Positions 1 through 64,000 of a stretch of DNA of 64,000 bases are shown here, one piece after another; positions within the stretch are counted from its first letter, which is position 1; every line of letters starts with the position of its first letter. Below the pieces are notes generated by a model that made no database searches, was not told the origin of the DNA, and worked only from the letters and a program-made list of their open reading frames with translations. The stretch lies in assembly GCA_947167515.1 (NCBI GenBank), contig CAMVIM010000021.1:1-64000 (forward strand), read 5' to 3'. A program made the translations under genes and the position numbers. Origin of the DNA: an uncultured Prevotellaceae bacterium. GTDB lineage: Bacteria > Bacteroidota > Bacteroidia > Bacteroidales > Bacteroidaceae.

Positions 1-1
1 T

Positions 2-850
2 TTTAGTGCAAAAGCAAACAATTTTAATATGCCTTACTTTTTAAAGTGGGCTCAACTATTAAATCTTGCATGTGGTGCTGCCCAACAAAATTTGAGCGTA
101 GGAGTTATAGGAGATTTCCCGATATTCCTCCCTCCACTTGACGAACAAAAGCGGATTGCCTCTATTCTCAGTTCTTTAGATGATAAGATAGATCTGCTGA
201 ATCGTGAGAATGCGACACTTGAAGCAATGGCCGAAACTCTCTTCCGTCAATGGTTCATCGAAGAGGCAAAAGAGGATTGGGAAGAAATACCATTAGGTGA
301 TGTGGTCAAGACAACATCTGGTGGGACTCCCTCTCGGAAGTGTACAGAATATTATAATGATGGAACTATATCATGGGTTAAGTCAAAAGAATTGCAGGGC
401 GCATTTATTTATTCTACAGAAGAACTGATAACGGAAGATGCCGTCGTTCATTCTTCTGCAAAAATATTACCAGAGAAGTCCGTTTTGATTGCTATGTATG
501 GAGCGACAGTTGGTGAATATGGTATAATATCAAGAGCTATGACCTGCAATCAGGCAGTATGTGCTCTGATTCCTAATGACAATTATCCATATACATATTT
601 ACTCGTATGGACAGCTTTAATGAAAGAGGACTTTATTAATCTTGCATGTGGTGCTGCACAACAAAACATAAGCCAAGATTTAATAAAGCAACAAACGGTT
701 TGTAGTAATACAGATAAAATAGGACTATATGACAAACAGGTTAGAGCCTTGTTCGAGAAAATGGAATGTAATCAGAAACAAATAATGCTTTTACAAAAGC
801 AACGAGACATACTCTTGCCGAAATTGATGTCAAATGAAATAAGTTTGTAA
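2..850 (+). CDS. hsdS: Type I restriction-modification specificity subunit HsdS (5' end outside window)
   Basis: This is the DNA-recognition subunit of a type I restriction enzyme; it would direct an HsdM/HsdR complex to a bipartite target. The frame is open to the left edge, so the N-terminus and most of the first target-recognition domain are missing. Visible parts are the end of the first recognition domain (LPPLDEQKRIASIL, the usual start of the spacer helix), a helical spacer (LLNRENATLEAMAETLFRQW) and a whole second recognition domain starting near IPLGDVVKTTSGGTPSRK, ending in a second helix with QKQRDILLPKLMS. The phrase NLACGAAQQN occurs in both halves. The gene is AT-rich compared with hsdR. 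The HEPN gene starts 2 bp after the stop, so co-transcription is likely. hsdM is presumably upstream, outside the window. Confidence 0.93.
   Translation, partial: FSAKANNFNMPYFLKWAQLLNLACGAAQQNLSVGVIGDFPIFLPPLDEQKRIASILSSLDDKIDLLNRENATLEAMAETLFRQWFIEEAKEDWEEIPLGDVVKTTSGGTPSRKCTEYYNDGTISWVKSKELQGAFIYSTEELITEDAVVHSSAKILPEKSVLIAMYGATVGEYGIISRAMTCNQAVCALIPNDNYPYTYLLVWTALMKEDFINLACGAAQQNISQDLIKQQTVCSNTDKIGLYDKQVRALFEKMECNQKQIMLLQKQRDILLPKLMSNEISL
62..666 (+). repeat. Near-identical 29-bp direct repeat in the two halves of hsdS
   Basis: Bases 62-90 and 638-666 match at 28 of 29 positions and encode NLACGAAQQN in the first and second recognition domains. Short identical blocks of this kind in hsdS can act as sites of domain exchange between hsdS copies. 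Only one hsdS is in view, so recombination is an inference. Confidence 0.7.
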
Positions 851-852
851 AA

Positions 853-1701
853 ATGAGTGAGTTTACATACGAATTACCAACAGATAAGGATTTTTATAAT
901 GGTGTTAAGGCAATGATTAATGCCATGACAATAATGTTATATAAAGATGAACTATGTGAATTGTTAGACAAGGGGCACTGCGAAATATATAACACGGGGG
1001 CATTCTCACATAAACGTTGGGATGCTACAGGGGTGAAAATCCATTTCTATGTTCCAATGGATGTTTACTCAAAGTATTGTTTCCACCTAAAGGATATCCA
1101 ACCTATACTTCTTGGAATCTGTAATAGAATCATGCCACCAAGTGCTGGTTATGACATCCTGGAAATTTCCATTTCACCTGATGTCCTAACAAAAAAAGAA
1201 AAAAGTGACACATTGGAAGAGATAAAGAATATAGTCCCCTCCAATAATTATCTTAATATTAGTGATGATTTAGTAGAGAAAGGAAAGAAGATGGCCAATG
1301 CTTATATTACACTTTATGCTTTGGAAAATCATATAAGGAATTATATTGACATGAAACTAACAGAGAAATTTGGAGATAGTTATATGGATTCTATCATCAC
1401 TCCGAAGAAAGTAAAGAATGGAATTGAAACAAGAAAGAATCAGGAGCAGTCAAAAAAATGGTTACCCTTAAGAGGTGACAAAGATTTATACTATGTGGAT
1501 TTTATAGAGCTAGCTGATATAATCACAAATAATTGGGATTATTTTAAAGATGATATTTCTGACCAAGAATGGATAAAAGTGAAGATGCAAGAGATGTATG
1601 ATATACGATGTCTGATAGCACATAATAGTTATATCTCAGATGATAATATACAACTATTGGATTTGACAACAAAACAAATAATTACTCAATTATATTCTTA
1701 A
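853..1701 (+). CDS. HEPN-domain protein (Swt1-like) between hsdS and hsdR
   Basis: A 282-residue protein with no signal peptide or membrane segment. The C-terminal half looks like a HEPN domain: a helix with ALENHIRNYI near residue 156 and, near the C-terminus, an R-x4-H motif (R252 to H257 in RCLIAHNSY), the signature of HEPN ribonucleases. The N-terminal 110 residues are not recognised. It starts 2 bp after hsdS and ends 5 bp before hsdR, so the three genes read as one transcript. HEPN proteins linked to restriction loci include PrrC, an anticodon nuclease encoded between hsdS and hsdR; this protein shares that position but has no Walker A motif and is shorter. An RNA-cutting back-up defence or a modulator of the restriction complex is an inference. 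The gene is AT-rich like hsdS. Confidence 0.65.
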   Translation: MSEFTYELPTDKDFYNGVKAMINAMTIMLYKDELCELLDKGHCEIYNTGAFSHKRWDATGVKIHFYVPMDVYSKYCFHLKDIQPILLGICNRIMPPSAGYDILEISISPDVLTKKEKSDTLEEIKNIVPSNNYLNISDDLVEKGKKMANAYITLYALENHIRNYIDMKLTEKFGDSYMDSIITPKKVKNGIETRKNQEQSKKWLPLRGDKDLYYVDFIELADIITNNWDYFKDDISDQEWIKVKMQEMYDIRCLIAHNSYISDDNIQLLDLTTKQIITQLYS

Positions 1702-1706
1702 GTCAC

Positions 1707-4700
1707 ATGACCAAACTCTTAGAATCTGACATAGAGCAATTAGCGATAGAACGGCTACAGACAAAGCGATGGGACTATCTGTATGGTCCTGACATCGCAC
1801 CTGATGGGGAGAACCCGTTGCGGTTATCCTTTGATGAGGTCGTGCTGCGTGGAAAGTTGGAGCAGGCAGTGAAGCGACTGAATCCGAAGTTGGCGGATGA
1901 GGTGCGTGATGAGGCTGTGAAGACTGTGTTGCGCATTGCTTCACCTGACACGCTGGCAAATAACGAGGCGTTTCATCGGCTGCTTACGGAGGGTGTACCT
2001 GTCTCTACCTACCAAGACGGTATGGAACGGGGCGAGAGAGTTTGGCTAGTGGATTTTGAAGACCCGTGGAACAATGAGTTTACGGTGGTCAATCAATTTA
2101 CAATCATAGAGAACGGACATAATCGCCGCCCTGACGTATTGCTCTTCGTGAATGGCTTGCCATTGGTCATTATAGAGTTGAAGAATGCGGCAGATGAGAA
2201 TGCCACCATTGAGAGTGCCTACAGACAGATAGAGACTTACAAACAGCAGATTCCCTCGCTGTTCACCTACAATGAACTGATTGTGATTTCTGATGGATTG
2301 GAAGCACGGGCTGGCTCTTTGTCGGCAGGCTTCAGTCGCTTCACTGCTTGGAAAACGGAGGATGGGGAGAACATCGCTTCACCTTTGATGAGTCAGTTGG
2401 AGGTGCTGATCAATGGTATGTTACGAAAAGACACGTTGCTTGACTTGATCCGTTCGTTCACCGTGTTTGAGAAGCAGAAGACGGAAGACTTGAAGACGGG
2501 CATCACGACTATTAAGACCGTGAAGAAGATTGCTGCCTATCATCAGTATTATGCAGTGAACAAGGCGGTGGAATCGACATTGAGGGCAACGGGCATCAAT
2601 ATCTATGGAGACATCGTGGGCGAGTCGCCCCTCAACTTTGGTTTCAAGACTGTGAAGGAACAGGCGGTGGGTGACCATCGGGCTGGCGTGGTATGGCATA
2701 CGCAGGGCAGTGGCAAGTCGCTGTCGATGGTGTTCTATACAGGAAAAATTGTGCAGCAGTTGAACAATCCCACGGTGGTTGTCATCACCGACCGCAACGA
2801 TTTGGACGACCAGTTGTTTGACACGTTTGCAGGGTCTCGGCAGTTATTGCGTCAGACTCCTGTGCAGGCAGAGAACCGTGAGCATCTGAAATCACTCCTG
2901 AAGGTGCAGTCGGGTGGTGTCATCTTCACGACCATTCAGAAGTTCCAACCCGAAACGGGCAATGTGTATGAGCTATTGACCGACCGTAGCAATGTCATCG
3001 TGATTGCAGACGAGGCACACCGTACACAATATGGTTTCAAGGCAAAGACCGTAGATGTGAAGAATGAAGCGGACGAAGTGATTGGCTCGGAAGTGAAATA
3101 TGGCTTCGCCAAATATCTGCGTGATGCCTTGCCCAATGCTACTTATCTGGGTTTTACGGGCACACCGATTGAATCGACCGACATTAACACACCTGCTGTG
3201 TTTGGCCATTACATTGATGTATATGACATAGCACAAGCAGTGGAGGATGGCGCCACGGTGCGCATCTTCTACGAAAGCCGATTGGCAAAGGTGGCTCTGA
3301 GCGATGAAGGCAGAAAGTTAGTGGCTGACTTGGACAAAGAACTGGATACGGAGCAGATGGATGATGTGCAGAAGGCGAAGGCCAAGTGGACGCAGTTGGA
3401 AGCACTTATCGGCAGTCCTAACCGTATCAAGAACATCGCTATCGACATTGTCCAACACTTTGAGGCAAGGCAAAAGGTGTTTGAGGGGAAAGGCATGATT
3501 GTGGCGATGAGCAGAAGGATTGCTGCGGCATTGTATGATGAAATCGTCCAGTTGAGACCTGAATGGCATTCGGATGATTTGTCAAAGGGTGCCATCAAGG
3601 TGGTGATGACCTCTGCGGCATCGGATGGGCCAGAGATTGCCAAACACCACACCACAAAGGAACAACGTCATGCATTGGCTGAGCGAATGAAAGACCCGAC
3701 GGACGAGTTGAAGTTAGTGATTGTGCGCGATATGTGGTTGACGGGCTTTGATGCACCATGTCTGCATACGCTCTATATCGACAAGCCGATGCAGGGACAT
3801 AACCTGATGCAGGCCATTGCCCGTGTGAACCGTGTGTATAAGGATAAACCGGGTGGACTGGTGGTTGACTATCTGGGCATTGCCTCGGACTTGAAGAAAG
3901 CTTTGTCGTTCTATTCTGACTCTGGTGGAAAGGGTGACCCCACGCAACAGCAGGAACAGGCGGTGACATTGATGCAAGAGAAATTGGAGGTGGTGGAGCA
4001 GATGTTGCACGGGCTGGATTATCGGCAATACTTCATATCGGACACCTCTGGCAAGTTGTCGTGGATATTGAGGACAGAGGACTTTATTCTTGGATTGGAA
4101 GACGGCAAGAAGCGGTTTGTGAACGAGGTGACTGCCTTAGGAAAGGCTTTCGCCATTGCCATCCCGAACGAACAAGCTATGGACATGAAGGATGAGGTGG
4201 CTTTCTTCCAAGCCGTGAAAGCCCGACTGTGTAAGTTCGACCACACGGGGGGAGGACGTACTGATGAGGAGATGGAGACGACTATCCGTCAAGTGATTGA
4301 CCAGGCATTGGTGTCGGAAAAGGTGATAGACATTTTCGATGCAGTTGGTATGAAAAAGCCTGACATATCCATTCTCTCAGAGGAGTTCTTGATGGAATTG
4401 AAAGGGATGGAGCACAAGAACATTGCGATGGAAGTGCTTCGCAAATTGTTAGAAGATGAGATAAAGGCTCGTTCCAAGTATAATGTGGTGGAAAGCCAAT
4501 CGTTGATGGAAATGTTGGATCGTTCGATTACTCGTTATCATAATAAGGTAATTACGGCTGCGGAGGTGATAGAGGAACTCATCAAACTCAGCAAGACGAT
4601 TGTGGAGAAAGATGAGGATGCTCAGAAAATGGGGTTGAGTACCTATGAGTATGCCTTTTATACTGCTGTGGCTAACAATGAGAGTGCCAAGGAACTGATG

Positions 4701-4973
4701 GGTAAGGACAAATTGAGGGAATTGGCTGTTGTGCTGACTGAAACCATCCGCAAAAATGCCTCGATAGATTGGACTATCAAAGAAAATGTGAGGGCTAAGA
4801 TGAAGGTTGCTGTCAAAAGGCTGTTGCGCCGTTATGGTTATCCACCTGATATGCAGATGTTGGCTACGGAGACTGTACTGAAACAAGCTGAAAGAATTGC
4901 AGACGAAATCGTGAATGGTGATGGAAAAGGTGTTTTCATTCTCCCCACAGAGGCACATCAAGTGGATGGGTGA
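1707..4973 (+). CDS. hsdR: Type I restriction endonuclease subunit HsdR
   Basis: The motor and nuclease subunit of a type I restriction enzyme, 1088 residues, of normal length. A PD-(D/E)xK nuclease domain lies near residues 138-180 (RRPDVLLFVNG, then IIELKNA at about 155-161, then the Q-containing helix AYRQIETYKQ). The superfamily 2 helicase part has Walker A HTQGSGKS at about 331-338, DEAH near 435, FTGTP near 482 and the motif VI QAIARVNRVYKDKPGG further on. The C-terminal part is helical, as expected for HsdM/HsdS contacts. It follows the HEPN gene by 5 bp. Its base composition is clearly less AT-rich than that of the two genes before it, so the locus may be a mosaic. Its 3' end overlaps the convergent HD gene by 38 bp. 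Confidence 0.96.
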   Translation: MTKLLESDIEQLAIERLQTKRWDYLYGPDIAPDGENPLRLSFDEVVLRGKLEQAVKRLNPKLADEVRDEAVKTVLRIASPDTLANNEAFHRLLTEGVPVSTYQDGMERGERVWLVDFEDPWNNEFTVVNQFTIIENGHNRRPDVLLFVNGLPLVIIELKNAADENATIESAYRQIETYKQQIPSLFTYNELIVISDGLEARAGSLSAGFSRFTAWKTEDGENIASPLMSQLEVLINGMLRKDTLLDLIRSFTVFEKQKTEDLKTGITTIKTVKKIAAYHQYYAVNKAVESTLRATGINIYGDIVGESPLNFGFKTVKEQAVGDHRAGVVWHTQGSGKSLSMVFYTGKIVQQLNNPTVVVITDRNDLDDQLFDTFAGSRQLLRQTPVQAENREHLKSLLKVQSGGVIFTTIQKFQPETGNVYELLTDRSNVIVIADEAHRTQYGFKAKTVDVKNEADEVIGSEVKYGFAKYLRDALPNATYLGFTGTPIESTDINTPAVFGHYIDVYDIAQAVEDGATVRIFYESRLAKVALSDEGRKLVADLDKELDTEQMDDVQKAKAKWTQLEALIGSPNRIKNIAIDIVQHFEARQKVFEGKGMIVAMSRRIAAALYDEIVQLRPEWHSDDLSKGAIKVVMTSAASDGPEIAKHHTTKEQRHALAERMKDPTDELKLVIVRDMWLTGFDAPCLHTLYIDKPMQGHNLMQAIARVNRVYKDKPGGLVVDYLGIASDLKKALSFYSDSGGKGDPTQQQEQAVTLMQEKLEVVEQMLHGLDYRQYFISDTSGKLSWILRTEDFILGLEDGKKRFVNEVTALGKAFAIAIPNEQAMDMKDEVAFFQAVKARLCKFDHTGGGRTDEEMETTIRQVIDQALVSEKVIDIFDAVGMKKPDISILSEEFLMELKGMEHKNIAMEVLRKLLEDEIKARSKYNVVESQSLMEMLDRSITRYHNKVITAAEVIEELIKLSKTIVEKDEDAQKMGLSTYEYAFYTAVANNESAKELMGKDKLRELAVVLTETIRKNASIDWTIKENVRAKMKVAVKRLLRRYGYPPDMQMLATETVLKQAERIADEIVNGDGKGVFILPTEAHQVDG

Positions 4974-5925
4974 GGAACTGGGATAGCGATTCGGCGAAGG
5001 TGGGGGAGAGGGTGGCGATGCGTCCTTGGCCTTGCACGTAGGGGTTGATGTGGCGTTTCTTGGAGATGATGGTTTTGGCATGGGGATGAGTGCTGCCAGC
5101 GTGGATGAGGTGGAGGGATTGGTAGTGTTGCCAATCCTGGCGAGCCTCGGAATCGCGGTTCAGAAGGGAGATGACTTGGTTTTCTGTCTGATAGAGGTCA
5201 GCCTTGGTGAGTATGCCGCGGGAGATGTGTTTTTTCAGTAGTTCGGCAAGGGTCTGCATGGCGAAGCGGTCTTCGTCGGCAATGTAGATGTAGGAGGTGC
5301 GGAGGGCTGCTTGTGCGAATGCTTCGGCTGTTTCTATGTCTGTGAACATGAGTTCCTGTGCTCCCTCTTCGTTCTGACCCACCACGAGGCTGTCATACCA
5401 TTGCTTGACAGCCTCGATGGGGGCGATGTGGTAGTGAATCATGTTGGAGAGGGTGTATTCCAGACGGTCGGCTGAGAGGCGTGGGGAGTCGTTGTCGGCG
5501 ATGGGGTATTGGTGATAGTCGGCCACTTCTTCCAGCGTGATGCCATAGCTGTTGAGCGCAGCCATGATTTCAGAGGAGTGTAGGATGAGGTCGGTGGTGC
5601 CTTTCTCGGTGGATTCCTGTTTGATGTGGTCGCCATTGAGGAAGTCAATCACATGGGCGAAGGTGGGTGTGGCGATGTCGTGGAGCAGGGCGGCGATGGT
5701 CTGTCGCACATCATGTGTGAAGTGCCACACAATCAAGGCGCACCCCACGCTGTGATTGTAGCGCGAGTAGGGTTTCAACCCCGTAAACATGGGGAAGGAG
5801 GTGTATTCACATCCGCAGTGCATGCCCACATCTTTCAGTCGCTGCATGGCAGGAGTCTCAGCAATGGTGCTGATGCATTCGGGCTGGCTGGGGTGGTAGA
5901 TGTTCCACATCATGTTTTCTGTCAA
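4936..5925 (-). CDS. HD-domain phosphohydrolase
   Basis: A 329-residue cytoplasmic protein of the HD superfamily, metal-dependent phosphohydrolases that include dGTPase-like enzymes. The metal-binding set is visible: H58 in YSRYNHSVG, the H82-D83 pair in AALLHDIATPTFAH and H91 just after. The rest is helical and includes SADRLEYTLSNM, also typical of the family. The substrate cannot be told from sequence; a nucleotide or nucleic-acid phosphoester is likely. The gene converges on hsdR with a 38-bp overlap of the 3' ends. It lies 14 bp downstream of the BNR protein gene and is on the same strand, so read-through is possible. Confidence 0.8.
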   Translation of the reverse strand: MTENMMWNIYHPSQPECISTIAETPAMQRLKDVGMHCGCEYTSFPMFTGLKPYSRYNHSVGCALIVWHFTHDVRQTIAALLHDIATPTFAHVIDFLNGDHIKQESTEKGTTDLILHSSEIMAALNSYGITLEEVADYHQYPIADNDSPRLSADRLEYTLSNMIHYHIAPIEAVKQWYDSLVVGQNEEGAQELMFTDIETAEAFAQAALRTSYIYIADEDRFAMQTLAELLKKHISRGILTKADLYQTENQVISLLNRDSEARQDWQHYQSLHLIHAGSTHPHAKTIISKKRHINPYVQGQGRIATLSPTFAESLSQFLTHPLDVPLWGE

Positions 5926-5939
5926 TGGATGGTGTGTTT

Positions 5940-8900
5940 TTAGAAGGCTATCTTTCGGTTTCCCTTGATGTAGATGCCTTTCTGTGGCTGTTTCGTGTTC
6001 AGGCGTCGGCCGCTGAGGTCGTATAGCGGGGCTTCAGGATGGGAGCCTTTCCCCTTGATGGCTTGAATGCTGGTGCTCGGGTCGAGTTGGATGGTCACGT
6101 TGTCGAAGCCGATGATTTTGACAGAACCTGCCGAGGTGTGGATGGCTGACAGTTGGATGGTGGTGGAGGCATCGCCGTCGCTCTCGAAGGGGAGGCTTAC
6201 CTGCTGCCACGCCTCCTTATTGTCGAGCGAGGGTGCTTTCACGGTCGTTCCTCCTTCGGTGATGACGCTCACGGTGGCATCGCCGCCCTGACCGCTCTTC
6301 CACAAGTCCATCGTCAAGGTGTATTTCCCTTCGGGCAGACGCACTTCCTGCGAGAGGGTCAGTGTGGGAGTGCCCCAGTTCTGACGAATCCAGTAGGTCT
6401 GTTTGCTCTCTGCCGATGGGGCAGGGAAACTGGCGAAGAAGTTGCTGAAGTAGAGGTCGCCGCTCTTCAGGGCTGTCAGGTCGTTCTCGTTACCATTGGC
6501 ACGGTCAACAGTCCAACCTTCGGGCACGTAGATGGCGCGGTCACTCATCACGCCGTTACCCGTCTGCTTCGTATAGGTGCTTTCGAAGTCGCCGTTCACC
6601 AAGGCGGTGGGCAACTCCTTTTGTTCAAAAGGGAGGCCTTGAAGCTCGCAGATTTCCTTGCGAGTGAGGCAAGTGTTGTACATGCGGAAACCGTCAATCG
6701 TTCCCACGAAGTCCACGTTGTCGGCAGCGTAGTTGCTATCCCACCACTGGGTGCGGCCTATGTAGTTGCGTGTGTCTTTAGCCAGTTCTTCCAACTGATA
6801 AGCCTCCACTTGATTGGCGGTGCCACTCACGTTCTCTTCGCCATCCGTGTAAATCTTGGTGGTCTTGGTGGCGGCATCGTAGGTGACAGCCAGTTTATAT
6901 TCCTTGCCGGTGCTGAGGGTGGTGCTGCTGGTCACCATTGTGGTGGTGCCGCCATTGTACTTCACGCCAGCCGAAAGCGGATTGGCACGAAGGAAGACGC
7001 TGTTGCCGCTGGCAGAACCGAAGTCGTAGATGCGGGGTGCCTTGGTGAGACTGTTGGCCTTGATGGTGACAAGGAAAGTGTAGGAGCGCAAGCCTGAGAG
7101 CAATCCTTCTGGAGCCACCTCATACTTGTTTGTGCTGAAGCCTGCCGCTGTGTTCTTGGTCAGGTCAAGTCCATCCTTCGAATAGAGCAGGTTTTTCTCG
7201 ATGTCGCGAGCCAGAGCCTTCACCTCAAAGGTTCGGCTCTCTTCGCCAATGGTGGCTGTGAGGGTCACGTCCTTGTCTGCCTTGAGTGGCATGAGCACAC
7301 CGTCAGCGGTGATGATGTTTTCGTCGGAAGAGGTCCATTTCACGTTCACTTTGCCATTCGCCATCGTCTTGGGTAGTACAAGGTCAGTACGGGTCTCGCT
7401 GGGCACATTGATGTGTTGAAGAATGATTTTGTCCTCTTCCTCTTGATAGTCGGTCTGCAGTTTCTTTACAAGGCTCTGTACAGTGAGGGGAGATGCACAA
7501 GCATAATACTCATGTGTTACCCAAAGCCCTTGGGCAAGGTCTCCGTTGCCATTGAGTACCACGTTTTCCAATCCCTCCACTTCAATCACTTGATCGACTA
7601 GCCCATTGCGATAGGTGGTCAGCACCTGACCATCGTAGGTCATTGTGAGCACCCACATGGACAGTTCCGTCGGATGGTTGTCGCCACTGGTGCCCGTGCT
7701 TTGAGTGGCCCAGTTGTCGGATGTCAGCAGTCGGTTCTGGCTCTTGTAGGTCTTGCCACCGATGGTGAACACAGGGTAGTAGTCATCGCCGATGGTATAG
7801 GTGCAGCCGTTGCCATCCGACAGAATCGTTCCCTTGTAGGGGCTGCCGCTTCTTTGGATGAAAACAAAACTGAGTGTGTTGTCTTTGCAGATGCAGAATT
7901 TATCCTTCTGTGGTGCATCTTCCTGCTGGGCAGTCAGTTCCTCCTCCCAAGCATAGTTGCAGCGGATGTCTGTGGGGTAGCCCTTCGGATAGCCCTGTTT
8001 TACCATCCAATAGTAATAGTCGCCATTCATCCATGCCAAACGCATCTTTGAGTTTTTCGAGCCGGGAATGATGAACGGACGGGCATTGTTCTTGGCGGAG
8101 TTCTTCGTGATTTGTTCCGAACCAGCCACCTTGCCGTCATCGTCGATGGTGTATTTCCATATTTCATACACGCCGTCCTTGTTGTAGGCACCATTCTTCG
8201 TGGGAATGGACAGGTAGAGGTCGTTGATGTTGTCGGGGTCGATGGCCATACCGCCGCTGTAGCACTTCTCGGTCGAGTTCCAGTTCTGGTGGAAGGCGTG
8301 ACCGCCATACTGCACCCATGTGTTGCGCCATGCCGAACCTGTCCATCGGGCGTACCAATAGACATGGGTTGTCTTGGCATCGTCGATGTGAGGATAGGCG
8401 ATGACGGGATTCTCGTTCTTGTCCAGCGTGATTTGCCACACCCAGTTGCGCACTCCGGCGGTCTTGTCCACGATAGTGGCAGGATAATTTGTGGCGTATG
8501 TGTCGGTCTTGTTCACGTTGAACGCGCCATTGTTGATGATGGAGAGTTGCTTGCCGTTCAGGTCGCGGAGAATGGGACCATTACCTTTGTTGATGTCGAT
8601 GACGTTGAAATAGAGCCAGTCGGGCATCTCGTTGTCGGGGTGACCAGTGGTGTAACTCACATAAATCTTGTCCTTGCCGTTGCTCTGGTACTTCGCATAC
8701 GGGCGTGCGCCTGTACTTTGTACTATTTGTTTGGGACCGAAATCGAAACTACAGTTGTCGTTGGCATCGGGCATGGTGAGCCGTGCGATGGTCGGATGCC
8801 AGTTGATGCCGCGCCAGCACAGGTAGATGTGGTTGGGGTCATCGCTCAGAATGAAGGGAGAAGGGTAGGTGGTGTTGTTGGCTGTAGCCAGATACTTCTC

Positions 8901-9335
8901 CTCGCCCAGCGCGGTGATGTCGCCAGGCTTCTGTGAGATGCGATACCATATTTTGGCCTCGTCCGTATGGCGTGTGTAAAAAATCATCACACGCTCGTCG
9001 GGCAGCACCACAAAGGTGGGGTTGTTGTGGTCGTCGGGCTGGAAGTAGGAACGAATCAGCACATCCGTCTTCCGTTTCGTGAGCCAGTCATACTGCGTGG
9101 CCTTCACGTTGCCGTGTACGTCGATGTAGCCAATGTAGGTGGCGTTGATGGTGCCACTGGCGTTCTCATAGTGCAGGGCGCGTGGGTCGGCAAACCAGCA
9201 CCATGCGCCTTCCTCTGCCACGAGGGTGCCGCTGTAGGAGTCTTGTGCTTTCACACTGCTCCATGCCGACAGCATCAGCATCATGGCGAAGAGACTTCTT
9301 TGCAGCAAGGAATTTCTGCTTCGAGTTTTCTTCAT
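5940..9335 (-). CDS. Secreted BNR-repeat/LamG multidomain protein, probably glycan-active
   Basis: A 1131-residue exported protein. Residues 1-30 form a signal peptide ending VKAQ. Residues about 40-450 match the BNR-4 type beta-propeller family (GAWCWFADPRAL, then WYRISQKPGD, later RLAWMNGDYYYW), found in Bacteroidetes polysaccharide-degrading proteins including some lyases. Then follow a LamG-like jelly roll (about 480-640), an Ig-like domain (about 655-725), a second LamG domain (about 735-930, with YIGRTQWWDS and GTIDGFRMYN) and a carbohydrate-binding-like beta domain (about 940-1090). The last 30 residues (LYDLSGRRLN..GIYIKGNRKIAF) are a C-terminal tail of type IX secretion style. It is divergent from a secreted hydrolase, which suggests a small glycan-degrading pair without a SusCD transporter nearby. 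The exact substrate is unknown. Confidence 0.8.
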   Translation of the reverse strand: MKKTRSRNSLLQRSLFAMMLMLSAWSSVKAQDSYSGTLVAEEGAWCWFADPRALHYENASGTINATYIGYIDVHGNVKATQYDWLTKRKTDVLIRSYFQPDDHNNPTFVVLPDERVMIFYTRHTDEAKIWYRISQKPGDITALGEEKYLATANNTTYPSPFILSDDPNHIYLCWRGINWHPTIARLTMPDANDNCSFDFGPKQIVQSTGARPYAKYQSNGKDKIYVSYTTGHPDNEMPDWLYFNVIDINKGNGPILRDLNGKQLSIINNGAFNVNKTDTYATNYPATIVDKTAGVRNWVWQITLDKNENPVIAYPHIDDAKTTHVYWYARWTGSAWRNTWVQYGGHAFHQNWNSTEKCYSGGMAIDPDNINDLYLSIPTKNGAYNKDGVYEIWKYTIDDDGKVAGSEQITKNSAKNNARPFIIPGSKNSKMRLAWMNGDYYYWMVKQGYPKGYPTDIRCNYAWEEELTAQQEDAPQKDKFCICKDNTLSFVFIQRSGSPYKGTILSDGNGCTYTIGDDYYPVFTIGGKTYKSQNRLLTSDNWATQSTGTSGDNHPTELSMWVLTMTYDGQVLTTYRNGLVDQVIEVEGLENVVLNGNGDLAQGLWVTHEYYACASPLTVQSLVKKLQTDYQEEEDKIILQHINVPSETRTDLVLPKTMANGKVNVKWTSSDENIITADGVLMPLKADKDVTLTATIGEESRTFEVKALARDIEKNLLYSKDGLDLTKNTAAGFSTNKYEVAPEGLLSGLRSYTFLVTIKANSLTKAPRIYDFGSASGNSVFLRANPLSAGVKYNGGTTTMVTSSTTLSTGKEYKLAVTYDAATKTTKIYTDGEENVSGTANQVEAYQLEELAKDTRNYIGRTQWWDSNYAADNVDFVGTIDGFRMYNTCLTRKEICELQGLPFEQKELPTALVNGDFESTYTKQTGNGVMSDRAIYVPEGWTVDRANGNENDLTALKSGDLYFSNFFASFPAPSAESKQTYWIRQNWGTPTLTLSQEVRLPEGKYTLTMDLWKSGQGGDATVSVITEGGTTVKAPSLDNKEAWQQVSLPFESDGDASTTIQLSAIHTSAGSVKIIGFDNVTIQLDPSTSIQAIKGKGSHPEAPLYDLSGRRLNTKQPQKGIYIKGNRKIAF

Positions 9336-9389
9336 TTTTTGTTAATTGATAGGTTAATAATGTTGTTTCTGTTTTCCTGTTTCTGCGTA

Positions 9390-9421
9390 CAAAGGTAAGG
9401 GAAAAAGGGCAAGTGTCCAAA
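9390..9421 (-). promoter_or_regulatory. Bacteroidetes-type promoter of the BNR protein gene
   Basis: Read on the minus strand, TTTG (9418-9421) is followed after 20 nt by TACCTTTG (9390-9397), matching the Bacteroidetes -33/-7 consensus. The start codon is 55 bp downstream. Confidence 0.7.
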
Positions 9422-9468
9422 GAAATCTTGAAAAAGTGTGGGTTTATGTAAAGACATCTTTGGAAGTG

Positions 9469-9500
9469 TTGGAAAAAATGAAGAAAAAACCGTAACTTTG
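9469..9500 (+). promoter_or_regulatory. Bacteroidetes-type promoter of the alpha/beta hydrolase gene
   Basis: TTG at 9469-9471 precedes TAACTTTG (9493-9500) by 21 nt. The start codon lies 46 bp further on. This promoter is divergent from the BNR promoter within the 211-bp gap between the two genes. Confidence 0.6.
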
Positions 9501-9546
9501 TGGCGTTATTATTGATCAATCAGATGAATCTAAAAGGAATTAGACA

Positions 9547-10524
9547 ATGAAACTTTTTTTGAAAGAATTGGCCGTGTGTGCCGCTCTGATAGGTGGCGTC
9601 ACAAGTGCGATGGCTCAGGAAAATGGCGGTTTCGATGGTTTTGGCGGATTTCAGCAGAAGGCGAAACTGGAAGTGTCGCAGCAATGGAAGGATGTGAACT
9701 ATGCTGGCGATGACAAGGCATACCACACGTGTGACATCTATTTGCCCAAGCAGGAGAAGGCTGCCTATCCTGTGGTGGTACACATCTATGGCAGTGCTTG
9801 GTTCTCCAACAACAGTAAGGGCAGTGCGGACTTGGGCACCATCGTGAAAGCCTTGCTCGATGCTGGTTATGCAGTCGTGTGTCCCAATCACCGTTCGAGC
9901 GGTGATGCACAGTGGCCTGCACAGATTAACGACATCAAGGCGGTCATCCGTTTCATTCGTGGCGAGGCAAAAACCTACAAGTTCGACCCTTCCTTCATTG
10001 CCACATCAGGCTTCTCGTCGGGTGGCCACCTCGCTTCGATGTGTGGTACGACTAACGGCATCAAAGTGGCAAAGGTGGGCAAAGAGCGTGTGGACATAGA
10101 GGGTTCGCTGGGCAACTATACCAAGAAGAGCAGCCGCGTGAATGCCGTTTGCGACTGGTCGGGACCTGTTGACCTGACCAATATGGATTGTGACCAGCAC
10201 ATGACTTTTGGCGCAGCAAGTCCAGAAGATGTGATGCTGGGTGGAACCACGCTGGCGAAAGACCCCGACAAGTATCGGGGCTTGAGCGCAACGAACTATA
10301 TTGATAAGAAAGATGTGCCCATCATCATTTTCCATGGTGAGAAAGACAATGTGGTGCCTTGCTGTCAAGGCAAGAAGTTCTACGCCTTGCTGAAGGAGGC
10401 AGGTGTGAAGACCGAAGCTGTTTTCGTTCCAGAGGGAGGTCATGGCATGGGCATGTATTCGGCAGAGAACTTACAGAAGATGGTGGATTTCTTCGATGAG
10501 GTTCGTACTGCCAAAAAGAAGTAA
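9547..10524 (+). CDS. Secreted alpha/beta hydrolase (esterase/lipase family)
   Basis: A 325-residue protein with a signal peptide ending near AMAQ (residue 24). The fold is alpha/beta hydrolase of the BD-FAE/acetyl-esterase type: the oxyanion segment VVHIYGSAW near residue 79, the nucleophile elbow GFSSG with S157, the acid loop HGEKDNVVP and the histidine in GGHGMGM close to the end. Carbohydrate esterases of this family remove acetyl or feruloyl groups from plant glycans. It is divergent from the BNR/LamG protein, which suggests the two act on the same exported substrate, though this is only positional evidence. No lid or extra domain is visible. Confidence 0.82.
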   Translation: MKLFLKELAVCAALIGGVTSAMAQENGGFDGFGGFQQKAKLEVSQQWKDVNYAGDDKAYHTCDIYLPKQEKAAYPVVVHIYGSAWFSNNSKGSADLGTIVKALLDAGYAVVCPNHRSSGDAQWPAQINDIKAVIRFIRGEAKTYKFDPSFIATSGFSSGGHLASMCGTTNGIKVAKVGKERVDIEGSLGNYTKKSSRVNAVCDWSGPVDLTNMDCDQHMTFGAASPEDVMLGGTTLAKDPDKYRGLSATNYIDKKDVPIIIFHGEKDNVVPCCQGKKFYALLKEAGVKTEAVFVPEGGHGMGMYSAENLQKMVDFFDEVRTAKKK

Positions 10525-10545
10525 AAGGCGAGTAGGTGAAAAGAT

Positions 10546-10609
10546 GAAGAGTGAAAAGTCTAAGTTTCTTCCCATTTGGATGGCAAGTAATATAGATTTT
10601 TCACTCTTC
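10546..10609. repeat. Imperfect inverted repeat of the GTGAAAAGTGAA family
   Basis: Arms 10546-10562 and 10593-10609 (16 of 17 paired) enclose about 30 nt. The same motif recurs as a perfect palindrome at 41749-41848. In both places the element lies just upstream of a TACCTTTG -7 box. Confidence 0.7.
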
Positions 10610-10635
10610 ACTCTTCTCTTTCCACTTTTTATCCT

Positions 10636-10643
10636 TACCTTTG
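10636..10643 (+). promoter_or_regulatory. -7 box (TACCTTTG) ahead of the DUF4494 gene
   Basis: TACCTTTG matches the Bacteroidetes TAnnTTTG box and lies 36 bp before the ATG. The palindromic repeat ends 27 bp upstream, so the -33 region falls beside its right arm. Confidence 0.55.
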
Positions 10644-10679
10644 CACTTCAGTAATTGATGTAATAAATAGAAAAGAACA

Positions 10680-11159
10680 ATGGAAATCAATAGTTGGTTT
10701 GAATGTAAAGTGAAGATGGACGTGATGCAGGACGATGGCACCACGAAGCCACTGCCTTTCGTGTATCTGGTCGATGCGCTCAACTTCACCGAGGCTGAGT
10801 CGCGCATCATCGAAGAGGTGAAGCCCTACACAAGCGGTAACCTCGACGTGACGGACATCAAGCGTGTGAAGTACGCAGAAATCTTCCCGTCGGACAGCGA
10901 TGTGGCTGACAAGTGGTACAAGGTGCGTTGCCTCTTCATCACCATCGATGAGAAAACGCAGACGGAGAAGGAAATTGCCAACAACATGCTGGTGCAGGCT
11001 GGTACCTTCCACGATGCTGTGGCAAACTTCGACAAAGGCATGAAAGGCTCGCTCATGGACTATCGCATCGCTTCGTTGGCAGAGACGAAAATCATGGACG
11101 TGTTCCGCTATGTGGTGCATGAGAAAAAAGAGGACGCTAAACCAGAATTTGAGGCATAA
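10680..11159 (+). CDS. DUF4494 domain-containing protein
   Basis: A 159-residue cytoplasmic protein that I recognise as the DUF4494 family, which is widespread in Bacteroidales and has no known function. It begins MEINSWFECKVKM and has regularly spaced strands (KYAEIFPSD, WYKVRCLFITIDE) followed by a helical C-terminus. Its stop codon is directly followed by the start of the YggS gene (stop ends 11159, start at 11160), so the two are translationally coupled or at least one transcript. Confidence 0.85.
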   Translation: MEINSWFECKVKMDVMQDDGTTKPLPFVYLVDALNFTEAESRIIEEVKPYTSGNLDVTDIKRVKYAEIFPSDSDVADKWYKVRCLFITIDEKTQTEKEIANNMLVQAGTFHDAVANFDKGMKGSLMDYRIASLAETKIMDVFRYVVHEKKEDAKPEFEA

Positions 11160-11828
11160 ATGATTGCGGAAAATTTGCAACACGTGAAGGCCACCTTGAA
11201 GCCGAATGTACGCTTGGTGGCTGTGTCGAAGTTCCACCCTGTCGAGGCACTACAGGAGGCCTACGATGCAGGGCAACGCATTTTTGGCGAAAGCCATGTA
11301 CAGGAACTGACGGCAAAGCAGGAGGTGCTGCCCAAGGATGTCGAGTGGCACTTCATCGGACACTTGCAGACGAACAAGGTGAAGTATATCGCTTCATTCA
11401 TCAGCCTCATTCATGCTGTCGATTCTGTCAAATTGTTGAAGGAAATCAACAAGCAGGCAGAGAAGGCTGGAAGAGTGATTGATGTGTTGCTGCAAGTGCA
11501 TGTGGCGAAGGAAGAAACCAAGTTCGGCTTCACCCCCGATGAACTGCTCGACACGCTGGCGACCGAAGAGTGGAAGACCCTGCAGCATGTGCACGTGGTG
11601 GGTCTGATGGCAATGGCAACAAATACCGACAACGAAGCACAGATTGCCCAAGAATTTGACACCGTCAGCCATCTCTTCGCCACCGCAAAAGAACGCTTCT
11701 TTGCCCATGAACCAACATTCAAGGAACTCTCAATGGGCATGAGCGGCGACTACCTCATAGCCCAGGAACATGGCAGCACGATGGTTCGCATCGGCACCAC
11801 CATCTTTGGCGAACGCGACTACTCCTAA
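11160..11828 (+). CDS. YggS/PLPBP family pyridoxal-phosphate-binding protein
   Basis: A 222-residue protein of the YggS (PROSC/PLPBP) family, which binds pyridoxal 5'-phosphate and helps keep free PLP and amino-acid pools balanced; no catalytic reaction is established. The PLP lysine is K24 in LVAVSKFHP. Other family marks are FGESHVQEL, WHFIGHLQTNK and the C-terminal LSMGMSGDYLIAQEHGSTMVRIG (given as positions of the last 40 residues). Length is normal. It starts on the base after the DUF4494 stop. Its last codons run into the heptamer repeat described separately. Confidence 0.93.
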   Translation: MIAENLQHVKATLKPNVRLVAVSKFHPVEALQEAYDAGQRIFGESHVQELTAKQEVLPKDVEWHFIGHLQTNKVKYIASFISLIHAVDSVKLLKEINKQAEKAGRVIDVLLQVHVAKEETKFGFTPDELLDTLATEEWKTLQHVHVVGLMAMATNTDNEAQIAQEFDTVSHLFATAKERFFAHEPTFKELSMGMSGDYLIAQEHGSTMVRIGTTIFGERDYS

Positions 11829-11925
11829 CTCCTGACTCCTAACTCCTAACTCCTGACTCCTAACTCCTGACTTCTAACTCCAAACTTTTAACCCTTAACC
11901 CTTAACCCTTAACCCTTAACTCTTA
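11821..11925 (+). repeat. Fifteen tandem heptamers between yggS and the Crp/Fnr gene
   Basis: Fifteen consecutive 7-bp units fill 11821-11925. The first ten are mostly ACTCCTA or ACTCCTG with drift at the end; units 11-14 are exact ACCCTTA and unit 15 is ACTCTTA. The array begins in the last codons of yggS and stops 3 bp before the GTG start of the next gene. Unit number could change by slippage and so move any upstream promoter relative to that start. Confidence 0.9.
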
Positions 11926-11928
11926 ACT

Positions 11929-12534
11929 GTGGATTTAAACGACAAACGACGCGATGTGGCACGGGAAATATGCCGTAGCTACGACATCAACTTGAGTGTG
12001 GAGGCACTTCATGCCTTCGCCAACATCCTTGTACCCTTCAAAGTGCTCAGAGGTCACAAACTCGTAGCCGAAGGTGATGTGTGCAACTACATGTATTATG
12101 TGGAGCGAGGCATGGTGCTGCAGCACTACACCAAGAACGGCATCACCGTGACCGAGCACATCAGTCACGAAGGCGACATGGTCATCTGCATCGAAAGCTT
12201 CTTCCTGCGCCAACCCTCCAAAATCGTAGCCTCCATGATAGAGCCTGGACTCGTCTATGGCATCCCTTACGACGGAATGCATGCCATCGCCAGCCACTCC
12301 TTCGAACTCTGCCAACTCATCTTCCGTTTCTACCAGCGCAGCCTTATCATATCCCAGCGCAAAGCCGACATTATCCGCTTTGAGACTGCCAAGGAACGCT
12401 ACATTCGTACCCTCAAGGAAAACCCCGAAATCATCCGTCGTGCCCCCCTCCACAACGTCGCCTCCTTCCTCCAGATGACCCCCGAAACCCTCAGCCGAGT
12501 GCGCGCACAAGTGACAGAGGAAGACATGAAATGA
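11929..12534 (+). CDS. Crp/Fnr family transcriptional regulator
   Basis: A 201-residue regulator with an N-terminal cyclic-nucleotide-binding-type beta roll (about residues 20-120: VLRGHKLVAEGDVCNYMYYVERG is its core, positions about 39-61) and a short C-terminal winged helix with PLHNVASFLQMTPETLSRVR as recognition region. No iron-sulphur cysteine cluster is visible. The start taken is GTG, because no in-frame ATG lies upstream within the repeat and the protein from GTG has the normal family length. The gene is immediately preceded by the heptamer array, with no recognisable ribosome binding site. The effector is unknown. Confidence 0.88.
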   Translation: MDLNDKRRDVAREICRSYDINLSVEALHAFANILVPFKVLRGHKLVAEGDVCNYMYYVERGMVLQHYTKNGITVTEHISHEGDMVICIESFFLRQPSKIVASMIEPGLVYGIPYDGMHAIASHSFELCQLIFRFYQRSLIISQRKADIIRFETAKERYIRTLKENPEIIRRAPLHNVASFLQMTPETLSRVRAQVTEEDMK

Positions 12535-12575
12535 AGAAGCGATAATTCCTGCACTAGGGAGAATACTCAACCACT

Positions 12576-12616
12576 ACAAAGGGCTTCAGCAGATATCACC
12601 TGCCGAAGCCCTTTGT
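12576..12616. terminator. Hairpin terminator between convergent genes
   Basis: A 12-bp perfect stem (12576-12587 with 12605-12616, ACAAAGGGCTTC) has a loop that can pair further (GCAG with CTGC). It lies between the convergent Crp/Fnr and SppA genes and could serve both, though only a weak T run follows. Confidence 0.6.
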
Positions 12617-12673
12617 CTTTCGTTTTGTGCGGCCTTCCTTACATCAAATCTTTTCTTTTGCAAGTTTGTTCCC

Positions 12674-14458
12674 TTACAGGTTAAACATCAGATAGTAGGG
12701 GAGGGCAGCTTGTGCGCCTGTTTTCTGACCTACGTTCTTCAGTTGCATGAAGGTGGGGTAGTATTCGCCGAGGGTCTGCTTGAGCTGTTTGTCGGCATAG
12801 CTGTTGCCTTGCGCCTCTTTCATCATGTTCTCGAAGATAGTGGATTTCTTCGGGTAGTTGATGACGGATGCCTCGTCCACTTTGGCGAGTTTCTTGGCTT
12901 TTGCGATGGCTTCGTTGAGGCCTCCGAGTTCATCGACCAGACCGATTTGCTTGGCATGCAAGCCTGTCCACACGCGGCCTTCGCCAATCTGCTTGATGTC
13001 GCTCTGCTTCTTCTGACGACCGTCGGCACAGCGTTGCGTGAAGAGTTCGTAGCCGTTGTTGATGTAGCGTTGAGCCAGCGCGCGTTCCTGTTCGGTAAAG
13101 GGGCGGGCAATGCTGCCGAAGTCGGAAAACTCGTTGGTCTTCACGGTGCTGAAGTGTACGCCCAGTTTGTCGTTCAGCAGTTCGCCAGCGTTGGGGAACA
13201 TGCCGAAGATGCCGATGGAGCCTGTGATGGTGGTGGGTTCGGCAAAGATGTAGTCGGCCGCACAGCTAATGTAGTAGCCGCCCGATGCAGCCATGTCGCC
13301 CATGCTCACCACGATGGGCTTGTTTGCTTTGATGTTCATCACTTCATGCCAGATTTGTTCGCTGGCATACGCAGAACCGCCTCCTGAGTTGACGCGCAGC
13401 ACGACGGCCTTCACATCATCGTCGTCGGCCAGTTTCTGCAGGTCGGTGATGACTTTCTTGCTCACGATTTGAGGCTCGGTGTTGAAGTCGGAGGTGGTTT
13501 CCTGCACGATGTCGCCCACAGCATAATAGACCGCCACCACATTGCCGCTGGTGCCTTTCGGCTCGCTGGAGGCGATGCCCGCAAGGTCTTTGACGGAGAT
13601 GGTGTTGTAGTCGTCAGGGCTGTCCACCTTCATCATGTGGGCAATCATGGGCTTCACCGCATCGCTGTAGGCCAGCTTGTCCACCAGCTTCTCCTTCTTG
13701 TAGAGCATGGCGTCCTGCAGCATCATCATCGAGTCGGCCAGTTCGTTCAGTTTGTCCACGCTGATGCCTCGGCTCTTGCTCACCGCCTTGGTCATCTCGC
13801 CCCAAATCTCGCGGTCATAAGTTTCAATCTGTTCGCGGTTGGCATCGCTCATCTCGCTGAGCAGGAAAGGCTCCACAGCACTCTTGTAGGTGCCCACCTT
13901 CACCACTTGCATCTCCACGCCCACCTTCTCCAGCAGGTCTTTGTAGTAGGTCACCGTGCTCGACAAGCCGCTCCAGTCAATCATGCCTTGCGGATTGACC
14001 ACGATGGAGTCGGCCGTGGAACACAGGTAGTAAGATCCCTGTGTGTATTGGTCGCCGTATGCCACGATAAACTTGCCCGACTGCTTGAAGTCCACCAGCG
14101 CCTTGCGGATGGCTTGCAGGGTGGCAGGCATCGCACCGGCGAAGGTGCCAGCCTCCAGATAGATGCCCTTCACTTTCGGTTCGGTCTTGGCGCGTTCGAT
14201 GGCTGCGAGAATGTCGTCAAGTCCTTGTTCGGTCAGGGCAGAATTGCCGAAGAGTTCCGCAAACGGATTCTCCTCGCTGCGTTCGTTGATGGTGCCTTGC
14301 AGCTGCACCACCAGCACACTATTGTCTTTCACACTCGTCAGGCTGTTGCCCATCGAAGCCATGCCTGCCAAACTGAGGATGGACAGGATGCTGAGGATGA
14401 CAACTACCACAAAGATGCCCACCACGGTGGCGCATACATACTTAAAGAACTGTTTCAT
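12674..14458 (-). CDS. sppA: Signal peptide peptidase SppA, 67K (protease IV) type
   Basis: A 594-residue membrane-bound serine protease that degrades leftover signal peptides. An N-terminal membrane anchor covers about residues 8-32. The protein has the duplicated ClpP-like fold of long SppA: the catalytic lysine is probably K192 in GTYKSAVEPF, and the nucleophile is the serine near 391 in MAASGGYYIS, followed by ADYIFAEPTTITGSIG. Length agrees with the E. coli-type enzyme. It lies 22 bp downstream of the CPBP gene on the same strand. Confidence 0.93.
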   Translation of the reverse strand: MKQFFKYVCATVVGIFVVVVILSILSILSLAGMASMGNSLTSVKDNSVLVVQLQGTINERSEENPFAELFGNSALTEQGLDDILAAIERAKTEPKVKGIYLEAGTFAGAMPATLQAIRKALVDFKQSGKFIVAYGDQYTQGSYYLCSTADSIVVNPQGMIDWSGLSSTVTYYKDLLEKVGVEMQVVKVGTYKSAVEPFLLSEMSDANREQIETYDREIWGEMTKAVSKSRGISVDKLNELADSMMMLQDAMLYKKEKLVDKLAYSDAVKPMIAHMMKVDSPDDYNTISVKDLAGIASSEPKGTSGNVVAVYYAVGDIVQETTSDFNTEPQIVSKKVITDLQKLADDDDVKAVVLRVNSGGGSAYASEQIWHEVMNIKANKPIVVSMGDMAASGGYYISCAADYIFAEPTTITGSIGIFGMFPNAGELLNDKLGVHFSTVKTNEFSDFGSIARPFTEQERALAQRYINNGYELFTQRCADGRQKKQSDIKQIGEGRVWTGLHAKQIGLVDELGGLNEAIAKAKKLAKVDEASVINYPKKSTIFENMMKEAQGNSYADKQLKQTLGEYYPTFMQLKNVGQKTGAQAALPYYLMFNL

Positions 14459-14480
14459 TTTTTATCTTAATTTTCAATTT

Positions 14481-15314
14481 TCAATTTTCAATCTTTTTGA
14501 CTTGATATGCTTTCCAGAAATGTCGGAGGAGGACGGAGCAGAGAATGGCGCAAACACAGCCGATTCCAACGGCATAGCCTTGTCCGCCCAGCCATTCGAT
14601 GAGGCTGAAATCCTTGGCCGCCTCGCCCATTGTGTACATCTGCCACACAGCCACGCTGTTGTTCAGGATGTGCAGGATACTTGTAATAACGATGTTTCCC
14701 GTCTTGTAGTATATGATGCCCAGCAGAAATCCTATCGTTACTGCAAACGGCACCTGTGCAGGGTTCAGATGGATGATGCCGAACACCAGCGCACTTGCCG
14801 TGATGGCCACCCACTTGTTCACGCCGTTTCTCAGCATGTAGCCCTCCACACCCTCGCGGAAGATGAACTCCTCGATGATAGGGCCGATAAGTCCGATGCT
14901 CAATGCACCTATCAGCGAGTTAGACATGTCGGTGAACTCATCCTCCATCAAGTTGGGCAGGTCAGCCATCTCCTCCAGAATGTTCACGGAGAAGATGCCG
15001 AACGCACAGGCGATGATGCTCACCACGCTCCATTTCCAGTCAATCATCTTGACGTTCAGCACCTGCTTCCAGTCAATCATCTTCAGCAAGGCGAGCACAC
15101 CGATGGTGACAATGCCGCTGATGAGGATGCCCCACGCCAGCACATCGCCGCTCATCAGGTCATTGAGAATAGCATTAGGGTCGCCGCCCGACTTCATCTG
15201 CTTGATGAGCTCAGGATTCTTGATCAACTCAAAGACGGCGATGCTCACACCAGCAGCCGACTGCATGAACACGAACGCAATCACCGCCAAAATCGGATAA
15301 AGTACTTTCTTCAT
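14481..15314 (-). CDS. CPBP family intramembrane glutamic protease
   Basis: A 277-residue multi-spanning membrane protein of the CPBP/Rce1 (Abi) family. Motif 1 EEFIFREG gives the catalytic glutamates; motif 2 is the histidine region FGIIHLNPAQ; motif 3 is SILHILNNS. About seven to eight hydrophobic segments are visible. I start it at the ATG at 15314 (MKKVLYPIL), because longer reading would overlap the small HTH gene and add a non-hydrophobic leader. Family members include CAAX proteases and bacteriocin self-immunity proteins; the substrate here is unknown. Same strand as the HTH gene, 22 bp away. Confidence 0.88.
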   Translation of the reverse strand: MKKVLYPILAVIAFVFMQSAAGVSIAVFELIKNPELIKQMKSGGDPNAILNDLMSGDVLAWGILISGIVTIGVLALLKMIDWKQVLNVKMIDWKWSVVSIIACAFGIFSVNILEEMADLPNLMEDEFTDMSNSLIGALSIGLIGPIIEEFIFREGVEGYMLRNGVNKWVAITASALVFGIIHLNPAQVPFAVTIGFLLGIIYYKTGNIVITSILHILNNSVAVWQMYTMGEAAKDFSLIEWLGGQGYAVGIGCVCAILCSVLLRHFWKAYQVKKIEN

Positions 15315-15336
15315 ATTTCCATCAATTATTAACGTT

Positions 15337-15546
15337 TCAACTCTCACTTTCTTTGAACTCCAAAATGTCACCAGGCTGGCAATCCAGCACCTTGCAGATA
15401 GCCTCCAGCGTGGAGAACCGCACCGCCTTCGCCTTGCCCGTCTTCAGCACCGACAGGTTCGCCTGCGTGATGCCGATGCGTTCGGCCAGTTCGCCCGACG
15501 ACATCTTGCGTCGAGCCATCATTACATCAAGATTCACTATAATCAT
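15337..15546 (-). CDS. Small Cro/C1-type helix-turn-helix regulator
   Basis: A 69-residue protein made almost wholly of a five-helix Cro/C1-type HTH domain: the scaffold MSSGELAERIGITQANLSVLK is at about residues 15-35 and the C-terminal CKVLDCQPGDILEF is typical of the YozG-like group. Such regulators are commonly encoded next to DUF2975 membrane proteins, as here (the DUF2975 gene is upstream on the same strand, separated by a repeat-bearing gap). It probably controls this neighbourhood. Confidence 0.9.
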   Translation of the reverse strand: MIIVNLDVMMARRKMSSGELAERIGITQANLSVLKTGKAKAVRFSTLEAICKVLDCQPGDILEFKESES

Positions 15547-15595
15547 AAGTGTAAAAATTTATTTTTTCAACTTCTCAAATTTCAGGAGTTTTTCG

Positions 15596-15796
15596 AACCA
15601 CGGATTTAGCGGATTAATCGGATTATTTAAACTCAATTGATGGAGGATTAAACAGATTACGGCTTCTCGATGAAGCCCCATGCGGCCAGAATACCCGAGA
15701 GTCGTCCACGACTCTTCTCCGTTAAATCCTCCCAAATCGGCTAAATTGCTTCTCCACCAGCGGAAAAAATCCGTTTAATCCGCTTCATCTGTGGTT
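15596..15796. repeat. Intergenic element with GGATTAA-type inverted ends
   Basis: The gap of 281 bp between the HTH and DUF2975 genes contains left end 15596-15624 and right end 15768-15796, which are imperfect inverted copies rich in CGGATTAA/TTAATCCG. The interior holds another short palindrome (GAGTCGTCCACGACTC, about 15699-15714). No open frame is seen. It resembles non-coding palindromic elements spread in Bacteroidales genomes. Confidence 0.65.
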
Positions 15797-15827
15797 TTTA
15801 ATCAACATCCAAAACTTGAATCCATCT

Positions 15828-16514
15828 TCAAATCGTCAGTTCCTGTTCCTCCTTCATGTTCCTTCCGATCTTGAAAATCTGTCCCATCAGCAGCATGCCG
15901 AGACCCGAGTAGAGTAGGGCGATGTCAGGCATTTGCAGAATCTCCAGACGGTAGGCCTCAAACTCAAACTCCTGCACGTTGAGCACGTAGTTGTAGAGGG
16001 TGCCCACCCAGTTCAGCAGATACATGCCCAGCACAGCCCAGCCGCCCCAAGCCAGTTGCGTCTCCATGCTCTTCTCGAAGATGCGTCCTTTGTTCACCGC
16101 GATGACCAGTTTGATGAACGCCACCAGGAACACGATGATGAGGGCAAAACTCAAATGACCGATGCCTTGCATCACGAGCATTCTCTTGCCGCCGTCCTTT
16201 GGCAACACGATGCCCTGAAAGGTCATCATCGGCATCTTCTCCCCCGTCTTCAGGTTCACGATGCTGTCTCCTGCATTCATCTCCATCAGATAATCCTCCT
16301 TCGGCATCATTTCCACTGGAGTCATCCTGGAGACCCGTTGAAAATTCTCCAATGGCTTCCTCTTGATTCCCCTTACCCTTTCCTTCTTCGCCATTTCGAT
16401 TCCAGCCTTTCCACCTTGAAACAAGTAGTAGCCTGTTTGAAACATGTTCACGCCGATGCCAAACACGATGGCCGCAATCAGCAGCCCGCAATACAAGTTG
16501 AATTTCTTTTTCAT
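15828..16514 (-). CDS. DUF2975 family membrane protein
   Basis: A 228-residue integral membrane protein with four likely hydrophobic segments: FNLYCGLLIAAIVFGIGV at the N-terminus, HLSFALIIVFLVAFIKLVIA, a segment around WGGWAVLGMYLLNWVG, and the C-terminal PDIALLYSGLGMLLMGQIF. It matches DUF2975, usually paired with a small HTH regulator. A longer frame exists to 16601, but MKKKFNLYCG at 16514 gives the normal start. Role unknown. Confidence 0.8.
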   Translation of the reverse strand: MKKKFNLYCGLLIAAIVFGIGVNMFQTGYYLFQGGKAGIEMAKKERVRGIKRKPLENFQRVSRMTPVEMMPKEDYLMEMNAGDSIVNLKTGEKMPMMTFQGIVLPKDGGKRMLVMQGIGHLSFALIIVFLVAFIKLVIAVNKGRIFEKSMETQLAWGGWAVLGMYLLNWVGTLYNYVLNVQEFEFEAYRLEILQMPDIALLYSGLGMLLMGQIFKIGRNMKEEQELTI

Positions 16515-16598
16515 TTTTTTGCCCTTTCTTTGTTTTAATGTTAGTGATTTATTGTTTCTTTTGATGCATTTATCGTTATTCGGTAAAAATTTTCGGTG

Positions 16599-16630
16599 CA
16601 AAGATAAATCACTTTTTTATAACCACCAAA
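16599..16630 (-). promoter_or_regulatory. Bacteroidetes-type promoter of the DUF2975 gene
   Basis: On the minus strand TTTG (16627-16630) is followed after 20 nt by TATCTTTG (16599-16606). It lies about 85 bp upstream of the chosen start. Confidence 0.65.
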
Positions 16631-16632
16631 CA

Positions 16633-16677
16633 AAAACGAGAAAAAATTATCGAAAAACAATAATTTTTTCTCGTTTT
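16633..16677 (-). terminator. Terminator after the giant surface-protein operon
   Basis: A perfect 18-bp inverted repeat (16633-16650 with 16660-16677, AAAACGAGAAAAAATTAT) lies 21 bp past the stop of the 2738-residue protein gene and is followed on the minus strand by a T-rich stretch. Its downstream edge touches the DUF2975 promoter. Confidence 0.75.
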
Positions 16678-16698
16678 GTATCAAGATGGTACTTTTTC

Positions 16699-19600
16699 TT
16701 ACTTCACCAGCACCTTCTTTCCATCTCGGATGACGATGCCCTTGTAGGTGCCTGCCACGCGTTGGCCTGCCAGGTTGTAGGTGCCTGTCTTGGCGGTGCT
16801 GCTGGCGCTGATGCCGTTGATGCCTGTGGCGTCGGTGTCAATCATCACCTCGGTGGGTGTGGCCACGCTGGCGGCTGCCTTGTCGCTGAAGGTGAGGCTG
16901 CCCTGGCTGTTGATATACTCGCGCTTGGTGCTGTCGAACACGTCGAAGTCGATGGGTTCTTCAGCGTTGCCGTAGATGGTGATGAAGTATTTGCCGTTGA
17001 CGAGCGATGAGATGCCTCGGCACTCGTCGCCTGCGAAGGCTCCGACGATGTAGGCTTCGGAGTTGCTCACCACGTCGTTCTTCTTCACGTCGGCAATCAC
17101 GCACATGTTGTTAGCATACTTGCGGCGGTCCACCTCTTCGGGCAGGGTGGTCACCTGTGCCCTTCTTGCATTGGCGTTCATCACCGTGCTGTAGTTCGTC
17201 TCCACCGACAGCGACTGTGTCAGTGCCGTGGTCGGATAGGTGAAGGAAGTGGAGTAGGGCGAGTAGAGCTGGTAGCCCTGTCCGGGGTGCATCTCGGTGA
17301 GTGAGCCTGTCCATTGAGTGCCGTCATAGACAGCGAAGCCGTCCTGTCCCTTCAGGATGTTGCCCTCAGTGGCGGTGAAGTTGGTCATGGCCGTGTTCAC
17401 GTCGAGTGTCTCGAACGGACGGTAGGAAATCCAGTTCCAGCCCTTCTTGAGCGACACGCTGTTGGACAGGTTGTTGATGCGGGTTGCCACGTCAAGCGTC
17501 GCATCTTCCGTCACGAGCACCTGATAGCAGGTGTCGGGGCTGAGAAGGGTGGCTGCGCCCGATGGGCCTCTCACTTCCTGCACCTTGTCGGCGATGGGCG
17601 CGAAGAGGTTGCTGGCCGTGAGCAGCGACTGGTCGGCAGGGTTCACGTAGAGCCAGTTCCAGCCCTTCACGAGGTTGTAGGTGATGGTCAGGGCTGCCGG
17701 TGTGTAGCTGAAGACAGGCTTCACGTTGGTTGCACCGCTGATGCTCAGGTCATACGTGGCCTCGGTGCTCATGGTTGTGCCGTTCATCTGCCAGCCGTCG
17801 AAGGTGTAGTCCTTGTCGGGCTTGGCCGTGATGGAGAGCTTCGTGCCGTACTCATACTGGCTGGTGCCGATGCCTTCCACGGTGCCGCCAGTGCCGTCGA
17901 AGTCGAGTGTCACGCTGTACTGACGTGGCACGAACTCGGCATAGAGCACCTTGTTGTTGTCGATGTTCAGCTTGTAGGCCGCGTTGGTCGAGAGCACCTC
18001 GTCGCCGTCGCTCCACTGCTTGAAGAGGTAGTGCTGGCTGGGCGTGGCGGTGTAGGTCACGTCGGCACCATAGACTTGGATGCCGGAGCCAGGGCTGACG
18101 GTGCCGGCACCTTCGGGCGTGACCACCGTGGTCACCTTGCACTGTCCGTCGATGAACTGTGTCCAAATGGCCTGCGACTCATACTCGCCGTGGTAACCTT
18201 CTGTGTCGGTCAGCTTGGAGTTGTACACCAGCATGACGAAGTAGCCGCTTTCGGTGGTAGCGGTGGGGTAGTTCACCTTGTAGGTCTGATTGTCCACCTT
18301 CGTCACCACAGGCTCCTCTTCCACCTTCTTGCCTTGGCATTCCAGACGCAGGTGCTCGGCAGTCACGTTGCTGCGCAGGGGCTTGTTGAAGTTGAGCGTA
18401 ATCTCACCTACAGCCTTGTCCGACACCACGTCCTTCTCGGGCAGTCCATCGAAGGAAGTGACAGTCAGCGGGTTCGTGGGCTTCAGTTCAAACGTGATTT
18501 CATACGTCTGGTCGGCACCGTTCGTCTGCAGGTTGTCGGCAATGTGGATGCGGTACTCGTAGAGCGGATCCATGCCATCGCGCAGGGTGCGGTCGGTCTG
18601 CCACACGTTGCGCAGGTCGATGTACGTACCATCGCCACGGCGCACTTGCTTGATGACAGCGCGTCCGAGGGTCGGGTCCATCACGTTGCCGTAGTGCCAG
18701 CCGTTCACGTTCTGTGGTGCCACAGTCAGCGTGTAGTGGGTCTGGTCTTTGCGGGTGGTGCTGATGGCGCTGACGAGGTTCACCTTCTCGGTGGTGCCGT
18801 CGCTCAGGTAGAGCATGTCGGGCGTGTCGTAGGTGTCGGGCACGTCGTTCACCAACCATGCCTTCAGCGCCTTGCCCGTGGCATCCTTCGTGTTGATGCT
18901 GCGGATGAGTTCGTGAATCTCCACGTTGTTCAGCAGCGTGAGGTCTTCGTTGCCGTAGCTGGTCAGGTGGGTGGCCTGCACGTCATACTCGGTGAAGTGG
19001 CCGAGCAGCGACGACTGCCACCACCACTGTGCGTAGATGGTGCTCTGGGCCGGGATGTTGCCGAACTGAGTCGGTACGCTGCCGCCCAGGGCGAGGGTCT
19101 TCGATCCGCCGTTCAGCTGGCTGCTCAGCAGTTCGAGGTCGATGAGGAGTCCCTTCTCGTTCTCCACCACTTCGGGCTGATGGGTGGTCATGCGCACGTT
19201 GGTGGCATCGCCATAGCCCACGTTGTTGATGAGCAAGGCAAACTCAGCCTCTTGCATCGGCTCCACCTTGTCTTTGGTCAGGGCATCGTCGCCCCAGATG
19301 TCGCGCTGCATGAAGTAGGTCAAATCCAGGTTGGGCGATGGCTTCACGGTCAGCGTGACGGGCGAGAGGTCGCGGGTCACGGTCAGCCCTGTGTAGGGGT
19401 CAGTGTAGGTGAGGGAGCCGCCGAAGTTGTAGAGCTTCTCTTCGGTCGGAGCGGCATACTTGGTGGGGATGAAGAGGATGGTGGCCGTGCCAGTCTTGCT
19501 CGGAGCCAGCTCCCATCCGCCGGCACCCTTCAGTTCGCCAGTGAAGCCGTCGAGCGACTCAGGTTCCATGTGCATCTCGTGGCTGGTGGCCACGTTGCCG

Positions 19601-22600
19601 TCCTCGTCGGTCACCTTGAGGGTCAGTTTCACGTCCTTCATCGGAGTCTCTTCGTTGCCGTTCTCCACGGTCAGTGTGCCTCGGAAGGCCTGACGGGTCA
19701 GCACCATGTTCTGCTTGAACTGCATCTTGATGCTCACACAAACAGAACTCTTCGCAGCCTCGTCGTAGGCATTCTTGAAGTCCTCGAAGGACTGCCAGAA
19801 CCAGTCGGTCATGTCTGGATAGCCGTTGCTGATGGCCTCGTTGTCGAGTGAATGGATGAGGTCAATTTCCTTCTTGATTTTGTCCAAGTCCATGCGCTCT
19901 TCGCTCGAACCGCTGTTGTGGGCTGTGCGGCGGATGCGCATCACAAGTGCTTTCATCTGTTCCATGGTGACAGACTGCGGCTTCGCCATGTCCAGATATC
20001 TGGTGAGGGCATCTACCAGGGTGTTGAGTTCCCAACGCTCTTCGGCCCCCTGATGCCACATGGCCTCGTGGTACTCGTCATACTTCTGCATCATCTGGAA
20101 GAAGGTCTCGATGGTTGGGTCGAACGTCTCTCCTGCCCACCAGATGCTGTCGCCGTAGTATTCTTCCTGAATCCTCACCACAGCCTCCAGCTGCTCGTGA
20201 TATTTGTAGAGCGTGTTGGCGAAGGCGTCCACCCAGCTGTAAGATGAGGCTCTGCGGCGTGGCAGTCCGGCCTTCAGTTCTTCGGCCATCTGTTCGGCCG
20301 TTCTGGCCTTAGCATGACCACCTGCACTACTCTTTGTATAGTCAATGATGGGATTCCCGAACGTCCAAATGTCGGCGGCGTAGTCCGATATGGTTTCGAT
20401 GCCCTTATCGACAAGCGGATTCTTGGTTGTGAGTTTCGTTAGAGGAGCCTTGCACACCTTGGCTGCATCATTCATCGGGCCGCCATAGTTCATACCGAGG
20501 TCGATGATCGTTCCGGCACTCAACTTCCCTTCCAGAGCCAAGTCTCTTGCTGCACCTTCAGCTGCGGCAGCCATTCCTAAGACGGGGTTGCCTTTGCCAG
20601 CCAATCCATCTATTCCACCCTTTGCTGCCGATGTCAAGTCGGGGTCGCAGAGGCCGTCGCTGTTCGCGGAGATGGCACCGTAGCCGCCTCCTGTATAGTA
20701 AGCACCGCCACCGCCACCAGGGTTGCCGGGAGAGGCACTACCTCCGCCACCACCGCCAACCAGCAGGCTGGCCACGCAGGCACGCAGGGCGAGGGAGACG
20801 AGTGCCTTGTCGTTCTTCATGTCCTTGCCGCACATCACCTCATAGTAGGCAGAGAAGCCAGCGAAGCAGTCGCGCAGTTTCTGCATCTGTGCTGACTCTG
20901 CACGGCGGTTGGCACCCGCAGGAATGCTGCCGTCGGAAATGCGGGTGGCACGTACAGGAATCTGCACGGCCTGATGCGGTGCCAGCGTGAAGGGACCTAC
21001 GTTGGCCAATGCCTCAAACTTCATTTCGTGCAAGCCGGTCGGCACCTCGAACGTGGTGTTGAGGGCGTTGATGAGTCCTTCGTTGGTCAGCGTGTAGTAG
21101 AGAATCTGCGAAGAACCCACCTCCATCGCGTCTATGTCAAGTTTTTCTGGGCCACGGAGGGTCACGACAGGCTTTGGCACGTGGGTCTCGAAGGTGCAGG
21201 TGGTCACGATTTCGTACTCATCCTCCACGGTCGTCTCCACCACGTTCCAAGTGATGGTCACGGCCTGGTAGCTGAGGTTGATAACGCGCTCGTTGTCCAC
21301 GCCTGGGTCAACGAGGATGTTGTTGCGGTAGGACTCGTGCTTCTCGGCAGTCACGTAGAGCGTGTAGTAGCCTTCGGGCAGGTCGTCCACGACGAACTTG
21401 CCGTCCTCGCCCGTCACGCCCTTGGCGATGACAGCGCCTGTGGTCGGGTGGCTCACGGTCACCTGTGCACCCTTCACGTGGGGTGCTTCTTCTGTATAGT
21501 ATGTGTATTCGTCACACACATCGACAATCAGCTTGCCCGTGCTCTCTGACACAGGCTCAATCACGAACGACATGGGGATGCCCTCGCCGTTCTCGCAGTT
21601 GATGCCGATGGTGCCGCGTTGTGGCACGTTCAGCTGCAGGTCGTCTGTGGGTGTGAGTCGCAGCACAATCTGGGTCGTGTCGTTCGTGGCGAGCGAACCC
21701 ATCTCCTTGCCTGTTGAAGCCACCATCCACTTGGCGTTGTCAGGCATCGAGAGCGTAATCTTGCCCGTCTCGCCTTGGCCGATGTTGGTGATGTCGAACA
21801 CGTAGTCGCGGCTCTGACCCTTCGTCATCGTGGTCTTGATGCTGCTGATGCTGGCACGGAGCTTGCCTGTGGCGATGCGGTTGAAGTAATAGATGGTGCC
21901 TTCGAACTCGGCTCCCTCGTCGCTGGTGAACTTCACCTTCAACTGTTGCCACTGGTTGCCGCTGCTGGCCACCTTGCCGGTCAGCGTGAAGGCAAGGTCG
22001 CCCTGCTTGTTGCCGTCGAGCGTGGCGATGGGGGTCTGGTTCACTTCAATCTCGTCGCCCATCGACACCACTTCTATCCGCACGTTGTGCAGTGGCAGGG
22101 CACCCATGTTGCTGATGCTCACCTTCGTCTCGAACGGGATGCCTACGGAAGGCTCGTACTTCATAAAGGCGCTGCTGGTGAGCTTCATGCCATACACGTC
22201 GAAGCTGTCCTGTGCCTTCGTCAGGCCTTCACCCACATAGCAGGCACCCACGTCGTAGTGGCCTGCCACGCCGCGCGGGTTGTAGGTGGCGGTGAAGTTG
22301 CCGGTGGCATCTGTTGTCACCATTAAGGTGTCGCGCACACCGTTATGCACGAGGTAGAGTTCCACTTCGCGGTTGCTCACGCTGGTACCTGTGGCCTTGC
22401 CGGTGATGGTGATGTCCTCATAAGCCGTGAACACATCCTTCTCCACCTCTGCAGTTGCCGTGAAGCTGGCCACGAGGGTGATGGGGGTGTTGGCCGAGGT
22501 GTTGTTGAGGTAGATGAGCTCCTTCACCTTCTTCTCCTCGTTCACCACAGCTTTCAGCTGATAGTTGCCAGCCAGGTCAGGCATCTGCACCTGGTTTGTG

Positions 22601-24915
22601 ATGGCTCCGCTTTCTCCAGCTGCTATCTCTTCCATCGTGTAGAGGGTGGTGAGGAGCGAATTGTCCATGTAGAGGTTCACCTTCGTTTGCACGGGAAGTG
22701 GTTCGTTACCTACATTGTTGACGGTGATGGTCACATCGGCCTTTTCGCCAGCACCCACTTCAGCCGTAGCGAGGCTGGCAGGTTCCACCGTGGCATCAGG
22801 CAAACTCTGGTCGGTGATGAGCGCCCAGCAAGTACCTTGCGTGAATCCGTTGCTGCTGACCGTGAAGACCACGGTGCGCTCGTCGTTCGCCACAGAGTTC
22901 TTCTTGGCGTTGATGCTTACGGTGGCAGTCTCCTGTCCGTCAGGAATAGTGACGGTGTGGTTATATTCAAGGTCATCATCGCGGTCACTTGTGATGGTCA
23001 CGGTCGTGCTGCCTTGAGTGCCCGTGTTGCGGCGCACGGTCAGCGTCGTGGCATTCTCCTTGCCTTCCAGCAGAGAGGAAGACGAAGAGGTGACGCTGAG
23101 CGATGGGCCGTCGTCGTCGAGAATGGTGAGGGCGATGGTGGCTGCACCGATGTTGCTGCCCGTAGCGGAGCAGTTGCACGAGGTGGCCCACACGCCAGCG
23201 GTGACGTTCACCGTGCGGTTGCCTTCCATCTGCACATTGTCCACCACACCGATGGCAAACTCAGCTGTGGTCACGCCTGCCTTCATGGTGAAGCGTTTCT
23301 GAGCATAGTAGATTTCGTCGTTCTCGCTGTCATCGCTCATCTGGATGGTCACGTCGCGGTCGGTCAGTGTCTTGCGCACCAGCTGCACCTTCACGGCAGC
23401 CAGTCCTGCACTCTCTGCAATGGTGGTGGGCGAGAAGGTCATCTCCAGTTCGGGCATGTCGTTGTCTTCCACCACCATCATCACCTGCGCCTTCTCAAAC
23501 TTCTCGGCAGTGGCATAGAACGCTGTGGTTAGTTCCAGTTCGGGTTTGTCGTTGTCGATAGCTGTTACGTTGATGGTCACCTCCTTCTGTCCCTTGGCGA
23601 TAGTGGCCGAAGTGGGGAGGTCGAAGCGTTTGGCATCATCGCTGGTGAAATTCACCAGTACATCTTTCTGAGCCACCTTCGGCAATGTGGCTGTCAGTTG
23701 GAACGATTCACCCTCGCTCACCGCCTGCTTTGAGGTGGTCAGCGTCATCTGCGGGTACTCGTTGTCCTCAATGACAAACCGTCCTGTCGCGTCTTCATAA
23801 CCTGTAGCCTTGGAGGTGATGGTCACGATGCTGTCATCTTCGTTATAGATGGCATTGTCCTTCAGCTTCACGTAGAAGTTGGCAGAAGCGGCATTGCGGC
23901 CGATGGTCACCGTGGCAGGCACTTCCAGACGGTCGGGCTTGTCGCAGGTGAGTGTGAAGGTCTCTTCGCTGTTGCGGTTGCCGCTTCGTGCAATCTGACA
24001 GCTCACGTTGTAGCGGTAGTCCTCTGCGATAGCTTTGGCAGGCATGGTCAGCGTGATTTTCTTGGTCAGGTTCAGCCCTGTCTCCACCGTTGCGCTGTTG
24101 TTCCATTCCTGTTCCGAGCGTTCGCCCGAATCGCTGTTGCCTTTGATGGTCACCTTGGCAAAGACGTTGCCGTCGATGCCCAACACTTGTGGAAGGGTCA
24201 CCTCGATGCTGCGGTTCACACTGGCACCTGGTGCCAAGCCTGTATTTTCGAATGGGTTGCTTCCTACAGACACCAAGGTTCCGCTTTCGTTCGTCAGATA
24301 GAAGTTCTCCTTCCATCCACCCGTAGAGGCCGTTTCGCCAATGTTCTTCACCGTCCACGAGAGCTGCATCGTGCCGCCTGGCACCATGTTGGCTTGTGTC
24401 ACCTTGAGGTTGCTCACTTCAAAGTCGGGATAACTTTGCAGGGTCAGATGTCCGTCTTGCGAGGTGGCCTCAATGGGGTTTCCGTTGAGGTCGGACATGA
24501 CGATGTTGGAGAGCTTGAAATCGTAGGTCTGCGTGTCGTCAAGATAGGTGGACACCTTGAATACGATGTTGCACAAACGTCCCGTGTTGCCCAACAGGGC
24601 TTGGTTGGTGGGCGAGTAGAACATGAAGCGGTAACGGTAGCTTCCTTTGCTCTGGCCGCTGATGATGTGGTCAACGCGGCGGTTGTCGGCCACTTGTGTG
24701 GAGTCGAGATACACCTGCGAGCCTGATGGCATGGTGATGTCGAACTGCACGGCGGTCACTTCCAGCGTGTTGGTCAGATAAATGGGTACGGACACAATCT
24801 TGCCACGCATGCCATTCACATCCTTCACGCTGAGTTCGTTGATGTCCTGAGCTTGTGCTGTCATGCTGACAAGCAGCAGGAGCAACAATGATTGGATATA
24901 TTTGATTGCTTTCAT
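16699..24915 (-). CDS. Giant secreted multidomain surface protein (cohesin-like, CARDB, Calx-beta, InlB-type repeats)
   Basis: A 2738-residue exported protein. A signal peptide ends MTAQAQ (residue 23). Residues about 25-165 look like a cohesin-type beta sandwich (GKIVSVPIYLTN, AVQFDITMPSG, GRLCNIVFKVST). CARDB-like domains follow at about 170-280 and 710-810, with about four Calx-beta-like repeats between, then Ig-like segments and a carboxypeptidase-regulatory-like domain near 1130-1190. A glycine-rich stretch (about 1388-1415) precedes a helical region (about 1420-1720) I do not recognise. Later come more beta domains, two InlB-type repeats (about 2260-2360) and a C-terminal tail (YNLAGQRVAGTYKGIVIRDG..) of type IX secretion style. 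It lies 12 bp after the leucine-rich-repeat gene, in one operon. Adhesion or scaffold function is inferred. Confidence 0.78.
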   Translation of the reverse strand: MKAIKYIQSLLLLLLVSMTAQAQDINELSVKDVNGMRGKIVSVPIYLTNTLEVTAVQFDITMPSGSQVYLDSTQVADNRRVDHIISGQSKGSYRYRFMFYSPTNQALLGNTGRLCNIVFKVSTYLDDTQTYDFKLSNIVMSDLNGNPIEATSQDGHLTLQSYPDFEVSNLKVTQANMVPGGTMQLSWTVKNIGETASTGGWKENFYLTNESGTLVSVGSNPFENTGLAPGASVNRSIEVTLPQVLGIDGNVFAKVTIKGNSDSGERSEQEWNNSATVETGLNLTKKITLTMPAKAIAEDYRYNVSCQIARSGNRNSEETFTLTCDKPDRLEVPATVTIGRNAASANFYVKLKDNAIYNEDDSIVTITSKATGYEDATGRFVIEDNEYPQMTLTTSKQAVSEGESFQLTATLPKVAQKDVLVNFTSDDAKRFDLPTSATIAKGQKEVTINVTAIDNDKPELELTTAFYATAEKFEKAQVMMVVEDNDMPELEMTFSPTTIAESAGLAAVKVQLVRKTLTDRDVTIQMSDDSENDEIYYAQKRFTMKAGVTTAEFAIGVVDNVQMEGNRTVNVTAGVWATSCNCSATGSNIGAATIALTILDDDGPSLSVTSSSSSLLEGKENATTLTVRRNTGTQGSTTVTITSDRDDDLEYNHTVTIPDGQETATVSINAKKNSVANDERTVVFTVSSNGFTQGTCWALITDQSLPDATVEPASLATAEVGAGEKADVTITVNNVGNEPLPVQTKVNLYMDNSLLTTLYTMEEIAAGESGAITNQVQMPDLAGNYQLKAVVNEEKKVKELIYLNNTSANTPITLVASFTATAEVEKDVFTAYEDITITGKATGTSVSNREVELYLVHNGVRDTLMVTTDATGNFTATYNPRGVAGHYDVGACYVGEGLTKAQDSFDVYGMKLTSSAFMKYEPSVGIPFETKVSISNMGALPLHNVRIEVVSMGDEIEVNQTPIATLDGNKQGDLAFTLTGKVASSGNQWQQLKVKFTSDEGAEFEGTIYYFNRIATGKLRASISSIKTTMTKGQSRDYVFDITNIGQGETGKITLSMPDNAKWMVASTGKEMGSLATNDTTQIVLRLTPTDDLQLNVPQRGTIGINCENGEGIPMSFVIEPVSESTGKLIVDVCDEYTYYTEEAPHVKGAQVTVSHPTTGAVIAKGVTGEDGKFVVDDLPEGYYTLYVTAEKHESYRNNILVDPGVDNERVINLSYQAVTITWNVVETTVEDEYEIVTTCTFETHVPKPVVTLRGPEKLDIDAMEVGSSQILYYTLTNEGLINALNTTFEVPTGLHEMKFEALANVGPFTLAPHQAVQIPVRATRISDGSIPAGANRRAESAQMQKLRDCFAGFSAYYEVMCGKDMKNDKALVSLALRACVASLLVGGGGGGSASPGNPGGGGGAYYTGGGYGAISANSDGLCDPDLTSAAKGGIDGLAGKGNPVLGMAAAAEGAARDLALEGKLSAGTIIDLGMNYGGPMNDAAKVCKAPLTKLTTKNPLVDKGIETISDYAADIWTFGNPIIDYTKSSAGGHAKARTAEQMAEELKAGLPRRRASSYSWVDAFANTLYKYHEQLEAVVRIQEEYYGDSIWWAGETFDPTIETFFQMMQKYDEYHEAMWHQGAEERWELNTLVDALTRYLDMAKPQSVTMEQMKALVMRIRRTAHNSGSSEERMDLDKIKKEIDLIHSLDNEAISNGYPDMTDWFWQSFEDFKNAYDEAAKSSVCVSIKMQFKQNMVLTRQAFRGTLTVENGNEETPMKDVKLTLKVTDEDGNVATSHEMHMEPESLDGFTGELKGAGGWELAPSKTGTATILFIPTKYAAPTEEKLYNFGGSLTYTDPYTGLTVTRDLSPVTLTVKPSPNLDLTYFMQRDIWGDDALTKDKVEPMQEAEFALLINNVGYGDATNVRMTTHQPEVVENEKGLLIDLELLSSQLNGGSKTLALGGSVPTQFGNIPAQSTIYAQWWWQSSLLGHFTEYDVQATHLTSYGNEDLTLLNNVEIHELIRSINTKDATGKALKAWLVNDVPDTYDTPDMLYLSDGTTEKVNLVSAISTTRKDQTHYTLTVAPQNVNGWHYGNVMDPTLGRAVIKQVRRGDGTYIDLRNVWQTDRTLRDGMDPLYEYRIHIADNLQTNGADQTYEITFELKPTNPLTVTSFDGLPEKDVVSDKAVGEITLNFNKPLRSNVTAEHLRLECQGKKVEEEPVVTKVDNQTYKVNYPTATTESGYFVMLVYNSKLTDTEGYHGEYESQAIWTQFIDGQCKVTTVVTPEGAGTVSPGSGIQVYGADVTYTATPSQHYLFKQWSDGDEVLSTNAAYKLNIDNNKVLYAEFVPRQYSVTLDFDGTGGTVEGIGTSQYEYGTKLSITAKPDKDYTFDGWQMNGTTMSTEATYDLSISGATNVKPVFSYTPAALTITYNLVKGWNWLYVNPADQSLLTASNLFAPIADKVQEVRGPSGAATLLSPDTCYQVLVTEDATLDVATRINNLSNSVSLKKGWNWISYRPFETLDVNTAMTNFTATEGNILKGQDGFAVYDGTQWTGSLTEMHPGQGYQLYSPYSTSFTYPTTALTQSLSVETNYSTVMNANARRAQVTTLPEEVDRRKYANNMCVIADVKKNDVVSNSEAYIVGAFAGDECRGISSLVNGKYFITIYGNAEEPIDFDVFDSTKREYINSQGSLTFSDKAAASVATPTEVMIDTDATGINGISASSTAKTGTYNLAGQRVAGTYKGIVIRDGKKVLVK

Positions 24916-24927
24916 AGGGCTATAGAT

Positions 24928-27900
24928 TTACTTGATGATGACTTTCTTTCTGTTCACAATGTAGATGCCCTTTTCAACAGGCTTCTTGTCCAGTTTCCTT
25001 CCGTCGATGGTGTACCAGATTTCCTTACCTTCTGCAAGGGTGGTGGAGAGGTTCTCAATGCCAGTGACGATGTCAGCATCAGCATCGTTGAGGATAGCTC
25101 TCATCATCTGAGCCTTTGCGTCCACCATCGTGGCTGCATCGATATAGCCTTGAGCGGCATTCGTTGCCAGGGTAGTCACACCAGAAGGCAGGGTCTTGCC
25201 AGTCGTACTATATATAATAATGTGTACACGATCGTCGGCGAGTTTTTTCTTGCTGACTGTCATGCCCGTGTTGGCCATCCAGTTGATGCGCTCGGCATCG
25301 GCAGCACTCATTGTCATGTCGATAGCTGCTACAGGTCGGCCCGCATTGAGGATGACGCGTTCGTTCTTCACGTAGAGCGAAGCCTCCGATTCCTCGCTGG
25401 ATTCAACAGCCTTGGCACGTCGAGCATTCGCTCCAGCCGTAGTTGGTTCATTCATCGAGAGCAGCAAATCCACTTCCCGTACCACGTCGAGCACGTTGAT
25501 GGCATTGTCGGCATTCAGGTCGCCAGCCGTGAAGTTGTAGCGATAGGTGGGGTAAGTGGTGCCGTCGTTGAACAGGTAGTTGATGCTCTGTTGCAAGTCA
25601 CTGACGTTGCACAGTCCGTTGAAATCCACATCGCCCATGTCATAGTAGAAGTTGGCTTTGAACGAGGTGGTCTTGTTCTTCGAATCGGTGTAGGAACACT
25701 GGGCTTCATCGCCGCTGGCACCCTTCCATGTACAGTTACCTGTCACGTTGAAGTCGTTGTCACCCACGTAGTTCAGGTTGAACGAGCTCCAGTTGGTCTG
25801 ATTCTTCACGTTGATGCTGATGTCCTCTGCGTAGGTGCGGGCGGCAGGGTCGTAGAAGACGATGCTGGGTAGGGTGGAGAAGAAACCAGACTCGGTCATG
25901 TCGCGTAGGTCAACAGTCGCCACGATGTCAGTAATGGTTTGGTTGCTGATGTCTATGTCCTCAATGGTCTCTGCCAGTGCTGGCCATACGGTGCTGAAGC
26001 GGTTCTGATGCACGTCGAGTGTCTTCAGGGCTGGCAAGTTATTGACGAGGGTGGAGATGTTTCCTTCGAGTTTGTTGCGTTCCAAGTCGAGGTATTCGAG
26101 GGTGGGGCTGAGTGTCTTGCCCGATGCGAGCCACTCTTCCACCTTGTCAGAAATGTTGCCGTAGAGTTCGACGTTCTGCATGTCAATCTTCTTCACCTTT
26201 GGCAGGGCGAAGAGGCTGACGGGTGTCTCGTTGGCGTTGAGGTTGTATATGCTGGTGTTTGCACCCATATTGATTTCTTCCACATGGCCGTTGTTCCATT
26301 TCACTCCGAAGATGCCAACGGCACTCTCCTTGCGGCCTTCCACCAGTTTCCAGTTGGCAGGTGCACCGCCACCGCCACTGCCTGTCCAGGTGCTCTTCTG
26401 TTTCGTCCAGTCATAGGTCTTGCTGTAGAAGTCCCATAGCAGGGCGAAGTCTTCATCAGCAATCTCTTGCAGCGTGAACGTACCTATGTTATTGAAGGTG
26501 GCGGGCTTGTAGTAAGGCCCTTCCTCAAAGACGAGCGAGATTGTGTAGTCGCCAATCGTCTCGGGCATCTTGGTGGTCGTGTTACCCTGCTTGTCGGTGT
26601 AGAAGACCTGATAGTTGCCCATGCCTTCGAACCACTCGACCATGACGGCCTCAGGACTGCCGGAAACATAAGTTTCGGCCGTGGGTGTGTAGAGATGGAT
26701 GAGGTCTTCCGTCAGAGTCTTCTTCGTGGCTGGATAGCCCTTGATGGTGCGGTTGTCGGTAGCATCGGGAGTCCATGCCGTGCTGTTTTGGTAGTCGCTT
26801 TCCTGTCCTGCAGGTACCAAGAGGCTGAAAGCGGGCTGATACTGCCAGAACACGTGGTCTTTGGTTCCTGGCATGGTGCTGCCCATGATGCCGATGCTCT
26901 TGAAGTTGGTGTTCGATGAGGTGGCGGTGGTGTGGACAGCCCAGTTGCCGATGTTTGTCACCGTAGAGGGGATATTGATAAAAGGCAACTTCTCAGTGTA
27001 TGCGAAACAGCTCTGTCCGATGCTCTCCAATCCTTCGGGCAACCGCACGTAGCGCAGTCCGCGGCAGTAGCAGAAGGTTTCGTAGCCGATGCTCTTCACA
27101 GCATCGGGAATATAGATAGTCTGCAACGAGTCGCAGCCGTAGAAGGCATAGTCGCTGATGCTGGTGATTGTGGCAGGCAACTCAATGTTGCGCAGACGGT
27201 CACATTCTCTGAACATACCATTGGGGATGGTCGTCATACCCGTCTTGGGCAGCGTCACCTTCCGCAGAGAGGTGTTGCTCTCGAAGTGGTTATTACCATT
27301 GAGGGTCAGTCCCTCCATGTTCTCGGCGAAAGTGAGGGTGTAGATGCTGTCGCACAAGCTGAAGGCATTCTGATTCATCTGCTTCAGCGTGGAGGGTAGG
27401 GTCAGTTCCTTCAGACGGTCGCAGTGGGTGAAAGCATTCCTGCCGATGGTCTCCAGTCCTTCGTTGAGGGTGAGGGAGGGCATGAGCGTATGGTAGAAGG
27501 CATATTGCTCGATGGTCTTCACCGTGACAGGCATGGTTACAGCCTTCAACGAATTTGCCTCATGGAAGGCATAGCCACCGATGGTCTCTACATTGGGGGG
27601 CAGGGTGACATCAGCGAGTTTCTTACATTGGTAGCAAGAAGCGTAGGGTATGGTAATGAGGTTCTTGGGAAATACTACCGTTTGCAGGTTGCCGCACTCG
27701 GAGAGTACGTATGTGCCCATGGTGGTCAGCATTTCGGGGAAGATGGCACTCGTCATCTGGTTACAGTTGGAAAAGGCGTTATTGCCGATGCTTTCCAGTC
27801 CGTTGTTCAGCTGCACAGCCGCAAGGCTGGTATTTCGGAAAGCATGGTTGCCGATGCTCTTCAGCGCAGCAGGGAAGGTGGCAGCTGCCAGATTCTCGCA

Positions 27901-29529
27901 ATAGGCGAAAGCATTTTCTCCGATTGTTTTTAAGGTGGCAGGCAACTGCACTGAAGCAAGAGCCTTACACTGATAGAAAGCGTAGGGGTAGATGTTCGTC
28001 ACTTGGGTGGAGAAGATGTTGATGTTCTCCATTGCTGCGTTGCCATAGAACATGCTTCGGCTCAGCATGCTGAGGTGGGCTGGTAGCTTGATGCTCTTCA
28101 GACTATACATGCCGCTGAAGTGCGACTCTCCCTGCAGGGTAACATCGCCATCACCTAAGAAGGTGACATTTTCCACTGCCTCGCAGTGAGAAAACGCATA
28201 GGAACCGAGCGAGGTGAGCGTAGCTGGAAGCGTGATGTCGCTGCTCAATTGCTTGCAATTATAGAAAGCGTAGTTGCCGATGGTCGTTACCTTCGATGGG
28301 ATGTTGACAGAAGTCAGGTTGCTGCAGCCATCAAAAGCGTTCTCGCCGATGGTGGTCAATGTGCCAGGCAGTGTGACCGATGTCAGGCTGCTGCAGTTAT
28401 AGCAGACTCTGGACCCGAGGCTGGTGAGCGTGGAGGGGAACATCAGTTCCTGCAATGCCTTACATCCATAGAACACGCTTTGTCCCAGCTCCGTCACGCC
28501 CTCGGGTACCCGAAAAGCTGTTAGCTTCTCGCAGCCGTCGAAGGCATAGCGCCCGATGCTCTCCATCGTCGTTGACTTCATGTCAACCGTCTCCAGCAGC
28601 TTGCACGACTGAAAGGCATAGCTGCCGATGGTCTTCACCCCCGCTGGAATGTTGGTGGCAGTCAACCCCTTGCAGTTGCCAAAGGCATAGTCGCCGATGC
28701 TGGTCACTGTGGAGGGGAGTACGACGCCGTCTAAGATATCGTCATCATAAAATGCGGCGTATCCAATGCTCGTCAGTCCCTCATGTAGGGTCACAGAGGT
28801 AAGACTGTCGCAGTCGGAGAAAACATAGGGTAATAGTGTCGTCACACCTTGGGGTATCGCCACCGCTTTCAGTGCCTTGCAACCAGAAAATGCACCCTCC
28901 CCTATAGATGTTAATGATGACGGTATCGCCACCGCTTTCAGTGCCTTGCAATACTGAAAGGCACGCTCCCCTATAGATGTCAATGATGACGGTAGCGTGG
29001 CCGCTGTTAGTGACTGGCAGTTGTAAAAGGCACCCTTGACAATCTCAGTGATGGTCGAAGGCAGATTGATGCTCGTCAACTTATTACAGTTGTAGAACGC
29101 AGCCTCGTCCACCTTCGTCATCTGCGAGCCCGCGGCGATGGTCACTGTCTGCAGACTCGTGCACTCGGAGAAATTGCTCGAACTGAACTCTTTCAGCGAA
29201 GCAGGAATCTCCACCGATGTCAGGTTGGTGCACCAGCGGAAAGAGCAGAAGCCCATCTTTTCCAGTGTGTTGGGGAAGGTGACAGACGTGATGAACATGC
29301 GTTGGTCAAACGCATACTCACCGATGTACTTGACCGTGTAGGTCGTTCCACCCGATGTGATGGTGGAGGGGATGACGATGTTTGGCGTGCTCTGGTAGAG
29401 GCACGAGGAGACAGTCGCCGACCCGTCGTCGTTGAGCGTGTACCGCAAGGAGTCCACGTCCACCGTTGTGGCTGCCCTGGCCGTCATGGCCGTCAGCAGC
29501 ACCAGCAATAAGGTTAAGGTCTTTTTCAT
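24928..29529 (-). CDS. Secreted BspA-type leucine-rich-repeat protein with dockerin-like module
   Basis: A 1533-residue exported protein with a signal peptide ending TARA (residue 19). About 35 repeats of the BspA/LRR_5 type fill residues about 45-910, with the 23-residue pattern LPSSLTSIGERAFQYCKALK. Then come beta domains and a short leucine-rich segment (about 1080-1180). Residues about 1296-1362 contain two calcium-loop repeats, GDVDFNGLCNVSDLQ and GDLNADNAINVLDVV, as in dockerin type I. The C-terminus (IWYTIDGRKLDKK..GIYIVNRKKVIIK) is a type IX secretion style tail. BspA proteins of oral Bacteroidales bind host matrix proteins and other bacteria. It is the first gene of the operon with the giant protein and has a good promoter. 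Confidence 0.85.
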   Translation of the reverse strand: MKKTLTLLLVLLTAMTARAATTVDVDSLRYTLNDDGSATVSSCLYQSTPNIVIPSTITSGGTTYTVKYIGEYAFDQRMFITSVTFPNTLEKMGFCSFRWCTNLTSVEIPASLKEFSSSNFSECTSLQTVTIAAGSQMTKVDEAAFYNCNKLTSINLPSTITEIVKGAFYNCQSLTAATLPSSLTSIGERAFQYCKALKAVAIPSSLTSIGEGAFSGCKALKAVAIPQGVTTLLPYVFSDCDSLTSVTLHEGLTSIGYAAFYDDDILDGVVLPSTVTSIGDYAFGNCKGLTATNIPAGVKTIGSYAFQSCKLLETVDMKSTTMESIGRYAFDGCEKLTAFRVPEGVTELGQSVFYGCKALQELMFPSTLTSLGSRVCYNCSSLTSVTLPGTLTTIGENAFDGCSNLTSVNIPSKVTTIGNYAFYNCKQLSSDITLPATLTSLGSYAFSHCEAVENVTFLGDGDVTLQGESHFSGMYSLKSIKLPAHLSMLSRSMFYGNAAMENINIFSTQVTNIYPYAFYQCKALASVQLPATLKTIGENAFAYCENLAAATFPAALKSIGNHAFRNTSLAAVQLNNGLESIGNNAFSNCNQMTSAIFPEMLTTMGTYVLSECGNLQTVVFPKNLITIPYASCYQCKKLADVTLPPNVETIGGYAFHEANSLKAVTMPVTVKTIEQYAFYHTLMPSLTLNEGLETIGRNAFTHCDRLKELTLPSTLKQMNQNAFSLCDSIYTLTFAENMEGLTLNGNNHFESNTSLRKVTLPKTGMTTIPNGMFRECDRLRNIELPATITSISDYAFYGCDSLQTIYIPDAVKSIGYETFCYCRGLRYVRLPEGLESIGQSCFAYTEKLPFINIPSTVTNIGNWAVHTTATSSNTNFKSIGIMGSTMPGTKDHVFWQYQPAFSLLVPAGQESDYQNSTAWTPDATDNRTIKGYPATKKTLTEDLIHLYTPTAETYVSGSPEAVMVEWFEGMGNYQVFYTDKQGNTTTKMPETIGDYTISLVFEEGPYYKPATFNNIGTFTLQEIADEDFALLWDFYSKTYDWTKQKSTWTGSGGGGAPANWKLVEGRKESAVGIFGVKWNNGHVEEINMGANTSIYNLNANETPVSLFALPKVKKIDMQNVELYGNISDKVEEWLASGKTLSPTLEYLDLERNKLEGNISTLVNNLPALKTLDVHQNRFSTVWPALAETIEDIDISNQTITDIVATVDLRDMTESGFFSTLPSIVFYDPAARTYAEDISINVKNQTNWSSFNLNYVGDNDFNVTGNCTWKGASGDEAQCSYTDSKNKTTSFKANFYYDMGDVDFNGLCNVSDLQQSINYLFNDGTTYPTYRYNFTAGDLNADNAINVLDVVREVDLLLSMNEPTTAGANARRAKAVESSEESEASLYVKNERVILNAGRPVAAIDMTMSAADAERINWMANTGMTVSKKKLADDRVHIIIYSTTGKTLPSGVTTLATNAAQGYIDAATMVDAKAQMMRAILNDADADIVTGIENLSTTLAEGKEIWYTIDGRKLDKKPVEKGIYIVNRKKVIIK

Positions 29530-29569
29530 ATTAGGTTAGTTTTGGTATAATTATTCAGGCTATAATTTA

Positions 29570-29602
29570 CAAAATTACAATATTTTATCTTAAATTATCA
29601 AA
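29570..29602 (-). promoter_or_regulatory. Promoter of the leucine-rich-repeat/giant protein operon
   Basis: On the minus strand TTTG (29599-29602) is followed after 21 nt by TAATTTTG (29570-29577), 41 bp before the start codon. The remaining gap upstream to 29932 holds no gene. Confidence 0.7.
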
Positions 29603-29802
29603 GGGAAGACACCCATCCCCCCCATTGATTAACAAAAATTAACTCAAATATTTCCATAAAAGGACAGAGTAAGGGGATATTGGGGAAAATGGAAACTTTT
29701 CAAAAGGAGAAAAAGTTGTCAAAAAACTTTATCACCAAGAAAAAGAGGGATTTCATTTCTTTTCGACAACAGATGCCACGGAACACCCTCTTTACATACA
29801 AC

Positions 29803-29851
29803 GCCGTTCAATATGTAAATTGTACGGCATACCAATTACATATTGAACGGC
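29803..29851. repeat. 16-bp inverted repeat in the 403-bp gap upstream of the surface operon
   Basis: GCCGTTCAATATGTAA (29803-29818) has its exact reverse complement at 29836-29851, with a 17-nt spacer. It lies about 200 bp upstream of the surface-operon promoter and 82 bp past the transporter stop. It may be an operator or an RNA hairpin. The rest of 29530-29932 shows only AT-rich sequence and the promoter. Confidence 0.6.
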
Positions 29852-29932
29852 ATACAAATTAGAAATGGAACGTCGTTGCGCGTAGTACGAAAGTTGAGTT
29901 AAATAGATAAAAGGGGCAATAGGGGAGCCGCA

Positions 29933-31441
29933 TCACTTGGTGATGGGCTTGTATTTGGGCACGAGCACCTTCATGATGAGCCATGCGATGAGGTAGGCGA
30001 GGGCGCAGTAGCAGAAGACCATCATGTAGCCGGCGGGCTTGCCGGTGCAGGCTTCGGTCACGATGGACTCGTTCTCGTCGTAGGTGAACTGGTAGAGGAA
30101 GCTGAACTCGTCGCCTTCCTGCTCGGCATAGGTGAAGAGCAGACCGCTGCCCCAGTTGATGGCGAAGGAGCAGAGGCCGCCGAACATGGTGCCGATGCCG
30201 GTGATGGAGGCGATGGCGGACTTGGGGAACATGTCGCCGATGGTGGAGTAGAGGTTGGCTGACCATGCCTGATGTCCTGCTCCGGCGAGGCCGATGATGA
30301 TGCAGGGCCACCACACGGAGGTGCCAGCGAGGGGCTGGGCGAACATGGCGAAGATGGGGAAGAAGGCGAAGATGAGCATGGCGCGCATGCGGCCTGCATA
30401 GGGTTCCATGCCGAGTTTCTCGACGAAGAGTTTGGGCAGGTAGCCGCCGCCGATGCTGACCACGGTGACGATGAGGTAGAGCACGAAGATGAGTGCCTGG
30501 CCCATGGGGTCGGATGATTTGTAGCCGAGTTCGGAGAAGTAGGCGGGTGCCCAGAAGAGGAAGAACCACCATACGCCGTCGGTGAGGAGCTTGCCGACGA
30601 TGAAGGCCCAGGTCTGTCGGTAGGTGAAGCACTTGAGGAAGGGTATCTGGAGGTTGTCGTTGGCCTGCTCGCGGGTGGGTGCGGCGGCTTTTTCCTCGAC
30701 TGCGGGTGTGTTGTTGTCTTGCTGGATGTAGGCGAGTTCTGCCTCGTTCACATGGGTGCTTTCGGTAGGCTTGTTGTAGAGCACAGCCCAGAGGATAGCC
30801 CAGATGAAGCCGACGCCACCGATGATGATGAAGGCCATTTCCCAGCCCATCCGCTCGGCGAGCACGGGGATGGTGAGGGGTGCGGCGAGGGCACCTACGG
30901 AGGCTCCTGCATTGAAGATGGAGGTGGCGAGGGCACGGTCTTTCTTGGGGAAATATTCGGCGGTCACCTTGATGGCGGCAGGGAAGTTGCCTGCCTCGCC
31001 TGTGGCGAGCACGATGCGACAGGCGAGGAAGAGCCAGACGCTCCAGGTGCTGATGAGGAGAGCGAGGTCGGTGCCTGCCTTGACAGCTCGGAGGGCTGCT
31101 TCGTTTTCAATGCCTGTGAGCGACATGGTGATGATGCCGCATGCTGCGTGGAGGCAGGCTCCGATGGACCAGATGATGATGGCCCAGATGTAGCCTTTCT
31201 TGGTGCCCATCCAGTCGATGAACTTGCCTGCGAAGAGGGAGATGAAGGCGTAGAAGATGGAGAATGCGGCGGTGATGAAGCCGTAGTCGGCATCGCTCCA
31301 GTGGAAGTCGAGCGCGATGAAGTCCTTCCATGTGAGTGAGAGCACCTGGCGGTCCATGTAGTTGACCGTGGTGGCGAGGAAGAGCATCGCGCAGATGACC
31401 CAACGATAGTTGGTCATTTTTTGCATTGTGGTTGTACTCAT
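29933..31441 (-). CDS. MFS transporter, hexuronate (ExuT-like) family
   Basis: A 502-residue major-facilitator protein with about twelve membrane segments, of the anion:cation symporter group that includes hexuronate transporters. The N-terminus has YRWVICAMLFLATTVNYMDR, followed by the loop motif FAGKFIDWMGTKKGY and RIVLATGEAGNFPAAIK, typical of ExuT-like proteins. A charged cytoplasmic loop of about 45 residues follows helix 6. No uronate catabolic genes are in the window, so glucuronate/galacturonate uptake rests on family resemblance. It lies downstream of folB on the same strand with an 88-bp gap. Confidence 0.82.
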   Translation of the reverse strand: MSTTTMQKMTNYRWVICAMLFLATTVNYMDRQVLSLTWKDFIALDFHWSDADYGFITAAFSIFYAFISLFAGKFIDWMGTKKGYIWAIIIWSIGACLHAACGIITMSLTGIENEAALRAVKAGTDLALLISTWSVWLFLACRIVLATGEAGNFPAAIKVTAEYFPKKDRALATSIFNAGASVGALAAPLTIPVLAERMGWEMAFIIIGGVGFIWAILWAVLYNKPTESTHVNEAELAYIQQDNNTPAVEEKAAAPTREQANDNLQIPFLKCFTYRQTWAFIVGKLLTDGVWWFFLFWAPAYFSELGYKSSDPMGQALIFVLYLIVTVVSIGGGYLPKLFVEKLGMEPYAGRMRAMLIFAFFPIFAMFAQPLAGTSVWWPCIIIGLAGAGHQAWSANLYSTIGDMFPKSAIASITGIGTMFGGLCSFAINWGSGLLFTYAEQEGDEFSFLYQFTYDENESIVTEACTGKPAGYMMVFCYCALAYLIAWLIMKVLVPKYKPITK

Positions 31442-31529
31442 GATTGTTATATTTTTAATTTTTTAATTGTCAACTTTTTTATGTTGTAGAAGTTATAGGA
31501 GTTAAAGAAGTTATCGCTACGCTCAGAAG

Positions 31530-31913
31530 TTATAGACGAATGCTGTTGTCAATGAGGCGATTCACGCTTATCTCCACTCCTGCTCCCTGGCAGTCGGCTC
31601 CCATGGGGGGATTCTCTTTCAGCAGTCGCAGGTGGACTGCGGTGGCTCCTGGCTGCTCGTCGAGGATGGCTTGGGCGATGCGTCCTGCTGCGTGTTCGAC
31701 GAGGGCTGAGGGGTGCTGCATCTCGCGCCGGATGGTGTGGTAGATGTCGGCATAGTTGATGGTGCCGCTGAGTCGGTCATGCTGGATGGCGTCGGAGAGG
31801 TCGGCTTCCACCTCGCAGTCGATGGTGTAGTAGGCTCCGACTTTCTGCTCTTGTGGCATCACGCCGTGGTAGGCATAGAGCCGCAGGCCTTTCAGAATGA
31901 CTTTTTGTGACAT
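31530..31913 (-). CDS. folB: Dihydroneopterin aldolase
   Basis: A 127-residue enzyme of folate synthesis that cleaves 7,8-dihydroneopterin to 6-hydroxymethyl-dihydropterin and glycolaldehyde. Family marks are LYAYHGVMPQEQKVG near the N-terminus (with the substrate-binding glutamate), INYADIYHTI, LVEHAAGRIAQAIL and the C-terminal RLLKENPPMGAD carrying the catalytic lysine. The length is normal. It begins 14 bp after the ribonucleotide-reductase-like gene and is probably in one transcript with it. Confidence 0.93.
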   Translation of the reverse strand: MSQKVILKGLRLYAYHGVMPQEQKVGAYYTIDCEVEADLSDAIQHDRLSGTINYADIYHTIRREMQHPSALVEHAAGRIAQAILDEQPGATAVHLRLLKENPPMGADCQGAGVEISVNRLIDNSIRL

Positions 31914-31927
31914 GGGCGAGGTGAGGG

Positions 31928-32605
31928 TTAGTCTGTTTCGGAGGGGTCGGTGTCGAAGTCGATGTCATCCATCTGCTCGTAGTTGCCTTGCTCGTCGGCA
32001 GGGATGGTGTATTTCTTCAGGGCACGTGCCACGCCGTTTGCCCATGTGTTGATGTTTTCGTTCTCAAGTTGCAGTGAACCCACGAGCTTGATGACGTTTG
32101 TCAGGGGCATCCTGTAGCGCAGCACTCCGCTGATGAGCTTGGCGTAGTTCCAATATTCCTTGTTGAATCGTTCGGAGAGCCCTTCGATGGTGGTCTTGTA
32201 GCCGCGTCGGTTGACGAAGGTGAAGTCGTAGCGTTTGGTGCCGTCGGCATTGATGTGCTTGATGATGTATCCCTTGTTGACGGTTTTGGGCAGCGCGATG
32301 CCGTCTTCATCGTCGAGCACTCCCGTGAAGATTTCATAGGGATAGCCGTCGAGCAGTCCGACGAAGGCAACCCACTTCTCTTTTTTGTTCTGGAACTTGA
32401 CCACGTCGCACTCAAGGCTGACCGGACGTTTCTCGGTGATTTCGAATTGGGGGCGGAAGGAGTAGATCTCGTTGTCGAGTATCGAGAGGATTTCCTGCCG
32501 TTCGGCTCCGTCTTCGGGTCCTTGCAGTGCCATTCTGAGTTTCTCTTCGCCAAAGTCGGCTAAGAGATGGAGGATGGCTGTGGATAGGGTTTGTACAGAT
32601 GACAT
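31928..32605 (-). CDS. Stand-alone C-terminal domain of B12-dependent ribonucleotide reductase (NrdJ-like)
   Basis: A 225-residue protein. From about residue 60 it closely follows, by recall, the C-terminal region of the large adenosylcobalamin-dependent ribonucleotide reductase of Bacteroides: EKWVAFVGLLDGYPYEIFTG, RRGYKTTIEGLSERFN, EYWNYAKLISGVLRY and INTWANGVARALKKY. The catalytic ten-stranded barrel is absent, as is the terminal cysteine-rich zinc ribbon; the last 20 residues are acidic instead. The first 60 residues (MSSVQTLSTAILHLLADFGE) are not part of that enzyme. A Bacteroidetes promoter precedes it and the frame is intact, so it looks like a maintained gene, perhaps an accessory or regulatory subunit. 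folB follows 14 bp later. Confidence 0.62.
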   Translation of the reverse strand: MSSVQTLSTAILHLLADFGEEKLRMALQGPEDGAERQEILSILDNEIYSFRPQFEITEKRPVSLECDVVKFQNKKEKWVAFVGLLDGYPYEIFTGVLDDEDGIALPKTVNKGYIIKHINADGTKRYDFTFVNRRGYKTTIEGLSERFNKEYWNYAKLISGVLRYRMPLTNVIKLVGSLQLENENINTWANGVARALKKYTIPADEQGNYEQMDDIDFDTDPSETD

Positions 32606-32670
32606 GTCAAGATGGTTTACAATTTGTCGTTTTCAAGTCGTTTTGACCATGAAAAAGTGTTAAGTATTGA

Positions 32671-32701
32671 CAAAATTACGGCACTTTTCCGAAATGACAA
32701 A
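32671..32701 (-). promoter_or_regulatory. Promoter of the NrdJ-like/folB unit
   Basis: On the minus strand TTTG (32698-32701) is followed after 19 nt by TAATTTTG (32671-32678). A divergent TAACTTTG for the nitroreductase gene lies at 32723-32730. Confidence 0.65.
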
Positions 32702-32771
32702 ATAAAAATGAAAGGATTTGCTTAACTTTGTGGAAATTTGTAAATCATCAATCGCTAAAACGAGAATTATT

Positions 32772-33509
32772 ATGGCATCATTGAGCAATAGACGAACGAT
32801 TCGCAAGTATAAGAAAGAGGACATCTCGCCTGAAAAGATGGAGTCGCTGCTCTTCCAGGCATCGAGGGCTGCCACGATGGGCAACATGCAGCTGTATAGT
32901 GTGGTGGTGACACGCTCGGAGGAAATGAAGGAGCGACTTTCACCGCTGCATTTCGGACAGCCGATGGTGAAAGACGCTCCTGTCGTGTTGACGTTCTGTG
33001 CCGACTTCAACCGCTTCACGAAGTGGTGTGAACAGCGAAATGCGGATGCGGGTTATGACAATCTGCTTTCGTTCATGAATGCTGTGAGCGACACGCTTCT
33101 GTATGTGCAGGCGTTCTGCTCGCTGGCGGAAGAAGCGGGGTATGGCACTTGCTATTTGGGCACGACGCTCTACAATCCGCAGGGCATCATTGATGTGCTG
33201 AAACTGCCGCGGCTGACTTTCCCTGTGGCGACTATCACGGTGGGTGTGCCTGACGAGTGTCCTGAACAGCCCGACCGCTTGCCCCACTTGGCGTATATTC
33301 ATGAGGAGACTTATCATGACTATGTGCCGAATCAGCTGGACATCATCTACTACTTCAAGGAACAGTTGGAGGAGAACCTGAAGTTTGTGAGAATCAACAA
33401 GAAGGAGAACTTGGCGCAGGTGTTCACCGATTGCCGGTACACGCGCAAGGACAATGAGGCGATGTCGAAGGGGCTGCTGGAGACGCTGAAGAAGCAGGGC
33501 TTCCTTTGA
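32772..33509 (+). CDS. Nitroreductase family protein
   Basis: A 245-residue flavin-dependent oxidoreductase of the nitroreductase superfamily, which uses FMN and NAD(P)H to reduce nitro compounds or quinones. It begins MASLSNRRTIRKYKKED, the phosphate-binding loop, then QASRAATMGNMQLYSVVV, and GYGTCYLGTTLYNPQGI marks the C-terminal flavin-contact region. A longer frame starts at 32718, but the ATG at 32772 opens the usual N-terminus and lies 42 bp past a TAACTTTG box. Substrate unknown. Confidence 0.87.
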   Translation: MASLSNRRTIRKYKKEDISPEKMESLLFQASRAATMGNMQLYSVVVTRSEEMKERLSPLHFGQPMVKDAPVVLTFCADFNRFTKWCEQRNADAGYDNLLSFMNAVSDTLLYVQAFCSLAEEAGYGTCYLGTTLYNPQGIIDVLKLPRLTFPVATITVGVPDECPEQPDRLPHLAYIHEETYHDYVPNQLDIIYYFKEQLEENLKFVRINKKENLAQVFTDCRYTRKDNEAMSKGLLETLKKQGFL

Positions 33510-33525
33510 TAGCACTCCTTGGACT

Positions 33526-34371
33526 TCACTCCTCTTCGTCGGCTATCTCGTCGATGTTGTCGATGTCTTCCAGCTCGATGTTGTTCTCGTCGGGCTCTTC
33601 GTCTTCGATTTCTTCGTCCACATCGCCGTCTAACTTCTTGAGTTCCTCTTCGTCCATATCCTCCTCTTCTTCTTCCTCCTCCTCTTCGAGTTCGGTTTCC
33701 TCGTCGTAACCATCTTCTTCGTCTTCTTCGGCGTGGCGATGGCGGCGTCTGCGCCCGTCTTCCTCATCGTCGATGCTGTAGTCGATGTGTACTTTCTCCA
33801 CTTTTGGCTTCGGCTTCATGAAGATGCCTTCAATCCATGTGCCACGCTCAATCTCCAGCACCTCGTAGCCATCGTCCTTGCGGCGGTCGATGATGCCTCC
33901 CTCCTTGCGCATGGTCTTTTCGGGCATGATGGTGCAGTCGACGAAGAAGGCAGACTCGATGATGTCCTGAATGGCGAGTGGAAGGCCTTTCCAGCCTGTT
34001 CCCATGTTGTGATTGATGAGGTCGAGCACTTCCCAAGCCTGAAGGTGCTGTATGTTTTCCAGGGTCAGATCCGTCACCTTCTTGATGGGGTGCTTGCGGA
34101 TGGCGATGGCGTTGTTGCCATTATCGTCGGTGGTGGAAAACACTTCATATCCCATTTCTTCGATTTTGTTCACTTTCTCCGTGTCCTCTCTTTTGAGGTA
34201 TTGGATGTCGAAGACGGTGCGGATGATGTTCTTGTAGTGTTTCTCGCTCTCTGAAAATTCGTCACGATGCTTCTTGGCATCGATAATCATCTGGCTCAGT
34301 TCGCCAGCGGTGATGGTCCAGACATTGCTTTTGTTCAGGTCGTCGAGCGACATCTTGGTCTTTTGTTTCAT
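33526..34371 (-). CDS. Hypothetical protein with long acidic C-terminal tail
   Basis: A 281-residue cytoplasmic protein I do not recognise. The first 200 residues are a mixed alpha/beta region (ITAGELSQMIIDAKKHRDEF, VFDIQYLKRED, WEVLDLINHNMGTGWKGLP). Then comes a basic patch (GRRRRHRHAEE) and a tail of about 75 residues that is mostly Glu and Asp, with one run of ten glutamates (interrupted once nearby). The tail is encoded by repeated GAG/GAA/GAT codons. The ATG at 34371 is preferred to one 54 bp upstream because MKQKTKMSLDDL follows a TACCTTTG box (34423-34430) at normal spacing. It converges on the nitroreductase gene. Confidence 0.7.
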   Translation of the reverse strand: MKQKTKMSLDDLNKSNVWTITAGELSQMIIDAKKHRDEFSESEKHYKNIIRTVFDIQYLKREDTEKVNKIEEMGYEVFSTTDDNGNNAIAIRKHPIKKVTDLTLENIQHLQAWEVLDLINHNMGTGWKGLPLAIQDIIESAFFVDCTIMPEKTMRKEGGIIDRRKDDGYEVLEIERGTWIEGIFMKPKPKVEKVHIDYSIDDEEDGRRRRHRHAEEDEEDGYDEETELEEEEEEEEEDMDEEELKKLDGDVDEEIEDEEPDENNIELEDIDNIDEIADEEE

Positions 34372-34426
34372 TGCTGCAATAATATAATAATGTGTAAATT
34401 GGTGCTTGGAAGAAATCGCCTGCAAA

Positions 34427-34608
34427 GGTACGATTAAGTGAGAGAAAAACCAAATTTTATTTGAGTTTTTCCGAACGAAAGTACTTTCGAGCGAAGCTCA
34501 ACGGTACGATTAAGTGAGAGAAAAACCAAATTTTCTTCACTCATTTCTTTTTTTTAAGGTGTTCAGGCGAGCATAGCTCGTAGTCTTTGAGTTTTTCCGA
34601 ACGAAAGT
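34427..34608. repeat. Two interleaved direct repeats in the gap 34372-34749
   Basis: A 32-bp sequence (34427-34458) recurs exactly at 34503-34534, and a 23-bp sequence (34460-34482) recurs exactly at 34586-34608. The first copy includes the -7 box of the acidic-tail gene. Between them is a small palindrome (CGAGCGAAGCTC). No gene is visible in this 378-bp gap. Confidence 0.85.
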
Positions 34609-34692
34609 GTAAAGAACATCTGCCAAGGATGAGGAAAGATGACCGAAAAAAGAGGAAAAAGGACATAAGTGCGAAAAAAAGAGGTTTTTTCT

Positions 34693-34723
34693 TTTGCCGT
34701 GTCCTATATTTGTCCTACATTTG
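34693..34723 (+). promoter_or_regulatory. Promoter of the TPR lipoprotein gene
   Basis: TTTG (34693-34696), 19 nt, then TACATTTG (34716-34723); a second TATATTTG box overlaps upstream at 34705-34712. The start codon is 26 bp downstream. Confidence 0.7.
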
Positions 34724-34749
34724 TATTTCAAAACGATTGACAGAAGAAA

Positions 34750-35766
34750 ATGTGTAAGAGAGTTTCATTAGTAATAGGGCTCATTTTGTTGTTTTTTGCA
34801 GAGCAAATGGCAACGTCGTGTACGGGGTTGTCGAATAAGAAGGGTCAAGACGCTGTGTGCGATAGTTGTAATGACTCACTGGTGATGGCTCAATTAGAGA
34901 TTAATCCCAGGCTTGTCTTGAAAACTGTTGACAGTTTGGAGGCTACGGGTTTAGTGCTTCCTCAGCGTTTGTACTGCTATCGTGCCTTGGCATACGATAA
35001 GTTGGACGAAACTCAGATGGAGATAGAATGGGGCGAAAAGGCATTGGAGGGCGATACGCTGCTGCTGGAGGATGCTGCGCTGTTTTATCAGGTGTCGGAT
35101 AAACTGTTCACGGATTTGGTGAATCGAGGCGAAACGGAAAAGGCTTTAGCTTTGGCTCAGCGCGCATATGATGAGTCCAAGAAAGATGTGAGTGCCGACG
35201 GAATGCGTTGGACGGCCATCTTACTGCATGACATAGGCTATAGCGAAATGCAGCTTGGCCACATTGATGAAGCCGAGAGCTGCTTTAGCCAGGCATACAT
35301 TGCCTTGAAGCAGTTGGCGGCTTCCAACGGGGACTTTTCCGCTTTGCTGACTTGTGCAAGGGTTTCGTACAACATTGTGGATGCCTATAATTGCACAGGA
35401 CAATATGACAAGGCAGCGGCGTGGATAGAGTCGGCTGAAGATGCTGTTGAACAGATGGGAGCTTCGCCTGAATGTACACAGGCTGTCAAGAATGACTATC
35501 TGGGTGGGTTGGCCGTCCAGAAGGCTATGATGCTCTTAGAAAAAGGGCATCGTGCAGAGGCTGACCGAGCTTACGCAACCGCCGTTGAGTTGGATTATGC
35601 TAAATCGAACCATGGTACTTTGGAGTGTGCCACTTACTTGGAACGTGCCAAGCGTATGGATGAACTGATGGCGCTGATGCCTCGAATCGACTCGCTCTCC
35701 ACTGCATGGGGCAATCCTGCTTCGTTGGAGCATTGGAAACAATATCAGACCAAGCAGAATATGTAG
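34750..35766 (+). CDS. TPR-repeat lipoprotein
   Basis: A 338-residue protein with a hydrophobic leader and a possible lipobox cysteine at residue 24 (EQMATSCTG). The rest is helical with tetratricopeptide-like repeats: YRALAYDKLDETQMEIEWGE, ALALAQRAYDESKKD, HDIGYSEMQLGHIDEAESCF and AVQKAMMLLEKGHRAEADRAY. It ends after LEHWKQYQTKQ with no further domain. In Bacteroidetes, TPR arrays of this sort often form the periplasmic sensor part of hybrid histidine kinases or regulators; here no kinase follows, so it may be a free lipoprotein or the remnant of such a protein. Function unknown. Confidence 0.72.
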   Translation: MCKRVSLVIGLILLFFAEQMATSCTGLSNKKGQDAVCDSCNDSLVMAQLEINPRLVLKTVDSLEATGLVLPQRLYCYRALAYDKLDETQMEIEWGEKALEGDTLLLEDAALFYQVSDKLFTDLVNRGETEKALALAQRAYDESKKDVSADGMRWTAILLHDIGYSEMQLGHIDEAESCFSQAYIALKQLAASNGDFSALLTCARVSYNIVDAYNCTGQYDKAAAWIESAEDAVEQMGASPECTQAVKNDYLGGLAVQKAMMLLEKGHRAEADRAYATAVELDYAKSNHGTLECATYLERAKRMDELMALMPRIDSLSTAWGNPASLEHWKQYQTKQNM

Positions 35767-35824
35767 AGTGGGGAGGGATGTTTGTCTCCCTGTAAGATAT
35801 TTTTTACCATTTATAGTATTATTT

Positions 35825-37006
35825 ATGAAGGAATTAGCGTTGAAGTATGGCTGCAATCCCAATCAGAAGCCATCAAGAGTTTATATGGAAGAGGGCGAAC
35901 TTCCCATCGAGGTGCTTAACGGTCGCCCTGGTTACATCAACCTGCTGGATGCTTTCAACAGTTGGCAGCTGGTGAAGGAACTGAAGGCTGCTACGGGCAT
36001 GCCATCGGCGGCTTCGTTCAAGCATGTGAGTCCTGCAGGTGCTGCAGTGGGCGCTCCACTCAGCGACACGCTGAAGAAGATTTACTTTGTGGATGATGTG
36101 AAGATTCCACTCACTCCGATTGCTACTGCATACGCACGTGCCCGTGGTGCCGACCGCATGTCTTCGTTTGGCGATTTCATTGCGCTTTCCGACACTTGCG
36201 ACGAGGCAACCGCTACGCTCATCAAGCGTGAGGTCAGCGATGGCATCATCGCTCCCGACTATACGCCAGAGGCTTTGGCTATTCTGAAAGCCAAGCGCAA
36301 CGGTACCTATTGTGTCATCAAGATGAATCCTGACTACCGACCTGCTCCCATTGAGCGCAAACAGGTGTTCGGCATCACGTTTGAACAGGGTCGCAACGAG
36401 ATTGACCTGACGGGCGACAATCTCTTCGAGAATATTCCTACGGAAAATAAGGACATCCCAGCTGATGCGAAGCGTGATCTGAAGATTGCGCTCATCACGC
36501 TGAAATACACGCAGTCAAACTCGGTCTGCTATGTGAAGGACGGACAGGCTATCGGCATCGGTGCCGGTCAGCAGAGCCGTATCCATTGTACCCGTTTGGC
36601 TGGTAACAAGGCTGACATCTGGTGGTTGCGTCAATGCCCGAAGGTGCTGGCTTTGCCCTTCAAGAGCGACATCCGACGTGCTGACCGCGACAACACCATT
36701 GATGTGTACATCGGTGATGAATATGAGGATGTGCTTCGCGAAGGCACTTGGCAGAACTTCTTCACAGAGAAGCCAGAGCCTTTGACAGCAGAAGAGAAGA
36801 AGTCTTGGCTTGCCAAGAACACCAACGTGTGCCTTGGTTCTGATGCGTTCTTCCCCTTCGGTGACAACATCGAACGTGCCCACAAGAGCGGTGTGCAGTA
36901 CATTGCACAGGCAGGTGGCTCTGTCCGTGATGACAATGTCATCGAGACTTGCAACAAGTATGGCATCGCTATGGCGTTTACAGGCATCCGCCTCTTCCAC
37001 CATTAA
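35825..37006 (+). CDS. Stand-alone phosphoribosylaminoimidazolecarboxamide formyltransferase
   Basis: A 393-residue enzyme corresponding to the AICAR transformylase half of PurH; it would formylate AICAR with 10-formyl-tetrahydrofolate in purine synthesis. The catalytic pair K66-H67 is in SAASFKHVSPAGAA, and the C-terminus has GSDAFFPFGDNIERAHKSGV and FTGIRLFHH. The IMP cyclohydrolase domain is absent, so it is the short form that Bacteroidales carry in addition to, or in place of, a fused PurH. The ATG at 35825 (MKELALKYGCNPNQKP) is the family start; the longer frame to 35768 adds unrelated residues. Confidence 0.9.
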   Translation: MKELALKYGCNPNQKPSRVYMEEGELPIEVLNGRPGYINLLDAFNSWQLVKELKAATGMPSAASFKHVSPAGAAVGAPLSDTLKKIYFVDDVKIPLTPIATAYARARGADRMSSFGDFIALSDTCDEATATLIKREVSDGIIAPDYTPEALAILKAKRNGTYCVIKMNPDYRPAPIERKQVFGITFEQGRNEIDLTGDNLFENIPTENKDIPADAKRDLKIALITLKYTQSNSVCYVKDGQAIGIGAGQQSRIHCTRLAGNKADIWWLRQCPKVLALPFKSDIRRADRDNTIDVYIGDEYEDVLREGTWQNFFTEKPEPLTAEEKKSWLAKNTNVCLGSDAFFPFGDNIERAHKSGVQYIAQAGGSVRDDNVIETCNKYGIAMAFTGIRLFHH

Positions 37007-37011
37007 ATCTT

Positions 37012-37224
37012 ATGGCTTCAGATAATGAAATCCAGTATGCCATCATGAATGGCATCAACTTCGGTAAGGCCAAGAGCGAGAAAAAGGAAGACCCTAATAA
37101 GGTCAAGACGAAGGCTCGCAAGAAAGGCTATCAGACAGGAGCACACAAGTCGGGCGCAGCTAAGCATAAGGCAGAAATACGCCAACGTGTGAAGAGCCGT
37201 CCTACCCAACGCAAAGGCTCATGA
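37012..37224 (+). CDS. Small basic hypothetical protein
   Basis: A 70-residue protein rich in Lys and Arg (KAKSEKKEDPNKVKTKARKK, then QRVKSRPTQRKGS), beginning MASDNEIQYAIMNGINFG. It starts 5 bp after the formyltransferase stop and overlaps the start of the MltF-like gene by 4 bp (ATGA at 37221), so it is very likely translated. The charge suggests binding to nucleic acid, but there is no recognised domain. Confidence 0.7.
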   Translation: MASDNEIQYAIMNGINFGKAKSEKKEDPNKVKTKARKKGYQTGAHKSGAAKHKAEIRQRVKSRPTQRKGS

Positions 37225-38405
37225 GAGGGGTTGGGTGTATCCTGATGGTTTTACTGCTCAGCTTTATTGCTTGCAAATCGGACAAGACAGGCAATGAGGC
37301 TGGGCAGTCTCCGTATGCACCTAATGCGTCGAAAGGCAATCCCCATTTCGACTTGCCAGACATTCAGCAGAACGGTGAACTGATTGTCCTGACTCTTTAT
37401 GGCCCTGAGAGTTATTTCGAGTTTCGGGGTGAATATTTTGGCTTGCAGTTTATGATCGCGCGTCAGTATGCGAAAAGTATCGGGACAACCATCCGTGTGG
37501 ATGTGTCGAGGAATCAGAAGGACTTGTATGAAAAAATCATGAATGGGGAAGGGGACATCATTGCTTGCCAACTGAACAGGACTGACTCGCTGATGAGCCA
37601 GCTGGATTTTGTGGGAGAGAAGGAAATCTGCACCTTCATGGACAGTGTGTCGCGTCAACGCAAGGATGAGTTTCTTCGTCCGCGTCAGCATGCCGCATGG
37701 GCGGTGCGAAAGGATGCGCCGCTCTTGTCGGCTTCGCTGGGCGAATGGATGAAAGCCCATCAGAAGGATTTCTTTGCTTACACCACCATCCGCGTGAGTT
37801 CTGGTGGGGGACGCACTTACACACCGCGTCGCAAGGTGGCTTCACCTCTTCTCAATGCCTCTCGCGGAGAGATTTCCCTTTACGACGACATCTTCAAGCA
37901 GCAAGCCATTAAGTGCAGTTGGGACTGGCGTTTGCTGGCAGCGCAGGCTTATCAGGAGTCGGCGTTCGACCCGCAAGCTGTCTCTTATATGGGTGCGATG
38001 GGATTGATGCAGCTGATGCCAGGAACGGCTCGTGAGGTGGGTGTGGTGCAAGCTGATGTGTTCGACCCGAAGAGCAATGTGCAGGGAGCCGTGAAGTACA
38101 TCAACAAACTCAACACTCATTATGCCTCCATCAACAATGCTGACGAGCGCATCAACTTCATCTTGGCAGGCTATAATGCAGGTGCTGGTCATGTGGATGA
38201 TGCTCGTGCCTTGGCTCGGAAGTATGGGAAGAATCCTGATGTGTGGCTGGGCAATGTCGATGTGTTTGTGCTGAAAATGAGTGAAGCCACTTATTATAAC
38301 CAGCCCGAAGTGAAGCACGGCTATTTCCGTGGCAGCGAGACTTATGACTATGTGAACAGCATCCGCACTCGATGGAGCGAATACAAGAGAAAGATTAAGA
38401 ACTGA
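37221..38405 (+). CDS. MltF-like membrane-bound lytic transglycosylase
   Basis: A 394-residue lipoprotein (lipobox LSFIACKS, cysteine near residue 19) that cuts peptidoglycan. The N-terminal part is a solute-binding-protein-like domain (LIVLTLYGPESYFEFRGEYFG, IMNGEGDIIACQL), and the C-terminal part from about residue 225 is an SLT lysozyme-like domain: AAQAYQESAFDPQAVSYMGAMGLMQLMPGT spans the catalytic glutamate in QES (given by position, about 247-276), then NFILAGYNAGAGHV. This two-part layout is that of MltF. It overlaps the small basic gene by 4 bp. Confidence 0.88.
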   Translation: MRGVGCILMVLLLSFIACKSDKTGNEAGQSPYAPNASKGNPHFDLPDIQQNGELIVLTLYGPESYFEFRGEYFGLQFMIARQYAKSIGTTIRVDVSRNQKDLYEKIMNGEGDIIACQLNRTDSLMSQLDFVGEKEICTFMDSVSRQRKDEFLRPRQHAAWAVRKDAPLLSASLGEWMKAHQKDFFAYTTIRVSSGGGRTYTPRRKVASPLLNASRGEISLYDDIFKQQAIKCSWDWRLLAAQAYQESAFDPQAVSYMGAMGLMQLMPGTAREVGVVQADVFDPKSNVQGAVKYINKLNTHYASINNADERINFILAGYNAGAGHVDDARALARKYGKNPDVWLGNVDVFVLKMSEATYYNQPEVKHGYFRGSETYDYVNSIRTRWSEYKRKIKN

Positions 38406-38428
38406 TAACTAAAAACTCTCCCTCCGAC

Positions 38429-39880
38429 ATGAACGAAACTGAAAAGGCCCCATTGCCTCATCCTCTCGTGGCCCTTCTCCCCATTCTGGTGCTCATTGCT
38501 TTCTTGAGCACAGCCATCTATCTTTTTGGCAGCGAATCGTTGAGCGGTGGCAGCCAGATAGCCCTCGTCTTGGGCACTTCGGTGTGTGTTGCCTTGTCCA
38601 TGATGGTCTATCGGGTGCCTTGGAAAGCTTTCGAACAGCGCATCACCAAGACCATCGGTGATGTGGCGGTCACTTTGCTCATCCTGTTGGCAGTGGGCAT
38701 GCTCTCAGGTTCGTGGATGATTAGTGGAGTGGTGCCAACCTTGATTTATTATGGGGTGCAAATCATGTCGCCTCAGTTCTTCCTTGTCAGTGCATGTGTC
38801 ATCAGTGCATTGGTCTCTTTGCTTTCAGGCAGTTCGTGGACAACCATTGCCACTATTGGTGTGGCATTGCTTGGCATCAGCGAAGCCTTGGGCATTGATG
38901 CAGCATGGACAGCGGGTGCCATCATTTCGGGGGCTTATTTCGGTGACAAGATGTCCCCCCTCAGCGATACCACCATTCTGGCCTCTTCCGCCACAGGCAC
39001 CGACCTCTTTGTGCATATCCGCTACATGATGTACACGACGGTGCCCACCTTCCTCATCACGCTCATCATCTTTTTCATAGCAGGGTTAGGTAATGGCGAA
39101 GGTGCAGAACTGCAAGTGGCTGAATATACGGAGGGGCTTGACCGCACGTTCAACATCTCCCTTTGGACCTTGCTCGTACCCGTCCTTACGGGTGTTCTCA
39201 TATCATGGCGTGTCCCTTCTGTCATCACTCTGTTCGCTTCCGCCATTATGGCTGGCATCATGGCTCTCATCCTTCAGCCGCACATTCTCCATCAGATAGC
39301 CAACTCCTATGAACTCTCGACCTTTATGTCCTTGATGAAAGGTCTTGCCATCACCTACTATGGTTCCACCGCCATCGACACAGGAAACACGGCTCTCAAC
39401 GACTTGATTTCCACGGGTGGTATGGCTGGTATGCTCAACACCATCTGGCTCATCCTCTGTGCCATGTGTTTCGGAGCCACGATGGTGGCCAGTGGCATGA
39501 TAGAGAGTCTCACTCGTGTCATCATCCGCTTTGCCCGCAGCCGTTTCACACTTGTCGGAACCACCACTTGTACAGGTCTTTTCCTCAATCTCACCACAGG
39601 CGACCAGTTCATTTCCATCGTCCTCACAGCCGATATGTACCGCAATGCTTATCGTCAACAGGGCTACGAATCTCGTCTTCTCAGCCGCACCACCGAAGAT
39701 GTCGCCACCGTCACTTCCGTCCTCGTTCCTTGGAACACCTGCGGCATGACCCAAGCCTCCGTTCTCGGTGTTCCCACACTCGTGTATCTCCCATACTGCT
39801 TCTTCAACCTCATCAGTCCTCTTATGACCCTGTTGGTAGCAGCGATTGGTTGGAAAATCAAGCAAGTGAAAGAACCATGA
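38429..39880 (+). CDS. nhaC: Na+/H+ antiporter NhaC family protein
   Basis: A 483-residue inner-membrane antiporter with about eleven hydrophobic segments. The family core is easy to see: LLSGSSWTTIATIGVALLGI, then AGAIISGAYFGDKMSPLSDT, which carries the conserved aspartates. NhaC proteins exchange sodium for protons; some relatives move malate/lactate or other organic acids, so the substrate is probable rather than certain. It starts 23 bp after the MltF-like gene and ends at a hairpin terminator. Confidence 0.87.
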   Translation: MNETEKAPLPHPLVALLPILVLIAFLSTAIYLFGSESLSGGSQIALVLGTSVCVALSMMVYRVPWKAFEQRITKTIGDVAVTLLILLAVGMLSGSWMISGVVPTLIYYGVQIMSPQFFLVSACVISALVSLLSGSSWTTIATIGVALLGISEALGIDAAWTAGAIISGAYFGDKMSPLSDTTILASSATGTDLFVHIRYMMYTTVPTFLITLIIFFIAGLGNGEGAELQVAEYTEGLDRTFNISLWTLLVPVLTGVLISWRVPSVITLFASAIMAGIMALILQPHILHQIANSYELSTFMSLMKGLAITYYGSTAIDTGNTALNDLISTGGMAGMLNTIWLILCAMCFGATMVASGMIESLTRVIIRFARSRFTLVGTTTCTGLFLNLTTGDQFISIVLTADMYRNAYRQQGYESRLLSRTTEDVATVTSVLVPWNTCGMTQASVLGVPTLVYLPYCFFNLISPLMTLLVAAIGWKIKQVKEP

Positions 39881-39924
39881 TAATTGCGATTGTCCATCTG
39901 TTTGCCCTTTTGATGGATAATGAA

Positions 39925-39953
39925 AAAAGCCTTGCATCGGGTGCAAGGCTTTT
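39925..39953. terminator. Bidirectional hairpin terminator
   Basis: A 12-bp perfect stem (39925-39936 with 39942-39953, AAAAGCCTTGCA) with a 5-nt loop, flanked by A and T runs. It lies between the convergent NhaC and lipoprotein genes and can serve both. Confidence 0.88.
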
Positions 39954-39983
39954 CCTTTGTTGCTGCCAAATGTGGTTGAGGTC

Positions 39984-40598
39984 TTATTGGTTCTCTTCCA
40001 CGTATTTTTCCATTTCGCTGAGCAGGCTCTGGTTGTTGTCGCCCACCTCTTCCCAGTTGTTGATGCGCCATTGGTTGTCTTCCCAGTCAAGACCGAGAAC
40101 GGTGTGCAGCCATTGTTCGCCACAGGCAAGTTCGAAGGTGGCGGTGGCCATATTTCCTGTGAGGAGTTCTACCTTGATGTTCTTGGGAGTGAGAGGAGTG
40201 CCAAGGCCGTATGTCCAGCGCATTTCGTCGTTGTTGAAACTTTGTTGGTCGAGGGGCTTGCCTGCATTGACAGCACGTACCTGATGGAGGGTCTCGTTCC
40301 AGTATTTTGTGCAGTACATGCCATCGAGGTCGATGTTATTTTCAAGGCCGTCCTTGCTGGGAGTGAAGGCGAGGCTGACATCGGCGTATATCTTCTTGAT
40401 TTGTGTGGCGACAGCCTCTTCTGTCCATTGGTCATTGGGAGCAACGTCCATGTCGGTTGAGGTGTCAGCCGTGAACGTGTCGGTAGGAGCGGAAGAGAGG
40501 GTGTCGGCTTCCATGTTGCTGTTGCTGGTCTTGTTGCCGCAAGCGGTCATGGAGAGGACAGCGAGGGCGGCGAGGGTAGTAAAAAGTTGCTTTCTCAT
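39984..40598 (-). CDS. Hypothetical lipoprotein
   Basis: A 204-residue exported lipoprotein with the lipobox LSMTACGN (cysteine near residue 20) followed by a Ser/Thr/Asp-rich linker. The folded part (about 60-200) has QIKKIYADVSLAF, a segment with DLDGMYCTKYW and the C-terminal VLGLDWEDNQWRINNWEEVG, which resembles small NTF2-like or DUF3828-type periplasmic domains. I start it at the ATG at 40598 (MRKQLFTTLA), not 36 bp upstream. No partner is evident; pheS lies upstream on the same strand behind a terminator. Confidence 0.72.
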   Translation of the reverse strand: MRKQLFTTLAALAVLSMTACGNKTSNSNMEADTLSSAPTDTFTADTSTDMDVAPNDQWTEEAVATQIKKIYADVSLAFTPSKDGLENNIDLDGMYCTKYWNETLHQVRAVNAGKPLDQQSFNNDEMRWTYGLGTPLTPKNIKVELLTGNMATATFELACGEQWLHTVLGLDWEDNQWRINNWEEVGDNNQSLLSEMEKYVEENQ

Positions 40599-40624
40599 GT
40601 TGTTGATGTTTTTAATGAAAAAAG

Positions 40625-40658
40625 AAAAGGACATGCGTCATACGATACATGTCCTTTT
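40625..40658 (-). terminator. Terminator after pheS
   Basis: Stem 40625-40635 with 40648-40658 (AAAAGGACATG) and a 12-nt loop, located 15 bp past the pheS stop and followed on the minus strand by a T-rich run. Confidence 0.75.
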
Positions 40659-40672
40659 TTATATATGTGTCT

Positions 40673-41692
40673 TTAGTTGGCTGCTTCAAACTCTTTGAGA
40701 AAACGCACGTCGTTCTCAGAGAAGAGACGGAGGTCTTTCACCTGATACTTGAGGTTGGCGATGCGCTCGATACCCATGCCGAAAGCGTAACCCTTGTACT
40801 TGGTGGAGTCGATGCCGTTGGCCTCGAGCACATTGGGATGTACCATTCCACAACCGAGGATTTCGAGCCATCCGGAACCTTTGCACATGCTGCAACCCTT
40901 ACCCTTGCAAAGGGTGCAGGAAACGTCCATCTCGGCACTGGGCTCGGTGAAGGGGAAGTAAGAGGGACGCAGACGAATCTGGGTGTCTTCGCCAAACATC
41001 TCCTTGGCAAAGAGGAGGAGCACCTGCTTGAGGTCGGTGAAGCTCACCTGCTCGTCCACATAGAGTCCTTCGACTTGATGGAAGAAGCAGTGGGCACGGG
41101 CAGAGATGGCTTCGTTGCGATAGACGCGGCCAGGGCAGAGCACTCGGATGGGTGGCTGCTGCTTTTCCATCACACGCGCCTGCACCGAACTGGTGTGGGT
41201 GCGGAGGATGATGTCGGGATGTGCCTCGACAAAGAAGGTGTCCTGCATGTCGCGGGCAGGATGGTCTTCTGCAAAATTCATTGAGGAGAACACGTGCCAG
41301 TCGTCCTCCACTTCGGGACCTTCGGCGAGTGAGAAGCCGAGACGCGAGAAGATGTCGATGATTTCGTTCTTCACGAGGGTGAGCGGATGGCGTGTGCCGA
41401 GTGGGATGGGATAGGGAGTGCGGGTGATGTCAAGATGGTTCACCTCAGTCTCCTGCACGGCAAAAGTGTCGCGCAGCGAGTTGATTTTTTCCATCGCCTT
41501 ATTCTTCAGCTCATTGATTTTAATGCCGATTTCCTTCTTCTGCTCAGCAGGCACGTTGCGGAAGTCTGCCATGAGGGCCGTGATTTCTCCTTTTTTGCTC
41601 AGATATTTGATGCGAAGTTGTTCAATCTCTTCAGCTGACTGTGCCGTAAGGCCGTCAACCTCTTGGAGTAAACTTTGAATTTTTTCTAACAT
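40673..41692 (-). CDS. pheS: Phenylalanine-tRNA ligase alpha subunit
   Basis: A 339-residue class II aminoacyl-tRNA synthetase subunit that, with PheT, charges tRNA-Phe. The N-terminal coiled coil (about 1-90) is followed by HPLTLVKNEIIDIFSRLGFS, motif 2 region VYRNEAISARAHCFFHQVEGL, and motif 3 GCGMVHPNVLEANGID..GYAFGMGIERIANLKY. Four cysteines in SCTLCKGKGCSMCKGSG near residue 260 form a zinc-binding insert as in many bacterial PheS. Length is normal. A TAACTTTG box (41733-41740, read on the minus strand) lies 41 bp upstream, just inside the edge of the large palindrome. pheT is not in the window. Confidence 0.97.
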   Translation of the reverse strand: MLEKIQSLLQEVDGLTAQSAEEIEQLRIKYLSKKGEITALMADFRNVPAEQKKEIGIKINELKNKAMEKINSLRDTFAVQETEVNHLDITRTPYPIPLGTRHPLTLVKNEIIDIFSRLGFSLAEGPEVEDDWHVFSSMNFAEDHPARDMQDTFFVEAHPDIILRTHTSSVQARVMEKQQPPIRVLCPGRVYRNEAISARAHCFFHQVEGLYVDEQVSFTDLKQVLLLFAKEMFGEDTQIRLRPSYFPFTEPSAEMDVSCTLCKGKGCSMCKGSGWLEILGCGMVHPNVLEANGIDSTKYKGYAFGMGIERIANLKYQVKDLRLFSENDVRFLKEFEAAN

Positions 41693-41748
41693 ATTTTTTC
41701 TCTTCTATTAGTTCTTTTTCTGAAAAACTTTGCAAAGTTAGGTAAAAT

Positions 41749-41848
41749 AAGTGAAAAGTGAAGAGTGAAAAGTGAAAAATCTAAGATACCGACAATCCGA
41801 AAGGCGTGTAATTTAGATTTTTCACTTTTCACTCTTCACTTTTCACTT
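41749..41848. repeat. Perfect 36-bp inverted repeat between divergent genes
   Basis: Arms 41749-41784 and 41813-41848 are exact reverse complements built from AAGTGAAAAGTG-like units, with a 28-nt spacer. Divergent -7 boxes of pheS (41733-41740) and the DUF4348 gene (41857-41864) flank it on either side, so both -33 regions fall within the arms. Confidence 0.92.
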
Positions 41849-41856
41849 AAAATGTT

Positions 41857-41864
41857 TACCTTTG
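41857..41864 (+). promoter_or_regulatory. -7 box (TACCTTTG) of the DUF4348 gene
   Basis: TACCTTTG lies 9 bp past the palindrome and 20 bp before the ATG. The -33 region would be inside the palindrome's right arm, which has no TTTG. Confidence 0.55.
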
Positions 41865-41884
41865 TGGCGTTTTTTCAGAAAGAT

Positions 41885-42736
41885 ATGAAAAAAGGTTTAA
41901 TTATAGCATTCATGCTGGGTTTTCTGCTTGTCTCCTGCAAGGACAAAAAGATGACTAATGTTTTCGATGATGAAAACAACGTGGATGAGGATTCCATCGA
42001 AGCCTTTGTGGGGGATACGCTCCATCTGTTTGAGGAAGTGGAGCCGCCTGCCGCAGTAGATGAACTCTTCGACGATTTCTTTTATAGTTTTATTGATGAT
42101 GCCCGTTTCCAAAGTCAGCGCATCGTGTATCCTTTGCCCTGCAAGACTGTGGGAGCAGAAGAGAATGAAGAGAAGCTGACGAAGGAGGATTGGCAGCAAT
42201 ACGACCACTTCAAGAATCAGGAAGTTCTGGCGGTGATTTATGAGCGTGAGCAGGACTATGAGTTGGCAAAGGATACCTCGATGCAGCATGTTGGTGTGGA
42301 GTGGATTCCGCTGACCCATCAGAATGTGGAAAATTTCCATTTCAATCGTGTGAATGGGCAATGGAAGTTGACCGACATTGTGAAACGTCGGAGGAGCGAG
42401 ATACCGAATGGCGATTTTCTCGATTTCTATGCTCGTTTCGTGGCAGACAGCACGTTTCAGCGCGAGTCGCTGTCCGACCCTGTGAAGGTGGTTCTGACTT
42501 CGGAGGACGGAGAGGAAGCTCCTGACGAACAGCAAGTGAATGCTGACGAATGGTTCGAGATGCGGGAGAGCTTGCCGCTGCCTCACGATGTGATTGTCAA
42601 CGTGGATTATGGGCAGGCAAGCATCAGCCAGAACCGAAAGATTCTTTTGCTGCAGGGCATGAGCAATGGTATGCAGATGAAGTTTAAGTTTAACAAAAAT
42701 GGCGACAACTGGCAGTTGTGTGAAATAGAATACTGA
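41885..42736 (+). CDS. DUF4348 domain-containing lipoprotein
   Basis: A 283-residue exported lipoprotein; the lipobox is LLVSCKDK with cysteine 18. The remainder matches DUF4348 of Bacteroidales: [44 protein letters not shown], and an ending [12 protein letters not shown]. These proteins have a duplicated NTF2-like look and no known function. The ATG at 41885 gives a proper leader; a longer frame to 41765 runs through the palindromic repeat and is not credible. murB follows after 7 bp. Confidence 0.85.
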
Positions 42737-42743
42737 CCCATCC

Positions 42744-43799
42744 ATGCGTTGGGCGGTTGTTAATGAAAGGATTGAGGATTTGAAAGAATTTTCTAATTAT
42801 AATTTACAGAACCACAATACGTTTGGCATGAAAGTGAAAGCTAAACGCTATGTGGAATATGGTAGTGAAGAAGAACTCCAGGCATTGATTCCCACGCTCA
42901 GCGGCGAGGTGCTCCATATAGGTGGTGGCAGCAATCTTCTCTTCAAGGGAGACTTTGAGGGGACGGTGCTACATAGTGCCATTGGAGGCATTGAGGTGGC
43001 TGAAGAAGTGGCAGATGAAGACGAGGTGCTGGTGCGAGTGGGTGCCGGTGTGGTATGGGATGATTTTGTGGCTTGGGCGGTAGAGAAAGGCTTGGGCGGT
43101 GTGGAAAACCTGTCGCTCATCCCTGGCGAAGTGGGTGCGAGTGCGGTGCAGAACATCGGGGCCTACGGAGTGGAGGCGAAAGATGTGATTGTGATGGTGG
43201 AGGCGGTCGATTTGGCGAGTGGAGAGAAACGCGTCTTTGCCAATTCGGAGTGTCAGTATGCCTATCGGCAGAGCATTTTCAAGAAGGAACTGAAAGGTAG
43301 GTATGCCATCACTTATGTGACCTACCGTCTGCATAAAACACCGCAGCTGAAGTTGGAGTATGGCAATCTTCGCGCAGTTTTAGAACAAGACTTGCCGCAT
43401 GGAGAGAATCGCCCAGCGCTTGGGCTGGTGCGTCAGGCCATCATCGACATTCGCAATGCCAAACTGCCCGACCCGAAGGTGCAGGGCAATGCCGGCAGTT
43501 TCTTCATGAATCCAGTGGTGAGCCGCGAGAAGTTCCTCTCGATTCAGAAGGATTATCCGCAGATGCCTTTCTACGAAGTGGCGAACGGTGTGAAGATTCC
43601 GGCGGGATGGATGATTGAGCAGTGCGGATGGAAGGGCAAGTCACTCGGAAGAGCAGGGGTACACGACAAGCAGGCGTTGGTGCTCGTCAATCTTGGCGGG
43701 GCAACGTCGGAGGAAATCATCCGTCTGTGCGACACTATCTGTCAGGAGGTGAAGAAGAAGTTTGACATTGATATTCATCCAGAAGTGAACTTGGTATAA
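42744..43799 (+). CDS. murB: UDP-N-acetylmuramate dehydrogenase
   Basis: A 351-residue flavoenzyme that reduces UDP-GlcNAc-enolpyruvate to UDP-MurNAc in peptidoglycan synthesis. The FAD-binding region includes [21 protein letters not shown] and [19 protein letters not shown]; the active-site region has [14 protein letters not shown], and the protein ends with the type I MurB C-terminal domain ([20 protein letters not shown]). The ATG at 42744 is taken as the start; a TTG about 36 bp later ([16 protein letters not shown]) would give the more usual N-terminus, so the start is uncertain. Confidence 0.94.
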
Positions 43800-43803
43800 A
43801 GAT

Positions 43804-44688
43804 ATGAAAATCACCATACTTGGCAGCGGAACCTCATGCGGAGTACCTCAGATAGGGTGCCCCTGTGAGGTGTGTACTTCCACCGACCCAAGAGATAAGC
43901 GACTGCGCACATCGGCACTCGTCGAGGTGGGCGGCAAGCAAATTCTGATGGATTGCGGCCCCGACTTTCGTCAGCAGATGCTCCGCATTGACTTCAAACC
44001 TCTCGATGCAGTGCTCATCACGCATGAGCACTACGACCACGTGGGAGGACTCGATGACTTGCGACCCTACAGCATTTTTGGCGATGTGGATGTCTATACA
44101 GAGAAATTCTGTGGCGACCATCTGGTGGAGCGCATCCCTTATTGCTTCACTCCCAAGGAAAAACGCTATCCAGGAGTGCCTGCGCTGAACATCATTGAGA
44201 TTGAGCCGCACGTGCCTTTCGTCATCAAAGATGCGGAAAAGGAGCCGATGGCATCGGAGTATCTGGAGGATGCCGTGAAGATGAAGCGCCAACAGGTGTG
44301 GGACGAACTGAATCGTTTGAAGAAACAGGGTGGGCAAGAGGCTCACTATGACGTGGAAATCATGCCCATCCGTGTCATGCACGGCCGTTTGCCCATCGTG
44401 GGGTTCCGCATTGAGAACTTTGCCTACATCACCGACATGAAGACCATCCCTGACGAAGAACTGCCCTACTTGCAGGGAGTGGAATACATGATAGTCAACG
44501 GTTTGCGCCACAAGGAGCATCCCAGTCACCAAAGCATTGAAGATGCCATCGCCTTCGCACAGAAGTTAGGTGTGAAAGAGGCGTGGCTTGTCCACATGAG
44601 CCATCACATCAAGCCCCATGCCATCGAAGAGAAGACCCTGCCCGCAGGCATCCATCTTGCCTACGACGGTGAAGTGATAGAGTTCTAA
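43804..44688 (+). CDS. MBL-fold metallo-hydrolase (PhnP-like)
   Basis: A 294-residue metallo-beta-lactamase-fold enzyme. Metal ligands are visible as THEHYDHVGGLDDLRP (H74, H76, D78, H79), with later histidines in MHGRLPIVGF and VHMSHH. An N-terminal cysteine set (SCGVPQIGCPCEVC) is typical of PhnP-like phosphodiesterases, where it binds structural zinc. Those enzymes cleave cyclic phosphodiesters, but the substrate here is not clear. It starts 4 bp after murB and probably shares its transcript. Confidence 0.85.
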   Translation: MKITILGSGTSCGVPQIGCPCEVCTSTDPRDKRLRTSALVEVGGKQILMDCGPDFRQQMLRIDFKPLDAVLITHEHYDHVGGLDDLRPYSIFGDVDVYTEKFCGDHLVERIPYCFTPKEKRYPGVPALNIIEIEPHVPFVIKDAEKEPMASEYLEDAVKMKRQQVWDELNRLKKQGGQEAHYDVEIMPIRVMHGRLPIVGFRIENFAYITDMKTIPDEELPYLQGVEYMIVNGLRHKEHPSHQSIEDAIAFAQKLGVKEAWLVHMSHHIKPHAIEEKTLPAGIHLAYDGEVIEF

Positions 44689-44726
44689 GGTTGAATACTT
44701 ATACTTTTTTTCTGAAATCCTTTTTA

Positions 44727-44771
44727 GTTTTCAAAATTAGTTGTACTTTTGCAGCAAAAGGTTTTGAAAAC
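44727..44771 (+). promoter_or_regulatory. Promoter with flanking 10-bp palindrome ahead of the DUF3791/DUF3990 cassette
   Basis: GTTTTCAAAA (44727-44736) and its reverse complement (44762-44771) flank the -7 box TACTTTTG (44744-44751). The cassette's first ATG is at 44780. The arrangement suits autoregulation by a cassette product, as in toxin-antitoxin operons. Confidence 0.55.
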
Positions 44772-44779
44772 AGCTCAAT

Positions 44780-45004
44780 ATGTCAAGAGAACAAAAAAAC
44801 GCTATAAGCTACACTGTTGCTCTCATCAGTGAATTCGCTTCCTATTTCGGTATTCGCCCCCAACAGGCTTATGCCTACTTGAAGCGTTTCAAGGGTCTTG
44901 CCCATTTAGAAAATCACTATGGTGTTCTGCACACTCAATCCTTCTCAGACACCATTCATTCTCTTGCTCAAGTGTGTGCCAATCATGGAGGAATGTTGAG
45001 ATGA
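44780..45004 (+). CDS. DUF3791 protein, first copy (putative antitoxin)
   Basis: A 74-residue helical protein of the DUF3791 family: ISYTVALISEFASYFGIRPQ, AYAYLKRFKGLAHL, then YGVLHTQSFSDTIHSLAQ, where the Tyr and the HTQS stretch are the family signature. DUF3791 proteins are often found beside DUF3990 proteins. Its stop overlaps the next start by four bases (ATGA at 45001). The role of a small partner or antitoxin is inferred from size and context only. Confidence 0.75.
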   Translation: MSREQKNAISYTVALISEFASYFGIRPQQAYAYLKRFKGLAHLENHYGVLHTQSFSDTIHSLAQVCANHGGMLR

Positions 45005-45483
45005 TTAAATTGTATCATGGCTCCAATGTGAAGATAGGGGTGCCCGACCTCCTGCATTCCAAACCTTTCAAAGACTTTGGAAGTGGATTCTATCTCTCGG
45101 CAGATGAACAACAAGCATGGAATATGGCATATCAAAAGGTAAGTCAAACGCAAACAGGAAAGGCCGAGGTGTGCGAATTTTTGTTTGACGAGACGATTAT
45201 GTGGTCAAACGAGCTGAAAATCCAGACCTTTTCGGATTATAGCGAAGAATGGGCACAATTCGTACTAAAAAACCGTGATAAGAACATGCTCCATCCTGTA
45301 CACGATTACGATATTGTTTATGGTCCAATAGCCGATGATGGAGTCACATACCAATTGCGTCGTTATCAAGGAGGTGTCATCTCCATACAACGCTTGGTAG
45401 AAGAACTTAAATACGCCAAGGGAATAACGTTTCAGTACTTCTTTGGTTCTGAACGTGCATTACAACAATTGAAAAGATTATGA
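45001..45483 (+). CDS. DUF3990 protein, probable ADP-ribosyltransferase-fold toxin
   Basis: A 160-residue protein of the DUF3990 family. The N-terminus KLYHGSNVKI (H6) and DFGSGFYLSADEQQAWNMA (Y31) have the spacing of the first two ADP-ribosyltransferase motifs; a third region near the C-terminus (TFQYFFGSERALQQL) would supply the Glu/Gln motif. Such enzymes transfer ADP-ribose from NAD+ to a protein or nucleic acid target. It overlaps the flanking DUF3791 genes by four bases on each side, so all three products are translationally coupled. A cytoplasmic toxin role is an inference; target unknown. Start at 45001, not the internal out-of-family start 27 bp upstream. Confidence 0.7.
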   Translation: MIKLYHGSNVKIGVPDLLHSKPFKDFGSGFYLSADEQQAWNMAYQKVSQTQTGKAEVCEFLFDETIMWSNELKIQTFSDYSEEWAQFVLKNRDKNMLHPVHDYDIVYGPIADDGVTYQLRRYQGGVISIQRLVEELKYAKGITFQYFFGSERALQQLKRL

Positions 45484-45716
45484 CCAACAAACTCAATCCT
45501 TTGCAAATACAAGTCATGAAAGACGACCTCTGTGTAGAACTCACAGAGGAGTTAATGAATGAATTCCACTATACCCCACAAGAGGCATTGGATGTCTTGT
45601 ACACTTCGGAGACCTTCAATCGCTTGCAAGACAATGCCACAGGACTCTACTACCAAAGTGCAGGTTATGTCTATTCATTCTTGCAGAATGAGATACGAAC
45701 AGCGAAAGTGGAATAG
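45480..45716 (+). CDS. DUF3791 protein, second copy
   Basis: A 78-residue protein with the same layout as the first DUF3791 gene: VMKDDLCVELTEELMNEF, EALDVLYTSETFNRLQD, then GLYYQSAGYVYSFLQNE, where the expected HTQ is replaced by YYQSA. It is divergent enough from copy one to suggest an old duplication or separate acquisition. ATGA overlap with the DUF3990 gene at 45480. Its 3' end lies against the broken antitoxin gene on the other strand. Confidence 0.68.
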   Translation: MTNKLNPLQIQVMKDDLCVELTEELMNEFHYTPQEALDVLYTSETFNRLQDNATGLYYQSAGYVYSFLQNEIRTAKVE

Positions 45717-45919
45717 CCCAATCCATCCATGTCGTCACCAACCACAGTAGGCTTGTTGATAGGGAAATGCTCCTTTTCATACGCAATCACAATGTCAGAC
45801 ATCAGTGTCAACTCCACAGCGTTACGATTGTTCGCAGGTGTGTTGTCATCCACCAATGGCAAGAGTTCCTCGATTCTCTGAAGTGCGAACTCATATTGCT
45901 CTTTGGTCGTGTTGTTCAT
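45671..45919 (-). pseudogene. Truncated HigA-type antitoxin
   Basis: The first 58 residues (MNNTTKEQYEFALQRIEELL, then LVDDNTP and EKEHFPINKPT) match the N-terminus of COG5499/HigA-type antitoxins. The usual helix-turn-helix domain that should follow is missing: after KPT the frame runs into the antisense of the second DUF3791 gene and stops at 45671. The break is near 45745, so the gene lost its DNA-binding half when the neighbouring cassette arrived or through deletion. Confidence 0.7.
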
Positions 45920-45931
45920 AATCAGTCCTCC

Positions 45932-46033
45932 TTATATGGTTGAAGCGTCAATTTTATCATACTCGGCATGCGTGCCTACAAATCGGATGAAAATGTGTTC
46001 AATAGTAAACTTTTTTTCAGCAAACAAATTCAT
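45932..46033 (-). pseudogene. Remnant of a HigB-type toxin (C-terminal 33 codons)
   Basis: Translation gives IEHIFIRFVGTHAEYDKIDA and a stop; this is the C-terminal strand set of HigB-family mRNA-cutting toxins. The N-terminal two-thirds is missing: the fragment starts directly after the stop of the WYL gene. It lies 12 bp before the HigA fragment on the same strand, the normal toxin-first order of higBA. Confidence 0.68.
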
Positions 46034-46936
46034 TTAATATGCCTTCAGCATCTTCTTCACGATTTCCTTCATTTCCTCTCTCACGCTTTCAGGCTCCAGT
46101 ACCTCCAGCTTCTCCCTGTGCCAAAGCAGTTGTTGGTAGAAGTTGTAGCAAGGTTCCAGATGATACTCAAAAATGCTCCAGCCTTTCCCTTTCTCCACTT
46201 CTCGTTGTGACTCATGGATGGGCAAGGCGCGCACATAGTTCACTTGTGCGCCCAACACCTTGATGCGGATACGTTCAGGCTTCGGCTCATCGCTGTGATT
46301 GATACCGAAACAATCCTTGAAATAATCCTTCACCGTGATTTGCTTCGAAGGCAACATCTTCTCCTCTGTCAGCCACATGCTGCTCATCCTCTCCAAAGCG
46401 AAGACCGATTGCCCATGATGAGGATTCAATGGCTCAGCCACCAGATACCAACGCTGTTCCCAAGTTCTCAGGAAGTAAGGGATGATGGTCAGATGCTTTT
46501 TTGATTGCTTGTTGTACGACCAGTAGTCGCACTCCAACCCACGCTGCTGGTCAATCGCCTCCAGTACAGTCTGCACATTCTCCACTCCGTTGGGAGCATC
46601 CATCAGCATGATACGGTCACGATGTTTCAGCGCCAGTTCCGTCATGCCCTCAATGTGATAGGCTGACAGAAGGTAGTCATACAGCGAATCCTCCTCACCA
46701 TACAGATTCTCGTCTTTCACCAGTTCATACTTTCCTATGCTCGGATTGAACTCCACATAACAAGGGAACGTCTCAGCAATAAACTCTTTATACCTCGCAA
46801 ACGTGCGTGGCAAAATATCTCCATCATACAGCGACGAGTATCGAAACCACTCGTTGATTTCCTTAAGGCTCAACGCCCCCTTGCGTTCCAGCAAGTGGAT
46901 GATGTATAGGCATTTCTTGAGTTTGGACATAAGCAA
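46034..46936 (-). CDS. WYL-domain transcriptional regulator
   Basis: A 300-residue regulator. The N-terminal 90 residues are helical and winged-helix-like (LKKCLYIIHLLERKGALSLK), and the WYL domain covers about 125-225 with LTIIPYFLRTWEQRWYLVAE. A C-terminal WCX-like part follows (ERIRIKVLGAQVNYVRALPIH). WYL regulators bind nucleic acid or nucleotide ligands and often control defence genes, for example BrxR and CapW. The gene is the last of the leftward array, 17 bp after the zinc-ribbon/membrane protein gene. An in-frame ATG 6 bp later is an alternative start. Confidence 0.88.
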   Translation of the reverse strand: MLMSKLKKCLYIIHLLERKGALSLKEINEWFRYSSLYDGDILPRTFARYKEFIAETFPCYVEFNPSIGKYELVKDENLYGEEDSLYDYLLSAYHIEGMTELALKHRDRIMLMDAPNGVENVQTVLEAIDQQRGLECDYWSYNKQSKKHLTIIPYFLRTWEQRWYLVAEPLNPHHGQSVFALERMSSMWLTEEKMLPSKQITVKDYFKDCFGINHSDEPKPERIRIKVLGAQVNYVRALPIHESQREVEKGKGWSIFEYHLEPCYNFYQQLLWHREKLEVLEPESVREEMKEIVKKMLKAY

Positions 46937-46953
46937 ATAGGATTAAACCGTTA

Positions 46954-48585
46954 TCAATCCAAGTCGTTTTCATCCAAGGACATTTGTTCTATTTCTTCGG
47001 ATAGCTCGGTTATGCAACTGTCAATGAGTCCTTCTGCTTTTGAAACAATGACAGTTTTTCTTTTTCTGATTGCTTTCTCAAAATAGTATTCCATACGGGC
47101 GCAGGCATAATCCACACGTTTGAAATCATCTCCCTCTGGACCGCCCACAGCATACATCGCAACAAGAAATTCTGGATCTATAACCTTGTAGTGAACAAGG
47201 TTGGCATCTACATAGTCAAATTCCTCTTGCGATTGAAGAAGGTATTCGTTACTTAGGCGAATTTTTGCTAGCAGAACGAGCCGGCTCATCTTGATTGCAT
47301 CATCTTCGTGTAATTGATTACCGACCCATTGTGCTCCTTGTTCGAATACAAAGCCTCCTACTAGTCCGCCAATAGGGATTCCCCATCCCCCCTGATTACT
47401 AGTAGCTATACCACCTAACCACATTCCGATTGTAGCTCCTGTGGCTGTTGCACCGCCTACACATAAGTTTTTAATATATTGCTGATTGGAAACTTTTCCT
47501 TTTATAAGTGATACGGTGTCTGGGATACTGGTTATTACGAATAAGATGGTTTGTGTGATGACATCTGTTCTTATATTCTTTATTAGTACATTTTTAGCAG
47601 CTGCACCAGTAACATTTTTCTTTATTAAGGATTTGGCCAACTTTGTTATTACTTTTTTCCCAAAATCGGTCTTCCAGATATTATCAACCGCATATTTTGC
47701 ACCCTTTGTGGTCAGAGCCGCGAATTTTCTTCCCACGGATGTCCTAATCAGTTGCATATATGCAACATGGCTGCCTAAAGTAATACATCCTGATTGTAGA
47801 CCCGCAAGTAGCGACATCTTGACGGCATCGGAAAAGGACAATCCATTCTTTTTATTGAAGATGAGCGTTATGCCAAGATTGATTGTGAAGGAAATGCCCA
47901 TAGTGCCAAGTGCGATAACACTTCCAGTCTTGATGTCAAATAATAGAGAATCAATGTTGCCTGCCTTGGCAATATTTTTCGCTTGTTTGTATGTGTAGTC
48001 TCCTTTCTTAATGATGTCTTTGGCTTTTTGAGGGTCATCTATGCCGACGTTCTTCATGTCGCCATGCTCAATGCGCTCTTCCAAGCGTCTTATAGCATCT
48101 TCATATTGGTCTTTGGGAACTTCTAGAATCTGGGGCCCGCCATTGTTGTCTACGTACTTATAGTTGCCTCCCGCACCTTCAAAAGCCGCATCTACACTTC
48201 CTTTTGCGGTCTGATAATACTTTGTCTGTATCCATTGTCCGTTGGTGATTCGGTCTGCTCCGTTCAGAGTATTGCTTCGTCCAACCTGTTCCACCTTCAT
48301 GCCCCTTAAGCGTTCATTGAAGGCATTTGCGTCTTCAGCTGCAAAGCCTTGTGCAGACCTTGTGCGGTATTTTGTCCATTGAAGATTACGTTCAATTTGA
48401 GCAGCATCCAATATGGCTCCAGTTTGTGTGACAATTGTTTTATGGTCAGTCTTTGGTTTTTGAGGTTTCTCTTCTGTGTCTATTCCCATTTCGAATAGTT
48501 CACAACACTTGCCACATTTGGGGCAAATCAGTTTGTGTGCCTTCATCTCGGTTCCACATGAAGGACAATAATGTATGTATGACAT
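46954..48585 (-). CDS. Zinc-ribbon and membrane-segment protein of unknown function
   Basis: A 543-residue protein I cannot assign. Residues 7-24 form a zinc ribbon (CPSC and CPKC). Residues about 78-215 form a domain with NGADRITNGQWIQTKYY (D111, Q120, K122), EVPKDQYEDAIRRLEERI and YTYKQAKNIAKAGNIDSL. The D and QxK spacing recalls QxK-type PD-(D/E)xK nucleases such as Mrr, an inference. Four hydrophobic stretches follow: about 221-243, 255-280, 342-360 and 375-421, the last rich in Gly-x3-Gly patterns that suit membrane insertion. The C-terminus is helical and acidic. It is 11 bp after the YaaW-like gene and 17 bp before the WYL regulator. AT-rich. Confidence 0.6.
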   Translation of the reverse strand: MSYIHYCPSCGTEMKAHKLICPKCGKCCELFEMGIDTEEKPQKPKTDHKTIVTQTGAILDAAQIERNLQWTKYRTRSAQGFAAEDANAFNERLRGMKVEQVGRSNTLNGADRITNGQWIQTKYYQTAKGSVDAAFEGAGGNYKYVDNNGGPQILEVPKDQYEDAIRRLEERIEHGDMKNVGIDDPQKAKDIIKKGDYTYKQAKNIAKAGNIDSLLFDIKTGSVIALGTMGISFTINLGITLIFNKKNGLSFSDAVKMSLLAGLQSGCITLGSHVAYMQLIRTSVGRKFAALTTKGAKYAVDNIWKTDFGKKVITKLAKSLIKKNVTGAAAKNVLIKNIRTDVITQTILFVITSIPDTVSLIKGKVSNQQYIKNLCVGGATATGATIGMWLGGIATSNQGGWGIPIGGLVGGFVFEQGAQWVGNQLHEDDAIKMSRLVLLAKIRLSNEYLLQSQEEFDYVDANLVHYKVIDPEFLVAMYAVGGPEGDDFKRVDYACARMEYYFEKAIRKRKTVIVSKAEGLIDSCITELSEEIEQMSLDENDLD

Positions 48586-48596
48586 GGTTTGGCGGC

Positions 48597-49217
48597 TTAA
48601 TTAATATCGTTTGTAAAACTTGAATTATTCTCCGTGAGGATACGCAAAAATGCTATATGGAGTACACAAGGTATAATGACTCTATATGAAGCACCTCTTA
48701 AAACGCCATCTGTATATTTGTTGTAGTCCCTGACAAGTTCCAATGAAATCTGTTCAATATCTCTCATCGTCAATTTCTCAAACTCTAAATCCCAAATCGT
48801 TTTCAACAGTTCTATCTCCAACCTTTCTGTAGAAATTAGAGGATGATAATTGACTTCTAGTTTGTCGCACACTTTTTTCAGAACATCTCGATACTGGCTT
48901 CCTGAAATCAGCATGTTGGTGCCGAATCCTTGTATTTCTTCTATAATATTCGGTACCAAACGTTTTGTGTGATATTTGTAATTAGACTCAAAATATTTTT
49001 GTTTGGATAGGTTTTCTCGCAGTCTTTTTTTCCCATCTTGGGGATCATAGACTATCCACCCTACCAGTGGCTGCAATTGCTCATTTGAACAATTGCTCAA
49101 AAAAACCAGATCGGAATCGACTTTTACTTCTTTCTTCTTTTGAGAATTAGGTGCCGAATCCTGACTCACCAGGATGTTGACCCCTTTTGCGATAATCTCG
49201 CTTGTCTTCTTTAGCAT
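48597..49217 (-). CDS. YaaW-like (UPF0174/DUF3944) protein
   Basis: A 206-residue protein. Residues about 34-60 (DSDLVFLSNCSNEQLQPLV) are the DUF3944 motif, and the C-terminal SYRVIIPCVLHIAFLRIL matches the end of E. coli YaaW as I remember it. The middle (EEIQGFGTNMLISGSQYRDV) also fits. YaaW proteins are uncharacterised; the C-terminal helix may touch membrane. The first 30 residues are an extra extension. The gene is 11 bp before the zinc-ribbon/membrane protein gene and 277 bp after the SprT-like gene, with a TACATTTG -7 box (49443-49450) in that gap. Confidence 0.7.
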   Translation of the reverse strand: MLKKTSEIIAKGVNILVSQDSAPNSQKKKEVKVDSDLVFLSNCSNEQLQPLVGWIVYDPQDGKKRLRENLSKQKYFESNYKYHTKRLVPNIIEEIQGFGTNMLISGSQYRDVLKKVCDKLEVNYHPLISTERLEIELLKTIWDLEFEKLTMRDIEQISLELVRDYNKYTDGVLRGASYRVIIPCVLHIAFLRILTENNSSFTNDIN

Positions 49218-49277
49218 AGTTTAGGTTGTTAAATTAACATACTAAAAGGCACGGCTCCATCACCGTAGCATCTATGC

Positions 49278-49368
49278 ACCGCCAAGCGCCTTGCCCCTAC
49301 AGCAACAGTAGTCCGTGCCTACACACGGACACTGGTTGTCTGTCTTCGGGGCGTTGAGTTTTGGCGGT
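49278..49368 (-). ncRNA. Structured leader or small RNA candidate
   Basis: In the 277-bp gap between the SprT-like and YaaW-like genes, 49278-49285 and 49361-49368 pair over 8 bp, and 49293-49297 with 49348-49352 over 5 bp, separated by equal 8-nt internal loops. Inside is a perfect 7-bp hairpin at 49311-49330. AGGCACGG recurs at 49247 and 49479 outside. Downstream of a TACATTTG box, it would be in the 5' leader of the YaaW-like gene. A regulatory RNA or a recombination site are both possible. Confidence 0.35.
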
Positions 49369-49494
49369 TTCAGATGCCCAATAGACACCAATGTCTTTTT
49401 CTTTTCGAAATGTTGTTGCAAGTGTTGAGACACATGCACGGGGCAAATGTACAACATATTTCTGAAAAGTCTATCATTAGGCACGGACTTTTTC

Positions 49495-50064
49495 TCATTT
49501 GATGCTATTTTTTCTTTTCTTCTTCCTTTTGATTTGAGTGGATTTTTCTTTTTCCAGCCCAATCTCAATGGGACGAGGTGGAATTGTACTTCTTTCGATG
49601 TCATTTCCATAAATGTCATAATCCAATGTTTGCTGGCTGGGTTCCCACTGGTCTATTTCAAGATGGTATGTTTTATTGAGAAATCTCCGAACTCTTTGAA
49701 AGAACTTTCCATGCATCCTTTTTTCTCGGAGATGTAGCACCGTGTCAACGTACATGTGTATCATCTCATGGAGAATAGTGTCCCGAATCCAGCAATCATC
49801 ATAGTATGTCAATCGTATGTTTAACGAAATGATGGGATAATTTATATTGAATCTGTACTTTGCTCCTTTGATCCCTATATAACGTCCCCAAGTATTTATG
49901 TATGGGGGTTCAGATTTGAAACGACACTCTCCAAGTTCTCTATTGAAATACAATTCATTGTATTCATGGAACTTCCTTTGCAGCAGTTCGTCCGTTATTT
50001 CGTGGTAGGGAACTCCCAACACTCTTACGGGATGCTTCAATCTATAAGGATCAACTTCTCCCAT
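49495..50064 (-). CDS. SprT-like metallopeptidase-domain protein
   Basis: A 189-residue cytoplasmic protein with a SprT-like zinc metallopeptidase domain: LHEMIHMY (H99, E100, H103) and the third ligand H118 in MHGKFFQRV. The N-terminal helix LLQRKFHEYNELYFNRELG and strand CRFKSE also fit. SprT/Spartan-like proteins can cleave proteins crosslinked to DNA; the bacterial ones are poorly studied. The zinc-finger tail of Spartan is absent and the C-terminus is a basic run (KRKKKRKNS). It is 33 bp after the 49-residue small gene and leads the array. Confidence 0.8.
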   Translation of the reverse strand: MGEVDPYRLKHPVRVLGVPYHEITDELLQRKFHEYNELYFNRELGECRFKSEPPYINTWGRYIGIKGAKYRFNINYPIISLNIRLTYYDDCWIRDTILHEMIHMYVDTVLHLREKRMHGKFFQRVRRFLNKTYHLEIDQWEPSQQTLDYDIYGNDIERSTIPPRPIEIGLEKEKSTQIKRKKKRKNSIK

Positions 50065-50097
50065 TGCTGGTTCGTTCTAATTTGGTTATACTTTTGT

Positions 50098-50247
50098 TTA
50101 ACTCTCTTTCTTCGCATTTGGGCAGATTTTCTCTCTGACTTTAGCGAATTGAATCTTTGCCTTATCTATCAGGCCAGCTTTGTTTGCCTCGTTGTAAAGA
50201 GCCAATGTGGCTACTGCCACCCAAAGGGTACGAATCACTTTGTCCAT
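50098..50247 (-). CDS. Small 49-residue protein at the head of the accessory array
   Basis: An intact 49-codon frame (MDKVIRTLWVAVATLALYNE as the first 20 residues, then a charged C-terminus ending CPNAKKES). Residues about 4-17 are hydrophobic and may be a membrane anchor. It starts about 38 bp past a -7-like box (TTACTTTG, 50285-50292 on the minus strand) and ends 33 bp before the SprT-like gene. Codon use is AT-rich like its neighbours. No family recognised; such small first genes can be leader peptides or antitoxin-type partners. Confidence 0.5.
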   Translation of the reverse strand: MDKVIRTLWVAVATLALYNEANKAGLIDKAKIQFAKVREKICPNAKKES

Positions 50248-50284
50248 AATTACTGTGTTTTTTTAGTTATATATCAAATTGTCG

Positions 50285-50322
50285 CTGCAAAGTAACAGGA
50301 CACGACGGACAAAAGTTGTCCG
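50285..50322 (-). promoter_or_regulatory. Promoter and palindrome upstream of the accessory array
   Basis: A -7-like box TTACTTTG (50285-50292, minus strand) is followed 14 nt upstream by the perfect palindrome CGGACAA-n3-TTGTCCG (50306-50322), which covers the -21 to -37 region. Its place suggests an operator, with the WYL protein at the end of the array as the likely ligand-controlled regulator. Confidence 0.5.
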
Positions 50323-50531
50323 ACCAGCAAACTTTTCCCCAATTTTTTCTTGAAAGGGGCTAAACAATTCGAATCTTTGTAAAAATCCCCACTGACTTCA
50401 TAGCCAATGGGGCAATAATGTCAGTAAAATAACCTATTGAAGATGTAACTCACATCTACTACAAAGCGTACGGCACAACGACTACGGTGTGTACGATAGA
50501 ACGACAACCTTGTGTAGCCGTTCTCAATTTC

Positions 50532-50613
50532 AATTCTAAAGTTTGAGTTGTAAAAATCAAAGTTTGAGTTGCAAAACCCAAACCTTGATTTTTACAACTC
50601 AAACTTTAGAATT
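50532..50613. repeat. Perfect 29-bp inverted repeat
   Basis: Arms 50532-50560 and 50585-50613 are exact reverse complements around a 24-nt loop. The loop starts with another near copy of part of the left arm (GTTTGAGTTG), so the element is built of repeated units. It may fold as a long hairpin if transcribed. Confidence 0.9.
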
Positions 50614-50713
50614 AAAGTCGATATACTTGTTAGACTGAAGTGGATGTGCCGTTGACACGTGAATGCTTGTTGAGGCATCATTCATTTTCTTATTACTACT
50701 CAACTTTCGGGAG

Positions 50714-50860
50714 TAGTTAAGTAGTTAAGAAGTTAAGAAGTTAAGCCGATACCATGTCAATGGTTCCCATCGATGAACTGACGAACAAAACATTTGGCTT
50801 AACTCCTGTCCGCAGGACGAGCGTAGCGATAATTCCTTAACTCCTTAACTACAAAGACGT
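50714..50860. repeat. AGTTAAG-rich intergenic element
   Basis: AGTTAAG occurs several times at 50714-50747, with inverted CTTAACTC units at 50838-50857. Bases 50819-50832 (GAGCGTAGCGATAA) are the exact reverse complement of 31511-31524 in the folB-transporter gap, which also has AAGTTAT repeats. A scattered non-coding repeat family is likely. Confidence 0.6.
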
Positions 50861-50920
50861 TGAGCACATGAGGATGTGCCTATTTTGACACACCCTCATG
50901 TAAGGATGTGAGCATAAAAA

Positions 50921-50958
50921 AAGTGTGCCACAGCATATTGCGATGCTGTGGCACACTT
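50921..50958 (-). terminator. Terminator of the 51009-51629 gene
   Basis: A perfect 16-bp stem (50921-50936 with 50943-50958, AAGTGTGCCACAGCAT) with a 6-nt loop is followed on the minus strand by a run of Ts. It lies 50 bp past the stop codon. Confidence 0.9.
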
Positions 50959-51008
50959 GTGTGGGGGAGGTGGCTTGCCCGTGTGGGCAGTTAACCTGTG
51001 GAGTGTGT

Positions 51009-51629
51009 TCAGTATTCTTTGTAGAGGTTGATGTATTCCATCACGCTGTCGATGGCTTCCTGACGCATGTCGAGATGGAGAGAGCCGTCGTGGAGAACGT
51101 CGTTCATTACTTTATATACCATGCTCCAATCGCTGTCGAGATAGACTTGGGCGTCGATGAGCGATGTGATGAATGCGACGGAGAAACTTTTGTTTTTGTC
51201 TTTCTTGACGGCTTTGTGACCTAATTCCTGCGCTTCCTTCACATCGAAGTAATTGCTCATGGCTTTGGCGTAGGCATAGACGGCGAGTGTGCCGGCATCC
51301 AGTTTTTGGGCTAATTTTTCGGGGGTGTTTGCTTTGTGGCGTTTTGACAGATACTCAAAGAGTTGGTCTCCAGATGTCTTCCCTTCAAAATTCCAGCTGA
51401 TGGCATTGATGACTGCCAGACGCACGTCGATGGGCGATGCCTTGTCTGCCAGAAAGTCGAGCATCGAGACGGGGATGGTTGTGTCGCTTTCGTTGACTAG
51501 TTTTTGTGCCATCTGCACCATCGGGTGGTCGTTGTATTTCTCTGCAAAATCGGTGGACGTGAGGGGGGAATCTGCCCATGTGAGTACACACGAAAGGGTG
51601 AGCAGCATGGCTGTGAAAAGGCGTTTCAT
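51009..51629 (-). CDS. Hypothetical exported protein
   Basis: A 206-residue protein with a signal peptide ending TWAD (about residue 20) and no lipobox. The mature part is helical (MVQMAQKLVNESDTT, AVYAYAKAMSNYFDVKEAQE) without cysteines, probably periplasmic. I recognise no family. It has its own terminator and lies 47 bp after the DUF6935-like gene on the same strand, so the two are probably co-transcribed. Confidence 0.7.
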   Translation of the reverse strand: MKRLFTAMLLTLSCVLTWADSPLTSTDFAEKYNDHPMVQMAQKLVNESDTTIPVSMLDFLADKASPIDVRLAVINAISWNFEGKTSGDQLFEYLSKRHKANTPEKLAQKLDAGTLAVYAYAKAMSNYFDVKEAQELGHKAVKKDKNKSFSVAFITSLIDAQVYLDSDWSMVYKVMNDVLHDGSLHLDMRQEAIDSVMEYINLYKEY

Positions 51630-51676
51630 GTTTCTTTCCGTTTGATGAGTTTGTATGATTGTCTCTCAGCCCTAAA

Positions 51677-52480
51677 CTATTTCAGGCCTTCCCAGGTGCC
51701 TTTGATTTTCTTGCACTGGGTGTAGAGCGAGGGGCAGTTGAACACCTTGAACAGTTCTCCTTCGTTCACTTGGATGATTTCCACGCTGCGTTGCTCGGTG
51801 TCCCAGCCTTTGCCCATCATGTAGATGTACATCACGCGACCGTCGTAGAGCTGCATGTCCTGATGCTTGTTGACGCTGGCACGCATATTGACCGTGTAGG
51901 GATAGCTGGGCGTGTAGGCATTCTGAGGGGTCGCGCCTTCCAGCACTGCTGCTGGCAGATAGGGCTGATGGTATGAGTCATCTGCGGGGGCGTACTGCGA
52001 AGTGCCGAACTTCTCCTTCAACTGTGAAAGCACGGAATTCACGTTGGAAGGATAGTTGATGAGGCGGATGCATTTCTCTCCTTCAGCGCGGTCACGTCCG
52101 TAAATGGCCATCGCCATAGGCATCATGGCTGCTGTTCCGTAAGGAGTTTGTCCGAGGAATTTTGTGTAAACTTCTTCAAACTCTGCATAGTTGGAAGGCA
52201 CGTTGGTGAAAGTGACCATACCCGTGGCTCCAGGGTTGTAAACCGCGATGCTCAGTGTGCCCTTTTGTGTGTAGGTGTGACCGTTCGTTGAGAAGGAAGA
52301 CTCTTTGCCCGCCACCTTTGTCAGGGTCTTCAAGCCCTGCTCCTTGGCTTCTTTCTTTGCCTCCTGTTTCACGGCCTGTTTCCCTTTGTTGATAAGTCCT
52401 CTGATTTGTGCGTTTGCAGCAACATTCATGCTCATGAGCAGTGCGGCTGCCATAAGGATTCGGTTTAGATTTTTTCTCAT
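51677..52480 (-). CDS. Hypothetical exported protein (DUF6935-like)
   Basis: A 267-residue exported protein with a signal peptide ending NAQ (about residue 24). A helical charged linker (INKGKQAVKQEAKKEAKEQG) precedes a folded domain with FLGQTPYGTAAMM, SVLSQLKEKFGTS, YHQPYLPAAVLEGATPQNAY and the end FNCPSLYTQCKKI. This resembles a Bacteroidales domain that I recall as DUF6935, of unknown function. ATG at 52480 is chosen because it opens the signal peptide and lies 45 bp past a good promoter. Confidence 0.7.
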   Translation of the reverse strand: MRKNLNRILMAAALLMSMNVAANAQIRGLINKGKQAVKQEAKKEAKEQGLKTLTKVAGKESSFSTNGHTYTQKGTLSIAVYNPGATGMVTFTNVPSNYAEFEEVYTKFLGQTPYGTAAMMPMAMAIYGRDRAEGEKCIRLINYPSNVNSVLSQLKEKFGTSQYAPADDSYHQPYLPAAVLEGATPQNAYTPSYPYTVNMRASVNKHQDMQLYDGRVMYIYMMGKGWDTEQRSVEIIQVNEGELFKVFNCPSLYTQCKKIKGTWEGLK

Positions 52481-52525
52481 AGTTGTCTTTGAGTTTTGAA
52501 AGTGAGTAAATAGTGTTCTGTACGG

Positions 52526-52556
52526 CAAAGGTAATTATTATAATTGATATGCCCAA
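52526..52556 (-). promoter_or_regulatory. Promoter of the DUF6935-like gene
   Basis: On the minus strand TTG (52554-52556) is followed after 20 nt by TACCTTTG (52526-52533). A divergent TAACTTTG for the ABC gene is at 52610-52617. Confidence 0.65.
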
Positions 52557-52645
52557 GGTTTTTCCTGTTTTTTCTGCTGAAGGAAGTGCTTTCATTCCAG
52601 AAAAAGGAGTAACTTTGCAGCGGAAAAAACAGTAAGTGTGTGATT

Positions 52646-54244
52646 ATGCAGAAACTGATAGAGGTACATGAAGGAGTGGTGAGGCATCCGCAGATGAAGA
52701 TGGCTGCTCCGATTGATTTTGAGTTGCTGGCTGGTGAACAGCTGGCGATTGTGGGTGATAACGGCAGCGGCAAGTCGAGGCTGGTGGATGTGCTGACGGG
52801 GAAGTGTGCGCTCATGCCGATGCACGAGGTGAGGTATGACTTCTGGCCGAGCAAGGCGAAGATGGTGAGTGATAACATCAAGTATCTGACGTTCCGCGAT
52901 TCGTATGGAACGAACGAGGGAGTGTATTACTATCAGCAGCGATGGAACCAGAACGACATTGATGAGACTCCGGTGGTGAGGGACTTGCTGGCAGATGCGT
53001 TTCGCATAGCGGAGGAAGGGCTGACGAGGAAGACGGTGTTTGATAAGTTTGTGGTGAGGGATGAAACGCCAGAGGAGGAGGCGAAGCGTCTGGCTCAGGA
53101 GGAGGCCGACCGCGCAGAGATGCGTGTGGAGCTGGAGAAGGTGAGAAAGCATCTGTTTGAGATTTTCCATCTGGAGCAGTTGATGGACAAGCATGTGATT
53201 CTCTTGAGCAGCGGTGAGTTGCGTAAGTTTCAGCTGACGAAGACGCTGATGACGAATCCGAGGGTGCTCATCATGGATAATCCGTTCATCGGGTTGGATG
53301 TGACGGCGCGTGGACAACTGGCTGAGTTTCTCACGTTGCTGACTCGCGAGACGCAGGTGGCAGTGGTGCTGGTGCTGTCGAAGACGGATGACATTCCAGA
53401 CTTCATCACGCATGTGGTGGAGGTGAAGGACCTGAAAGTGGGGCAGAAGAAGACCTTGCAGGAGTATAAGGAGAGCATGGTGCCTGTGCCGCCACGGATG
53501 CTTTCGGAGGAGAAGGAACGGGCTATCCTGGCTCTGCCATACGCTGACGATGCCCACACGGAGATGGCTTCTGGAACGGAACAGGTGATTGATTTCCGTA
53601 AGGTGAACATCCGCTATGGCGAGCGTACGATATTGAAAGATTTGAGTTTCACCGTCATGAACGGTGAGCATTGGGCGCTGAGCGGTGAGAATGGGGCTGG
53701 GAAATCGACCTTGCTGAGCATCGTGTGTGCCGACAATCCGCAGAGTTACGCGAATGACATTGTGCTGTTTGGTCATCAGCGGGGCAAAGGAGAGAGCATC
53801 TGGGACATCAAGAAGCACATCGGCTATATTTCGCCAGAGATGCACCGTGCCTACATGAAGGACATCCCTTCCATTGACATTGTGGCGAGCGGATTGAACA
53901 GTGTGTCGGGATTGTACAAGAAAGCGAATCCTGAGCAACGGGCCATCTGTGAGTTCTGGATGGATGTGTTTGGCATCAAGCGGTATGCTGACACGACGTT
54001 TCTGAAACTGAGCAGTGGGGAACAGCGGTTGGTGCTGCTGGCTCGCGCGTTTGTGAAAGACCCCTCGCTGCTGATTCTGGACGAGCCGCTGCATGGGCTG
54101 GACTTGAAGAACCGCCGCTTGGTGAAGGATGTGATTGAGGTTTTCTGCCGGAGGAAGAACAAGACGATGATGATGGTGACGCACTACAAGGAGGAGTTGC
54201 CACGAAATATTGACCATGAAATCTTCTTGAAGAAGGTGCGTTGA
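52646..54244 (+). CDS. Duplicated ABC ATPase (ModF-like)
   Basis: A 532-residue cytoplasmic protein with two ABC nucleotide-binding domains and no membrane part. The first has Walker A GDNGSGKS (37-44) and signature LSSGE (near 187), but its Walker B reads VLIMDNPF, with Asn where the catalytic Glu should be, so it probably binds but does not hydrolyse ATP. The second has GENGAGKS (near 347), LSSGEQ (near 455) and a normal LILDEPLHGLD. A charged insert (about 130-180) lies in the first half. The layout recalls ModF, linked to molybdate uptake in other bacteria, but no transporter genes are near. ATG at 52646 is preferred over the GTG six bases upstream. Confidence 0.82.
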   Translation: MQKLIEVHEGVVRHPQMKMAAPIDFELLAGEQLAIVGDNGSGKSRLVDVLTGKCALMPMHEVRYDFWPSKAKMVSDNIKYLTFRDSYGTNEGVYYYQQRWNQNDIDETPVVRDLLADAFRIAEEGLTRKTVFDKFVVRDETPEEEAKRLAQEEADRAEMRVELEKVRKHLFEIFHLEQLMDKHVILLSSGELRKFQLTKTLMTNPRVLIMDNPFIGLDVTARGQLAEFLTLLTRETQVAVVLVLSKTDDIPDFITHVVEVKDLKVGQKKTLQEYKESMVPVPPRMLSEEKERAILALPYADDAHTEMASGTEQVIDFRKVNIRYGERTILKDLSFTVMNGEHWALSGENGAGKSTLLSIVCADNPQSYANDIVLFGHQRGKGESIWDIKKHIGYISPEMHRAYMKDIPSIDIVASGLNSVSGLYKKANPEQRAICEFWMDVFGIKRYADTTFLKLSSGEQRLVLLARAFVKDPSLLILDEPLHGLDLKNRRLVKDVIEVFCRRKNKTMMMVTHYKEELPRNIDHEIFLKKVR

Positions 54245-54353
54245 CTTCGGAGTCGGTGGACTGAAGATGGTTCCTTCGACACTGAGTTCATACCTGAGAG
54301 GACTGAGTTCATTGACTTAAAGAGATGTTTTATTTTCAGAAAAGAACGATAAG

Positions 54354-54935
54354 ATGAAAATCATTTATTTTCATGGATTTGGCTCCTCGCATGCCAGTGG
54401 CACCGTGGAGGTTTTGCGTAGGGAATTGCCCAACGATGAGATTGTGGCTCCCGACATTCCTGTTGACCCAGCTGAGGCTTTGCCTTATCTGAAGGAACTG
54501 TGTGCGAAGGAGCAGCCTGACCTCATCATCGGTACGAGCATGGGGGGCATGTATGCACAGCAGATGCGTGATTTCAAGCGTATCTTGGTCAATCCAGCCT
54601 TTACGATGTCCACCATGTCGAAGGTGCTGAAGACGGGAGAACATCAGTTCTTTAATGGCCGCTACGATGGTGCCAAGACGTTTAGGATTACGAAGGACAT
54701 CATTCAGCACCACAACCAGATGGAGCGTCTGCAATTCAAGAATATCACGCCCGAAGAGAAGGAAACGTGCTGGTGTCTGGTGGGGTTGCACGACACGTCG
54801 GTCACCAATGCGGAGGCTCTCTTCAAAAAGAATTACCTTGCCGATCACCTGACTCGCTTTGAGGGCGAACATCGGTTGAACGACAAGGTAATAAAGAAAG
54901 TTCTTCTACCGCTGGTAGAGAAAATACTTACTTGA
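54354..54935 (+). CDS. YqiA/YcfP-like alpha/beta-fold esterase
   Basis: A 193-residue alpha/beta hydrolase: IIYFHGFGSSHASGT at the N-terminus, nucleophile GTSMGG (serine near 64), GLHDTSV near 144 as the acid loop and the histidine in FEGEHRLND near the end. This is the compact YqiA/YcfP family; YqiA-like proteins cleave short esters, the physiological substrate is unknown. It ends convergently, overlapping the DUF4270 gene by 8 bp. Confidence 0.85.
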   Translation: MKIIYFHGFGSSHASGTVEVLRRELPNDEIVAPDIPVDPAEALPYLKELCAKEQPDLIIGTSMGGMYAQQMRDFKRILVNPAFTMSTMSKVLKTGEHQFFNGRYDGAKTFRITKDIIQHHNQMERLQFKNITPEEKETCWCLVGLHDTSVTNAEALFKKNYLADHLTRFEGEHRLNDKVIKKVLLPLVEKILT

Positions 54936-56295
54936 AGTTTGAGTAAATCACTTCGAGGTCGAGTTCATCGTCATCGCCTCCGACCAGCCGTGCGCTGCTC
55001 ATGCTGAAGTCGTGGTTGAGTTTCACGATGTTGCCGTTGGAGTCTTTGGTGGCTTCAACGGGAATGAGCAGCACCTTGTTCCAGTTTTCAGTGGCTTTTC
55101 CTCCTGCCTTTTCTCGTGCCATGATGGTAAGGAGACGGGCTATGTTGTTGAACACGTAGGTGTTGTTGTTGCTATTGAAGGTGGCCAGATAGGACTCCTT
55201 GCTGTCGTTCACGTTATAGTTCTCGAAGAACCCGTTCAGGTAATCATCCAGACGCACCATCAGCACCGATGTGGGAATGGCCAACTTGAAGTTGCTATCC
55301 ACCTTGTCGTTGTAACGCGTAAAGGTGAGCTTGGCCGAGTTGATGGTGTCTTTCACATTGATCTGGTCGGCTGGAAGGGTGGCCAGTGTGAAGATGCCTG
55401 CCGGAGTTTTCAAATAGGTCGATTTGGTGTCGTTTAGCAGTTTTTCGAGGTTGCTGTTCTCGAAGCGGGTGGCTTCCACCACAGCGTCGGTGGCAGCCAA
55501 TGAGGCCATGCCGAGGGTGTCTTTCTGATAACCTTCGTCGAAATATGTGAACTGGATGTTCATCTGCACGATGTCAATGTAGGCCATTGCTCCGTCACCG
55601 CTTTCGAGTTTGAAGTAAACACCCTTGCTGCATGGGTTGCCGCTGTTGAGCCACGTGGGGGTGTTGGTGAAGTGCTTAGGGTGTTCTCGGTAGTCGCGGA
55701 TGATTTTTGTGCCAAGCTCGTTGGGCAGGTTCACTCGGATGTTGTTGATGTGTCCTGAGGCCCAACGTGCCGAGTCGGTGATGGTTCGGTCATTGAGTGT
55801 GAACCACTTCACGGCGAGGGGTTCTGCCTCGGTGTCATAGTAGTCGGCTGGATTGATGTCGGTGTAGTAGTCGGCATTGGGGTCGAGCTGCTTGTTGAGT
55901 TCGTAGGCACTAATCTTAAATGTGGCAAGTGAGTCACCCACAAAATCATCGATGATGAGACGAAGGTCGATGCTGATGCATGAGTCTTTTTCGATGATGT
56001 CGGGCATGGAGAATTCCTCGTCGCAGTGGAACTGCACCATGAAGTCATTCTTGATGGTGGTGCCGGTCTCGGGGTCGGTGAAACGTCCGAGGTAGGACTT
56101 GGTGGTACGCGCCAGCACGGAACTTCCTGCTTCGTAGGAAGAGGTCTTGACTTTATAAACCTGATAGTCTGTGGTAATCAGATCGGTGGTTGGCATCATA
56201 TCAACGCCGAGGGTGGCTGTGTCATCATCGCACGATGCGAGCATGAGCAGCGCTGCGGCCAATGTCAATAGATGTCTGAGATTTTGTTTCAACAT
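54928..56295 (-). CDS. DUF4270 lipoprotein
   Basis: A 455-residue exported lipoprotein: the leader ends ALLMLASCDDD, with the lipobox cysteine near residue 22. The rest is beta-rich and matches DUF4270, a family of Bacteroidetes surface or periplasmic lipoproteins without known function (LGVDMMPTTDLITTDYQ near the N-terminus, then LGRFTDPETGTTIKNDFM). It lies 25 bp after the GT5-domain gene, a pairing seen in other Bacteroidales as I recall, so they are likely co-transcribed. Confidence 0.87.
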   Translation of the reverse strand: MLKQNLRHLLTLAAALLMLASCDDDTATLGVDMMPTTDLITTDYQVYKVKTSSYEAGSSVLARTTKSYLGRFTDPETGTTIKNDFMVQFHCDEEFSMPDIIEKDSCISIDLRLIIDDFVGDSLATFKISAYELNKQLDPNADYYTDINPADYYDTEAEPLAVKWFTLNDRTITDSARWASGHINNIRVNLPNELGTKIIRDYREHPKHFTNTPTWLNSGNPCSKGVYFKLESGDGAMAYIDIVQMNIQFTYFDEGYQKDTLGMASLAATDAVVEATRFENSNLEKLLNDTKSTYLKTPAGIFTLATLPADQINVKDTINSAKLTFTRYNDKVDSNFKLAIPTSVLMVRLDDYLNGFFENYNVNDSKESYLATFNSNNNTYVFNNIARLLTIMAREKAGGKATENWNKVLLIPVEATKDSNGNIVKLNHDFSMSSARLVGGDDDELDLEVIYSNFK

Positions 56296-56320
56296 AGATT
56301 TGGCAAGCTGAAAGACTCTT

Positions 56321-57130
56321 TTAGAATAACTTCTCGTAGAAGTCGCTGAATGTATCTTTAATGGCGTCGTTGCTGACAGGCTGCAGCATGGGCAGGCCTA
56401 ACGATTTGGCGTATTCGATGACGGAGGCATCCACTTGGTCATTTTCGATGATGACACCGTCGGCAAACTTCACGCCGATTTTCTCCAGTTCAGTGTGTCC
56501 AAAAGCTGTTCCGCAGATGTCTTTAATGTCATCGTAGTGTGCGTCTTTGTATTCGGTAAACTTGGCATTTTCGATGCCCAAATCCTGAGAGAACTCTTTG
56601 GGCGATACTTCCATCACAACTTTGGTGTCACGGAAGGAAGGCTCGTCACCGTAGGCCTTCTTGATGTAGAAGGGTGCCAATGCCGAAATCCATCCGTAGC
56701 AGTGGATGACGTCGGGCATCCAGCCTTGCTTCTTTACCGTTTCGAGCACACCACGTGCATAGAAGATGGCACGTTCGCAGTTGTCACTGTACTCGTTGCC
56801 TTCTTTGTCGGTCAGTATGCCGCGCTTCATAAAGTAGTCGTCGTTGTCGATGAAGAAGACCTGCATCTTGGCCGATGGCAGCGATGCCACCTTGATGATG
56901 AGCGGGTGGTCGGTGTCATCGATAATGAGGTTCATTCCAGAGAGTCGGATGACTTCGTGCAACTGGTTGCGGCGCTCGTTGATATTTCCCCATTTGGGAG
57001 AGAACGCTCTGATTTCATGTCCGGCTTCCTGTATTGACTGTGGCAGTAGACGGCCCATGAGAGACTTTTCGTTCTCTGCTACGAAGGGCTCCACTTCGGT
57101 TGTGATAAATAGTACTTTCTTTGCTTTCAT
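56321..57130 (-). CDS. Glycogen/starch synthase catalytic-domain protein (GT5 N-terminal domain only)
   Basis: A 269-residue protein matching the N-terminal half of GT5 glycogen synthase: VLFITTEVEPFVAENEKSLMGR replaces the usual KTGGL motif (shown as positions 5-26), then IRAFSPKWGNINERR, FFIDNDDYFMKRG and VIHCYGWISALAP. The C-terminal Rossmann domain with the nucleotide-sugar site is absent, so catalysis as a full synthase is unlikely. This short form is common in Bacteroidales, next to a DUF4270 gene. A TACCTTTG box (57168-57175 on the minus strand) precedes it by 38 bp. Function unknown. Confidence 0.8.
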   Translation of the reverse strand: MKAKKVLFITTEVEPFVAENEKSLMGRLLPQSIQEAGHEIRAFSPKWGNINERRNQLHEVIRLSGMNLIIDDTDHPLIIKVASLPSAKMQVFFIDNDDYFMKRGILTDKEGNEYSDNCERAIFYARGVLETVKKQGWMPDVIHCYGWISALAPFYIKKAYGDEPSFRDTKVVMEVSPKEFSQDLGIENAKFTEYKDAHYDDIKDICGTAFGHTELEKIGVKFADGVIIENDQVDASVIEYAKSLGLPMLQPVSNDAIKDTFSDFYEKLF

Positions 57131-57253
57131 GCTGTGTTTCTTTCCGCCTAATATACGAAAAGTAATGCAAAGGTACGAAAAAAAAGTGAAATGTGAAGAT
57201 TTGGAAAGTGAAAAAGCGTGAAAAGCGAAAGTAGAAGGGCTAAAAAGACAGTT

Positions 57254-58093
57254 TTAGTCCTTGGAGGAGAGCATGGAAGTGGGGTTTTCATTCAGGAGGA
57301 ATGGCCCTGTAGGAATCTTGCGTCGCAGCACTTCAAGGCTGAAGTCCACATTGGCGATGATGCCGTAGCTGCGCAATACCGTTTCGTGGGTCTTGCGGGC
57401 CAGTTCGGGGTGATTGTTCTCCTCGCTCAGGTGGCAGAGCCATACGTTCAGGAGTCCTTCGTGGAAATTTTCAGCGAGAGCGTAAGCCGCCTTTTTGTTC
57501 GACAGGTGTCCGTGTCCGCTGGCGATGCGCTCCTTCAATATTTCGGGATAGCGCCCCTGGCTCAGCATCTCGTCATCGTAGTTTGATTCCAGTATCAGAT
57601 GGGTGCTCCGCGAGATGTATTCCTTCACCTCTTCGGTGGCATCGCCCACATCGGTCATGACACAAAAGCGGTAACTGCCCACCTCGATGAAGTAGCCCGC
57701 ATTCTCCGATGCGTCGTGGGGCAGGGGAAAGGCGGTCACGCAAAACGGACCAATCTGGAAGGGTGTGCCCATCTCAATGTTGCGGCGATGCTCTTCTGGA
57801 ATCTTGACGGAGGCCTGCCAGTTGCGGTCCATGCCCTCATGCACCAGTTGGGTGGCATAGACGGGCAGGCCGTATTCTTTGCTGATTTTGCCGGCAGCCT
57901 TGATGTGGTCAGCATGGTCGTGGGTGATGAGGATGCCCTTCACCTTGCCCAGTTTCATACCGTATTCCAGCATATTTTTCTTGAAGCGACGAAGACTGAC
58001 ACCACAATCGATGATGATGGCGTCCGTCTCTGTCGCAAGATAGTAACAATTGCCGCAACTGCCGCTTCCGAGGCTGAAAAAGGTCAGTGGCAT
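57254..58093 (-). CDS. MBL-fold hydrolase, WalJ/YycJ-like
   Basis: A 279-residue metallo-beta-lactamase-fold protein beginning MPLTFFSLGSGSCGNCYYLA, typical of YycJ/WalJ. Metal ligands are in ITHDHADHIKA and later histidines in ASGHGHLSNKKA. WalJ proteins are linked to DNA repair or to the WalRK system in Gram-positive bacteria; in Bacteroidetes the role is unclear, and no walR or walK is near. It is 27 bp downstream of aspS on the same strand. Confidence 0.85.
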   Translation of the reverse strand: MPLTFFSLGSGSCGNCYYLATETDAIIIDCGVSLRRFKKNMLEYGMKLGKVKGILITHDHADHIKAAGKISKEYGLPVYATQLVHEGMDRNWQASVKIPEEHRRNIEMGTPFQIGPFCVTAFPLPHDASENAGYFIEVGSYRFCVMTDVGDATEEVKEYISRSTHLILESNYDDEMLSQGRYPEILKERIASGHGHLSNKKAAYALAENFHEGLLNVWLCHLSEENNHPELARKTHETVLRSYGIIANVDFSLEVLRRKIPTGPFLLNENPTSMLSSKD

Positions 58094-58120
58094 TTCTCTG
58101 TTTTCTTTTTTATCCTTTTA

Positions 58121-59881
58121 TTATTCTTTGGGCAGGTTAAGGGCAATATAGTCTTCGTCCAATTGTTTCTGATCCACAAACGATGGGGCATCGAGCATCA
58201 CGTCGCGTCCGCTGTTGTTCTTCGGGAAGGCGATGCAGTCGCGGATGGAGTCGAGTCCGGCAAAGATGCTCACCCAGCGGTCAAGACCGTAAGCCAGACC
58301 TCCGTGTGGTGGTGCGCCATACTTGAAGGCATTCATCAGGAAACCAAACTGCTCCTGAGCCTTTTCGGGCGTGAAGCCGAGAATCTCAAACATCTTGGCT
58401 TGCAGTTTCGGATCGTGGATACGGATGGAGCCGCCGCCCACCTCGATGCCGTTGCACACCATGTCGTAGGCATCGGCGCGCACAGCTGCGGGGTCGGTGT
58501 CGAGCAGGTGGATGTCCTCATCCATCGGATGAGTGAACGGATGGTGCATGGCCATGAGGCGCTGCTCCTCGTCGCTCCACTCGAACATGGGGAACTCCGT
58601 CACCCACAGGAGGGCAAACTTGTTCTTGTCTCTCAGACCGAGACGTTCGCCCATTTCCAGACGCAGTTCGCACAACTGCTTGCGGGTCTTCATGGCATCG
58701 TTGCCAGAGAGAATGAGGATGAGGTCGCCAGGCTTGGCCTGCATTTTCTCCTTGAGAGCCTGCAGGTCTTCCTGAGTGTAAAACTTATCTACCGATGACT
58801 TCACCGTCCCGTCTTCCTGCACACGGGCATACACCATGCCCTTGGCGCCAATCTGCGGACGTTTCACCCATTCGGTCAGTTTGTCAATATCTTTTCGAGT
58901 GTACACGGCACAGCCTTCTGCACAGATACCGCCGATGTAGGCGGCATCGTCGAACACGGCAAATGTGCCCTTCTTCAGCACGTCGTCCAGTTCCACAAAT
59001 TCCATGCCGAAACGCATGTCGGGTTTGTCGGAGCCGAAACGCTTCATGCACTCAATCCAAGGTAGGCGGAGGAAGGGTTCGTTAAGCTCCACGCCTCTCA
59101 GTTCCTTGAACAGATGCTTGGCCATGCCTTCGAACGTCTGGATGATGTCTTCCTGAGTGACAAACGACATCTCGCAGTCAATCTGCGTGAACTCAGGCTG
59201 ACGGTCAGCGCGCAGGTCTTCATCGCGGAAGCACTTCACGATCTGGAAGTAGCGGTCGAAGCCAGCCACCATGAGCAGTTGCTTCAGTGTCTGTGGCGAC
59301 TGGGGCAAGGCATAGAACTGACCGGGGTTCATGCGTGAAGGTACGATGAAGTCACGCGCTCCTTCGGGTGTGGAACCAATGAGCATAGGGGTCTCCACTT
59401 CGAGGAAGCCGAGATTGCTCAGGTAGTTGCGCACGGCGATGCAGAACTTGTGGCGAAGTTCCAGATTCTTCCTCACGGCATTGCGGCGCAGGTCGAGATA
59501 GCGGTACTTCATGCGCAGGTCATCGCCACCGTCCGAGATGTCCTCAATGGTGAATGGAGGAGTGACCGACTCGTTCAGCACCTTCAGTTCATTCACCTCA
59601 ATCTCGATGTCGCCCGTGGGCAGGTTCTTGTTCTTGCTGTAACGCTCAGCCACCGTGCCCTTCACCTGAATCACGAACTCGCGTCCCAGTCGGTTGGCCT
59701 GTTCACACAGAGGTGCGTTCGTCTCTTCGTTAAACACCAGCTGCGTGATGCCATATCGGTCGCGCAAATCAACAAAAGTCAGCGCACCCATCTTTCTCGT
59801 GCGCTGCACCCATCCGGCAAGCGTCACCTGCTTGCCTGCGTCGGAGAGTCTCAACTCCCCATTCGTATGTGTTCTGTACAT
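58121..59881 (-). CDS. aspS: Aspartate-tRNA ligase
   Basis: A 586-residue class II synthetase charging tRNA-Asp. It starts [11 protein letters not shown] with an OB-fold anticodon-binding domain ([20 protein letters not shown]), then motif 1, motif 2 ([18 protein letters not shown]) and motif 3 ([13 protein letters not shown]), with the bacterial insertion domain between. Length matches the bacterial form. I start it at 59881; the frame goes on upstream to 60040, but the family begins at MYRTH. A TAACTTTG box (59912-59919, minus strand) is 31 bp before it. Confidence 0.97.
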
Positions 59882-60055
59882 ATTTATATATGTGTTATAT
59901 GATTGCTTTTGCAAAGTTACCACTATTTTTCCGAACAAACACCACTTTCGCCCAAGAAACTGAAAAAAACTTCTGCGACAGCCCCAAAGTGCAGTGCCAA
60001 CTTTAGCAATAATCAAGAGGAAGATAGTCACTTCCCCCACCGTCGCAAAGCCCCA

Positions 60056-62389
60056 TCAGAAAGGCATGCCAACAGCAAAGTGGAATGCGAAGTCGCGGTC
60101 GAAGTCGTGGTGGGTGATGGGGTAGTGGTCGCGGCCGGTGTAGGCAGGGTCGATGGCTTTCATGCCGGCATCGAAGCGGACGATGAAGAAATTGGCATCC
60201 ATGCGGAGGCCGATGCCGTAGCCGAGAGCGATTTGCTCGATAAATTTGCCGATTTTGAATTCGCCGCCAGGCTGGTCTTTGTAGGCACGGATTGTCCAGA
60301 TGTTGCCGGCATCGACGAAGGCAGCTCCACTGAACTTCCAGAAAAGGCGGGCACGGTATTCGAGGCTGAGGTCGAGCTTGATGTCGCCCGACTGGTTGAG
60401 GAAGTTGATGCCTCGGTCTTTGCCGTTGTAGGCACCAGGGCCCAGGGAACGCACGGACCATCCACGTACGCTGTTAGCTCCTCCGGCGAAGTAGCGTTTC
60501 TCGAAGGGCAACTGGTTGGAGTTGCCGTAGGGGTAGGCGATACCGAGTGCGGTGTGGAAGGCGACGGAGTTGTTCTTGTCGATGCGGATGCTCTTGGAGT
60601 AGTCGAAGTCGCCGCGTACATACTGAGCGAAGGCAGTTCCGCAGAAAGTGTATTGTCCGTCTTTGTTGCGCTGGCCGTTAGCGATGTGGGTGGCGGCATT
60701 GAGCACGTTGCCCGAGGTTTCGATGTTGAAGCGGATGGTGTAGGCGTTCTTGCCATAAGTCTGTTCGCGCGCACCGAGTGAGTTGTAGGAATAGGTGTAA
60801 CCCATCTTGGTGATGAGCAGGTTCTCGTAGTTGTATTTCAGGATGGCGTTGGTCTTTCCCAGCGAGTCGAGGTATTGCTCTTTAAAGGTGCGTGAAATCC
60901 ACGGCATATAGACATAGTTCACTTCGAGCAGATCGAAACGGTGCTGCACACGCTGGTTCAGGTTGTTCCATTTGTAGCGCCATGCAGCGGTGAGCACTCG
61001 GCGCTGAAACTCGGGACGGTTCTGCAGGTTGTATTGCAGAGCAATTTCCGAGGTGGCGTGATGTTCCGTGCCCCATTGCCGCTTGACGAAGGGGAACAGG
61101 AACATGGGGAAGCCGAGTGAGGTTTCGGCACCCACTTCCACGTAGTCGTTGCCGTCGTAGCCTTCCAGATGGGTGATGGCTTCGTAGGCACCACGAATTT
61201 TGAAGGTGAAGGTTTCGGAGCCTCGGAAGAGGTTCTTGTTCTGATAGGTGGTGGAGAGAGCTGCACCGAGGTCACCAGCCGAATTGGTGGCTTCCACGTC
61301 GAAGCCGATGGAATGGGGCTTGGCATGGTTGATGACGATGTTGCAGTCGAGGGTGTCGGTACCCGGACGTTCGGTTAGGTTGATGTTGGAGAAGGAGATG
61401 GCGCTGAGTCGTGTGTAGTTGGTGTAGGTGCGGCGGAAGTGGCTGTCATTGTACAAATCTCCAGGATGCATCATGGTATGGCTGATGAGCAGATTCTTGC
61501 GGAAGTGCAGCCCTCCCGAACGTCGTGAGGTGGGTGTGATTTGGCTCAGGAAATGATAGCCCTTGTAGGAGAGGGTGTCCATCGGTTCATCTTGCGAGGC
61601 AATGTCAGTGAGGAAGTTGATCTGACCGATGCGGTAGGTCATGTGTTCGGTGGCTCCTGTGCGTCCGTTCTCCTGATGCAGTTTCACTCGCATGACCACA
61701 TCCACCTCAGTGGAGTTTCGGGCGGTGTCGGCACTGAAGTGTATGTCCTCCTTGGTGAACTTGTAGTAGCCATTGTTGCGCAGATAGAAAGTGATGCGGT
61801 TCCGCTCGCCGTTCAGTGTGTTTACGTCGAAGGGACCTCCGCTTTTCAGCAGAGAGTTCACGGTGTCCTCCACTGTGAGGAAGTGGCGCAGCCCTCGGTC
61901 TTCCACCTGCCGGTAGATGTTTCTGATGCTGTATCGTTCGTTAGGATGCACTTGATAGAGCAGTTTCATCTTTTTGCCCTTCGGCAACTGCACCTCTTCC
62001 ACCTCGCTCTTCATGTAGCCCGCATTGTTCAGCACCTTGCGTATGTCGCCCATCGTCTTTTCCGACTTCAAGCTGTCGTAGAGCACGGGTGCCTCGCCCA
62101 GTTTGCGCCAGAATCGGCATGAACGCTTGGTGGTGTCGGTGCCCGAAAGCATGTAGATCTTCAGCGGCACCCTTGCTCCGAACCATTTCGTGTTGGTGTT
62201 CTGGGTCACGTAGTCGCCCAGCGAAAAAGTCTTCATCACTTCCTCGTCGTCGCACATCACGTGCACATCCGTCAGCATGTGCTCGCCTTCGGGTATATAT
62301 TTATCCACAGAGCATGACACAATGGCCATGCTCACGATTCCTAATAATATAATATGTGTAAGATGTCTCTTCACTCCTTGGGGCATCAC
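60056..62389 (-). CDS. tamL: Outer-membrane BamA-superfamily lipoprotein TamL
   Basis: A 777-residue outer-membrane protein. A lipobox (MAIVSCSVDKYIPEGEHML) marks the Bacteroidetes lipoprotein form TamL. POTRA-like repeats cover about residues 30-300 (for example YSIRNIYRQVEDRGL and NRITFYLRNNGYYKF), and the C-terminal half is the beta barrel with the conserved VRGWSVRSLGPG motif and the terminal FAFHFAVGMPF, a barrel-ending strand with a last Phe. TamL works with TamB to insert outer-membrane components. tamB is not in the window. The DUF3256 gene is 19 bp upstream on the same strand. Confidence 0.88.
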   Translation of the reverse strand: MMPQGVKRHLTHIILLGIVSMAIVSCSVDKYIPEGEHMLTDVHVMCDDEEVMKTFSLGDYVTQNTNTKWFGARVPLKIYMLSGTDTTKRSCRFWRKLGEAPVLYDSLKSEKTMGDIRKVLNNAGYMKSEVEEVQLPKGKKMKLLYQVHPNERYSIRNIYRQVEDRGLRHFLTVEDTVNSLLKSGGPFDVNTLNGERNRITFYLRNNGYYKFTKEDIHFSADTARNSTEVDVVMRVKLHQENGRTGATEHMTYRIGQINFLTDIASQDEPMDTLSYKGYHFLSQITPTSRRSGGLHFRKNLLISHTMMHPGDLYNDSHFRRTYTNYTRLSAISFSNINLTERPGTDTLDCNIVINHAKPHSIGFDVEATNSAGDLGAALSTTYQNKNLFRGSETFTFKIRGAYEAITHLEGYDGNDYVEVGAETSLGFPMFLFPFVKRQWGTEHHATSEIALQYNLQNRPEFQRRVLTAAWRYKWNNLNQRVQHRFDLLEVNYVYMPWISRTFKEQYLDSLGKTNAILKYNYENLLITKMGYTYSYNSLGAREQTYGKNAYTIRFNIETSGNVLNAATHIANGQRNKDGQYTFCGTAFAQYVRGDFDYSKSIRIDKNNSVAFHTALGIAYPYGNSNQLPFEKRYFAGGANSVRGWSVRSLGPGAYNGKDRGINFLNQSGDIKLDLSLEYRARLFWKFSGAAFVDAGNIWTIRAYKDQPGGEFKIGKFIEQIALGYGIGLRMDANFFIVRFDAGMKAIDPAYTGRDHYPITHHDFDRDFAFHFAVGMPF

Positions 62390-62408
62390 TCTTCTTTAGT
62401 GCATTCCT

Positions 62409-62990
62409 TCACTCCTTCTTGTTGCAGAATCGGTTCTCTTCCGTATTCCAGACCATCACCTTGTTGGTGTGGGTGATGTCGGCAGGCTTGTCGCTACCAT
62501 CCACGCGGAGAGCCAGGGGGTTGTAGCTCACGATGGTCAGTTCGTTGGTTGTGGCCGACGTGCTGATGATGCGGAACTGCTCCGATGTAGGCTCTTCCAG
62601 GTAGTCTGTGGCTGTGAGCGGTTGCCAACTGGTGCTGTAGAATTGGATGGATGAGTCGATGATGCTGTCGCTTCGTACGGTGTTGATGACCATGATGATC
62701 CGCTGTCCGTCGCTTTTCGTCAACATCTTCATCTCCTTGCTCGAATTGGGCGAGACGGTCATGCGGGCATAGTCGTCTGTCAGTTCGTTCATGATGGTGA
62801 ACTTGCTCAGCAGGTTGCGTGTCTGCATGAACTTACCGTTCTTCTGGTTATCGACCAATTCCAGCCGGTTGTATTCAGAGAGGACGGGGCACACTTCCTG
62901 CGGCATTCGTAGGAAGAGATCCTTGAGCGATTGTGCTCGAAGACCTGAAAGTGAACAACTGAGAACTAAAAGTATAAGTATCTTTTTCAT
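62409..62990 (-). CDS. DUF3256 family exported protein
   Basis: A 193-residue exported protein with signal peptide ending LRAQ (residue 20). The mature part begins SLKDLFLRMPQEVCPVLSEYNR, the start of DUF3256, a family of Bacteroidales proteins of unknown function, and is beta-rich (ARMTVSPNSSKEMKML, IIMVINTVRSDSIIDS). It sits between a MacB-type permease gene and tamL on the same strand, so an envelope role is plausible. Confidence 0.82.
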   Translation of the reverse strand: MKKILILLVLSCSLSGLRAQSLKDLFLRMPQEVCPVLSEYNRLELVDNQKNGKFMQTRNLLSKFTIMNELTDDYARMTVSPNSSKEMKMLTKSDGQRIIMVINTVRSDSIIDSSIQFYSTSWQPLTATDYLEEPTSEQFRIISTSATTNELTIVSYNPLALRVDGSDKPADITHTNKVMVWNTEENRFCNKKE

Positions 62991-63050
62991 CTTCTTATGT
63001 GCAATTGACTAATCGATTGTAAATTGTAAATCGTCAAATCGTCAATGAGT

Positions 63051-64000
63051 TTATTCATGTCGGATGGCTTCGATAGGGTCCATGTTGGCAGCCTTGCGTG
63101 CGGGGATGTAGCCGAAGATGACACCGATGAAGGTGCAGACCGCAAAAGACACATAGATGGACCATGCAGGAATGCTGGAAGGCATACCGATGAGCGGCAC
63201 GACAAAGTTGCTGACAAGTCCTCCGAGCAAGATTCCCAAGAGTCCACCTGTGAGCGAGATGATTACCGACTCGATGAGGAACTGGAGCGAGATGACCAGT
63301 CCCGTTGCACCAACGGCCATGCGCAGGCCAATCTCTTTGGTGCGTTCGGTGACGGACACGAGCATGATGTTCATGATGCCGATACCTGCCACCAGGAGCG
63401 AGAATGCCGCTGCCACCACGAGAATGATGGTGACGGTGTCCATCGTGGAGGACATGGTTTCCATCATCTCGGCCTGTGAGCGGATAGTGAAGTCATCCAC
63501 CGCATCGGCCTTCAGCTTGTGATTGCTGCGCAGGATTTGGGTCAGTTCCTCGATGGCTGCATCGGAGAGTTCCTCGGTGAGTGCGGAGCAGACGATGGAG
63601 GAGAAGTAGGTCTGTGCGGCGATGCGCTTCATCACGCAGGTGTAGGGTGCGATGATGACATTGTCTTGATCCATGCCCCATGAGTTGTAGCCCTTGCTTT
63701 TCAGCACACCGACGATGCGCAGGGGGATGGATCTGAAGCGGATGTTCTTGCCGATGGCTTCGTTTTCCTTGCCTTCACCAAAGAGTTCCTTGACGATGGT
63801 GGCGCCGACCACACACACTTTCGATGCCTTGCGGATGTCTTCTTCCGTGAAGACGGTGCCTTCTTCCACTTCCCATTGCTTGATGTCGAGGTATTCAGAC
63901 GATTCGCCATAGATGGTGCTGGTCGTGTTGTTGTTGCCATAGATGACCTGACCTGACGAGGTGACTTCGGGCGAGACATAGCTGACGAATTTCTTTTCTG
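63051..64000 (-). CDS. MacB-type ABC transporter permease (N-terminus outside window)
   Basis: The C-terminal 316 codons of an FtsX/MacB-family permease; the frame is open to the right edge. The periplasmic part includes GNNNTTSTIYGESSEYLDIK and RKASKVCVVGATIVKELFGE, typical of the MacB_PCD domain. Three membrane helices follow: TIILVVAAAFSLLVAGIGIM, the pair around ESVIISLTGGLLGILLGG and IYVSFAVCTFIGVIFGYIPA, then the cytoplasmic end ARKAANMDPIEAIRHE. Such permeases pair with an ATPase to export peptides, lipids or drugs. A GTG-started shorter frame from 63869 is not a real start. Confidence 0.92.
   Translation of the reverse strand, partial: EKKFVSYVSPEVTSSGQVIYGNNNTTSTIYGESSEYLDIKQWEVEEGTVFTEEDIRKASKVCVVGATIVKELFGEGKENEAIGKNIRFRSIPLRIVGVLKSKGYNSWGMDQDNVIIAPYTCVMKRIAAQTYFSSIVCSALTEELSDAAIEELTQILRSNHKLKADAVDDFTIRSQAEMMETMSSTMDTVTIILVVAAAFSLLVAGIGIMNIMLVSVTERTKEIGLRMAVGATGLVISLQFLIESVIISLTGGLLGILLGGLVSNFVVPLIGMPSSIPAWSIYVSFAVCTFIGVIFGYIPARKAANMDPIEAIRHE

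Follow-up and report, generated by a model that had tools for sequence, protein, structure and literature searches.

The leftward genes at 46034-50247 of the window (the whole 64,000-nucleotide stretch analysed here, carried on contig C21 of the 3.68-Mb genome of an uncultured Prevotellaceae bacterium) include three adjoining genes that, on balance, probably form a WYL-controlled anti-phage operon of the layout known from Juk (jumbo phage killer, JukA-JukB), with a JukA-like sensor candidate and a putative membrane-associated nuclease as its effector. This reading draws on homologies, a motif invariant among relatives of the effector, the order of its predicted fold, the recurrent pairing of the genes at other loci, and a defined insertion edge within a defence hotspot. 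An initial annotation had proposed a candidate undescribed, defence-type array of five leftward genes. All five open reading frames (ORFs) are present in the ORF listing (with Pfam matches to SprT, DUF3944 and WYL, and a 49-aa ORF) and the genes are genuine, but JukA is a published sensor and the WYL, effector and JukA genes alone recur together (at two other loci). The features discussed below are:

43804..44688, plus strand, left core flank, an MBL-fold-type gene
44780-45716, DUF3791-DUF3990-DUF3791 genes, candidate PDC-M13 (Pfam and PADLOC matches)
45742..46012, minus strand, HigBA-like remnant, the HigB 3' end and HigA 5' half (nucleotide identity to locus L117)
46034..46936 (likely start 46930), minus strand, WYL-WCX regulator (PF13280, 1.5e-10; PF25583, 6e-11)
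46954..48585, minus strand, effector candidate, 543 aa (alignment A1, full model, domain model and VIA rows)
48597..49217, minus strand, JukA-like (DUF3944/YaaW) sensor candidate, 206 aa (PADLOC JukA, Pfam DUF3944 and alignments)
49495..50064, minus strand, SprT-like peptidase, 189 aa (PF10263, 6.6e-11; HEMIH)
50098..50247 (50247-50101 plus stop), minus strand, 49-aa ORF (no PADLOC or PHROG match)
51009..51629, minus strand, right core flank, an uncharacterised gene

Gene set, spacing and composition

The five-gene stretch is AT-rich, as first described: the two 2-kb bins that cover it have GC contents of 43.6% and 40.6%, versus 49-59% in most other bins of the window (the first bin, at 37.2%, lies lower still). 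Tight spacing is confined to the last three genes: 11 bp separate the JukA-like gene from the effector gene downstream, and about 17-23 bp separate the latter from the WYL gene. Between the end of the SprT-like gene and the DUF3944 (JukA-like) gene there are 277 bp, and the five leftward genes may therefore be two transcription units.

The SprT-like gene has both the SprT profile and an HExxH motif. Such genes occur in 55 of the 301 family genomes (this one included), with no SprT-like match in phage records, and sequence comparison indicated that the window's copy is unlike the SprT-like gene at the JukA locus of genome G063. The 49-aa ORF may be a leader gene, or no gene at all. We considered the five genes as one unit and rejected this, because only three recur together, SprT-like genes are widespread and the window's copy differs from that of G063; the search for the gene set in other genomes that the initial annotation had recommended recovered the trio at two other loci, with neither the SprT-like gene nor the 49-aa ORF as a demonstrated member. 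An M48-type peptidase gene follows JukA in G063 and G604 (Pfam) and in G101, G182 and G058 (similarity or HExxH), that is, at five of the seven JukA loci compared, with none behind JukA in the window or at locus L025. An exchange of SprT for M48 was also considered, the window having a SprT-like gene and no M48 gene.

JukA-like protein and its recurrent neighbours

The 206-aa protein belongs with the JukA-family sensors by its PADLOC profile matches (9.3e-26 and 7.4e-25, covering only profile positions 4-143 of 245), and it contains DUF3944 (PF13099, 6.5e-9; Pfam). Aligned with five relatives, it has an N-terminal extension of 30 residues and is without about 60-70 residues of their hydrophobic C-terminal region, with the last conserved motif kept and the gap in frame between two retained ends. 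The region is found in the JukA proteins of G101, G058, G182, G063, G604 and L025 (the last of which resembles the longer relatives, not the window's short form), although a hydropathy scan was less clear-cut, with one stretch above threshold in the window protein (176-194) and none in that of G604. Because this region is mostly missing, we regard the locus as a Juk-type variant, not a Juk system: what is shared with Juk is a JukA-family protein adjoining a hydrophobic effector candidate, and what differs is the predicted PD-(D/E)XK-type effector domain, the short JukA and the WYL regulator in the operon. JukB was tried as the partner and set aside, as the window proteins have no JukB match (no JukB model among their PADLOC matches at E 0.1); a JukB search of the whole genome (PDLC04114) was also empty, a result of little weight alone since 0 of 14 controls were positive.

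Of the 251 family genomes searched, five, this one included, gave a JukA profile match; a sixth family locus, in G604 (JukA 5.4e-45), was met via its WYL gene, and G182 has a second, partial match at a contig start. Among viruses, JukA was absent from viral contigs with the patterns used, and phage records held one weak match. In the window the JukA, effector and WYL genes follow one another in that order, and the trio is also found at two other Bacteroidales loci, namely L019, the G101 contig (WYL, effector, JukA, M48 peptidase) and L025 (WYL as a 199-aa reading frame, effector, JukA). More broadly, a WYL gene clusters with JukA at five of the six family JukA loci examined (window, G063, G604, G101 and G182, the last with about 7 kb between the two), and no WYL gene was seen on the 8.7-kb G058 contig that carries JukA. 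The composition of these loci varies: WYL, JukA, M48, SprT-like and DnaB-type genes in G063; JukA, M48, a PDC-M40B protein, a coiled-coil protein and WYL in G604; and WYL, a 514-aa protein (weak PDC-M09B matches, 2e-7), PDC-M40B, PDC-M09A, JukA and M48 in G182. On a Citrobacter plasmid, WYL is followed directly by JukA (404 aa, 2.4e-58) and then by PDC-M40B (6.2e-62). Because of the G063, G604, G182 and Citrobacter loci, we interpret WYL plus JukA plus an exchangeable hydrophobic effector as a repeated layout. PDC-M40B proteins thus accompany JukA in G604, G182 and Citrobacter, whereas the window effector has no PADLOC match. The Citrobacter membrane protein was tried as an effector relative, and comparison showed no kinship. 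No WYL gene was found in the annotated surroundings of the E. coli, Acinetobacter and Methylomonas plasmid JukA relatives.

The window regulator has both its WYL and WCX domains above the Pfam cut-off, and a look for an N-terminal DNA-binding domain gave no helix-turn-helix match in Pfam at E 1; its listed start is a TTG at 46936, and an ATG at 46930 matches the start of its relatives. Such relatives were found in three of the 44 other genomes of the genus and are 93% (G063), 83% (G604) and 90% identical, the 90% relative being a broken copy. The expectation that such a regulator would keep company with defence genes is borne out by the WYL genes repeatedly found beside JukA or the effector. 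A comparable case is that of BrxR-type WYL regulators, about half (48%) of whose homologues are located with known defence systems (PMC9122601); the feature in common is a WYL regulator in a defence setting, with DNA binding and repression as putative functions of the window protein.

Effector candidate with a predicted nuclease-type domain

The 543-aa protein is laid out as a weak zinc ribbon (about 5-31), a predicted PD-(D/E)XK-type domain (about 78-206), Gly-rich, hydrophobic helices (about 211-448) and a helical C-terminal part (about 453-537). It had been described as a zinc-ribbon/membrane protein, of which the Gly-rich helices hold up and the zinc ribbon is only sub-threshold in Pfam (best 0.00038, 20.6 bits versus a cut-off of 25); the further suggestion that one protein unites a membrane part with a nuclease domain agrees with its hydrophobic helices and predicted nuclease-type domain. 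PD-(D/E)XK nucleases carry the pattern E...D...(E/Q)xK, which the protein has in conserved form: E84, D111, Q120 and K122 are invariant in 19 of 19 rows of alignment A1 (which omits L035, a relative split over two frames, and the weak L038), and equivalents are present in 20 of 20 rows for the domain. Alignment A3 omits L035, L038 and L037, and its viral rows are L060 and L061 only, of seven viral loci (L062 repeats L061, L063 is incomplete, and L057-L059 have no frame with the motif searched).

A fold search with the whole 543-aa model returned mostly helical chance matches, and the domain was therefore modelled alone (pLDDT 90.1, pTM 0.85). Its best 31 VIA rows, including Hjc, VRR-NUC, FokI, HindIII, MspJI, Can2 and LmuA, are what we take, in part from their titles, to be PD-(D/E)XK-fold proteins, with low structural scores, and the first unrelated row stands at rank 32. 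The nuclease-type fold is putative, its structural scores being weak. With Hjc/VRR-NUC/LmuA-type nucleases the domain shares the predicted helix/strand order and the E...D...QxK pattern, again at low structural scores; the window protein differs from them by its long Gly-rich helical region. Searches by sequence gave no meaningful solved relative for either the JukA proteins or the effector.

For the effector family, the proteins tested gave no family name in Pfam or NCBIfam. Because a scan of the genome contigs with the window effector as query found no relative, the G101 relative served as query for the 20 fetched loci, and the family extends to Firmicutes, Proteobacteria and viral contigs. 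JukA lies beside the effector family at only 2 of these 20 loci. WYL genes are present at seven (L019-L025), all among the eight Bacteroidales loci; they adjoin the effector in L019, L023 and L025 and lie 4-5 kb away, with genes between, in L020, L021, L022 and L024. The Pfam WYL model exceeds its cut-off at five of these loci; at L021 and L022 it falls just short, with WCX over the threshold. Kinship with PDC-M09 was also seen: PDC-M09B profiles weakly hit two of the long effector relatives (3.6e-5 and 4.8e-6), and in L020 and L021 genes that lie between WYL and effector match PDC-M09A. A 'Glycine zipper family protein' (record name) of Lactococcus plasmid pNCDO184A aligns with 77% of the G101 relative at 38% identity and likewise stands directly behind a WYL gene; it differs in its length (665 aa), and a BnzA-profile protein (9.7e-14) comes next where JukA would stand.

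Insertion site, proposed mechanism and alternatives

The left flank gene was detected in 42 and the right in 11 of the 45 genus genomes at the thresholds used, with both on one contig in six genomes (this one included) and on separate contigs in the other five with the right flank. The flanks nearly touch in G608 (2 bp apart), G611 (2 bp) and G113 (25 bp), are separated by 1 kb around a HigBA-like pair in G081 (PADLOC PD-Lambda-2_A 9.5e-35, _B 4.6e-14), 6.3 kb apart in the window, and 13.5 kb apart in G063, where they enclose a type IIG restriction-methylation enzyme, a type II methyltransferase, AbiEi and AbiEii (the G063 JukA locus is on a different contig, outside the hotspot). The site between the flanks is thus a defence hotspot and, with the JukA profile match, largely bears out the defence-type assignment; the reported nearness to toxin genes holds as well, through PDC-M13.

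Positions 45742-46012 are 94.5% identical at the nucleotide level to the HigBA-like genes of G081 (L117), versus 78-81% for the core flanks, and 89% identity to the G063 WYL gene (L053) begins exactly at 46012, which is the left edge of the inserted operon. The final HigB residues come after the WYL stop codon, and the operon therefore took the place of the remainder of HigB; a second cut, in HigA, falls at the PDC-M13 genes. The WYL and HigBA DNA is more alike between genomes than the core genes are, which points to horizontal transfer. Among plasmids, a search with a core gene had its best matches in Phocaeicola (59%) and Bacteroides (54%).

The hallmark of Juk is an early block on infection by nucleus-forming jumbo phages. 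As described in a review (PMC13282480), JukA is among the most abundant immune proteins and senses early phage proteins in the jumbo-phage vesicle, the effectors vary, the JukB effector makes pores, and Juk acts on the phage's early vesicle. JukA as a sensor and the diversity of its effectors are thus already known; the additions here are an effector family (with weak PADLOC kinship only), the short JukA, the predicted WYL control and the hotspot. No description of the JukA-like/effector pairing was found in the literature searched (PMC13282480, PMC12571901, PMC10896350 and PMC9122601 among it), a comparison that did not extend to the effectors listed in the primary Juk study, and we do not claim the pairing itself as new. 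By analogy with Juk, we propose that the JukA-like protein guides a membrane-inserting nuclease. It would detect a structure present early in infection, most likely some phage protein located at a membrane or at the vesicle that encloses the injected DNA, and would recruit or activate the 543-aa effector, whose Gly-rich helices may insert into the sensed membrane and whose PD-(D/E)XK-type domain would cut nucleic acid, in place of pores by JukB, with phage as the presumed target. The WYL protein would hold the operon down until a signal arrives. A more specific version, which we consider unlikely, is that the JukA-type sensor directs the effector to the phage vesicle, where the helices would carry the nuclease domain through to the sheltered genome, such that phage DNA beyond the reach of ordinary nucleases would be cut; the sensor's hydrophobic region could then be dispensable, since the membrane part would come from the effector.

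Possible, if somewhat unlikely, is a suicide module (abortive infection or toxin-type), the view of the initial annotation, in which the effector, triggered by the sensor or the WYL protein, would attack host membrane and nucleic acids with no targeting of a phage vesicle; this would still be defence, with its effect on the cell. Guidance to a phage structure seems not to be needed by a family that is without JukA at 18 of 20 loci, and the operon adjoins toxin-type candidates (PDC-M13) and lies in a HigBA remnant; against this, the effector is paired with JukA at three loci, the toxicity is itself a prediction, and published Juk is described as acting on the phage vesicle (PMC13282480). A decaying or partly dead island, with the operon being lost, is improbable: the short JukA, the truncated HigB and HigA and the missing M48 peptidase (behind JukA at five of the seven loci compared) would fit it, but three open frames have conserved motifs, the JukA gap is in frame with its ends kept, and the effector retains every invariant residue. 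A non-defence role, for example in envelope or stress upkeep as in the older YaaW/MsyB annotation, is similarly remote, since patchy spread, the horizontal signature and the defence hotspot outweigh an NCBIfam match to PRK10236 ('acidic protein MsyB') far under cut-off (50 of 395 bits) and the presence of JukA-family proteins in E. coli chromosomes (controls of the profile search).

If the anti-phage operon reading is true, a JukA-type sensor tied to a nuclease that carries hydrophobic helices in the same protein would be an added effector type, a family without a Pfam or NCBIfam name would gain a function, and whether bacteria cut phage DNA enclosed in a vesicle would become a testable question; the hotspot is also a place to look for more systems in the genus.

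The Bacteroides-type promoter box is TAnnTTTG. One copy lies at 49444-49451, before jukA, and is weak as a promoter given 34 matches in the window versus 23 expected. The possibility of a WYL operator was considered for a 47-nt inverted repeat at 50524-50621, whose 23-nt motif recurs on three other contigs of the genome.

Elements flanking the operon

Window 44780-45716: DUF3791-DUF3990-DUF3791 gene triplet, assigned to candidate PDC-M13A/B/C of PADLOC
Window 50524-50621: near-perfect (89%) 47-nt inverted repeat, before the operon

The DUF3791-DUF3990-DUF3791 genes matched PDC-M13A, PDC-M13B and PDC-M13C in PADLOC (1.1e-20, 4.5e-43 and 2e-14, respectively), and their insertion point is a cut in the HigA-like gene. 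The inverted repeat ahead of the operon is built from a 21-23-nt motif that recurs elsewhere in this genome, on contigs C5, C35 and C50.

Related loci and the chromosomal site

L020 3510-7766, L021 3334-6071 and L022 1439-5489: WYL-to-effector intervals in Bacteroidales loci
L113 3846-14958 (related genome G063, contig C51): defence-gene cargo at the operon's chromosomal site
L050 1630-2552 (genome G127, contig C66): broken WYL gene copy, 90% identical to the window WYL gene

A PDC-M09A protein was encoded in the L020 and L021 intervals, and all three intervals held, judged by eye, a lookalike pair of histidine-kinase type and response-regulator type (after PDC-M09A in L020 and L021). The G063 cargo comprised, by PADLOC, a type IIG enzyme, a type II methyltransferase, AbiEi/AbiEii and one protein partially matching Aga_Helical-REase; three of its proteins had no PADLOC match. 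The G127 copy, with one internal stop, is isolated, next to amino-acid synthesis-type genes.

Effector relatives on plasmids

L055 5911-8795 (Lactococcus plasmid pNCDO184A): effector relative preceded by WYL and followed by a protein with a BnzA match
L054 4771-7293 (on a Klebsiella plasmid, and in E. coli records as well): 840-aa effector relative

The BnzA match on pNCDO184A (9.7e-14) lay in the C-terminal part of the third protein, and this locus may represent a further two-gene defence unit. On the Klebsiella plasmid, and likewise in the E. coli records, the 840-aa relative shares an island with genes of GTPase, IrmA and DUF932 type.
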